Of a DNA stretch of 37,325 nt, positions 1 through 37,325 are shown piece by piece; position 1 is the stretch's first letter, and the number at the start of each line of letters is the position of its first letter. The notes under the pieces are model-generated. The model saw nothing but the letters and a program-made list of their open reading frames with translations, ran no database searches and was not told where the DNA came from. Location of the stretch: NCBI GenBank assembly GCA_016870475.1, contig VGBO01000020.1:1-37325 (forward strand). The letters are read 5' to 3'. This DNA is from Actinomycetota bacterium (GTDB lineage Bacteria; Actinomycetota; Acidimicrobiia; Acidimicrobiales; CAIXPF01). Position numbers and translations under genes: made by a program.

Positions 1-174
1 CTCCTCCACGGCCAGTTCGATCGCGTTGCAGACGATCTCCTCGACGCTCTCCTCCGCGGTGATCCGCACGACCGTCGTCCCGGTGAACGTGGCCGACACC
101 AGGTCCGGCTCGAGGACGAGGTCGTAGTGGTGCGGTCGGACGACGCGGGGAAGCCGGTACGGGTTGTCGGTCAC
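1..174 (-). CDS. M1 family aminopeptidase, N-terminal fragment (gene runs off the left edge)
   Basis: Only the first 58 codons are present; the gene continues leftwards beyond base 1. The reading begins VTDNPYRLPRVVRPHHYDLV and continues LEPDLVSATFTGTTVVRI. This is the characteristic opening strand of M1 (PepN-type) zinc aminopeptidases, where Y-R-LP-x-x-V-x-P-x-H-YDL is followed by a D-L-x-x-xFxG segment. The catalytic HEXXH and GxMEN motifs lie outside the window, so activity cannot be judged. The GTG at 174 is chosen because TAGGCT (183-188, minus strand) lies 8 nt upstream, fitting the leaderless promoter pattern seen throughout the window. It is divergent from the PfkB-family kinase gene. 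Family assignment rests on the N-terminal segment alone. Confidence 0.75.
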   Translation of the reverse strand, partial: MTDNPYRLPRVVRPHHYDLVLEPDLVSATFTGTTVVRITAEESVEEIVCNAIELAVEE

Positions 175-188
175 GCTCGGCGAGCCTA
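175..188 (-). promoter_or_regulatory. Predicted leaderless promoter (-10 TAGGCT) of the M1 aminopeptidase
   Basis: TAGGCT at 188-183 on the minus strand is separated by 8 nt from the GTG at 174, and there is no Shine-Dalgarno sequence between them. Inferred from spacing only. Confidence 0.5.
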
Positions 189-254
189 TCGGTGGGCCGC
201 GCGATGGCTGTCGGTAGCGTGTCGGCCGGTCCGGACGCGGTGGAGGAGGACGTG

Positions 255-1277
255 GTGGGCGACGCTCGGCGATTCGACGTGGTGGGTATCGGCAACGCGA
301 TCGTCGACGTGATCGCCCACGTCGACCACGACTTCCTCGAGGCCGAGGGGCTCGTGCCCGGGTCGATGACGCTCGTGGAGGAGGCGGAGGCCGCCCGCCT
401 GTACGCCGCGATGCCGCCGGCGGTGGAGACGTCGGGTGGATCGGCGGCCAACACGATCGCCGGCGTCGCCTCGCTCGGCGGTCGGGTCGCCTACGTCGGC
501 AAGGTGCGGGACGACCAGCTCGGCGACGTGTTCCGCCACGACATCCAGGCGGTCGGGGTGCAGTACACGACGGCGCCGGCGACGTCGGGCCCGTCGACCG
601 CCCGGTGCCTGGTGCTCGTCACGCCCGACGCCGAGCGCACGATGCGGACGTTCCTCGGGGTGTCGACGTCGCTCGGCGTCGCGGAGATCGACCCGGACGC
701 CCTCGCGTCGACGGCGATCGTGTACGCCGAGGGCTACCTGTGGGACGCCGAGGACGCGAAGACGGCGATCCGGACGGCCATGGAGACCGCCCGACGCGCC
801 GGTGCCCGTGTGGCGTTCACGCTGTCGGACACCTTCTGCGTGGAGCGGCACCGGTCGGAGTGGCTCGGGCTGCTCGACGAGCACGTCGACGTGGTGTTCG
901 CGAACGAGGGTGAGCTGTGCTCGCTCTTCGAGGTCGACGACGTCGAGGAGGCCCTGCGCCGGGTGACCGTGCACACGGACCTCGCGTGCGTCACCCGGAG
1001 CGCCGCCGGGTCGACGTTGCTCCACGCCGACGGCCGTCGCGTCGACGTGCCGGCGTGGAGCACCGGGACGGTGCTCGACACGACCGGTGCCGGCGACCTC
1101 TACGCGGCCGGCGTGCTGCGGGGGTTGACCTCCGGGGTCGACCTGCGCACGGCGGGATGGCTCGGGTCGGTGGCGGCGGGCGAGTGCGTCAGCCACACCG
1201 GGCCGCGTCCCCAGACCCGGCTCGCCGACCTCGTCGCCCGGGTTCCCGTCCCCCTCGACCGACCGCCGGTGGTCTAG
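255..1277 (+). CDS. PfkB-family carbohydrate kinase, probable adenosine kinase
   Basis: Predicted cytosolic ribokinase-fold kinase of 340 aa that would phosphorylate a nucleoside or sugar hydroxyl from ATP. It opens with VGDARRFDVVGIGNAIVD, a typical N-terminal PfkB strand with a substrate-binding D. The SGGSAANT segment is typical of adenosine-kinase-like members. The PfkB signature 2 is DTTGAGDLYAAGVL near the C-terminus, with the GAGD anion hole and catalytic Asp. The start is set at GTG 255 because GGAGGAGG (242-249) lies 5 nt upstream; GTG 252 and further upstream GTG/ATG codons (192, 204, 240) remain possible. A -10-like TAGCGT lies at 215-220. The TAG stop at 1275-1277 overlaps the stop of the convergent queF-like gene. 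Family is certain; the adenosine substrate is inferred from overall resemblance, and sugar kinases share the fold. Confidence 0.85.
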   Translation: MGDARRFDVVGIGNAIVDVIAHVDHDFLEAEGLVPGSMTLVEEAEAARLYAAMPPAVETSGGSAANTIAGVASLGGRVAYVGKVRDDQLGDVFRHDIQAVGVQYTTAPATSGPSTARCLVLVTPDAERTMRTFLGVSTSLGVAEIDPDALASTAIVYAEGYLWDAEDAKTAIRTAMETARRAGARVAFTLSDTFCVERHRSEWLGLLDEHVDVVFANEGELCSLFEVDDVEEALRRVTVHTDLACVTRSAAGSTLLHADGRRVDVPAWSTGTVLDTTGAGDLYAAGVLRGLTSGVDLRTAGWLGSVAAGECVSHTGPRPQTRLADLVARVPVPLDRPPVV

Positions 1278-1699
1278 CGACCGAGCGCCTCGACGCCGTC
1301 CCGGGCCGCCGGACCGTCCGGTCCGACGACCGCCTCGGCGATCGCCTCCATGCCACCCCGCCGGTTCTGGTGCAGCCGGACCAGCACCGGCGTACCGAGC
1401 ACCGCGGCGAGATCGGCGGCGATGCGCACGGCGAGGTGCTCGGCGAAGATGCGTTCGTCCCGCCAGGTGAGCAGGTACAGCTTCAGCGACTTCATCTCGA
1501 TGCACCGGTCGACGGGTCGGTAGCGCACCGTCCATCGGTACAGGTCCGGTTGCAGGCCGTCGACCTCCGGGCACAGCGCGGCGAGCTCGTCGCCCTGGAG
1601 CTCGACGAGGGTCTGGCCGGGGAGCGACAGGAAGGTGTCGAGACCGCCGTACTCCTCCGAGCCAACGGCACGGCCGAGCATCGGCGAGCGTTCGGTCAC
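1274..1699 (-). CDS. queF: QueF-like NADPH-dependent 7-cyano-7-deazaguanine (preQ0) reductase
   Basis: A 141-aa protein of the T-fold QueF family, which reduces the nitrile of preQ0 to preQ1 in queuosine biosynthesis. Visible motifs are ALCPEVDGLQPDLY, holding the thioimide-forming Cys and the following QPD Asp, then EMKSLKLYLLTW, the QueF signature E-x-K-S-x-K-x-Y, and HQNRRGGM near the C-terminus. Two deviations: Cys-Pro to Gln-Pro-Asp is two residues longer than in the Bacillus protein (CPKTGQPD), and the F-H-E substrate-binding triad reads F-A-E. The GTG start overlaps the TGA of the upstream crotonase gene (GTGA), implying translational coupling as the third gene of an operon. No other queuosine genes are in the window. 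Family assignment is good; full activity is less sure because of the H-to-A change. Confidence 0.8.
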   Translation of the reverse strand: MTERSPMLGRAVGSEEYGGLDTFLSLPGQTLVELQGDELAALCPEVDGLQPDLYRWTVRYRPVDRCIEMKSLKLYLLTWRDERIFAEHLAVRIAADLAAVLGTPVLVRLHQNRRGGMEAIAEAVVGPDGPAARDGVEALGR

Positions 1700-2514
1700 A
1701 GCTGGGACCGGCCGCGTTCGACGATGCGCTGGCGGCGGGCCTCGACGGCTGCGGGGTCGATCCCGCCGGCGGCCCATTCGCGGCCCATGCGGGCCTCGAC
1801 CATCCAGCCCTCCGCGGGGGCGACGTCGGTGACCGCCGTGTAGGTGGCCCGCATCCGCTGCACGCCACGGGCGTCGTTGCCGGCGATGTCGGTGGCGAGC
1901 TTGCGGGTGAAGGGGAGGAGGTCGTCGTGGACGACGACATGGTTCACGAGCCCCCAGGCGAACGCCCGGTCGGCGGTGAGGAAGTTGCCCGTGTAGGAGA
2001 GCTCGCGGGCCCGCCGTACGCCGACCGCCTCGGCGAGCAGCACGGTGAGGCCCCAGCCCGGCATCACGCCGACGCGGGCGTGGGTGTCGGCGAAGCGGGC
2101 CCGGTCGGACGCGACGAGGAAGTCGCAGTTGAGCGCGAGCTCGAACCCGCCGGTCACGGCGACACCGTTGATCGCGCCGATCACCGGCTTGCGGGTGGGT
2201 GCCCACGGACCGCGCCGCGCCGCCGTGGCGCCCGACGCGCCGCCGGCCCGAAGGTTGTCGCCGGTGGACCCGAGCTCTTTGAGGTCGAGCCCCGCCGAGA
2301 ACGCCGGGTCGCTGCCGGTGAGGATGATCACATCGCTCGCGGTGTCGGCGTCGGCCGCGGCCATGGCCACCTCGAGCAGGGTGATCACCTCGGTCGACAG
2401 CGCGTTGCGGGCCTCCGGTCGGTTCAGACGGACGGTGGCGATGCGGTCGGAGACCTCGAGGTGGACGACGGAGAGCGGGTCGCCGAGGGCTGCGGTGCGA
2501 GGGTCGGTGGTCAC
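1696..2514 (-). CDS. Crotonase-fold protein (enoyl-CoA hydratase/isomerase family), paralogue 1
   Basis: A 272-aa crotonase. The oxyanion-hole region reads FSAGLDLKEL and the second signature VTGGFELALNCDFLVASDRA. Measured against rat enoyl-CoA hydratase, the Glu144 equivalent is present (GGFEL), but the Glu164 equivalent is replaced by His (FADTH where the rat protein has FGQPE). It may therefore be an isomerase, hydrolase or other crotonase rather than a standard hydratase. The GTG start overlaps the stop of the unknown gene upstream by four bases, and its own stop overlaps the start of the queF-like gene, so all three appear to be co-translated. Longer upstream starts would run back into the upstream gene in another frame and are unlikely. 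The substrate is unknown. Confidence 0.9.
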   Translation of the reverse strand: MTTDPRTAALGDPLSVVHLEVSDRIATVRLNRPEARNALSTEVITLLEVAMAAADADTASDVIILTGSDPAFSAGLDLKELGSTGDNLRAGGASGATAARRGPWAPTRKPVIGAINGVAVTGGFELALNCDFLVASDRARFADTHARVGVMPGWGLTVLLAEAVGVRRARELSYTGNFLTADRAFAWGLVNHVVVHDDLLPFTRKLATDIAGNDARGVQRMRATYTAVTDVAPAEGWMVEARMGREWAAGGIDPAAVEARRQRIVERGRSQL

Positions 2515-3134
2515 GGTTCGTCGTGCTCCTGTTCGTCGGGTGGGAGGAAGTCGAGGTCGAGGTCGCCGAGGCGGACGAGCGTGGAGGCGATCCACCCGCC
2601 CATGGCGCCGAACTGGTCGTCGAGGCGTGCCGGGTCGTTCAACGTTGCCTCGTCGAGGTCGTAGGTACCCTCGTAGGACGCGTCCACGCCGTGCACTGCC
2701 GTGCCGAGCGGGTCGTCGCTCTCGGTGTCGGGCTCGTGGATCGCCTCGAGTCGGACGGTGGTCCGCTCGAGCGCGATCGGACCGGGGGCGACGGACGGGA
2801 GCACCGCGAGCAGCCGCCCGGTCGGGACGGCGTCGCGGAGCCGCTGGATCCGCAGCACGATCTCGACCTCGACCCGTGGTGGATCGGCCATGGGGTCCCC
2901 GTGACGCCACGAGCGGTACGCGCTCTGTGACCACGTCGACCACTCGAGCAGGATGTCGGCCTGTACCCGCGGGGGTGTGCCCTCGCCGGGCAGGGAGTAC
3001 GTCGTCTGCCAGGAGAGGTCGCCGAGCAGGACATCGGCGTGGAACCGTTCCTCGACCTCCTGCGGTTCGAGCAGGGCGGCTTCGAGCACGTCCCGGAGCA
3101 CGGCGATGCAGTCGGTGAAGACGTGGTCAAGCAC
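2511..3134 (-). CDS. Conserved-looking protein of unknown function (207 aa)
   Basis: I do not recognise this family. The protein begins MLDHVFTDCIAVLRDVLEAA (GTG start). It has alternating hydrophobic and charged strands in the middle (VEVEIVLRIQRL, RLLAVLPSVAPG), a Trp-rich patch (ILLEWSTWSQSAYRSWRHGD), and a very acidic C-terminus ending PPDEQEHDEP. No signal peptide or membrane helix is visible, so it is probably cytosolic. It is the first gene of the operon with the crotonase and QueF-like protein, joined by a GTGA overlap. TACGCT at 3175-3180 on the minus strand is a likely -10. The start has no strong Shine-Dalgarno sequence. Codon use matches the neighbours. Confidence 0.75.
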   Translation of the reverse strand: MLDHVFTDCIAVLRDVLEAALLEPQEVEERFHADVLLGDLSWQTTYSLPGEGTPPRVQADILLEWSTWSQSAYRSWRHGDPMADPPRVEVEIVLRIQRLRDAVPTGRLLAVLPSVAPGPIALERTTVRLEAIHEPDTESDDPLGTAVHGVDASYEGTYDLDEATLNDPARLDDQFGAMGGWIASTLVRLGDLDLDFLPPDEQEHDEP

Positions 3135-3185
3135 GATGTCGTCCGTGGGCGCCGTGCGCGGGCATCGGCGTCCGAGCGTACCGGC

Positions 3186-3269
3186 CTAGCGGCCGGCGTT
3201 CGGCTTGCTGCCGTGGTTCGCCTTCTTGCGGCGGGCGTTGACCCGGCGCTTGTTCGTGCGCTTCGACAT
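3186..3269 (-). CDS. Small ribosomal large-subunit protein bL37 (27 aa)
   Basis: A 27-codon gene encoding a highly basic peptide that opens MSKRTNKRRVNARRKKANHG and ends SKPNAGR. The ANHG-x-x-PNA tail is the hallmark I recall for bL37, the small extra protein found in the 50S subunit of mycobacteria and other Actinobacteria. AGGAG (3276-3280, minus strand) sits 6 nt before the ATG, a good Shine-Dalgarno sequence. A -10-like TAGAGT lies at 3314-3319 on the minus strand, giving a leader of about 40 nt. It is a separate unit from the unknown gene downstream, which has its own TACGCT. The assignment rests on a short sequence; any other small arginine/lysine-rich RNA-binding peptide is the alternative. 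Confidence 0.75.
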   Translation of the reverse strand: MSKRTNKRRVNARRKKANHGSKPNAGR

Positions 3270-3382
3270 CTCGGACTCCTCGGTGCCCGCACGCGGTGAT
3301 CGGGCAGCCCCGCACTCTAGGGCGGTCGCGGCGCGGCGACCAAGCGGTGGCGGGCGGACGCGCCGGTAGCCTGCCCGATGTC

Positions 3383-3775
3383 ATGGCGTGGTTGGTCCGG
3401 GACGGCGGGGTGCTGGCATCGGCGGAGGTCGCCGATCGTCCCCGCGCGCGCCTCGTCGGCCTGCTCGGCCGGGACGAGCTCGAGGGGGTCCTCGTGCTGC
3501 ACCCGGCGCGCTCGGTGCACACGGTCGGCATGCGGTTCCCGATCGACGTCGTGTGGTGCGCCCCTCTGCAGGACGGCGGTCCCGGTCCGCTGCGCCGCCG
3601 CTTCCGCCCAGGATCGCTCGACGGGGTCGAGCTCGTCGTCGTGCGCACGGCGACGGTCCCCCCGAACCGGGTGACGCCCCCGGTGCGGGGTGCGACGGTC
3701 GTGGTGGAGACACCGGTCGGTGCGGTCGAGCGGTGGGCGCTGCGGCCCGGCGACCGGGTCGCGGTGCACGCGTGA
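3383..3775 (+). CDS. DUF192 family protein
   Basis: A 130-aa protein with the DUF192 core: a hydrophobic start (MAWLVRDGGVLASAEVADRP), the R-x-x-GL-x-GR-x-x-L-x-G-x-L segment (ARLVGLLGRDELEGVL), and the diagnostic H-T-x-x-M-x-x-x-x-D-V motif (VHTVGMRFPIDVVW). These small beta-rich proteins have no firmly established biochemical role; some members are secreted, but no signal peptide is seen here. ATG 3383 is selected because it precedes the conserved domain and TAGCCT (3367-3372) lies 10 nt upstream. The stop overlaps the GTG of rsmI (GTGA), so the two genes form a coupled pair. There is no evidence that the function is linked to rRNA methylation. Confidence 0.8.
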   Translation: MAWLVRDGGVLASAEVADRPRARLVGLLGRDELEGVLVLHPARSVHTVGMRFPIDVVWCAPLQDGGPGPLRRRFRPGSLDGVELVVVRTATVPPNRVTPPVRGATVVVETPVGAVERWALRPGDRVAVHA

Positions 3776-4620
3776 GCTCCACGTCCGGTCGTCTCGTCCT
3801 CGTCGGAACGCCGATCGGCAACCTCGGTGACCTCGCCCCCCGGGCGGTCGCGGCGCTCGCCGCCGTCGACGTGGTGGCGTGCGAGGACACGCGACGGACG
3901 GGTCGGCTGCTCCAGCACGCCGGCGTGGTCGCGCCGCGGCTGCTCCGTCTCGACGAGCACACCGAGGTCGACCGGATCGGGGAGATCCTCGGCCTGCTCG
4001 CCGACGGTCGGTCGGTGGCGCTGTGCAGCGACGCCGGCATGCCCGGGGTGTCCGACCCCGGCGAGCGGTTGGTCCGTGCGGTCACCGCAGCCGGGCACCC
4101 GGTGGAGGTGGTCCCCGGGCCGTCGGCGTCGCTGACGGCGCTGGTGGGCAGCGGCCTGCCGACGGGTCGGTTCTGTTTCGAGGGGTTCCTGCCCCGACGC
4201 GGTGGGGCGCGCACGGCGCGCCTCGCAGCGCTCGCCGCCGAGGAGCGGACCGTCGTGCTCTTCGAGGCGCCGCACCGGGTCGCCCGCACCCTCGGGGACC
4301 TCGTCGTCGCGCTCGGTGCGGAGCGCGAGGTCACGATCGCACGGGAGCTGACCAAGCTGCACGAGGAGTGGTGGCGGGGCAGTCTCGAGGAGGCGGTGGA
4401 ACGGGTCGCCGCGGTCGAGCCGCGCGGCGAGCACGTGCTCGTGGTGGCCGGCGCGGAACCGTCGCCCGATGCGGGCGGCGACGAGATCGACGAGGCGGTA
4501 CGGGCCGAGATCGCGTCGGGCCGAAGCCTGCGCGACGCCGCAGCGGTCGTGGCGCGTCGGCTCGGCGTGCCCCGGCGGACGGTCTACGAGCGGGCGTTGC
4601 GGGCGGACGACGACGCGTGA
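3772..4620 (+). CDS. rsmI: 16S rRNA (cytidine1402-2'-O)-methyltransferase RsmI
   Basis: A 282-aa SAM-dependent methyltransferase of the tetrapyrrole-methylase fold that modifies C1402 in the decoding centre of 16S rRNA. Family motifs appear in order: LVLVGTPIGNLGDLAPRAV, CEDTRRTGRLL, ALCSDAGMPGVSDPGERLV, VPGPSA, FEGFLPRRG, LFEAPHRV and ARELTKLHEE. The C-terminal HTH-like tail ends in RLGVPRRTVYERAL. Length matches the usual 280-290 aa. The start is GTG 3772, overlapping the DUF192 stop by four bases; a longer reading frame upstream is just the shadow of DUF192. The downstream desaturase has its own promoter. Confidence 0.95.
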   Translation: MSSTSGRLVLVGTPIGNLGDLAPRAVAALAAVDVVACEDTRRTGRLLQHAGVVAPRLLRLDEHTEVDRIGEILGLLADGRSVALCSDAGMPGVSDPGERLVRAVTAAGHPVEVVPGPSASLTALVGSGLPTGRFCFEGFLPRRGGARTARLAALAAEERTVVLFEAPHRVARTLGDLVVALGAEREVTIARELTKLHEEWWRGSLEEAVERVAAVEPRGEHVLVVAGAEPSPDAGGDEIDEAVRAEIASGRSLRDAAAVVARRLGVPRRTVYERALRADDDA

Positions 4621-4655
4621 GCCCGCCTTCCGCGAGGCCCCTCCCGCGCGCCCGC

Positions 4656-4667
4656 TAGGTTCGGGAC
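4656..4667 (+). promoter_or_regulatory. Predicted leaderless promoter (-10 TAGGTT) of the desaturase
   Basis: TAGGTT (4656-4661) is followed by 6 nt and then the GTG at 4668. There is no Shine-Dalgarno sequence. The spacing places +1 at or next to the first base of the start codon. Confidence 0.55.
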
Positions 4668-5426
4668 GTGCCGCTCGATCCCGTCTTCGCCGTCCCGCTG
4701 TGGGCTGCCCTGCCGGTGGCCTTCGTGGTCACGCAGCTCGCGAACGTGATGACCACGCTCTACCTGCACCGGGCGCTCGCCCACCGGTCGGTCACCTTCC
4801 GGTCGCCGCTCGAGTTCGTCGCCCGCGTGGTGCTGTGGATGGTGACGGGGATCGACCGGCGGGAGTGGGTGGCGGTGCACCGCAAGCACCACGTCTTCTC
4901 CGACGAGCCGGACGATCCGCACTCGCCGATCCAGCGCGGCGTGTGGAACGTGCTGTTCCTCAACGTCGTGTACTACCGGCGTGAGGCCCGTCGGGACGAC
5001 ACGCTCGAGACCTACGCGAAGGACATCCCGGCGGATCGCTGGGACCGGGTGCTGTTCTCGCGCAGCATCGTCGGGCTCGGCCTCGGGGTCGGGTTGCTGT
5101 GGGTGCTGTTCGGTCCGGCGGTCGCCGCGGTCGCCGGTGCGGTGCATCTGGTCGGCTACATCGGCCTGTCCGGTGCGGTCAACGGGTTCGGGCACTGGTT
5201 CGGTCGCCGTCCGCACGACAACCTCGCGACGAACCTGCGCTGGTTGGCGGCGTTGACGGCCGGTGAGGGGATGCACAACGAGCACCACCACGCGCCGCGC
5301 TCGCCCCGGTTCGGGCGCACGTGGTGGGACATCGGCGGCAAGCTGGCCGGCGTGCTGGCCCGCCTCGGTCTCGCCCGCCTGCACGAGTCGGGTCGGTCGG
5401 GTCGCCGGGAGACGGTCGCCGCCTGA
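4668..5426 (+). CDS. Acyl-CoA/acyl-lipid desaturase (membrane di-iron fatty acid desaturase)
   Basis: A 252-aa integral membrane desaturase that would introduce a double bond (typically delta-9) into fatty acyl chains. The three histidine boxes that bind the di-iron centre are present: HRALAHRS, HRKHHVFSD and HNEHHHAPRS. Hydrophobic segments lie at about residues 8-28 (VPLWAALPVAFVVTQLANVM), 45-60 and 125-165. The protein is shorter than many stearoyl-CoA desaturases (about 300 aa) and has no fused cytochrome b5. The GTG start is supported by TAGGTT 6 nt upstream. It faces the convergent crotonase 2, with a small inverted repeat between them. Substrate and position specificity cannot be read from sequence. 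Confidence 0.9.
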   Translation: MPLDPVFAVPLWAALPVAFVVTQLANVMTTLYLHRALAHRSVTFRSPLEFVARVVLWMVTGIDRREWVAVHRKHHVFSDEPDDPHSPIQRGVWNVLFLNVVYYRREARRDDTLETYAKDIPADRWDRVLFSRSIVGLGLGVGLLWVLFGPAVAAVAGAVHLVGYIGLSGAVNGFGHWFGRRPHDNLATNLRWLAALTAGEGMHNEHHHAPRSPRFGRTWWDIGGKLAGVLARLGLARLHESGRSGRRETVAA

Positions 5427-5433
5427 CGCTCCG

Positions 5434-5454
5434 CGGCCGCCTGCTCAGCGGCCG
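5434..5454. terminator. Small inverted repeat between convergent desaturase and crotonase 2
   Basis: CGGCCGC (5434-5440) and GCGGCCG (5448-5454) form a 7-bp stem with a 7-nt loop that includes the stop of the minus-strand gene. It has no U-tract. It could serve as a bidirectional terminator, but GC-rich 7-bp repeats also arise by chance in such DNA. Confidence 0.3.
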
Positions 5455-6227
5455 GTCCACGTGGGCGGCCCGTCGTCCGCCCTGCGTCGTCCGAAGGCGC
5501 CGGCGTCCTCGGTCTGCGCGACGACGCGCCGCATGGTCTCCCCGAAGCGGATCGCGTCGAGGAGGGGGAGTTCGGTGCCGCGTCGGGCGATCTCCTTCGT
5601 GGCACGCACCGCGAGCGGGGCACCGGCGAGGAGGCGCTCGGCGAGCCGGGTCGCCTCGCTCATGAGGTCGTCGTGCGGGACGACCTTCCACACCAGGCCG
5701 ATCTCGAGGGCACGCGCGGTATCGATGCGTTCGCCGGTGAGCAGCAACTCCATCGCGTGCTGCCAGCCGATGCGATGCGGCAGGCGGACGGCGCCCTGCA
5801 CGGTGGGCACGCCGAGGCGCACCTCGGGGAAGCCGAACGTCGCCCGGTCGGAGGCCACGACGAAGTCGCATGCCGTCGCGAGCGTGAGGCCGAAGCCGAG
5901 GCAGTGGCCGTTGACCGCCGCGATCGTCGGCTTGTCGATCTCGAGGCCGGCTTCGAGGCTCGACAGCGACGGCATCTCCCAGAAGGTCGGGTCGGCGTTG
6001 CCGGTCGAGGTCGCACCGGTCGGGTCGTTCAGGTCGGCGCCGGCGCAGAACGCCCGTCCGGCCCCGGTGACGATGCCGACCCACGCGTCGGCGTCGTCCC
6101 GGAAGGTGCGCCAGGCCGCGTTCAGGTCGGCTCGCAGCTCGCGGTCGACCGCGTTCATCGCATGCGGGCGGTTGTAGGTGATGGTCGCGATGCGACCCGT
6201 CCGTTCGTAGAGCACGGTGCCGACCAT
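5445..6227 (-). CDS. Crotonase-fold protein (enoyl-CoA hydratase/isomerase family), paralogue 2
   Basis: A 260-aa crotonase starting MVGTVLYERTGRIATITYNR. The oxyanion-hole motif is AFCAGADLND and the second signature is GHCLGFGLTLATACDFVVAS, followed by FGFPEVRLGVP. The position of rat hydratase Glu144 is Thr (GFGLT), while the Glu164 equivalent is kept (FGFPE). Single-glutamate crotonases include isomerases and hydrolases, so hydratase activity should not be assumed. The ATG is 6 nt from a -10-like CAAACT (6234-6239, minus strand). It is divergent from the FAD oxidoreductase with a 45-bp gap. It is monocistronic by appearance, and its pathway is unknown. Confidence 0.9.
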   Translation of the reverse strand: MVGTVLYERTGRIATITYNRPHAMNAVDRELRADLNAAWRTFRDDADAWVGIVTGAGRAFCAGADLNDPTGATSTGNADPTFWEMPSLSSLEAGLEIDKPTIAAVNGHCLGFGLTLATACDFVVASDRATFGFPEVRLGVPTVQGAVRLPHRIGWQHAMELLLTGERIDTARALEIGLVWKVVPHDDLMSEATRLAERLLAGAPLAVRATKEIARRGTELPLLDAIRFGETMRRVVAQTEDAGAFGRRRADDGPPTWTGR

Positions 6228-6272
6228 CCCCGGAGTTTGCCCTGTCCGGACCGGGCCAGCAGGCTGTCGGAC

Positions 6273-7541
6273 ATGTGCGCGCAGCGGCGGTCCGCTCCGA
6301 AGACGCCGGACGTCGACGTCGTGGTGGTGGGGGCCGGTCTCGCCGGTCTCGCCGCAGCGCGCGTGACGACCGGCGCCGGTCTGCGCACGGTGGTGCTCGA
6401 GTCCTCCGACGGTGTCGGCGGCCGGGTGCGCACGGACACCGTCGACGGCTTCCTCCTCGACCGTGGCTTCCAGATCCTGCTCACCGCGTACCCCGAGGTG
6501 CGCGGCCAACTCGACGTCGACGCTCTCGGCCTGTGCCGGTTCGACCCGGGGGCCCGGGTGTGGCACGGCGGCCGGTTCCATCTCGTGTCGGACCCGTTCC
6601 GGCGGCCGTCGGACACGCTCGCGACCGCGCTCGCCCGGATCGGTTCCCCGCTCGACAAGCTGCGGATCGCCCGGCTGCGTGCCGACGTCCGGTCGGTGGC
6701 GCCGGCCGACCTGTTGCGACGACCGGAGACGTCCACGGCGGAGGCGTTGCGTCGACGCGGGTTCTCCGGCGCGGCGATCGAACGGTTCCTCCGGCCGCTC
6801 TTCGCGGGGATCCAGCTCGACCCGCAGTTGCGCACGTCGTCCCGGATGTTCGAGGTGATCTTCCGCTCGCTCTCCGACGGGGACGCCGCCGTGCCGACCG
6901 GAGGGATGGGGGCGATCCCCGCCCAGCTCGCAGCGCAGCTCCCCGACGGGGTCGTCCGACTCGACTCGCCGGTCGTCGGGGTCGAGGGCACGGCCGTGCG
7001 GACCGCTGGTGGCGAGGTGGTCCGGGCGCGTGCCGTGGTCGTCGCGACCGACGGTCCTGCGGCGTCGAACCTGCTCGGGCTGCCCGAGGTCGGGTCGAAG
7101 TCGGCGTCGTGCGTGTGGTTCGCCGCACCGGCGCCGCCGGTCCGGGGCAGGTCGTTGCTCCTCGACGGGACGGGCCGGGGTCCTGCGTGCAACGTGGCGG
7201 TGATGAGCGAGGTCGCGCCGTCCTACGCCCCCGAGGGTCGTGCGCTCGTTGCCGCCGCCGTGCCGGGCGTCGCGGACGGAGCGGTGGAACCGGCGGTGCG
7301 CACGCAGCTCCGCGGTTGGTTCGGTGCGGCCGTGGCCGACTGGGAGCACCTGCGGACCGACGTGATCCCGCACGGACAGTCGGTCGCGGAGCCGCCGTTC
7401 CGGCCACGGCGGGCGGTCCGTCTCGGCGACGGCCGGTACGTGGCGGGCGACCACCGTGACACGGGGTCGATCCAGGGCGCGCTGTTCTCCGGCCGCCGTT
7501 GCGGGGAGGCCGTGGTGGTCGACCTGCGCGTGGGTCGCTGA
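6273..7541 (+). CDS. FAD-dependent oxidoreductase of the amine oxidase / phytoene desaturase-like family
   Basis: A 422-aa flavoprotein. The N-terminal FAD-binding Rossmann motif is VVVVGAGLAGLAAARVTTGA, followed by the acidic end of strand 2 (VVLESSDGVGGRVRTD), which includes the GG-R-x-R-T-D motif of amine oxidases and protoporphyrinogen/phytoene oxidases. A second FAD motif near the C-terminus is YVAGDHRDTGSIQGALFSGR. The ATG at 6273 directly precedes the Rossmann strand; a longer in-frame extension upstream is antisense to the divergent crotonase. A weak -10-like CAGGCT lies 7 nt before the start. The substrate is unknown. It converges on the MBL hydrolase gene. Confidence 0.85.
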   Translation: MCAQRRSAPKTPDVDVVVVGAGLAGLAAARVTTGAGLRTVVLESSDGVGGRVRTDTVDGFLLDRGFQILLTAYPEVRGQLDVDALGLCRFDPGARVWHGGRFHLVSDPFRRPSDTLATALARIGSPLDKLRIARLRADVRSVAPADLLRRPETSTAEALRRRGFSGAAIERFLRPLFAGIQLDPQLRTSSRMFEVIFRSLSDGDAAVPTGGMGAIPAQLAAQLPDGVVRLDSPVVGVEGTAVRTAGGEVVRARAVVVATDGPAASNLLGLPEVGSKSASCVWFAAPAPPVRGRSLLLDGTGRGPACNVAVMSEVAPSYAPEGRALVAAAVPGVADGAVEPAVRTQLRGWFGAAVADWEHLRTDVIPHGQSVAEPPFRPRRAVRLGDGRYVAGDHRDTGSIQGALFSGRRCGEAVVVDLRVGR

Positions 7542-7575
7542 GGCCGACGCCGTCCGGACCGTCCGGCCCGCCGGC

Positions 7576-8439
7576 TCAGCAGTGCAGGGTGTAAGCGCCG
7601 TCGCCGTCGGCGGTGAGGGTCCCGGCGGTCGGGCTGCCGAAGTGGGTCCCGATGATCAGCGTGGCGTCGTCGGACCAGCGGTCGAGGAACGCCTTGCGGG
7701 TGTGGCGGGCCATGTCGGGGTCGGTGTCGAACATGCTCGAGTGCTCGGGCGCAGCGATCTGCAACGGCGTGTGGATCATGTCGCCGGTGATCACGGCGCG
7801 CTGCCCTTCGGACTCGATCACGAGGGACACGTGGCCGGGAGTGTGGCCGGGCGTCGGCTCGTAGTGGATCCCGGGGCACACCTCGTGGGAGGTGCTGACG
7901 AGGTCGGCGAGGCCGGCCTCGTGGATCGGGGCGACCGAGTCGGCGAAGGTCTCGTCACCGTTGATGTCGGGGGCGACCTGCCAGTGCTCGAACTCGGGCT
8001 TCACGAACAGGTAGCGGGCGTTCGGGAAGGTCGGGAACCATCGACCGTCGACGAGCTTGGTGTTCCACCCGACGTGGTCCACGTGGAGGTGCGTGCAGAT
8101 CACGGTGTCGATCGTCTCCGCCGGGTACCCGGCGGCAGCGAGGTCGTCGAGGAAGGGGCCCTGCAGGTTCGCCCAACCGGGGTTGTGGCGTTCCTTGTCG
8201 TTGCCGATGCACGTGTCGACGATGATGCGGCGTCCGCCGCCGTCGATGACGAGCGCGTGGATCTTCTGGAGGAGGAAGCCTTCGGGGCTCACGAAGTTCG
8301 GCTGCAGCCACGGCTTGCGCTCGGCGATGCCGAGCACGGCCTTCTTGTCGAGGTCGGCGAAGAGGAACCGGGGCGACGTGGGCGCCTCCGACTCGACGAC
8401 CGACGTGATGGTGAACGCACCGACCTGCCAGCGCAACAT
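7576..8439 (-). CDS. MBL-fold metallo-hydrolase
   Basis: A 287-aa metallo-beta-lactamase-fold protein beginning MLRWQVGAFTITSVVESEAP. Metal-ligand motifs are complete: CTHLHVDHVGW (HxHxDH), the His of PTPGHTPGHVS, the Asp of AVITGDMIHTP and the His of IIGTHFGSPTAG. This arrangement fits AHL-lactonase-like and other broad hydrolases of the family. No signal peptide is visible. A strong Shine-Dalgarno GGAGGAA (8444-8450, minus strand) lies 4 nt before the ATG, unlike most genes here. TACGGT at 8491-8496 (minus) is a plausible -10, giving a leader of about 45 nt. Substrate is not inferable. Confidence 0.88.
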   Translation of the reverse strand: MLRWQVGAFTITSVVESEAPTSPRFLFADLDKKAVLGIAERKPWLQPNFVSPEGFLLQKIHALVIDGGGRRIIVDTCIGNDKERHNPGWANLQGPFLDDLAAAGYPAETIDTVICTHLHVDHVGWNTKLVDGRWFPTFPNARYLFVKPEFEHWQVAPDINGDETFADSVAPIHEAGLADLVSTSHEVCPGIHYEPTPGHTPGHVSLVIESEGQRAVITGDMIHTPLQIAAPEHSSMFDTDPDMARHTRKAFLDRWSDDATLIIGTHFGSPTAGTLTADGDGAYTLHC

Positions 8440-8527
8440 GACGTTCCTCCCCCGGAGCGGTGACGGCGGTCCGGCCGCCCATCGTCCGGGACCGTAGCGT
8501 CCGTCGTCCGTTGTCACCGGTCGGTCG

Positions 8528-8541
8528 TAACGTGTTCCGTC
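8528..8541 (+). promoter_or_regulatory. Predicted leaderless promoter (-10 TAACGT) of rmuC
   Basis: TAACGT (8528-8533) ends 8 nt before the ATG at 8542. There is no Shine-Dalgarno sequence. It lies in the divergent region shared with the MBL gene, whose own -10 TACGGT is at 8491-8496 on the minus strand. Confidence 0.5.
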
Positions 8542-9582
8542 ATGACGGTGTCGGAGCTGGTCCTCGTCGTGGCGGCAGCGGGTGTGGTCGCCGGGTTGGT
8601 GGCGGCGGTGGTCGTGGTCGTGGCGGGCCGCGGCCGGTCGTCGGTTCCGGTGGCGGCGGTCGGTGCCGATGCGGTGCAGTCCCAGCTCGCCGTGCTCGGC
8701 GAGCAGCTGCGGGCCGTGCAGGCGGTGGCGGAGCGGTTGCAGGGGGACCGGGCACGCCAGCACGGCGAGCTGGTGGCGACGCTCGAGGCGCACAGTCGCA
8801 CCACCGAGTCCCTCGGCGCGACGGCGCAGGCGCTGCGCACCGTGCTCGCCAACCCGAAGGCCCGGGGTCGTTGGGGCGAGCGCATCGCCGACGACGTGCT
8901 CCGGTTGTCGGGGCTCGTGGAGGGCGTCTCCTACGTCCGGCAGCGGCAGAACGCCACGGGCACGGTGCCCGACGTCACCTTCCTCCTGCCCGACGGGCTC
9001 GTGGTCAACATGGACGTCAAGTTCCCCCTCGACAACTACGGCCGGATGGTCGAGGCGACCTCCGACGCGGAGCGCGACGAGGCCGGTCGGCTCTTCGTGC
9101 GTGATGTGCGCAACCGTGTGCGGGAGCTGGGCGGTCGCGGGTACGTCGAGCCGGGGGTCACGCTCGGCTTCGTGCTGCTTTTCGTCCCGAACGAGGCCGT
9201 GTACGGCTTCCTGCACGACACGGCGCCCGACCTCGCGGACGAGGCGCTCGGGCGGGGCGTGGTGCTGTGCTCGCCGTTCACGCTCTACGCCGTGGTCAGC
9301 ATCATCCGCCACGCCGTCGAGCAGTTCGAGCTCGCTCGCACGTCCGACGAGGTCGTCGCCACGCTGCAGAGGTTCACGCTGGAGTGGGAGAAGTTCACGG
9401 CATCCCTCGACACGCTCGGCCGTCGTCTCGAATCGGCGCAGAAGGCCTTCGAAGACCTGAGTGGGCCGCGCCGTCGACAGCTCGAACGGGTGCTCGACCG
9501 GGCGGGCACGATCGAGGCGCCCGGGGGCGAGGGACGAGGTGACCGTCCCGAGCCGGAGGGACTCCGTGCGGTCGGGGACTGA
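8542..9582 (+). CDS. rmuC: DNA recombination protein RmuC
   Basis: A 346-aa RmuC-family protein. An N-terminal membrane anchor spans about residues 5-29 (LVLVVAAAGVVAGLVAAVVV). A helical, coiled-coil-prone section follows (residues ~48-95), and then the PD-(D/E)xK-like nuclease-fold core: GRWGERIADDVLR, VPDVTFLLPDGLVVNMDVKF and LFVPNEAVYGF. E. coli RmuC limits recombination at inverted repeats; the exact biochemical role is not settled. It is a single gene between the divergent MBL gene and metG, which has its own promoter. Length is shorter than the E. coli protein (475 aa) because the coiled coil is shorter, as usual in Actinobacteria. Confidence 0.9.
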   Translation: MTVSELVLVVAAAGVVAGLVAAVVVVVAGRGRSSVPVAAVGADAVQSQLAVLGEQLRAVQAVAERLQGDRARQHGELVATLEAHSRTTESLGATAQALRTVLANPKARGRWGERIADDVLRLSGLVEGVSYVRQRQNATGTVPDVTFLLPDGLVVNMDVKFPLDNYGRMVEATSDAERDEAGRLFVRDVRNRVRELGGRGYVEPGVTLGFVLLFVPNEAVYGFLHDTAPDLADEALGRGVVLCSPFTLYAVVSIIRHAVEQFELARTSDEVVATLQRFTLEWEKFTASLDTLGRRLESAQKAFEDLSGPRRRQLERVLDRAGTIEAPGGEGRGDRPEPEGLRAVGD

Positions 9583-9622
9583 GCGACCGACCCCGGCGCG
9601 ATGGGTCCGCAGGGGTGCCGGG

Positions 9623-9636
9623 TAGCATCGTTCGCC
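9623..9636 (+). promoter_or_regulatory. Predicted leaderless promoter (-10 TAGCAT) of the metG-tatD-rsmA-ispE operon
   Basis: TAGCAT (9623-9628) followed by 8 nt and GTG 9637. There is no Shine-Dalgarno sequence. It is the only clear promoter before the four-gene run, apart from an internal one before ispE. Confidence 0.5.
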
Positions 9637-11136
9637 GTGGGCCGCTTCTACGTCACGACGCCGATCTACTACGTCAACGACGCCCCCCACATCGGCCACG
9701 CCTACACGACGGTCACCGCCGATGCGCTCGCCCGTTGGCACCGGATGCTCGGTGAGGACGTCTGGTTCCTCACCGGCACCGACGAGCACGGGCTCAAGGT
9801 CGCCCAGGCGGCCGACGCGAACGGGGTCACCCCCCGGGAGTGGGCGGACACGGTCGTGCAGCGGTACCGCGACGTGTGGGACCTGCTCGACATCGCCTAC
9901 GACGACTTCATCCGGACCACCGAGCCACGGCACTACGCGGCCGTGGCGAAGTTGCTCGAGGCATGCCGGGCCGCCGGGGACATCGAGCTTGGCACCTACC
10001 GGGGCTGGTACTCGGTCTCCGACGAGGAGTACATCACCGCGGACGAGGTCGAGGAGTACCGGTCCCGCGGGCGCAACGTCATCGAGATGGAGGAGCCGAA
10101 CTACTTCTTCCGGCTCTCCCGCTTCGGCGACCGGCTACTCGAGTGGTACGAGCGCCATCCGGAGGCGATCACGCCGGAGACTCGCCGCAACGAGGTCCTC
10201 GGGTTCATCCGCCAGGGGTTGCAGGACTTCTCGATCTCGCGGACGTCGCTCACCTGGGGTGTGCCGCTCCCCTGGGATCCCGATCACGTCACCTACGTCT
10301 GGTTCGACGCCCTTACCAACTACATCACCGCCGTCGGGTACGCCGACGACGACGACCGGTTCCGCACCTGGTGGCCCGCCGCGCGGCACCTGATCGGCAA
10401 GGACATCATCCGGTTCCACTGCGTCTACTGGCCGGCGATGCTGCTCTCGGCGGGGCTCGAACCGCCGGCCGACTGGCACGTGCACGGTTGGCTGCTCGTC
10501 GGTGGCGAGAAGATGTCGAAGACCCGTCTCAACCAGATCGCCCCGGCCGACCTCGTCGCCGACTTCGGGGTCGACGGCTACCGCTACCACTTCCTCCGCG
10601 ACCCGAGCTTCGGGCCCGACAGCGACTTTTCCTACGAGGGCATGGTCGTGCGGTACAACACCGATCTGGCGAACAACCTGGGGAACCTGCTCGCCCGCGT
10701 GGCGACCGTCGTCGGCAAGTCCTGCGGCGGGATCGGCCCGGCGCCCTCGCCCGACGCCCCGCTCGCCGCAGTGGTCACCGAGGCGTACGCCACTGCGGCC
10801 GAGGCTTGGGCGGCCGTGCAGCCCTCCGTCGCGCTCGAGGCCACCTGGCGGATCGTCCGGGAGACCAACGCCCATCTCGAGGCGCACGAGCCCTGGAAGA
10901 TGGCGCCCGGCCCTGAGCTCGACCGGGTGATGGGCGACGCGCTGGAGGCACTCCGGGTCGTCGCGGTCCTCGCGGCACCGGCGATCCCCCGCAGCGCCCA
11001 GGCGGTGTGGGAGCGCATCGGGATGTCCGGCGCGGTCGCGGCGCAACGCCTGCCCGATGCCGCCGTGTGGGGTGGGTACCCCGGCGGGTGCACGGTGACC
11101 AAGGGCGAGTCGCTGTTCCCACGCGTGCGCGCCTGA
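9637..11136 (+). CDS. metG: Methionyl-tRNA synthetase
   Basis: A 499-aa class I aminoacyl-tRNA synthetase charging tRNA-Met. It begins VGRFYVTTPIYYVNDAPHIG, with the HIGH motif at residues 18-21 (HIGH itself), then FLTGTDEHGLKVAQ. The second signature KMSKT sits near residue 292 (VGGEKMSKTRLNQI). The YSVSDEEYITADEV connective segment lacks Cys knuckles, and there is no C-terminal EMAPII-like tRNA-binding domain, consistent with the short monomeric type. GTG 9637 is chosen because it precedes the conserved RFYVTTPIYYVN and matches the TAGCAT spacing; an in-frame ATG at 9601 lies upstream of that promoter. It is the first gene of an operon, with a TGATG junction to tatD. Confidence 0.96.
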   Translation: MGRFYVTTPIYYVNDAPHIGHAYTTVTADALARWHRMLGEDVWFLTGTDEHGLKVAQAADANGVTPREWADTVVQRYRDVWDLLDIAYDDFIRTTEPRHYAAVAKLLEACRAAGDIELGTYRGWYSVSDEEYITADEVEEYRSRGRNVIEMEEPNYFFRLSRFGDRLLEWYERHPEAITPETRRNEVLGFIRQGLQDFSISRTSLTWGVPLPWDPDHVTYVWFDALTNYITAVGYADDDDRFRTWWPAARHLIGKDIIRFHCVYWPAMLLSAGLEPPADWHVHGWLLVGGEKMSKTRLNQIAPADLVADFGVDGYRYHFLRDPSFGPDSDFSYEGMVVRYNTDLANNLGNLLARVATVVGKSCGGIGPAPSPDAPLAAVVTEAYATAAEAWAAVQPSVALEATWRIVRETNAHLEAHEPWKMAPGPELDRVMGDALEALRVVAVLAAPAIPRSAQAVWERIGMSGAVAAQRLPDAAVWGGYPGGCTVTKGESLFPRVRA

Positions 11137-11891
11137 TGCGCTGGTTCGACCACCACTGCCACCTCGAGCCCGGTCCGGGGGGCGCTGCCGCCGTCGCTGC
11201 GGCGCTCGACGCCGGCGTGGTGCGCCTGCTCACCGTCGGCACCGACCTCGAGCGGTCGACCGAGGCGATCGGCGTCGCCCGGGCACACCCCGGCACGGTC
11301 TGGGCGACGGCCGGCGTCCACCCGCACGACGCGGCGACCGCCGACCTCGAGGGGCTCCGGGCGCTGCTCGCCGCGCCCGAGGTCGTCGCCGTCGGCGAGT
11401 GCGGGCTCGACCACTACTACGACCACTCCCCGAGGCAGGAGCAGCGCGCCGTGTTCGCCGCCCAGATCGGCCTCGCGCACGAGCTCGGGCTGCCGCTCGT
11501 GATCCACACCCGGGATGCCTGGGAGGAGACCTTCGACGTGCTCGTCACCGAGGGCGCCCCCGAGCGAACGGTGTTCCACTGCTTCACCGGCGGCGAGGAC
11601 GAGGCACGCCGCTGCCTCGACCTCGGCGCGCATCTCAGCTTCTCGGGGATTGTCACGTTCCGGAACGCCGAGGACGTGCGCGCTGCCGCTCGCCTCTGCC
11701 CGCTCGACCGTCTGCTCGTCGAGACGGACTCGCCGTACCTCGCCCCGGTGCCGCACCGGGGCCGGCCCAACCAGCCGGCGTGGGTGCCCGCCGTCGGCGC
11801 CGCCGTCGCCGCGGAGCGCGGCGTACCCGTCGAGGACCTTGCCGCCGCCACCTGGGAGACGACGAACCGGTTCTACGGGCTGGCGGGGTGA
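11136..11891 (+). CDS. tatD: TatD family metal-dependent deoxyribonuclease
   Basis: A 251-aa TIM-barrel metallohydrolase of the TatD family, associated with 3'-5' DNase activity. Metal-binding motifs: FDHHCHLEP (HxH), VAVGECGLDHYYDHS (E), VIHTRDAW (H), VFHCFTGG (H) and LLVETDSPYLAP (D), all in standard order. The ATG overlaps the metG stop by one base (TGATG), and its stop overlaps the GTG of rsmA (GTGA). In many Actinobacteria a resuscitation-promoting factor gene lies between tatD and rsmA; here there is no room for one. Length is normal. Confidence 0.94.
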   Translation: MRWFDHHCHLEPGPGGAAAVAAALDAGVVRLLTVGTDLERSTEAIGVARAHPGTVWATAGVHPHDAATADLEGLRALLAAPEVVAVGECGLDHYYDHSPRQEQRAVFAAQIGLAHELGLPLVIHTRDAWEETFDVLVTEGAPERTVFHCFTGGEDEARRCLDLGAHLSFSGIVTFRNAEDVRAAARLCPLDRLLVETDSPYLAPVPHRGRPNQPAWVPAVGAAVAAERGVPVEDLAAATWETTNRFYGLAG

Positions 11892-12724
11892 CGCACAGTC
11901 GTTCCGCGCTCGTCGAGCTGCTCGACCGGCACGGCATCGTGCTCGGCCGTGCGCTCGGGCAGAACTACGTGGCCGATCCGAACACGGTGCGGCGCATCGC
12001 GCGGCTCGCGGCGGTGGGCCCCGGTGACCTGGTCGTCGAGATCGGCGCCGGAGTGGGTTCGCTGACGCTCGCCCTGCTCGAGACGGGTGCGGAGGTGACT
12101 GCGATCGAGGTCGACGGCCGGGTCGCGGCGGTGCTGCGGGACGTGCTCGCCCCCACTGCGGCGCGGGTCGTCACCGCCGATGCGACGACGCTCGACTGGG
12201 ACGCGTTGGTGGGACCGGGGCCCGCCGCCGGTGGGGCATCGTGGACGCTCGTGGCCAACCTGCCGTACAACCTCGCGACGGGGATCGTGCTCGATCTGTT
12301 GGCCGGTGTGCCGGCGATCGGTCGGATGCTCGTGATGGTGCAGCTCGAGGTCGCCGAACGGCTCGCCGCCCCGGCGGGGTCGCGGACCTACGGGCTGCCG
12401 TCGGTGAAGCTCGCCTGGTTCGCCCGCGCCCGGATCGTCGGGCGGGTCCCACCGACGGTGTTCGTACCGGAGCCCCGGGTGCAGTCGGCGTTGCTCGCGG
12501 TCGACCGGCACCCGGCGCCGGCGGCCGACGAGGCGACCTTCGCCGTGGTCCGTTCGCTGCTCGACGTGGCGTTCGGGCAGCGGCGGAAGATGCTGCGCCG
12601 GACGCTCGGCGACCGGATCGACGAGGCGGGCTTCGCAGCCGCCGGGATCGCACCGTCGGCACGGCCGGAGGAGCTCGACGTCGACGCCTGGGTGCGGCTG
12701 GCCGCGGTCGTGGGCCGAGCATGA
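11888..12724 (+). CDS. rsmA: 16S rRNA (adenine1518/1519-N6)-dimethyltransferase RsmA (KsgA)
   Basis: A 278-aa SAM-dependent methyltransferase that dimethylates two adjacent adenines in helix 45 of 16S rRNA. Motifs: LGQNYVADPNTVRRI (the family LGQNFL segment), VVEIGAGVGSLTLALLETGA (SAM motif I), VTAIEVDGR, the catalytic NLPYN (VANLPYNLATGI), and a C-terminal helical domain with AFGQRRKMLRRTL. GTG 11888 overlaps the tatD stop by four bases. The downstream ispE ATG overlaps the rsmA stop. Length is typical. Confidence 0.96.
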   Translation: MTHSRSALVELLDRHGIVLGRALGQNYVADPNTVRRIARLAAVGPGDLVVEIGAGVGSLTLALLETGAEVTAIEVDGRVAAVLRDVLAPTAARVVTADATTLDWDALVGPGPAAGGASWTLVANLPYNLATGIVLDLLAGVPAIGRMLVMVQLEVAERLAAPAGSRTYGLPSVKLAWFARARIVGRVPPTVFVPEPRVQSALLAVDRHPAPAADEATFAVVRSLLDVAFGQRRKMLRRTLGDRIDEAGFAAAGIAPSARPEELDVDAWVRLAAVVGRA

Positions 12725-13485
12725 GCATCCCGCCTGCTCCGGCCGGTCGGTACCGTGGCGCCGTGCAGGTCGTCGAGGCCCCCGCGAAGTTGACGGTCTC
12801 GCTCCGGGTGACCGGGGTGCGTGCGGACGGGTACCACCTGATCGACGCCGAGATGGTCTCCCTCGATCTCACCGACACCCTCGAGTTCGAGCCGGACGGC
12901 GAGGGCATCGAGGTCGTCTACGCAGGTCCGGCGGCGGCGAATCCCGGGCTCCCGGTCCCGGCGGGGCCCGACAACCTCGTCGCCCGGGCGCTGGAGCTGG
13001 TCGGGCGTCGCGCGCGGGTGCGGATCACGAAGCGGATCCCTGCGGGGGCCGGCCTCGGTGGCGGGTCCGCCGACGCCGCGGCGGTGCTGCGCTGGGCGGG
13101 CTGCGACGACCTTGGGCTCGCGGCCCGCCTCGGGGCGGACGTACCGTTCTGCCTGCTCGGCGGTCGCGCCCGGGTGAGCGGGGTGGGCGAGGTCGTGCAG
13201 CCGTTGCCGCCGGTGCGGCGGAACTTCACCTTGGTGCTGCCGCCGATGTCGTGTCCGACGGCGGAGGTCTACCGGGCGTGGGACCGTCTCGGCGGCCCGA
13301 CCGGTCCGGGGTCGAACGACCTCGAGACCGCAGCGGTCGCGGTGGTTCCCGAACTCGCCCGGTGGCGTGATCGCCTCGCCGACGCAACGAAGACCCGCCC
13401 CCACCTTGCGGGGAGCGGGTCGACGTGGTTCGTCGACGGTGCGTTCCCCGGCCCGGACCGTGTCGTGGTGACGACGACGTCCTGA
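12721..13485 (+). CDS. ispE: 4-diphosphocytidyl-2-C-methyl-D-erythritol kinase IspE
   Basis: A GHMP kinase of the non-mevalonate isoprenoid pathway, phosphorylating CDP-ME. Motifs: PAKLTVSLRVTGVRADGYH (family start A-K-x-N-x-x-L, here with T for N), the ATP loop IPAGAGLGGGSADAAAVLRW, GADVPFCLLGGRARVSGVGE and the C-terminal LAGSGSTWF. Two starts compete. ATG 12721 overlaps the rsmA stop (ATGA) and gives 254 aa. GTG 12763 gives 240 aa and has TACCGT (12751-12756) exactly 6 nt upstream. Both may be used. Even the long form is shorter than the usual 280-310 aa. A convergent bS22 gene follows. Confidence 0.93.
   Translation: MSIPPAPAGRYRGAVQVVEAPAKLTVSLRVTGVRADGYHLIDAEMVSLDLTDTLEFEPDGEGIEVVYAGPAAANPGLPVPAGPDNLVARALELVGRRARVRITKRIPAGAGLGGGSADAAAVLRWAGCDDLGLAARLGADVPFCLLGGRARVSGVGEVVQPLPPVRRNFTLVLPPMSCPTAEVYRAWDRLGGPTGPGSNDLETAAVAVVPELARWRDRLADATKTRPHLAGSGSTWFVDGAFPGPDRVVVTTTS
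12751..12762 (+). promoter_or_regulatory. Possible internal leaderless promoter (-10 TACCGT) within the 5' end of ispE
   Basis: TACCGT (12751-12756) and a 6-nt gap precede GTG 12763, in frame with and 14 codons inside the ATG-initiated ispE. This would give IspE a second start independent of the metG operon. Confidence 0.4.
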
Positions 13486-13510
13486 CCGGTCGGCGCCGTC
13501 GAGCCGAGGT

Positions 13511-13612
13511 CTATTTGCCCTTTGCGCGTCGTTGGAATCGCGTGCGCTTCAGCATCTTCTTGTGCTTCTTCTTGCGCATGCGCTTCCGGCGCTTCTTGAT
13601 CAGCGAGCCCAT
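13511..13612 (-). CDS. 30S ribosomal protein bS22 (33 aa; AURKAIP1/COX24-like)
   Basis: A 33-codon gene encoding a lysine/arginine-rich peptide: MGSLIKKRRKRMRKKKHKKM, then LKRTRFQRRAKGK. It matches, as I recall it, the actinobacterial bS22 consensus MGSVIKKRRKRMxKKKHRKL-x-RRTRxQRR-x-x-GK. This small protein binds 16S rRNA near the decoding region and is related to the COX24/AURKAIP1 domain of mitochondrial mS38. TAGGGT lies 10 nt upstream of the ATG on the minus strand. It is convergent with ispE and divergent from the tRNA-Gln/glmU unit. Confidence 0.93.
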   Translation of the reverse strand: MGSLIKKRRKRMRKKKHKKMLKRTRFQRRAKGK

Positions 13613-13686
13613 GAGGTCGGTCACCCTAGCGGGCCGGCCGGTCGACGGCGAACCAGGTCGGCCCCGCCCGGTCCGGCGGGTGGCGC

Positions 13687-13692
13687 TACCGT
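13687..13692 (+). promoter_or_regulatory. Likely -10 element (TACCGT) for tRNA-Gln
   Basis: TACCGT lies 15 nt before the first base of the mature tRNA, so transcription would begin a few bases upstream of it. Inferred from position and the local consensus. Confidence 0.4.
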
Positions 13693-13707
13693 CGGCGGCG
13701 TGCCCGT

Positions 13708-13783
13708 TGGCGGGTAGTTCAATTGGCAGAACGCCTGACTTTGGTTCAGGAAGTTGCAGGTTCGATTCCTGCCCCGCCAGCCA
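13708..13783 (+). tRNA. tRNA-Gln (anticodon TTG), CCA encoded
   Basis: A complete cloverleaf of 76 nt. Acceptor stem TGGCGGG / CCCGCCA (with the weak U1-A72 pair typical of bacterial tRNA-Gln), D-arm GTTC...GAAC, anticodon arm CCTGA-CTTTGGT-TCAGG with anticodon TTG, T-arm GCAGG-TTCGATT-CCTGC, discriminator G and encoded CCA at 13781-13783. The final A of CCA is also the A of the glmU start codon. A tRNA-Gln gene next to glmU is also found in mycobacteria. Confidence 0.97.
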
Positions 13784-14880
13784 TGACCTCTCGTTCGCTC
13801 GCTGCCGTCGTCCTCGCCGCCGGGGAGGGTCGCCGTATGCGGTCCGACCGTCCCAAGCCGCTGCACCTGCTGTGCGGTCGGCCGCTGCTGCTCTACGTGG
13901 TCGACACGCTCGCCGATCTTCCGGTGGACCGGGTCGTGGTGGTCGTGGGCGCTGCCGCCGAGCTGGTGACGAAGCGCATCCTCCGGGACGTCGACGGGAC
14001 GCTCGTCGACTTCGTCGAGCAGCCCGTTCCCCGGGGGACCGCCGACGCGGTGCACGCGGCGCTCGCCGTGCTGCCCGAGGACGACCTCGGTGACGACGAC
14101 GTCCTCGTCGTGCCGGTCGACATGCCGCTGCTGTCGACGGCGAGCCTTCGTCGGCTCGTGGAGACCCACCGGTCGGGCGACGCCGCGTGCACGGTGCTCA
14201 CCGTCCGTCGGGCCGAGCCGGCCGGGTTCCCCCGGGTGGTCCGTGGTCGTGACGACTGGATCGTCCGCCTCGTCGCCGAGCCCGACGCTCTCGCCGACGA
14301 ATGGTCGATCGAGGAGGTGTCGGTGTCGGTGTTCTGCGCCCGCCGAAGCCTGCTCGGGGCGGCGATCCGGCGGTTGACCCCGGCGGACGACGGGGGGTAT
14401 CGGCTCGAGGACGTGGTCGAGGTGCTGGCGCGGGCGGGCCACCGGATCGCTGCGGTCGAGGTCGGGGAGATCGGTGAAGTGGCCGAGGTCGACGACCGGG
14501 TCCGTCTCGCCGAGGTCGAGGCCGAGCTCCGTCGTCGGATCAACCATGCGTGGCTCGCCGCGGGCGTGTCGATGCTCGATCCGGCGACCTGCTACGTCGA
14601 CGCGACCGTGCAGCTCGGTCGTGACGTGACGCTGTTCCCCGGCACGTTGCTGCAGGGTCGGACCGTGATCGGCGCCGGTGCGGAGATCGGGCCGAACGTG
14701 CGCCTCGTCGACTGCGTGGTGGGGGAAGGGGTTCGCGTGCAGCACACCGTGGGAATCGACGCCGAGATCGGCGACGACGCGGTCGTCGGCCCCTTCGTCG
14801 CGCTCGAGGCGGGCGCCCGCGTCGAGGCCGGTCAGCGGGTCGTCGCGGGCACGACCGTGCGCCTGACCGATCCGATCTGA
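13783..14880 (+). CDS. glmU: GlmU-like UDP-N-acetylglucosamine pyrophosphorylase, C-terminally shortened
   Basis: A 365-aa protein with the GlmU uridylyltransferase domain at residues 1-230: LAAGEGRRMRSDRPKPLH, EQPVPRGTADAVHAAL, VVPVDMPLLS and YRLEDVVEVL. A linker helix and the start of a left-handed beta-helix follow (AWLAAGVSMLDPATCYVD, LFPGTLLQGRTVIGAGAEIG). E. coli GlmU has 456 aa. The coils carrying the acetyltransferase residues (E. coli Arg333, Lys351, His363, Tyr366, Asn377, Lys392) are missing: the chain goes from IGDDAVVGPFVALEAGARV straight to EAGQRVVAGTTVRLTDPI, which looks like the terminal cap coil. It probably makes UDP-GlcNAc from GlcNAc-1-P but cannot acetylate GlcN-1-P. Its ATG overlaps the tRNA-Gln CCA by one base, and no later ATG/GTG precedes the nucleotide-binding motif. 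Confidence 0.88.
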   Translation: MTSRSLAAVVLAAGEGRRMRSDRPKPLHLLCGRPLLLYVVDTLADLPVDRVVVVVGAAAELVTKRILRDVDGTLVDFVEQPVPRGTADAVHAALAVLPEDDLGDDDVLVVPVDMPLLSTASLRRLVETHRSGDAACTVLTVRRAEPAGFPRVVRGRDDWIVRLVAEPDALADEWSIEEVSVSVFCARRSLLGAAIRRLTPADDGGYRLEDVVEVLARAGHRIAAVEVGEIGEVAEVDDRVRLAEVEAELRRRINHAWLAAGVSMLDPATCYVDATVQLGRDVTLFPGTLLQGRTVIGAGAEIGPNVRLVDCVVGEGVRVQHTVGIDAEIGDDAVVGPFVALEAGARVEAGQRVVAGTTVRLTDPI

Positions 14881-14893
14881 CATTCTCTCCGCC
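14881..14893 (+). promoter_or_regulatory. Possible leaderless promoter (-10-like CATTCT) of prs
   Basis: CATTCT (14881-14886) begins right after the glmU stop and ends 7 nt before GTG 14894. It deviates from TANNNT at the first base. There is no Shine-Dalgarno sequence. Confidence 0.35.
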
Positions 14894-15889
14894 GTGCAGC
14901 CCCGGACCGCCCTCGTTCCCGCCTCGAAGCGACTGCAGATCGTTTCCGGCCGGTTCAACCACCCGCTCGCGGAGGCGGTCGCCGACTGCGTCGGCGTCGA
15001 GCTCCTCGAGCCGAACCTCGGGGCGTTCGCGAACGGTGAGATCCACTGCCGGTTCGACGAGTCGATCCGGGGCAACGACCTGTTCATCGTGCAGACGCAC
15101 GCCGACGGTCCGGAGGGGTCGCTGAACGACGCCCTGATGGAGACGCTGATCATGGTCGACGCCGCGAAGCGTGCGTCCGCCAAGCGGATCACCGTCGTGG
15201 CGCCGTTCTTCCCCTACGCCCGTCAGGACCGCAAGTCGAACGGCCGGGAGCCGATCACCGCGAAACTGGTGTCGGACCTGCTCGCCGCCGCCGGCGCGAA
15301 GCGGCTCGTGTCGATGGACATGCACTCCGGTCAGATCCAGGGGTTCTTCGACGGTCCGGTCGACCACCTGACGGCGATGCCGGTCCTCGAGAACTACTTC
15401 CGCGACGTGCAGGGCGAGCTCGTCGTCGTGTCCCCCGACACCGGTCGGGTGAAGGTCGCCGCCCGCTATGCGAACGCGCTCCATGCCGGTCTCGCGTTCG
15501 TCTACAAGCAGCGCCGCAAGGAGGAGAAGAACTCCGTGGAGGCGATGGCGCTCGTCGGTGAGGTCGAGGGCGCGACGTGCGTGCTGATCGACGACATGAT
15601 CGATACCGGCGGCACGATGGTCGCCGCCGCCGAGCAGCTCAAGGCCCATGGTGCGGCGCACGTCTACGCGGCGGCGACGCACGGGGTGTTCTCTGGCCCG
15701 GCGATCCAGCGCTTCCGGGATTCCCCGATCGAGAAGGTCGTGGTGACCGACACTCTGCCGCTCGGCCCGGACCGGAACCTCGACAAGATCGAACGGCTCT
15801 CCGTCGCCCCGATCATCGCCGACGCGATCCGGGCGGTGTTCGAGGACAGCTCGGTGAGCGAGATCTTCGACGGCAAGAACCAGAGCTGA
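14894..15889 (+). CDS. prs: Ribose-phosphate pyrophosphokinase (PRPP synthetase)
   Basis: A 331-aa enzyme forming PRPP from ribose 5-phosphate and ATP for nucleotide, His, Trp and NAD synthesis. Motifs: GRFNHPLAEAVADCVG, FANGEIHCRFDESIRGNDLF, APFFPYARQDRKSNGREPIT (ATP-binding flexible region), SMDMHSGQIQGFF, VVSPDTGRVKVAARYA and the PRPP loop VLIDDMIDTGGTMVAAAEQL. Length matches class I enzymes. The start is GTG 14894; the short stretch PRTALVPASKRLQI precedes the conserved VSGRFN. It lies between glmU and rplY as in other Actinobacteria. Confidence 0.96.
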   Translation: MQPRTALVPASKRLQIVSGRFNHPLAEAVADCVGVELLEPNLGAFANGEIHCRFDESIRGNDLFIVQTHADGPEGSLNDALMETLIMVDAAKRASAKRITVVAPFFPYARQDRKSNGREPITAKLVSDLLAAAGAKRLVSMDMHSGQIQGFFDGPVDHLTAMPVLENYFRDVQGELVVVSPDTGRVKVAARYANALHAGLAFVYKQRRKEEKNSVEAMALVGEVEGATCVLIDDMIDTGGTMVAAAEQLKAHGAAHVYAAATHGVFSGPAIQRFRDSPIEKVVVTDTLPLGPDRNLDKIERLSVAPIIADAIRAVFEDSSVSEIFDGKNQS

Positions 15890-15900
15890 CCCGCCCGCCC

Positions 15901-15944
15901 GCCACCTCGATCGACCGGAAGTGGTCCGCTCGGCCCGAGGTGGC
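15901..15944. repeat. 9-bp perfect inverted repeat between prs and rplY, abutting the rplY -10 element
   Basis: GCCACCTCG (15901-15909) and CGAGGTGGC (15936-15944) are perfect inverse complements separated by 26 nt. The intervening DNA contains a smaller GACC/GGTC hairpin (from 15913). The right arm ends immediately before TAGCAT (15945-15950), the likely -10 of rplY. It could be a prs terminator or an operator covering the rplY promoter. There is no U-tract. Confidence 0.55.
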
Positions 15945-15950
15945 TAGCAT
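15945..15950 (+). promoter_or_regulatory. Likely -10 element (TAGCAT) of rplY
   Basis: TAGCAT sits 66 nt before the rplY ATG, giving an untranslated leader of about 60 nt. AAAGGA at 16001-16006 provides a ribosome-binding site, so rplY is leadered, in contrast to many neighbours. Confidence 0.45.
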
Positions 15951-16016
15951 CGTTACCCGCTGTCAGACCCGTCCCGGCCCGTTCCGTGGTCGGTACCCGT
16001 AAAGGACACCCCGAAC

Positions 16017-16598
16017 ATGAGCCAGGTGCTGGTCGCCGCAACCGGTCGGACGCATGGGTCGCGCCCCTCTGGACGTCTGCGTCGTGAGGGCTCGGTCCCC
16101 GGGGTCCTGTACGGCAACGGTCTCGAGACGACCTCGCTCGAGGTCGACTGGCCGTCGTTGCGTCGTGCGCTGAACGACGGCGGCGCCGCTGCCGCTCCGG
16201 TCAACCTCCGGGTGAACGGCGTCGACCACGTCACGATCATCAAGGAGATCCAGCGTCACCCGGTGCGCCGCGACGTGCTGCACGTCGACTTCATGGCGAT
16301 CGACCCGGATGTGATCCTCCGCTCGGTGCTGCCGGTGGTGCTCACCGGTACCGAGGAGCTCTCCCCCTCGACGCTCGCCCGCCTCGCGCTCGTGTGTGCG
16401 ACCCTCGAGGTCGACGCCAAGCCGGCGGCGATGCCGCTCGAGATCCCCATCGCCGCGGAGACCGTGCTCACCGCCGGTGTGGTGCGCGTCCGTGACCTGC
16501 AGATGCCCGCCGGTTCGGTGATCGTCGCCAACGGTGCCACGGTCGTTGCGTCGGCCGGCGCCGCGGACGCCGATGCGGACGGCGTCGACGAAGCCTGA
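16017..16598 (+). CDS. rplY: 50S ribosomal protein L25/general stress protein Ctc (bL25, TL5 type)
   Basis: A 193-aa long-form bL25. The N-terminal L25 domain binds 5S rRNA (GRTHGSRPSGRLRREGSVPG, VLYGNGLETTSLEVDW, VTIIKEIQRHPVRRDVLHVD, FMAIDPD) and the C-terminal TL5/Ctc beta domain spans about residues 100-180. It ends in an acidic tail (ADADADGVDEA). The start ATG 16017 is preceded by AAAGGA 10 nt upstream. The 3' end overlaps the presumed start of pth by 26 bp, a conserved neighbour pair in many bacteria. Confidence 0.94.
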   Translation: MSQVLVAATGRTHGSRPSGRLRREGSVPGVLYGNGLETTSLEVDWPSLRRALNDGGAAAAPVNLRVNGVDHVTIIKEIQRHPVRRDVLHVDFMAIDPDVILRSVLPVVLTGTEELSPSTLARLALVCATLEVDAKPAAMPLEIPIAAETVLTAGVVRVRDLQMPAGSVIVANGATVVASAGAADADADGVDEA

Positions 16599-17196
16599 CG
16601 GCTCCGCCCGTCGCGGCGCGGCCGCCGATCTGCTCGTCGTCGGGCTCGGGAACCCGGGTGCCACCTACGACGGAACTCGGCACAACGTCGGCGTGGAGGT
16701 GGTGGAGCTGTTGGCGCGTCGCCACGGCGAGACCCTGCGTCGCTCGAAGGAGCTCGCTCTCGTCGCCGAGGCGCGTCCGTCCGGTCAGCGGCTCGTGCTG
16801 GCGTTCCCGCAGACCTACATGAACGAGTCGGGTCGGTCGGTGCAGATGCTCTGCCGACGGCACGGGGTCGAGGATCCCGAGCGGCTCGTCGTCGTGCACG
16901 ACGAGCTGGACCTGCCTCCGGGGCGGATCAAGCTGAAGCGCGGCGGCGGACTCGCCGGGCACAACGGCCTGCGGTCGATCAAGGCGCACCTGCACACCGA
17001 CGCGTTCCTGCGGGTGCGCGTCGGGGTCGGCAAGCCACCGGCCGGCAAGGGGGTCGACTGGGTGTTGTCGCGCCCCGGCCGTGCGGACCGCACCGAGCTC
17101 GACGTCGCCGTCGAGCGCGCGGCCGATGCCGTCCTCGCGGTGCTCGACGGCGGTCTCGACGCCGCGATGGCGATCTACAACCGTGACGACATCTGA
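16573..17196 (+). CDS. pth: Peptidyl-tRNA hydrolase
   Basis: A 207-aa enzyme cleaving peptidyl-tRNA released from stalled ribosomes. Motifs: LLVVGLGNPGATYDGTRHNV (Asn of GNPG and the catalytic His of RHN, about residue 37), FPQTYMNESGRSV, VVHDELDLPPG (catalytic Asp) and GGLAGHNGLRSIK (Asn). The ATG at 16573 lies 26 bp inside the end of rplY; no ATG or GTG occurs between there and the conserved core, so this overlap seems real, giving about 18 non-conserved N-terminal residues. The mfd GTG follows after 7 bp. Confidence 0.94.
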   Translation: MRTASTKPDGSARRGAAADLLVVGLGNPGATYDGTRHNVGVEVVELLARRHGETLRRSKELALVAEARPSGQRLVLAFPQTYMNESGRSVQMLCRRHGVEDPERLVVVHDELDLPPGRIKLKRGGGLAGHNGLRSIKAHLHTDAFLRVRVGVGKPPAGKGVDWVLSRPGRADRTELDVAVERAADAVLAVLDGGLDAAMAIYNRDDI

Positions 17197-17203
17197 GGCG
17201 TAG

Positions 17204-20200
17204 GTGGCGCTGCGCGATCTCCCCGCCCTGTTGCGCGACGACCCGGCGTTCGCCGGGGTCCTCGGGCGTTCCTCGGCCACCCTGTCGGTGCCGGAGGCGG
17301 CCCGGGCCATCGTGCTGGCGGCGGTTGCGACATCGGGGAGCCGGTCACCGCTGCTCGTGGTCACGCCGACCGGCGCCGACGCCGACCGGCTCGCCGCCGA
17401 CCTCGCCACGTTCCTCGGCCCGGCGGCGGTCGATCTGCTCCCGGCGTGGGAGACGTTGCCGTTCGAACGGGTGAGCCCGTCGGCGGAGACGATGGGTCGT
17501 CGGGTGCGGGTGCGGTCGCGTCTCGTTGAGGGCGACGACCGGTTGTCGTTGGTGGTCGCACCGGTGCGGGCGTTGGTGCAGCGCCTCGGTCCGACGTCGG
17601 CGTCGCCGGCCCCGGTCCGGGTGGCGCGGGGGGACCGCGTCGATCAGCAGGCGCTTCTCGAGGGGTTGGTCGCGGCGGGGTACCGCCGGGAGTACCAGGT
17701 GGAGAACCGGGGCGAGTTCGCCGTGCGCGGGTCGATCGTCGACGTGTTCCCGGCGACGGCGGACGTCCCGGTGCGCATCGATCTGTGGGGCGACGAGGTC
17801 GACCGCCTGACGACCTTCAGCGTCGCCGAGCAGCGTTCGACGGCCGATCTCGACGCGGTCGAGGTGTTCCCGTGTCGGGAGTTCGTGCCGGACGCGGCGG
17901 TGCGGGCCCGTGCGACGGAGCTGATCCGTTCGGCGCCCTGGGGTGCGGAGCCGTGGGCCCGGGTCGCCGAAGGCGAGACCTTCGACGGGATGGAGTCGTG
18001 GCTGCCCTGGCTCGACGGCGACCCGGTGCTGCTCCCCGACCTGCTCCCAGCCGAATCGCTCGTCGTACTCGTCGACCCGCGGCGGGTGCGTGACCGTGCG
18101 GCGGAGGTCGTCGCCGAGGAGGCGGACCTCGCCCGGTCCCTCTCGCGGTCGTGGGGGGCGGACCCGGACGGTCTTCCGGCGTTGCACGTGCCCTTCGACC
18201 GCCTGCTCGAGCGCTGCCCGGCGGCGCTGTGGACCCTGCAGTCGGTGCCGGAGGGGCCGGACGTCGCCATGGTGTCGGCGATGCCGTGGGCCGCCGTCGG
18301 GGCCGACGGTTCGGCGCTCGTCGACCAGCTCGTCGGCCTCCTGTGTGACGGCTACCGGGTGGTGGTCGGGGCGGATCGCGCGTCGTCGGTCGAACGGATC
18401 CGCGACCTGTTGGTGCGCCAGGGGGTGGACCTCACGGCGGTCGACCCGGACGCGGTCGATGCCCGTCCCGGCGGCCGGGTCACGGTGGCCCCGCTCGAAC
18501 GGGGGTTCGTGCTCCCGGGGGCGCGACTCGCGGTGCTCGCCGAGTCCGACGTGACGGGCCGGCGTCGGGTGCACCGTCGGCCGCGACCGCGTCCGGCGCG
18601 GGCGTCGTCGGGGTTCTTCGACGACCTCGAGGTGGGCGACCACGTCGTGCACCACCACCACGGGGTGGGCCGCTACGGGGGGATGGTCACCCGGGCGATC
18701 GGCGGGGTGGAACGCGACTACCTGCTGCTCGAGTACAAGGGCGGCGACAAGCTCTACGTCCCCTCCGACCAGATCGACGCGGTCCGGCACTACACGGGTG
18801 GCGAGTCGCCGTCGCTGCACCGCCTCGGCGGAACCGACTTCGCCCGCACGAAGGCGAAGGTGCGATCCGCGGTGGCGGAGATCGCCCAGGAGCTCGTCGT
18901 CCTCTACCAGAAGCGGCTCCACACGCCGGGCCGGGCGTTCGCGCCGGACACCCCGTGGCAGCGTGAGTTCGAGTCGGCGTTCTCCTTCACGCTCACGCCC
19001 GATCAGGCACGGGCGGTCGAGGACGTGAAGATCGACATGGAGGCGCCCCGGCCGATGGACCGCCTCGTGTGCGGCGACGTCGGGTTCGGCAAGACCGAGG
19101 TGGCGTTGCGGGCGGCGTTCAAGGCGGTGCAGGACGGCACGCAGGTGGCGGTGCTGGTGCCGACCACCCTGCTCGCGAACCAGCACGGCGCGACGTTCGC
19201 GGACCGCTTCGCCGGCTATCCGATCCGGGTCGAGGTCCTGTCACGGTTCCTCACCCCGGCGCAGGTCCGGGCGGTCCTCGCGGGGCTCGCGTCGGGCGAG
19301 GTGGACGTGGTCGTGGGCACGCACCGGTTGTTGTCGGAGGACGTCCGGTTCCGTGATCTCGGCCTGCTCGTGGTCGACGAGGAGCAGCGGTTCGGGGTGC
19401 AGCACAAGGAGCAGGTGAAGCGCCTGCAGACCGGGGTCGACGTGCTCACCCTGTCGGCGACCCCGATCCCGAGGACCCTCGAGATGTCCCTCGTCGGCAT
19501 CCGTGACCTGTCCGTGCTGAACACCCCGCCGGCGGACCGCCAGCCGATCCTCACCTACGTCGGGGGCTACGACGAACGGGCGGTCGCCGAGGCGGTCCGG
19601 CGTGAGCTGCTGCGCGAGGGTCAGGTGTTCTACGTGCACAACCGTGTGCAGGACATCGAACGTCACGCTGCGCGGCTGGCGGAGTTGGTGCCGGAGGCGA
19701 GGATCGCGGTCGCCCACGGGCAGATGGACGAGGGGTCCCTCGAACAGGTCGTGCTCGCGTTCTGGGAGGGCCGGTACGACGTGCTGGTGTGCACGACGAT
19801 CATCGAGTCGGGGATCGACATGCCGACGGTGAACACGCTCGTCGTGGACCGTGCGGACCTGATGGGGCTCGGGCAGCTCCACCAGTTGCGGGGCCGGGTC
19901 GGTCGGGCCGACATGCGGGCGTACGCCTACCTGTTCTTCCCGCCGGACCGGGTGCTGTCGGAGGAGTCCCACGAACGGTTGCGAACGATCGCCGAGGCGA
20001 CGGAACTGGGTTCGGGGTTCAAGATCGCGATGCGGGACCTCGAGATCCGTGGTGCGGGGAACCTGCTCGGGACCGGCCAGTCGGGGCATGTGGCGGCGGT
20101 CGGCTACGACCTGTACTGCGAGATGGTCAACGTGGCGATCGCCGAGCTGAACGGCGAGGAGGTGCGTCCACCGGCGGAGATCAAGATCGAGGTGCCGCTC

Positions 20201-20653
20201 GACGCCCACCTGCCGGCCGACTGGATCGCGCGGGAGGACCTCCGGATCGAGGCGTACCGGCGGCTCGCGGCCGTGCGCGACCTCGACACGGTCGAGGACA
20301 TCCGTGCCGAGTGGGTGGACCGGTTCGGGCCGGTCCCGCCGCCGGCGGAGGCGTTGCTGGCCGTCGCCCGTCTCCGTGCCGAGTGCGTCCGCACCGGGGT
20401 GACCGAGGTGACGGTGACGAAGGCTCCGGCGTTCGGTGGGGCTCGGTTCGTCGCCCGGATCGCGCCGCTCCCGCTGCGGGTCTCCCAGACGATGAAGCTT
20501 CAGCGCCTCTACAAGGGTGCGGTGGTGAAGGAGGACTCGGGCGAGGTGCAGGTGCCCGTCGCCCGTGCCGATGACGCCGCTGCGGCGGTCGTCGAGGTGC
20601 TGCGCGGTATCGTTCCCCTTCCCGGCACCGACGTCGGGGCGGAGGTGGGGTGA
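17204..20653 (+). CDS. mfd: Transcription-repair coupling factor Mfd
   Basis: A 1149-aa multidomain DNA translocase that removes RNA polymerase stalled at lesions and recruits UvrA. In order: an N-terminal UvrB-like region (LPAWETLPFERVSPSAETMG, GYRREYQVENRGEFAVRGSI), an RNA-polymerase-interacting CarD-like domain around residues 475-560 (LEVGDHVVHHHHGVGRYGGM), and the SF2 helicase core with Walker A GDVGFGKTEVALRAAFKA near residue 625, DEEQ box near 725, THRLL, SATPIPRTLEMSLVGIRDLS and motif VI QLRGRVGRADMRAYAYLF. A C-terminal TRCF domain follows. Length is standard. GTG 17204 lies 7 bp after pth; its stop overlaps the next gene (GTGA). Confidence 0.97.
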   Translation: MALRDLPALLRDDPAFAGVLGRSSATLSVPEAARAIVLAAVATSGSRSPLLVVTPTGADADRLAADLATFLGPAAVDLLPAWETLPFERVSPSAETMGRRVRVRSRLVEGDDRLSLVVAPVRALVQRLGPTSASPAPVRVARGDRVDQQALLEGLVAAGYRREYQVENRGEFAVRGSIVDVFPATADVPVRIDLWGDEVDRLTTFSVAEQRSTADLDAVEVFPCREFVPDAAVRARATELIRSAPWGAEPWARVAEGETFDGMESWLPWLDGDPVLLPDLLPAESLVVLVDPRRVRDRAAEVVAEEADLARSLSRSWGADPDGLPALHVPFDRLLERCPAALWTLQSVPEGPDVAMVSAMPWAAVGADGSALVDQLVGLLCDGYRVVVGADRASSVERIRDLLVRQGVDLTAVDPDAVDARPGGRVTVAPLERGFVLPGARLAVLAESDVTGRRRVHRRPRPRPARASSGFFDDLEVGDHVVHHHHGVGRYGGMVTRAIGGVERDYLLLEYKGGDKLYVPSDQIDAVRHYTGGESPSLHRLGGTDFARTKAKVRSAVAEIAQELVVLYQKRLHTPGRAFAPDTPWQREFESAFSFTLTPDQARAVEDVKIDMEAPRPMDRLVCGDVGFGKTEVALRAAFKAVQDGTQVAVLVPTTLLANQHGATFADRFAGYPIRVEVLSRFLTPAQVRAVLAGLASGEVDVVVGTHRLLSEDVRFRDLGLLVVDEEQRFGVQHKEQVKRLQTGVDVLTLSATPIPRTLEMSLVGIRDLSVLNTPPADRQPILTYVGGYDERAVAEAVRRELLREGQVFYVHNRVQDIERHAARLAELVPEARIAVAHGQMDEGSLEQVVLAFWEGRYDVLVCTTIIESGIDMPTVNTLVVDRADLMGLGQLHQLRGRVGRADMRAYAYLFFPPDRVLSEESHERLRTIAEATELGSGFKIAMRDLEIRGAGNLLGTGQSGHVAAVGYDLYCEMVNVAIAELNGEEVRPPAEIKIEVPLDAHLPADWIAREDLRIEAYRRLAAVRDLDTVEDIRAEWVDRFGPVPPPAEALLAVARLRAECVRTGVTEVTVTKAPAFGGARFVARIAPLPLRVSQTMKLQRLYKGAVVKEDSGEVQVPVARADDAAAAVVEVLRGIVPLPGTDVGAEVG

Positions 20654-21234
20654 CGGTGCGGTTCAGGCGCGTGGCGACGGTCGGCGTCGTGGTGCTCGTG
20701 GCGGTCGGCTGTAGCTGGCGTCCGCCCGCTGCGGAGGTCGACGGTGCAGCGGTGCCGGCGGACCGGATCGTCGAACGGGTCGAGATGCTGCGGGAGAGCA
20801 CCGACTTCGCCGACGTGCTGCTGCAGGACTCGGGTCTCGTGGCACGCATCGAGGGCGGCCGGGCCCCGGCGGCGTTGACCGCGTACCTGCTGCGGGTCGA
20901 GATCTACCGGCGCGTGCTCGAGGCGGCGAACGCCCGGGCGGGCTCCACGCCGTCGGAGGAGCAGGTGACGGCGGTCGCCGATGACCTCGTTGCCGAGCTC
21001 GAGGATCTCGGCATCGTCGTCGACGACCGGATCCGAGCGTTCGCAGCCGACATCGCCCAGGTGTTCGTCGGTCAGCAGGTGTACTGCACGGGGCAGGGGG
21101 CGGCTTCGGAGGAGGCGTGCGCGCTGGCGCTCGACTTCCTCTTCGTCGACCGGGAGATCTCCGTCGATCCCCGCTACGGCGTGTGGGACTCGCTCGGTCG
21201 TGCGGTGCGTGCGGCCGACGGGGTGGCCCGCTAG
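20650..21234 (+). CDS. Putative lipoprotein, SurA-N-like without a PPIase domain
   Basis: A 194-aa exported protein with a basic n-region (VTVRFRRV), a hydrophobic core and a lipobox-like VAVGC with Cys21, so probably a membrane-anchored lipoprotein. After the anchor comes AAEVDGAAVPADRIVERVEM, resembling the start of SurA/PrsA chaperones (V-D-G-x-x-x-x-x-x-x-x-V), then helical sequence, but no parvulin domain. It ends VDPRYGVWDSLGRAVRAADG, closely echoing IDPRFGTWDAVSLEV of the next protein, so the two look like diverged paralogues. Translation is coupled to mfd by a GTGA overlap, and the TAG overlaps the next GTG by one base. Confidence 0.8.
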   Translation: MTVRFRRVATVGVVVLVAVGCSWRPPAAEVDGAAVPADRIVERVEMLRESTDFADVLLQDSGLVARIEGGRAPAALTAYLLRVEIYRRVLEAANARAGSTPSEEQVTAVADDLVAELEDLGIVVDDRIRAFAADIAQVFVGQQVYCTGQGAASEEACALALDFLFVDREISVDPRYGVWDSLGRAVRAADGVAR

Positions 21235-22295
21235 TGCGCCGCGTGCTGCGTGGTGTCGCGCTCGGGCTTGCGATCGTGGTTTCTGCGGCCGGCGTCGTGG
21301 CGTGCGGTGGCGGTGACGAGTCATCGGCCGTGGTCGAGTTCGACTTCACCGGCTCGGCGGCGACGGTCGACGGGTTCGACATCGACGCGAAGGAGCTCGG
21401 CGAGTTGATCGCGGCGTTCCGTCGGGCGCCGGGGGCGTTGCAGATCGCGATCGGGAGCGGTTCGCCCGACCAGCCCTCGTCGGATCAGCCGCAATCGGCG
21501 GTGGTGGCGACGCTCCTGCAGAGCCTCATCTACGAGCGGGTGGTCGACGCCGAGCTCGAGCGCCGCGGGGTCACGGTTCCCCCGGGCGACCGGGACATCG
21601 CCGAGACGCAGACCTCGGCCGTGTTCGGCGACTCGCTCGACGGTGAACCGGAGCTGCGGGAGCACCTCGTGAGCAGTTACGCCGCGTATGTGACGCTCGA
21701 CAAGCTGCTCACCCCGCCGCCGCCGGACGAGGCGACGTTGCGGGTGGTCTACGACGCGGACCTCGACGCCTGGGAGCAGACGTGCGTCCGGCACATCCTG
21801 GTGGCGGATCGCGCCGCCGCCGACGCGCTCGCGGCCGAGCTCCGGGGCGGGGGCGACTTCGCAGCGCTCGCCCGTCAGCGTTCGATCGACACGGCGTCGG
21901 GCACGGCCGGGGGGGATCTCGGCTGCACGCAGCGCGGCCTGTTCGTCGAACCGTTCGAGACCGCGGCCTGGACCGGCGAGGTCGGTGTCCTGCAGGGCCC
22001 GATCGAGAGCCAGTTCGGTTGGCACGTCCTCGAGGTCACGAAGCGGGGGACGCTGACCTTCGAGGAGGCACGCGGGCAGCTCGAGCAGCTCTCGACGCTC
22101 CAGCCGTTCACCTCGCTCGGCAGCTGGCTGAGCGAGAACGTACCGAAGCTCGGGATCACGATCGACCCCCGGTTCGGCACCTGGGACGCGGTGTCGCTCG
22201 AGGTGATCCCGGTCGGGGCGAAGCCGTCGGGGTTGTCGATCACCCCGGACTCGTCGGCGACAACCGGGGCGGTCGGTCCGTCGACCACCCGGTAG
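21234..22295 (+). CDS. SurA/PrsA-like lipoprotein with PpiC (parvulin) peptidyl-prolyl isomerase domain
   Basis: A 353-aa lipoprotein: signal VRRVLRGVALGLAIVVSAAG and lipobox VVAC with Cys24. A SurA-N-like helical region covers residues ~40-165. A parvulin domain covers residues ~183-270 (CVRHILVADRAAADALAAEL, GGGDFAALARQRSIDTASG, GGDLGCTQRGLFVEPFE, IESQFGWHVLEVTKRG). It probably assists folding of exported proteins on the outer face of the membrane. The C-terminal IDPRFGTWDAVSLEVIP motif is shared with the preceding lipoprotein. Two Cys (C184 and C231) lie in the PPIase region. The position between mfd and mazG recalls other actinobacterial SurA-like genes. Start chosen at GTG 21234, which directly precedes the signal peptide. 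Confidence 0.9.
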   Translation: MRRVLRGVALGLAIVVSAAGVVACGGGDESSAVVEFDFTGSAATVDGFDIDAKELGELIAAFRRAPGALQIAIGSGSPDQPSSDQPQSAVVATLLQSLIYERVVDAELERRGVTVPPGDRDIAETQTSAVFGDSLDGEPELREHLVSSYAAYVTLDKLLTPPPPDEATLRVVYDADLDAWEQTCVRHILVADRAAADALAAELRGGGDFAALARQRSIDTASGTAGGDLGCTQRGLFVEPFETAAWTGEVGVLQGPIESQFGWHVLEVTKRGTLTFEEARGQLEQLSTLQPFTSLGSWLSENVPKLGITIDPRFGTWDAVSLEVIPVGAKPSGLSITPDSSATTGAVGPSTTR

Positions 22296-22301
22296 CGCCC
22301 G

Positions 22302-24849
<2,548 letters not shown>

Positions 24850-24850
<1 letters not shown>

Positions 24851-25185
24851 TGGCGCTGCGGCATCGGCGTCTCGTCACGACGATGGGTCTCGTCGCCGGC
24901 TCCGGCGTCGTGGCGTTCGTCGTGTCGTTCCCGGTGCGCGACATCCTCGATCAACGGGCGGAGACCCGCGCGTCGCTCGACCGCCAGGCGGCGCTCGACG
25001 AACAGATCGACCGGACGCGCCAGCGGATCGACCGGCTCGAGGACCCCGAGGAGATCCGCCGGTTGGCGCGTGAGCGCTACGGCTGGGTGCCGCCCGGGGT
25101 GGAGTCGTACCGGGTGATCACGCCGTCGGCGGCGGCGGTGCCGCTGCCGTACGGCTGGCCGTTGCTGGTCGACCCGATCTCCTGA
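24850..25185 (+). CDS. FtsB/DivIC-like septum formation initiator protein
   Basis: A 111-aa bitopic membrane protein. A short basic cytosolic start (MALRHRRLVTTM) precedes a membrane segment at about residues 11-30 (MGLVAGSGVVAFVVSFPVRD), then a charged coiled coil (residues ~33-65: ETRASLDRQAALDEQIDRTR, QRIDRLEDPEEIRRLARERY) and the family motif RLARERYGWVPPGVESYRVI. FtsB/DivIC links FtsQ and FtsL in the divisome. It follows eno directly with a 1-bp overlap. In mycobacteria this gene is followed by DUF501 and ppx; here those lie about 7.7 kb downstream. Confidence 0.9.
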
Positions 25186-25192
25186 GCAGGGT

Positions 25193-25609
25193 TCAGGCGG
25201 GTTCGACGCGCCGGTCGCCGAGGCCGAGGGCGTCGAGCACGGCGTTGAGGACCCGGGCGTCGTCGTCGAACCCGATGGCGTCGGCGAGGTCGTCGTTGCC
25301 GCCCGCCCGCTGCACGAAGTAGCCGACGACTCCGCGCAGCAGCGCCCGTTCGTCGTCCTGCCAGCGATGCGGTTCGTCGAGCAGGCCGTCGAGGACGTCG
25401 GCGATCCGTTCGGCCGTCTCGAGGTCGGATGCGGGGAAGCGTTCGGCGGCGATCCGTACGGCGGCGATGTGGGTCGTCACGACGAGGCGGAGATCGTGCA
25501 GATCGTCCACGCTCGTCGGCAGGCAACCGGCGACGAAGGTGTCCATCTCGCCGGGGTGGAGGAGCTCCTGGACGAGCAGACGCGCCCGCGTGCCGATCTC
25601 GGGATCCAT
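25193..25609 (-). CDS. Protein of unknown function (138 aa), weakly DUF1232-like
   Basis: A 138-aa, acidic, helical soluble protein starting MDPEIGTRARLLVQELLHPG. I do not recognise it firmly. The C-terminal segment LLRGVVGYFVQRAGGNDDLA followed by DAIGFDDDARVLNAVLDALG faintly resembles DUF1232 (YkvA) proteins, where a Tyr-x-x-x-Pro-x-D stretch precedes an IG-x-x-DD-x-x-V motif. ATG 25609 is supported by TAGGGT (25617-25622, minus strand) 7 nt upstream. It is convergent with the ftsB-like gene and divergent from the Mo-hydroxylase locus. Confidence 0.7.
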   Translation of the reverse strand: MDPEIGTRARLLVQELLHPGEMDTFVAGCLPTSVDDLHDLRLVVTTHIAAVRIAAERFPASDLETAERIADVLDGLLDEPHRWQDDERALLRGVVGYFVQRAGGNDDLADAIGFDDDARVLNAVLDALGLGDRRVEPA

Positions 25610-25622
25610 CGCGGTGACCCTA
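25610..25622 (-). promoter_or_regulatory. Predicted leaderless promoter (-10 TAGGGT) of the 138-aa protein
   Basis: TAGGGT (25622-25617, minus strand) with a 7-nt gap before ATG 25609. There is no Shine-Dalgarno sequence. Confidence 0.5.
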
Positions 25623-25681
25623 GGCGGTGGGCCCCGGGTCCTCGTGGTCGGGTCGGCGTCACACGACGGGCCCGCGGGCGC

Positions 25682-25694
25682 TAAGGTCCCCTGC
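25682..25694 (+). promoter_or_regulatory. Predicted promoter (-10 TAAGGT) of the leader ORF and coxS-coxM operon
   Basis: TAAGGT (25682-25687) followed by 7 nt and GTG 25695, the first codon of a 25-aa open frame. Transcription starting there would give coxS a leader of about 75 nt. Confidence 0.5.
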
Positions 25695-25772
25695 GTGACC
25701 GGGGACACGTCCCTTCCGGGGAGCCCAGGTCATGTCCGTCCTTCTACCGAACACCCCAGGGGGCCACTGTGA
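25695..25772 (+). CDS. Predicted 25-aa leader peptide upstream of and overlapping coxS
   Basis: GTG 25695 opens 25 codons ([20 protein letters not shown], then PRGPL) ending in TGA 25770-25772, which overlaps the coxS GTG 25769 as GTGA. The GTG is 7 nt from TAAGGT, the leaderless spacing seen at other genes. The peptide is Pro/Gly-rich and not a recognised family. It contains no Cys, Met (apart from the initiator) or aromatic runs. Its likely role, if translated, is to deliver ribosomes to coxS by termination-reinitiation or to regulate it. Peptide production is inferred, not shown. Confidence 0.4.
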
Positions 25773-26233
25773 AGGTCACCGTCGAGGTCAACGGCACGTC
25801 GCAGTCCCATGACGTCGAGCCGCGGACCCTTCTCGTCCACTTCCTCCGCGAGCACTGCGGGTTGACCGGCACGAACATCGGCTGCGACACCTCGTCGTGC
25901 GGTGCGTGCACCATCCACGTGAACGGTGAGTCGGTGAAGTCCTGCACCATGCTCGCCGTGCAGGCCGACGGCCAGCAGGTCACCACGATCGAGGGCCTCG
26001 CCAAGGGCGACGAGCTGCACCCGATGCAGCAGGCGTTCCACGAGAACCATGCGCTCCAGTGCGGGTACTGCACCCCGGGCATGATCATGGCGGCCTGCTC
26101 GCTGCTCGACGAGATCCCGAACCCGACCGAGCAGGACGTCCGGCTCGGCCTCGAGGGCAACCTCTGCCGTTGCACCGGCTACCACAACATCGTGAAGGCC
26201 GTGCTCGCCGCTGCGGAAGGAGCGGGCAAGTGA
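25769..26233 (+). CDS. Iron-sulfur small subunit of a molybdenum hydroxylase (CoxS-like)
   Basis: A 154-aa 2x[2Fe-2S] protein that passes electrons from a Mo active site towards FAD. The N-terminal plant-ferredoxin-type cluster uses Cys39, 44, 47 and 59 ([16 protein letters not shown]...SC). The C-terminal helical-type cluster uses Cys98, 101, 133 and 135 (CGYCTPGM ... [12 protein letters not shown]). Both are complete and the length matches CoxS. The GTG start has AGGGGG a few bases upstream and overlaps the leader ORF stop; its own TGA overlaps the coxM start (GTGA). Homologous subunits serve CO dehydrogenases, xanthine dehydrogenases and other hydroxylases; the substrate cannot be set without the large subunit, which is absent here. 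Confidence 0.93.
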
Positions 26234-27054
26234 TCCCCGTCGCATTCGACTACAAGCGTGCCTCCTCGGCCGAGGAGGCCATCGCTCTGCTCGCCGAGTA
26301 CGGCGACGAGGCGAAGCTCCTCGCGGGCGGGCACTCCCTGCTGCCGCTGATGAAGCTGCGGCTCGCGGCACCGTCGGTACTCATCGACGTCGGCCGTCTG
26401 ACCGACCTGTCCTATGTTCGCGACGCGGGCGACCACCTCGCGATCGGTGCGCTGACCCGCCACCGTGACGTCGAGATCAGCGACCTGCTGCAGGCGCAGC
26501 AGCCGCTGCTCGCCGCTGCGGCCGCGGAGGTCGGCGACAACCAGGTGCGTCACCGGGGCACGATCGGTGGGTCGGTGGCGCACGCCGACCCGGCCTCGGA
26601 CCTCCCGGCCACGTTGTTGGCGCTCGACGCCACGTTCGTTGCGAAGGGCCCGAACGGCGAGCGGGCGATTCCGGCGTCGCAGTTCTTCACCGGGTTCCTC
26701 GAGTCGGCGCTGCAGCCCGACGAGCTGCTGACCGAGATCCGAGTGCCGAAGGCGCCGGGTTCTGGGTTCGGGTTCCAGAAGTTCAACCGTCGAGCGCAGG
26801 ACTGGGCGATCGTCGGTTGTGCGGTGACGCGTTCGGCGTCCGGCACCGGTGTGGCGCTCGTGAACATGGGTGCGACGCCGCTCCGTGCGACGGCGGTCGA
26901 GCAGGCGCTCGCCGGCGGTGCGTCCGCTGCCGACGCCGCGCAGCTCGCCGATCAGGGCACGGAGCCGAGCGCCGATCTGAACGCCTCGGCCGAGTACCGC
27001 CGCCATCTCGCCCGGGTGCTGGTGCGCCGGGCGCTCGAGGCCGCCGGCGCCTGA
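26230..27054 (+). CDS. FAD-binding medium subunit of a molybdenum hydroxylase (CoxM-like)
   Basis: A 274-aa flavoprotein subunit taking electrons from CoxS. The two FAD motifs of the family are AGGHS (residues 32-36, in [16 protein letters not shown]) and TIGGS (residues 111-115, in [20 protein letters not shown]). The C-terminal CO_deh_flav_C region runs [20 protein letters not shown] to the end. Length is typical (about 280 aa). It overlaps coxS by four bases. It is followed not by a coxL gene but by a hairpin and a new promoter for the MoxR gene, so this transcript seems to encode only the two electron-transfer subunits. Confidence 0.93.
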
Positions 27055-27078
27055 GCCGTCGTCGTTCCGAACATCGTG

Positions 27079-27104
27079 CAGGGGGCCGCTGCGGCGGCCC
27101 CCTG
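27079..27104 (+). terminator. Strong hairpin downstream of coxM
   Basis: CAGGGGGCCGC (27079-27089) and GCGGCCCCCTG (27094-27104) form a perfect 11-bp stem with a 4-nt loop, starting 25 bp after the coxM stop. It lacks a clear U-tract, as is common in high-GC Actinobacteria. Probably a terminator or mRNA 3'-end stabiliser closing the coxS-coxM unit. Confidence 0.7.
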
Positions 27105-27145
27105 GCGCGTCCGGGGTCGGTGCCGCCGAGCGGTCCGGGGTCTTC

Positions 27146-27158
27146 TAACCTGCTCGCC
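27146..27158 (+). promoter_or_regulatory. Predicted leaderless promoter (-10 TAACCT) of the coxD-coxE genes
   Basis: TAACCT (27146-27151), a 7-nt gap and GTG 27159. There is no Shine-Dalgarno sequence. With the upstream hairpin it separates this unit from coxSM. Confidence 0.5.
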
Positions 27159-28085
27159 GTGACGTCCGCCGAACCGCCCGTGGTGACCTTCGTCGACGAC
27201 GTGGTCGCCGGCCTCGAGGCGAACGGCTACCTCCCCGACGAGGGACTCGCCACGGCGGTGTTCCTCGCGTTGCGCCTGCGTCGTCCGCTCCTGCTCGAGG
27301 GCGAGGCCGGGGTCGGCAAGACCGAGATCGCGAAGACGTTGGCCCGCTGGACGGGCGGTTCGCTGATCCGACTGCAGTGCTACGAGGGCATCGACGTCGC
27401 CCAGGCGGTGTACGAGTGGGACTACGCCCGCCAGCTGCTGCACCTGCGCACGGCGGAGGCGGTCGGTCGCACCTCGGGATCCGACGAGGCGGTGATCGAG
27501 GCGGAGTTGTACTCGCCCCGGTTCCTCGTGCGTCGGCCGTTGCTCGCCGCGGTCGACCACGGTGCCGGTCCGCCGCCCGTCCTGCTCGTCGACGAGGTCG
27601 ACCGGGCCGACGACGAGTTCGAGGCGTTCCTCCTCGAGATCCTCTCCGACTACTCGGTGACCGTTCCCGAGCTGGGCACGTTCACGGCGGAGGTGCCGCC
27701 CGTGTGCGTGGTCACCTCGAACCGCACCCGTGACGTGCACGACGCGCTGAAGCGCCGGTGCCTCTACCACTGGGTGGACCACCCCGACTTCGAGCGTGAG
27801 GTGCGGATCATCGGCCTGAAGGCGCCCGAGGTGCCCGCAGCACTCGCCCGTCAGGTGGCGGCGGCGACGGAGGCGATGCGGTCGATGGGCCTGTACAAGC
27901 CGCCGGGGATCGCGGAGACGCTCGACTGGGCGCAGTCGCTGACGCTCCTCGGCGCGTCGACACTCGACGCCCGCACGGTCGAGGCGACCCTCGGGACGGT
28001 GCTCAAGTACCGCGAGGACCAGGAGCGTGTGCGGTCGTCGGGGGTCGAGGCGCTCGTGTCCGAAGCGCTGCAGCGTGGCCGCTGA
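27159..28085 (+). CDS. MoxR-family AAA+ ATPase (CoxD-like)
   Basis: A 308-aa AAA+ protein. Walker A is LLLEGEAGVGKTEIAKTLAR, followed by LIRLQCYEGIDVAQAVYEWD typical of MoxR proteins, Walker B PPVLLVDEVDRADDEFEAFL and sensor 1 CVVTSNRTRDVHDALKRRCL (with an Arg-finger-like RR). CoxD in the carboxydotrophic bacterium Oligotropha acts as a chaperone maturing the Cu-Mo centre of CO dehydrogenase, together with the VWA protein CoxE. It overlaps the next gene by 11 bp. Its presence implies maturation of a CoxL-type active site encoded elsewhere. Confidence 0.9.
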   Translation: MTSAEPPVVTFVDDVVAGLEANGYLPDEGLATAVFLALRLRRPLLLEGEAGVGKTEIAKTLARWTGGSLIRLQCYEGIDVAQAVYEWDYARQLLHLRTAEAVGRTSGSDEAVIEAELYSPRFLVRRPLLAAVDHGAGPPPVLLVDEVDRADDEFEAFLLEILSDYSVTVPELGTFTAEVPPVCVVTSNRTRDVHDALKRRCLYHWVDHPDFEREVRIIGLKAPEVPAALARQVAAATEAMRSMGLYKPPGIAETLDWAQSLTLLGASTLDARTVEATLGTVLKYREDQERVRSSGVEALVSEALQRGR

Positions 28086-29220
28086 GCACGTTCCGACGCT
28101 CGACCGTGCTGCGGTCGCGTTCGTGCGGTCGTTGCGGGCGGCGGGACTGCGGATCCCCGTCGGCAGTGCGATCACGTACCTGCGGGCGCTCGGCGAGGTC
28201 GGGGTCGGCACGCGTTCGGCGACGTACTGGGCGGGCCGGGCGACCCTCGTGCGCCGCCCCGAGGACATCGACCGCTACGACGAGGTGTTCCGAGCGTTCT
28301 GGTCGGCGGACGAGGGCGCGCCGTCGATCGTCGAGCCCGACACCGTGCAGATCGCGATCGCGTTCGACGACGCGGAGGACGACGACACCGACGACGACGC
28401 CGACACCGACGACGACGCCGAGCCGTTCGACGGGCCGGTGCTGCAGGTCCGGTTCTCCGACACCGAGACGCTGCGGCACAAGGACTTCGCCCGGTGCAGC
28501 GCAGCGGAGCTCGACGAGGCCCGTCGGCTGATGGCCGAGCTGCGGCTGTCGGGCGCGACCCGCGCGTCGCGGCGCTGGCGTGCCTCGCACCGTTCGGGTG
28601 ATCCGCTCGACCTCCGACGCACCGTCCGGCACGCGTTGCGATCCGGTGGGGAGCCGGTGCGTCGGGTGCACCGTGCCCACGGCGAACGGAACCGGCGCCT
28701 GGTGCTGCTGGTCGACGTGAGCGGTTCGATGGAGGCGTACTCGCGGGCGCTGCTCCGGTTCGTTCATGCGGCGATCGTCGGTCGGACGAAGGTCGAGGCG
28801 TTCGCGTTGGGGACGCGGCTCACCCGGCTCACGCGGGAGCTGCAGTCGCGCGACCCCGACGCAGCACTCACCCGGGCCGCCGACGCGGTCGTCGACTTCT
28901 CCGGCGGGACCCGGCTCGGGGAGACCATCCGGACGTTCAACGACACCTGGGGGGTGCGGGGGATGGCCCGGGGGGCGGTCGTCGTGATCCTCTCCGACGG
29001 CTGGGACCGTGGGTCCCCCGAACTGCTCGGTACCCAGATGGCCCGGTTGCACCGGGTTGCGCACCGGGTGGTGTGGGTGAACCCGCTGAAGGCGTCGGAC
29101 GGCTACGCGCCGCTCGCTCGGGGGATGGCCGCGGCGCTCCCGCACGTCGACGCGTTCATCGAGGGGCACTCGGTGGCCTCCTTGGAGGAGCTCGCCCGGG
29201 TGGTGTCGGCTCCGGGCTGA
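28075..29220 (+). CDS. VWA-domain protein (CoxE-like) with an aspartate-rich insert
   Basis: A 381-aa protein of the CoxE family (VWA containing). The N-terminal helical region (residues 1-90) is followed by a low-complexity acidic stretch at residues 98-116 (FDDAEDDDTDDDADTDDDAE), then the LRHKDFARCSAAELDEARRL segment common to CoxE. A VWA fold starts with the MIDAS motif LVDVSGSM (residues 212-219), with further MIDAS residues in FSGGTRLG and VVILSDGWDRG. It partners MoxR ATPases in metal-centre assembly. GTG 28075 lies inside the end of the moxR gene (11-bp overlap), implying coupling. Confidence 0.9.
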   Translation: MAAEHVPTLDRAAVAFVRSLRAAGLRIPVGSAITYLRALGEVGVGTRSATYWAGRATLVRRPEDIDRYDEVFRAFWSADEGAPSIVEPDTVQIAIAFDDAEDDDTDDDADTDDDAEPFDGPVLQVRFSDTETLRHKDFARCSAAELDEARRLMAELRLSGATRASRRWRASHRSGDPLDLRRTVRHALRSGGEPVRRVHRAHGERNRRLVLLVDVSGSMEAYSRALLRFVHAAIVGRTKVEAFALGTRLTRLTRELQSRDPDAALTRAADAVVDFSGGTRLGETIRTFNDTWGVRGMARGAVVVILSDGWDRGSPELLGTQMARLHRVAHRVVWVNPLKASDGYAPLARGMAAALPHVDAFIEGHSVASLEELARVVSAPG

Positions 29221-29240
29221 GGAGCGGGCAAGATGGGGGC

Positions 29241-29555
29241 GTGCGCGAGATCCTCGATGACATCGAACGCTGGCGGTCGGCGGGACGTCGGGTGGCGGTC
29301 GCCCGGGTGATCGACGTGTCCGGGTCGGGCCCGCGGTTGCCGGGGTCGGCGATGGCGGTCAGCGAGGACGGCGAGGTGGCGGGGTCCGTGTCGGGCGGGT
29401 GCGTCGAGGGCGCGGTCGTCACCGAGGCGCTCGACGTGCTCGCCACGGGTGCGCGCCGGCGGGTGACCTACGGGTTCTCCGACGACGAGGCGTTCGCCGT
29501 CGGGCTGACGTGCGGGGGCACGATCCACCTCTTCATCGAACCGCTCGACTGGTGA
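29241..29555 (+). CDS. XdhC/CoxI-domain protein, short (N-terminal XdhC domain only)
   Basis: A 104-aa protein starting VREILDDIERWRSAGRRVAV and made of the XdhC_CoxI domain alone: VIDVSGSGPRLPGSAMAVSE and the signature SVSGGCVEGAVVTEALDVLA, containing the conserved Cys implicated in molybdenum-cofactor handling. It ends TCGGTIHLFIEPLDW. XdhC proteins bind Moco and deliver it, after sulfuration, to Mo hydroxylases. A full XdhC also has a C-terminal Rossmann domain, which here is supplied by the next gene, joined by a GTGA overlap. The split is common in Actinobacteria and not a frameshift, since each part has a good start. Confidence 0.88.
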   Translation: MREILDDIERWRSAGRRVAVARVIDVSGSGPRLPGSAMAVSEDGEVAGSVSGGCVEGAVVTEALDVLATGARRRVTYGFSDDEAFAVGLTCGGTIHLFIEPLDW

Positions 29556-30343
29556 GCGCGGTGCCCTCGCTCTACGACCTGCTGCAGGAGGCGATCCGCG
29601 CCGAGCGCCCGGCTGCGCTCGCCACGGTGATCGACGGCCCGAACGTGGGGGCGAAGCTGCTCGTGCGCCCGGGGGAGCATCCGCTCGGGTCGCTCGGGCA
29701 TCCGGATCTCGACCGGGTCGTCGCCCGGGACACCGCCGGTGAGCTGACGGCGGGACGCACGCTCGTGCGCCACTACGGGGCGGAGGGCCAGGCGCGCGAG
29801 GACACGGTCGCCGTGTTCGTGGAGAGCTTCGCGCCGCCGCCGCGCATGCTGATCTTCGGCGCGGTCGACTTCACGGCGGGGCTCGCGAAGGTGGCGAAGG
29901 TGCTCGGCTACCGGGTCACGGTCTGTGACGCCCGGCCGGTCTTCGCGACGACGGCCCGGTTCCCGATGGCCGACGAGGTCGTCGTCGACTGGCCGCACCG
30001 GCTGCTCGCCGAGGTCGGCCCGACCCTCGGTCCACGCGACGCCGTGTGTGTGCTCACCCACGATCCGAAGTTCGACGTGCCGGCGGTGATCGCTGCGTTG
30101 CGGACCGAGGTCGGCTACCTCGGCGCGATGGGGTCGCGCCGCACCCACGACGACCGGACCGCCCGGTTGCGGGCGGAGGGGGTCACCGACGCCGAGCTCG
30201 CCCGGGTCATGTCGCCGATCGGGCTCGACATCGGGGCCCGGACCCCGGAGGAGACGGCGGTGTCGATCTGCGCGGAGATCATCGCGGCGCGCACCGGTCG
30301 GCGGGCCCCGAGCCTGCGCGACACGAGCGGTTCGATCCACTGA
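29552..30343 (+). CDS. XdhC/CoxI family protein with Rossmann domain; degenerate N-terminal domain
   Basis: A 263-aa protein. Residues ~1-100 look like a second XdhC_CoxI domain (AALATVIDGPNVGAKLLVRP, HPLGSLGHPDLDRVV), but the SGGCVE signature with its Cys is missing. The C-terminal Rossmann part is well preserved: PPPRMLIFGAVDFTAGLAKV, VTVCDARPVFATTARFPMAD, VCVLTHDPKFDVPAVIAALR, VGYLGAMGSRRTHDDRTARL and SPIGLDIGARTPEETAVSIC. It likely cooperates with the short XdhC upstream in Moco maturation and insertion. The start at GTG 29552 overlaps the preceding stop; GTG 29561 is an alternative. Confidence 0.9.
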   Translation: MSAVPSLYDLLQEAIRAERPAALATVIDGPNVGAKLLVRPGEHPLGSLGHPDLDRVVARDTAGELTAGRTLVRHYGAEGQAREDTVAVFVESFAPPPRMLIFGAVDFTAGLAKVAKVLGYRVTVCDARPVFATTARFPMADEVVVDWPHRLLAEVGPTLGPRDAVCVLTHDPKFDVPAVIAALRTEVGYLGAMGSRRTHDDRTARLRAEGVTDAELARVMSPIGLDIGARTPEETAVSICAEIIAARTGRRAPSLRDTSGSIH

Positions 30344-30384
30344 ACGCGCGGCGGGCCGCTTCCACGCTGCCGGGTGACGACCGC

Positions 30385-30390
30385 TAGCGT
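30385..30390 (+). promoter_or_regulatory. Likely -10 element (TAGCGT) of the acyl-CoA dehydrogenase gene
   Basis: TAGCGT lies 42 nt before GTG 30433. The leader contains GGGGGAG (about 30419-30425), a Shine-Dalgarno-like sequence, so this gene appears leadered and has its own promoter within the Mo-hydroxylase locus. Confidence 0.4.
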
Positions 30391-30432
30391 CTCGGTCACG
30401 TCAGCGGGCCGGTCAGCAGGGGGAGTGTCCAG

Positions 30433-31614
30433 GTGAACTTCGAACGGAATCCCGACCACGAGGCGATCCGCGAGGGTGTGCGCAGGATCTGCGCCGATTT
30501 CCCGGACACCTACTGGGCCGACAAGGACGAGAACCACGAGTTCCCGTGGGAGTTCTACAGGGCCATGGCCGAGGGCGGCTGGGTCGGGATCTGCATCCCC
30601 GAGGAGTACGGCGGCGGTGGCCAGGGGATCACCGAGGCGACGATCGTCCTCGAGGAGGTCGCGCGGTCGGGTGCCGGGATGAACGGCTGCTCGGCGATCC
30701 ACCTGTCGATCTTCGGCATGAACCCGGTCGTGAAGTACGGGTCGGAGGAGCAGAAGCGGAAGTACCTGCCGGCGGTTGCGGACGGCACGCTGCACGTGGC
30801 GTTCGGGGTGACCGAGCCCGACGCCGGCACCGACACGACCTCGATCACCACGCGGGCACGGCTCGCGGAGGACGGTTCGCACTACGTCGTGCGCGGCCGC
30901 AAGGTGTGGACGACGAAGGCGCCGTACTGCGACCGGGTGCTGCTGCTGACGCGCACCACCCCGCGCGAGGAGGTCAAGCGTCGCACGGAGGGGATGACGC
31001 TGCTCTTCGCCGAACTGCAGAAGCCGGAGGTGACGATCACCCCGATCCCGAAGGCGGGCCGGAACGCCGTGGTGAGCTGCGAGGTGGTCTACGACGACCA
31101 CCGGGTCGAGGTCGGCGACCGCATCGGCGACGAGGGGCTGGGGTTCACCTACATCCTCGACGGCCTGAACCCGGAGCGGGTGATGGTCGCGGCGGAGGCG
31201 CTCGGCTGCGGGTACGCAGCGCTCGCCAAGGCGACGACGTACGCCAAGGAGCGGGTCGTGTTCGGCCGGCCGATTGGCCAGAACCAGGGCATCGCATTCC
31301 CTCTCGCCGAGGCGTACAACCGGCTGAAGGCGGCCGAGCTGGTGTTGCGCCAGGCCACGTGGATGATCGACAACGACTTCCCCTCCACCCAGATCGGCGA
31401 GGCGGCGAACATCGCGAAGTGGTTGTGCGCCGATGCCGGGTTCCAGGCGGCCGACCAGGCGATGCAGACCCTCGGCGGCATGGGGTACGCGAAGGAGTAC
31501 CACGTGGAGCGCTACTGGCGTGAGGCGCGGCTCATGCGGATCGCGCCGATCAGCCAGGAGATGATCCTCAACTTCGTGTCCGAGCACGTCCTCGGACTGC
31601 CCCGGTCCTACTGA
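30433..31614 (+). CDS. Acyl-CoA dehydrogenase
   Basis: A 393-aa FAD enzyme that would dehydrogenate an acyl-CoA at C2-C3. Motifs: [40 protein letters not shown] (FAD/substrate signature 1), [20 protein letters not shown], and [20 protein letters not shown] (signature 2). The usual catalytic Glu of medium-chain enzymes (IYEGTSQIQ) is replaced by IAPISQEMI. However, Glu248 in [18 protein letters not shown] matches the base position of isovaleryl- and long-chain-type enzymes, so activity is plausible. It lies between xdhC and mocA in the Mo-hydroxylase cluster, an unusual neighbour. The substrate is unknown. Confidence 0.92.
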
Positions 31615-31627
31615 GCGGGTCGTTCCC

Positions 31628-32215
31628 GTGACGACGGCGGCGGTGGTGCTCGCGGCCGGCGCCGGGTCGCGTTTCGACGGTCCGGCGCACAAGCTGCGGG
31701 CGCTGCTGCACGGTCGGCCGGTGCTGTCGTGGGCGCTCGACGCCGTGATGGCGGCGGGCCTCGACGAGGTGGTGGTCGTGACCGGCGCGGTCGACGTCGA
31801 CGACCTCGTGCCGCAGGGCGTCCGGGTGGTGCACAACCCCCGGTGGGCCGACGGTCAGGCGACGAGTGTGCGGGTGGGCGTCGATGCGGCTGCCGCGGCG
31901 GGCCACGACGCCGTGGTGGTCGGTCTTGGCGACCAGCCGTTCGTGTCGGCGACGGCGTGGCGGTCGGTCGCCCGGGCGACGGCGACCCCGGTCGCGGTGG
32001 CGACCTACGAGGGCCGCAGGAGGAACCCGGTGCGCCTCGGGGCCGACGTGTGGCCGCTGCTCCCCGTCGACGGCGACGAGGGTGCGCGGTCGCTCATCCG
32101 CCTACGTCCTGATCTCGTGACGGAAGTACCCTGCAGCGGATATCCGGCCGACATCGACACGTCCGACGACCTGCGGTCGGCCCCGCCACCCCCCGGAGGG
32201 TCCCCATGGAACTGA
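31628..32215 (+). CDS. MobA/MocA-like nucleotidyltransferase, probable molybdenum cofactor cytidylyltransferase
   Basis: A 195-aa NTP transferase. N-terminal nucleotide loop [20 protein letters not shown], then [36 protein letters not shown] (metal-binding D), [30 protein letters not shown] and the C-terminal [10 protein letters not shown]. These match MocA, which attaches CMP to molybdopterin to give the MCD form used by CO and xanthine dehydrogenase-type enzymes. This fits the surrounding genes. It overlaps the start of coxG by 10 bp. MobA (GMP transfer) is the main alternative; context favours MocA. Confidence 0.88.
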
Positions 32216-32853
32216 ACAACGAGTTCGAGGTCGACCGCCCCGTCGCCGAGGCATGGGCGGTGCTCACCGACGTGGAGCGCATCGCCCCTTGCCTGCCGGG
32301 TGCCGCACTCGAGGAGATCGAGGGCGACGAGTTCCGTGGGTCGGTGAAGGTGAAGGTCGGCCCGATCACCGCCCAGTACAAGGGCAAGGCGACCTTCGTG
32401 GAGAAGGACGACGCCGCGTTCCGTGCGGTGCTGAAGGCGGAGGGGCGCGATTCCCGCGGGCAGGGGAACGCCGCCGCGATGATCACCGCGCAGCTCACCG
32501 ATCTCGGCGGGCGCACGAAGGTGGTCGTGTCGACCGATCTCACGGTCACCGGCAAGGTCGCGCAGTTCGGTCGCGGGGTCATGGCCGACGTGAGCGAGAA
32601 GTTGCTGGGCCAGTTCGTGCAGAACCTCGAGGCGAAGGTGCTCTCGCAGCCGTCGCCCGAGCCGGCGGCCGCGCCGGCAGAGGCACCCGCAGCGGACGAG
32701 GCCCCTGCGCCGGGCCCGCGCAAGATCACCCAGTCCGAGCCGGTCGAGGCCGTGAACCTGCTGTCGGCGACGGGGACCCCGGTGCTGAAGCGCCTCGCCC
32801 CGGTCGCTGCGGTGATCGCCGCGGTGATCATCCTCTGGCGTGTGCTGAGCTGA
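32206..32853 (+). CDS. CoxG-like SRPBCC protein with C-terminal membrane anchor
   Basis: A 215-aa protein. Residues 1-145 form a CoxG/SRPBCC (START-like) domain: [60 protein letters not shown] and [20 protein letters not shown]. An Ala/Pro/Glu-rich linker (residues ~147-172) leads to a C-terminal membrane helix ([17 protein letters not shown]). CoxG tethers CO dehydrogenase to the membrane and has been linked to quinone delivery, so this protein would place the enzyme at the respiratory chain. The ATG has GGAGGG 5 nt upstream. Confidence 0.92.
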
Positions 32854-32855
32854 GC

Positions 32856-33353
32856 GTGCCGGTGGACGGTGCCCCGTCGGCGGCGGACGTCGAGGCGGTC
32901 GCTGCGCTGTTGGGCCGTGCGCCGCAGGGGCGGTTCTCGGTGGTGGTGCGCGACGCGTCCGGCGCCCCGATGGTGATCCGCAACGAGCCACTCCTCGCCG
33001 ACGGGACCCCTATGCCGACGCGCTTCTGGTTGGTCGATCCGCAACTCCGTGCGGCGATCGGTCGCCTCGAGGCGATCGGCGCGGTCGACGAGGTCGAGGC
33101 GGCGGTCGACCCGGTGGCGCTGGCCGCCGCACACGACGGCTATGCCGCCGAACGGGACGCAGCCCTCCCCGTGGGCCATGTCGGGCCCCGCCCCTACGGC
33201 GGGGTCGGTGGCACTCGCACGGGGGTGAAGTGCCTGCACGCGCACTACGCGTGGTTCCTCGCCGGGGGTGACGACCCGGTGGGGGCGTGGGTGCACGAGC
33301 GGATCGACGGCTACCGACGGTCGGGCGGGTCGCGCCCGGGGACGTCGTCGTGA
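32856..33353 (+). CDS. DUF501 domain-containing protein
   Basis: A 165-aa protein of the DUF501 family, typical of Actinobacteria and usually encoded between the ftsB-like gene and ppx. Motifs: ALLGRAPQGRFSVVVRDASG, MPTRFWLVDPQLRAAIGRLE (the R-F/Y-W-L-x-x-P element) and GGVGGTRTGVKCLHAHYAWF followed by LAGGDDPVGAWVHERI. The function is unknown. GTG 32856 follows the coxG stop after 2 bp; its own TGA overlaps the ppx GTG (GTGA). It marks the return of the housekeeping gene order after the Mo-hydroxylase locus. Confidence 0.92.
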   Translation: MPVDGAPSAADVEAVAALLGRAPQGRFSVVVRDASGAPMVIRNEPLLADGTPMPTRFWLVDPQLRAAIGRLEAIGAVDEVEAAVDPVALAAAHDGYAAERDAALPVGHVGPRPYGGVGGTRTGVKCLHAHYAWFLAGGDDPVGAWVHERIDGYRRSGGSRPGTSS

Positions 33354-34276
33354 GCGGCGACGCGGCGGCGGTCGCGGCCGTCGACGTGGGAACGCTTTCG
33401 GCGCGTCTGCTCGTGCAGGACGCCACGGGGCGCGAGCTGGTCCGCACCGCGGTCGTGTGCGGGCTCGGGGAGGGAACCGCGTCGTCGCGCCGTCTCTCCT
33501 CCGATGGGGTGGCGGCGACGCTCGACGCGCTCCGGTCGTTCCGCACCGTGCTCGACGCGCAGGGCGTGGGGCGTGCCCGTGCGGTCGGCACGGCGGCGCT
33601 GCGCACCGCGGCGCCCGCGGACGTGGCGGCGTTCGTCGCCTCGGCCGGTGAGGTGCTCGGTGTCCCCCTCGAGGTGATCGACGGGGCGACCGAGGCGACC
33701 CTCTCGCACCGTGGAGCACTCGCCTCGCTCGGGCCGGTCGCCGGTTCGTCGGCGACGATCGACCTCGGCGGCGGGTCGATCGACGTCGCCGTCGGTGGTC
33801 CCGACGGCGTCCCGGCGACCTGTTCCCTGCCGGTGGGGGCGGTCGGGCTGACGGAACGGTTCCTGCAGGCGGATCCGCCGCCGCCGGAGGATCTCGTCGC
33901 TGCGCTGTCGATCGTGGAGGCGTACCTCGACGACCTGATCCGCTCCCTCCCCGAGGTGCGCACCGTCGACCGCGTCGTCGGCCTCGGCGGGACGTTCACG
34001 ACGATGGCGGCCGTCGAGCTCGGCCTCGACCCCTACGACCCGGCGGTGGTGGACGGGTTCGTGCTCACGCGGGCGGCGGCCGAGGACGTCTTCCGCACGC
34101 TGGTCACCGAGCCGCTCGTCGATCGTGTCCACAACCCGGGGTTGCCGGCGGATCGTGCGGTGCACATCCTCGGCGGGGCGTGCGCGGTGGTCGCCACCTA
34201 CCGGTTCCTCGGCCTCGACGCCGTCGTGGTGACGGGCTGCGACCTGCTCGACGGGATCGTCGCCGAGCTGCGCTGA
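33350..34276 (+). CDS. Ppx/GppA-family phosphatase (exopolyphosphatase-like)
   Basis: A 308-aa actin-fold (ASKHA) phosphatase; relatives hydrolyse polyphosphate or pppGpp. Motifs: phosphate 1 AAVDVGTLSARLLVQDATGR (family consensus D-x-G-S/T-N-S-x-R-L, here L replaces N), VIDGATEATLSHRGALASLG, phosphate 2 SSATIDLGGGSIDVAV and GLGGTFTTMAAVELG, with the end VVVTGCDLLDGIVAELR. It is the short two-domain type, like mycobacterial Ppx. The Asn-to-Leu change in the first loop may affect phosphate binding. Start GTG 33350 overlaps the DUF501 stop. Confidence 0.9.
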   Translation: MSGDAAAVAAVDVGTLSARLLVQDATGRELVRTAVVCGLGEGTASSRRLSSDGVAATLDALRSFRTVLDAQGVGRARAVGTAALRTAAPADVAAFVASAGEVLGVPLEVIDGATEATLSHRGALASLGPVAGSSATIDLGGGSIDVAVGGPDGVPATCSLPVGAVGLTERFLQADPPPPEDLVAALSIVEAYLDDLIRSLPEVRTVDRVVGLGGTFTTMAAVELGLDPYDPAVVDGFVLTRAAAEDVFRTLVTEPLVDRVHNPGLPADRAVHILGGACAVVATYRFLGLDAVVVTGCDLLDGIVAELR

Positions 34277-34305
34277 ACGTCGCCGACGGCGGACCGTTCC
34301 GCCGG

Positions 34306-34317
34306 TACCATGCGACG
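34306..34317 (+). promoter_or_regulatory. Predicted leaderless promoter (-10 TACCAT) of the GNAT acetyltransferase
   Basis: TACCAT (34306-34311), 6 nt, then GTG 34318. There is no Shine-Dalgarno sequence. Confidence 0.55.
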
Positions 34318-34959
34318 GTGGCTGTGTTGCGGGGGCGTCGGGTGGTGTTGCGGCCGTTGGGTCCGGCCGATTTCGGCGCCTACGCCGAGTCCCGCGCCGC
34401 GAACGTCGAGTGGTTGACCCGGTGGGAGCCCAAGCGGTTGCCCGGTCAGCCCGATCCGGCGCGCAGCTACGACGCGTTCGTCGCCCGGTGCTCGGCCCGC
34501 CAGCGGGAGCGCCAGCTCGGCACCGGCTACGGCTTCGGGATCTTCCTCGACGGGGTGTTCTGCGGCGAGATGAACCTGTCGGGGGTGCAGCGCGGGCCGT
34601 TCCAGTCCGCGTCGATCGGGTACTGGGTCGACCATCGTGCGGCCGGCCGGGGGTTGTGCCCGGAATCGCTGGTGGTGGTGTTGCGGTTCGCGTTCGAGGA
34701 GCTGGCCCTGCACCGGGTGCTCGTGGCGATCGTGCCCCGCAACCATGCGAGCCGTCGGGTCGTGGAGAAGGTCGGCGTGCGCTGCGAGGGCACGGCGGTC
34801 GGGTTCCTCGAGATCGCCGGCGTGTGGGAGGACCACCTGCAGTTCGCGATGGTTGCGGAGGAGTGGGTGGCCCGCGCACCGGAACTGCTGCGTTCCTGGG
34901 TGGACGGGGCGGCGGCGGATCGCACCGATCCGCTCGCACACCCCGCCGTCACCGGGTGA
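34318..34959 (+). CDS. RimJ/RimL-type GNAT N-acetyltransferase
   Basis: A 213-aa GNAT protein starting VAVLRGRRVVLRPLGPADFG, typical of RimJ/RimL acetyltransferases that modify N-termini of ribosomal proteins or other amines. The acetyl-CoA loop region reads SIGYWVDHRAAGRGLCPESL (family Q/R-x-x-G-x-G/A). It continues LALHRVLVAIVPRNHASRRV and VEKVGVRCEGTAVGFLEIAG, then WEDHLQFAMVAEEW. Start GTG 34318 is favoured by TACCAT 6 nt upstream; it follows ppx by 41 bp. It converges on the third crotonase, with stop codons adjacent. The exact substrate is not inferable. Confidence 0.9.
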   Translation: MAVLRGRRVVLRPLGPADFGAYAESRAANVEWLTRWEPKRLPGQPDPARSYDAFVARCSARQRERQLGTGYGFGIFLDGVFCGEMNLSGVQRGPFQSASIGYWVDHRAAGRGLCPESLVVVLRFAFEELALHRVLVAIVPRNHASRRVVEKVGVRCEGTAVGFLEIAGVWEDHLQFAMVAEEWVARAPELLRSWVDGAAADRTDPLAHPAVTG

Positions 34960-34978
34960 TCACTTCTTCGAGGTGATC
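34958..34978. terminator. Hairpin at the convergent ends of the GNAT and third crotonase genes
   Basis: GATCACTTC (34958-34966), loop TTC, and GAGGTGATC (34970-34978) form a 9-bp stem with one G-T pair. It includes the stop codons of both genes. A plausible compact bidirectional terminator; no long U-tract. Confidence 0.45.
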
Positions 34979-35715
34979 TGGCTCTTGAGGACGGCGAGCT
35001 TCGCCTGGAACTCGGGCTGACCGACCGACCACGCCTGCGGGACGAGCTCGTACATGACGGCGTCACGGTGCTCGTCGATCGTGGCGACGTGGTGGAGGCT
35101 CGTCTTGATCTTGGCGACGAGCTCGGGCGGGCCGGCGGCGGCGACACCGGCGAGACGTCGGGCCTCGTCGAGAAGCTGGTCGTCCTCGACGCACTTCCAC
35201 ACGATGCCGGCGCGCTCGGCGGCGGGACCGTCGAGGATCTCACCGAACAGGTCGACGGCGAACGCGGTCTCCGGTCCGGCGATGCGGCGGAGCATCCAGG
35301 TGTGGCCGCCGCCCGGGTGGATGCCGAGCTGGAGGAACCGCGAGTCGAACCGGGCGCTGCGCCCGGCGACGCGCAGGTCGGTGACGAGCGCGAGGTTCAT
35401 GCCGGCGCCGACGGCGGCGCCGTTGACCGCGGCGATGGTGGGCAGCGGGCACCGGCCGACGCGGAGGAACCCCTCGTAGATCGCGAGCAGGCCCTCCTCG
35501 GCGGACGCGCCGAGGTGGGAGAGGTCGGCGCCCGCGCAGAACGCCGGGTTCGCGCCGGTGACGACGACGGCGCCGACGGCGAGGTTCGCCTCGATCTCGT
35601 CGAAGGCGGCCATCATCTCGTCGCAGAACGCGAGGTCGAGGGCGTTGCGGCGGGCCGGGTCGTTGAGGGTGACGGTGGCCACCCGGTCGGCGATCTCTAC
35701 GAGTACTCGGGACAT
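34960..35715 (-). CDS. Crotonase-fold protein (enoyl-CoA hydratase/isomerase family), paralogue 3
   Basis: A 251-aa crotonase starting MSRVLVEIADRVATVTLNDP. The oxyanion-hole motif is AFCAGADLSHLG and the second signature is GAAVGAGMNLALVTDLRVAG, then FDSRFLQLGIHPGGGHTWML. Relative to rat hydratase, the Glu144 site is Asn (GAGMN) and the Glu164 site is Phe (FDSRF), so both catalytic glutamates are missing; hydratase chemistry is unlikely in the standard form. ATG 35715 is preceded by TACGCT (35722-35727, minus strand) with a 6-nt gap. It is divergent from the methyltransferase, which carries an identical -10 in the other direction. Confidence 0.9.
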   Translation of the reverse strand: MSRVLVEIADRVATVTLNDPARRNALDLAFCDEMMAAFDEIEANLAVGAVVVTGANPAFCAGADLSHLGASAEEGLLAIYEGFLRVGRCPLPTIAAVNGAAVGAGMNLALVTDLRVAGRSARFDSRFLQLGIHPGGGHTWMLRRIAGPETAFAVDLFGEILDGPAAERAGIVWKCVEDDQLLDEARRLAGVAAAGPPELVAKIKTSLHHVATIDEHRDAVMYELVPQAWSVGQPEFQAKLAVLKSQITSKK

Positions 35716-35727
35716 GGGCGCAGCGTA
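35716..35727 (-). promoter_or_regulatory. Predicted leaderless promoter (-10 TACGCT) of crotonase 3
   Basis: TACGCT (35727-35722, minus strand), then 6 nt, then ATG 35715. There is no Shine-Dalgarno sequence. Confidence 0.55.
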
Positions 35728-35766
35728 CCGCCGGGCGGTCCCAACGGACCGGGCGGGGGGTCTCGG

Positions 35767-35778
35767 TACGCTCGCCCG
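35767..35778 (+). promoter_or_regulatory. Predicted leaderless promoter (-10 TACGCT) of the methyltransferase
   Basis: TACGCT (35767-35772), then 6 nt, then ATG 35779. The hexamer and spacing are the same as for the divergent gene 63 bp away. Confidence 0.55.
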
Positions 35779-36387
35779 ATGACGTTCTGGGACGAACGGT
35801 ACGGGTCGGTCGAGTGGGCGTTCGGTACGGAGCCGAACGACTTCCTGCGGGAGAGCGCTGCGGCGATCCCGCCGGGTTCGGTGCTCTGCATCGGCGACGG
35901 TGAGGGTCGCAACGGCGTGTTCCTCGCGTCGCTCGGCCACGAGGTCACCTCGGTCGACCTGTCCGCGGTCGGTCTCGGAAAGGCCCGGGCGCTCGCGGCC
36001 GAGCGCGGGGCGGCGTTGCACACGGTGCAGGCCGATCTCGCCGGCTTCGACGTCGGGGTCGGGTGTTGGGTGGGGATCGTGTCGATCTTCTGCCATCTGC
36101 CGGGGGCCCTGCGCGACGACCTGTTCCCCCGTCTCGTCGCCGGGTTGGCCCCCGGCGGGGTGGTGCTCGTGGAGTCGTACACGCCGGCGCAGATCGGTCG
36201 GGGCACCGGCGGCCCTCAGGACGTCGACCTGCTGGAGACGCCCGGCGAGCTCGCCCGCCGGTTCGCCGCGCTGGCCTGCGAGCACGTCTGGGAGGGGGAG
36301 CGGCTCGTGGTCGAGGGAGCGTTCCATTCGGGGACGGCGTCGGTCGTGCAGTACATCGGTCGTCGGGTGGCGGAGGCGTCGGCGTAG
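35779..36387 (+). CDS. Class I SAM-dependent methyltransferase
   Basis: A 202-aa small methyltransferase beginning MTFWDERYGSVEWAFGTEPN, a start shared with TehB-like and thiopurine-like enzymes. SAM motif I is VLCIGDGEGRNGVFLASLGH, then EVTSVDLSAVGLGKARALAA (acidic residue ending strand 2). The strand 4 region VGIVSIFCHLPGALRDDLFP and LAPGGVVLVESYTPAQIGRG follow. The acceptor substrate is unknown; tellurite or thiol methylation would be speculative. Its TAG stop forms the first bases of the -10 element of the following regulator gene. Confidence 0.88.
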   Translation: MTFWDERYGSVEWAFGTEPNDFLRESAAAIPPGSVLCIGDGEGRNGVFLASLGHEVTSVDLSAVGLGKARALAAERGAALHTVQADLAGFDVGVGCWVGIVSIFCHLPGALRDDLFPRLVAGLAPGGVVLVESYTPAQIGRGTGGPQDVDLLETPGELARRFAALACEHVWEGERLVVEGAFHSGTASVVQYIGRRVAEASA

Positions 36388-36397
36388 CCTGCCCGCC
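36385..36397 (+). promoter_or_regulatory. Predicted leaderless promoter (-10 TAGCCT) of the Nudix regulator, over the methyltransferase stop
   Basis: TAGCCT (36385-36390), of which TAG is the upstream stop codon, then 7 nt and GTG 36398. There is no Shine-Dalgarno sequence. Confidence 0.5.
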
Positions 36398-37294
36398 GTG
36401 CACGTCACGCTCGATGCGGTGATCGTCGCGGTCACCGACGACCGCCCGAAGGTGCTGACCGTGTCGGCGCCGGCCGGCTCGGTACCGCGGTTGCCGACGG
36501 GCGTGCTCCGTGAGGACGACCGCACGCTCGAGGCGGCGCTCCGACGGTTCGTCGTCGACGAGACCGGCCTCGACGTCGGCTACGTCGAGCAGCTCTACAC
36601 CTTCGGTGACAGTGAGCGGCAGCCCGGCGGCGAACGGCTGCTGTCGATCGCCTACCTGGCGCTCGTCCGGGAGGCGGCGCCATCGGCGGATGCCGCCTGG
36701 GTCGACTGGTACGACCTCTACCCCTGGGAGGACCACCGGTCGGGTCGCCCGCCCGTGATCCCGGAGCTGATCGCCCCGACGCTCGACGCCTGGGTCGGCG
36801 AGGCCCGCTCGGCGCCGGAGCGGTCGCGTCGCGAGGAGCGGGCGCATGTCGTGTTCGGTCTGGGCGGGGTGGCGTGGGACGGGGTGCGGGTGCTCGAACG
36901 GTTCGAGCTGCTCTACGAGACCGGCCTGCTCGAGGAGTCGACGGCGCGCCGTTCGGAGGCGGTGCGTTCGCTCGCGTTGCAGGGTGACCACCGGCGCATC
37001 GTCGCAACCGCGCTCGGACGGTTGCGGGGCAAGCTGACCTACCGGCCGGTGGTGTTCGAGCTGTTGGGGGAGACGTTCACCCTCTCCCAGCTCCAGGAGC
37101 TCGTCGAGGCGCTGTCGGGGGCTCGGCTCCACAAGCCGAACTTCCGTCGCCTCGTCGAGGGGGCCGGCCTCGTGGAGGCGACGGGGACGACCGCGCCCAC
37201 GGGTGGGCGTCCGGCCGCGTTGTACCGGTTCCGTCGGGACGTGGTCCGGGAGCGGCCGCGTCCGGGGGTGGGTACGCCCTGGACGCGGGGCTGA
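36398..37294 (+). CDS. Nudix-domain plus winged-helix transcriptional regulator (NrtR-like)
   Basis: A 298-aa protein. The N-terminal Nudix-like domain (residues 1-~150) starts VHVTLDAVIVAVTDDRPKVL; its Nudix box region is GVLREDDRTLEAALRRFVVD then ETGLDV, where R-E-U-x-E-E is changed to R-F-V-V-D-E, suggesting loss of hydrolase activity and a ligand-sensing role. The C-terminal winged helix reads ELLGETFTLSQLQELVEALS, LHKPNFRRLVEGAGLVEATG and GGRPAALYRFRRDV. NrtR proteins bind ADP-ribose and control NAD metabolism genes; no such genes are in view, so the target is unknown. The last 31 bases of the window hold nothing recognisable. Confidence 0.85.
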   Translation: MHVTLDAVIVAVTDDRPKVLTVSAPAGSVPRLPTGVLREDDRTLEAALRRFVVDETGLDVGYVEQLYTFGDSERQPGGERLLSIAYLALVREAAPSADAAWVDWYDLYPWEDHRSGRPPVIPELIAPTLDAWVGEARSAPERSRREERAHVVFGLGGVAWDGVRVLERFELLYETGLLEESTARRSEAVRSLALQGDHRRIVATALGRLRGKLTYRPVVFELLGETFTLSQLQELVEALSGARLHKPNFRRLVEGAGLVEATGTTAPTGGRPAALYRFRRDVVRERPRPGVGTPWTRG

Positions 37295-37325
37295 GCCCGC
37301 CGACGCGTTTGCGCAGCGGTCCCGG

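Follow-up and report, generated by a model that had tools for sequence, protein, structure and literature searches.

A glmU start codon at the 3' edge of a tRNA-Gln gene in Acidimicrobiales: a candidate bacterial counterpart of mitochondrial tRNA punctuation

Introduction

In mitochondrial tRNA punctuation, the start codon of a protein gene adjoins the 3' end of a tRNA, and excision of the tRNA liberates an mRNA that has almost no leader. Bacteria possess tRNA-mRNA operons, where a tRNA gene immediately precedes a protein gene and the two probably share a transcript. The thrU-tyrU-glyT-thrT-tufB and metY-nusA operons of E. coli are examples of this organization; their protein genes are equipped with leaders and Shine-Dalgarno sequences located well downstream of the tRNA. 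Actinobacterial leaderless mRNAs start at or near their 5' end, lack a Shine-Dalgarno sequence and, according to two reports (PMC4633059, PMC3848588), mostly arise from transcription initiation at the start codon. The rule established in mycobacteria is an RTG codon at the extreme 5' end, and leaders of 1-2 nt may reduce translation (PMC9031893). With respect to tRNA 3' processing, the reports on P. acnes (PMC3848588) and S. coelicolor (PMC4681348) place the cuts that fall within an encoded CCA between its two Cs, for tRNAs generally and without a tie to a downstream start codon. Some CCA-encoding tRNAs of P. acnes are cut a few nucleotides downstream and then trimmed (PMC3848588).

Here we describe a tRNA-Gln gene that shares its last base with the start codon of a glmU-like gene. 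The individual parts of this arrangement are known and their combination is unusual; no title or abstract opening in the literature searched describes a bacterial coding region that begins at the edge of a tRNA. By analogy, we moderately favor regarding the tRNA-Gln/glmU pair as a bacterial counterpart of mitochondrial punctuation, from which it differs by its location on a bacterial chromosome, its restriction to one tRNA-gene pair and a CCA that is sometimes encoded and overlapping the start; the processing itself is here a prediction. Unlike the coding regions of the E. coli operons, glmU begins at the tRNA, and the 5' end of its mRNA would be made by tRNA processing and not by transcription initiation. 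The predicted cut corresponds to the one between the Cs and would leave CAUG on the mRNA. If this holds, a step in stable-RNA processing would determine where an essential metabolic mRNA of bacteria begins, as happens in mitochondria.

The tRNA-Gln/glmU junction

The window, which designates the whole analyzed stretch of 37,325 nucleotides, contains on its plus strand a tRNA-Gln(UUG) gene with an encoded CCA at 13708-13783, identified by ARAGORN and by Rfam model RF00005 (69.6 bits over 13708-13780). The acceptor 3' strand CCCGCCA (13773-13779, 7/7 acceptor pairing) is followed by the discriminator base G13780, and the junction reads CCCGCCA-G-CCA-TGACC. The encoded CCA (13781-13783) shares its A with the ATG of glmU (13783-13785, plus strand), which lies 2 nt past the discriminator; this overlap had been proposed in the original prediction and was confirmed with ARAGORN and on the sequence itself. 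As also predicted, no other start precedes the LAAGEG motif: in-frame ATG, GTG and TTG codons are all absent between 13786 and the motif, which speaks against a start downstream of 13783. TTG codons occur in frame upstream, within the tRNA, and the mechanically delimited open reading frame begins at 13723; a start at that TTG is supported by no relative. The N-terminus obtained from 13783 equals those of relatives in length (MSERSLSAVVLAAGEG, MTDRPLSAMVLAAGEG). The ATG at 13783-13785 is the sole plausible glmU start, as judged from sequence, frame and relatives.

The tRNA gene immediately precedes glmU and has the same orientation, as in tRNA-mRNA operons, with no intergenic room for a terminator and, as far as a consensus scan can tell, no separate glmU promoter. 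No Shine-Dalgarno sequence precedes the start codon, as in leaderless mRNAs, and a start codon within 0-3 nt of a tRNA 3' end recurs across species, as in tRNA punctuation. The fold z-score across the junction is 0.31, with no special RNA structure besides the tRNA. A -10-like box, TACCGT (TANNNT), is located at 13687-13692 on the plus strand, 15 nt upstream of the tRNA, and CTACCGT is kept at the equivalent place in three family members (G001, G003 and G004); judging from these motifs, it is likely the promoter of a tRNA-Gln/glmU transcript. A simple consensus scan of 12500-16500 returned neither a sigma-70 site with a -35 box nor any other promoter-like site. The gene of ribosomal protein bS22 (33 codons, 13511-13612, minus strand, NF047430 over cut-off) is divergent from tRNA-Gln.

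Start codon position among relatives

Across the order, glmU is commonly preceded by a tRNA-Gln(UUG) gene in the same orientation. A pattern made of T-arm and acceptor followed by 0-4 nt and ATG was found in 54 of 397 order genomes versus 3 for the reversed control. Among the 48 glmU loci inspected, the start lies 1-2 nt past the discriminator in 14, a proportion that is not a frequency since the sample is non-random and abutting cases were sought by pattern. These 14 loci belong to five families: the host genome (G000, f1), G210 (f7), G232 and G270 (f14), G050 (f46) and nine f20 genomes. The excess over the control, together with the offset of 1-2 nt at 14 glmU loci, indicates that abutment exceeds chance. 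Direct glmU starts are distributed bimodally over the 48 loci, at 1-2 nt or at 12 nt and more from the tRNA, and none falls at 3-11 nt. Across the abutting loci, 4 to 22 codons precede the nucleotide-binding motif, yet the tRNA offset stays at 1-2 nt; the position of the start codon thus follows the end of the tRNA rather than the protein.

The letters between discriminator and start codon are C-ATG in eight abutting loci, CC-ATG in five and CA-GTG in one (G270). CCA is encoded in the five CC-ATG loci only and is absent from the remaining 9 of 14. The same abutment, in its C-ATG form, was found by a phylum-wide search in four genomes of the distant family f117 (G608, G637, G647 and G717), whose proteins we take to be reminiscent of Microbacteriaceae. 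The tRNA-Gln was confirmed there by ARAGORN, CCA is encoded in none of the four loci and translation from the ATG gives a full-length GlmU (479-489 aa); a further in-frame GTG precedes the motif in G647 (L192) and in none of the other three.

The original prediction suggested checking whether related genomes keep the one-base overlap. It is not kept even within the family, where G003, G004 and G005 retain CCATG and G001 has CTATG, and glmU begins 28-72 nt later in all four; what recurs instead is a start 1-2 nt past the discriminator. With CCA missing in 9/14 order loci and 4/4 f117 loci, the exact CCA/ATG overlap is ruled out as a conserved unit, and the shared A is best seen as a side effect of where the start codon lies, 1-2 nt past the discriminator. 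On a GlmU tree, which was built quickly and has many open forks, the abutting state changes six times, at least three changes being forced by well-supported branches; abutment was thus repeatedly gained or lost.

Other reading frames at the tRNA edge

The position next to the tRNA can be occupied by other reading frames. In G001, G003, G004, G142 and G273, the offset-2 ATG opens an ORF of 5-12 codons whose TGA overlaps the glmU ATG (ATGA), the classic layout of translational coupling, and in G005 a 23-codon ORF extends from the tRNA edge a few nucleotides into glmU. In four f24 genomes (G028, G114, G170 and G194; L120-L123), CC-ATG opens the gene of a predicted membrane protein of 155-162 aa, which sits between tRNA-Gln and glmU. 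These cases suggest, and do no more than suggest, that ribosomes enter at the tRNA edge whichever gene is present there; the chance of an ATGA overlap is roughly estimated at one in ten per lineage. Short ORFs ending in ATGA overlaps with the glmU start occur between tRNA-Gln and glmU at loci L166-L168, L107, L108 and L049, the last (G030) being a mini-ORF encoding MSQ that starts 10 nt past the tRNA.

Promoter and ribosome-binding signals

A TAGANN- or TANNNT-like box is present 5-9 nt before the glmU start in 17/28 non-abutting loci versus 0/20 abutting or mini-ORF loci (Fisher p = 6e-6, an optimistic value as related genomes are counted separately). Loci with wider spacers often have a -10-like TAGANN box at a distance of 6-8 nt. 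That abutting loci have no such box is in part unavoidable, the corresponding stretch being tRNA. No Shine-Dalgarno sequence was found in the abutting loci. The boxes before non-abutting glmU genes indicate that a leaderless start from an own promoter looks usual in the order, to which the tRNA edge appears to be an alternative route.

CCA addition and tRNA 3' processing enzymes

The host assembly (2.45 Mb, 116 contigs, with the window as contig C20) contains 44 tRNA genes. CCA is encoded in 12 of them and missing from 32; the genome therefore relies on CCA addition. A CCA-adding-enzyme-like gene is present with a score under the cut-off of the actinobacterial model. RNase E/G is present and the RNase PH gene is interrupted by a contig end. 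No canonical RNase Z scored above cut-off in the genome, where an MBL-fold ORF at G000:C2:86399-86968 stays far below it.

Proposed mechanism and alternatives

The occurrence of an offset of 1-2 nt in several actinobacterial families suggests that tRNA trimming also creates the 5' end of the glmU mRNA. Our preferred model, to which we give moderate credence, is that tRNA-Gln and glmU are co-transcribed and that one tRNA 3' cut frees a near-leaderless glmU mRNA. The tRNA promoter would produce a single tRNA-Gln/glmU transcript, the tRNA 5' end would be generated by RNase P, and one endonucleolytic cut would occur 0-1 nt after the discriminator base, either separating the two Cs of CCA or immediately preceding them, a position predicted by analogy with the cuts reported in PMC3848588 and PMC4681348. 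A cut between the Cs would yield a tRNA ending in GC, to be repaired by CCA addition, and an mRNA beginning with 5'-CAUGACC. A cut directly after the discriminator would give an mRNA starting with 5'-CCAUGACC, or with 5'-CAUG in the C-ATG species. The released message (5'-CAUG or 5'-CCAUG) would be translated as a leaderless or near-leaderless mRNA, the tRNA edge standing in for both a glmU promoter and a Shine-Dalgarno sequence. Because a cut between the Cs spares the AUG, and because the CCA end can be restored, one RNA could yield both tRNA-Gln and GlmU; a tRNA could then be cut inside its encoded CCA with survival of the downstream gene. Any regulatory link between tRNA processing and GlmU, and hence a coupling to cell-wall precursor synthesis, would be a consequence of the model and not an observation.

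Several points speak against this mechanism. The glmU start would be lost if the tRNA were cut further downstream and then trimmed by an exonuclease, and leaders of 1-2 nt depart from the mycobacterial rule (PMC9031893). The closest relatives (G001, G003, G004 and G005) start glmU away from the tRNA edge, and the genome yielded no canonical RNase Z, though RNase E is present.

The encoded CCA overlapping the ATG had led the original prediction to propose that each RNA gives either tRNA-Gln or GlmU. GlmU would then be made only from RNAs that retain the tRNA, with ribosomes binding at the single-stranded 3' end that the folded tRNA leaves free, and processing after CCA would leave the tRNA only. 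GlmU output would in that case be coupled to tRNA processing, and the cuts a few nucleotides downstream of CCA with subsequent trimming, as described for P. acnes (PMC3848588), would indeed remove the start codon. Such a switch needs a cut after CCA, whereas most abutting relatives of both groups encode no CCA and the cuts mapped within CCA in two actinobacteria fall between the Cs (PMC3848588, PMC4681348); moreover, no Shine-Dalgarno sequence and no leader except the tRNA is available for loading. The choice between tRNA and GlmU is thus not required by the arrangement and we consider it unlikely. The alternative source of glmU mRNA that had been envisaged, a transcript starting inside the tRNA, gains some plausibility from the boxes found before most non-abutting glmU genes, as a promoter within the tRNA gene could deliver a leaderless transcript from 13783 independently of tRNA processing. 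The stretch 5-9 nt before the ATG is, however, the GC-rich acceptor stem, a TANNNT or TA(G/A)A box is present in 0/14 abutting loci and the scan of 12500-16500 revealed no promoter-like site, which makes this origin improbable.

It is finally conceivable that abutment is incidental, a spacer deletion having moved the start to the tRNA edge with glmU translated by some other route that is indifferent to position. Such a deletion is easily pictured, given that the letters bordering the 28-72 nt spacers of the family relatives (CCATGA...ATGA) are the same. Repeated occurrence of the start at exactly 1-2 nt, the empty 3-11 nt interval, the variable N-termini and the presence of other genes in the same slot all argue against it, and we hold it to be improbable.

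A broader version of the preferred model, in which the tRNA-Gln 3' edge offers a ready-made entry to translation in actinobacteria, is put forward tentatively, its probability being somewhat short of even. Maturation would there create the leaderless 5' end of glmU, of a mini-ORF or of another gene, with a link between tRNA 3' processing and cell-wall precursor synthesis and with several gains or losses. Offset 1, offset 2, mini-ORF and own promoter would form a natural series for studying the origin of leaderless starts. For annotation, the lesson is that an overlap between a start codon and the end of a tRNA can be genuine.

Elsewhere in the host genome, the only similar tRNA-edge start is that of a HemW-like radical SAM gene (MAMLYVHVPFC), whose ATG lies 3 nt after tRNA-Arg(UCU) (G000:C1:41193-41265, minus strand, L010); with the pattern used, no further case turned up in 336 other genomes of the order.

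The glmU-like product and the downstream gene

The glmU-like gene (13783-14880, plus strand) encodes 365 aa comprising a uridylyltransferase domain and a shortened left-handed beta-helix. The uridylyltransferase half is clearly present and the C-terminal acetyltransferase part is missing: NCBIfam GlmU models are matched up to about position 350 of 447-488, and the match to Mycobacterium GlmU structures reaches 348 of 495. The protein scores 265.3 bits with the bifunctional GlmU model TIGR01173, under its cut-off of 366.85, and the match stops at 341/452. GlmU ends about 100 residues early and has no acetyltransferase C-terminus across the order, with similar lengths (window; L031-L060, L091-L116), so another enzyme would have to supply glucosamine-1-phosphate acetyltransferase. 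The nearest named relatives in a contig scan are metagenome-assembled Acidimicrobiia, Acidimicrobiales and Ferrithrix, with 62-64% GlmU identity. A gap of 13 nt separates glmU from prs, which encodes ribose-phosphate diphosphokinase (14894-15889, plus strand, NCBIfam NF002844 over cut-off) and is likely part of the same operon.
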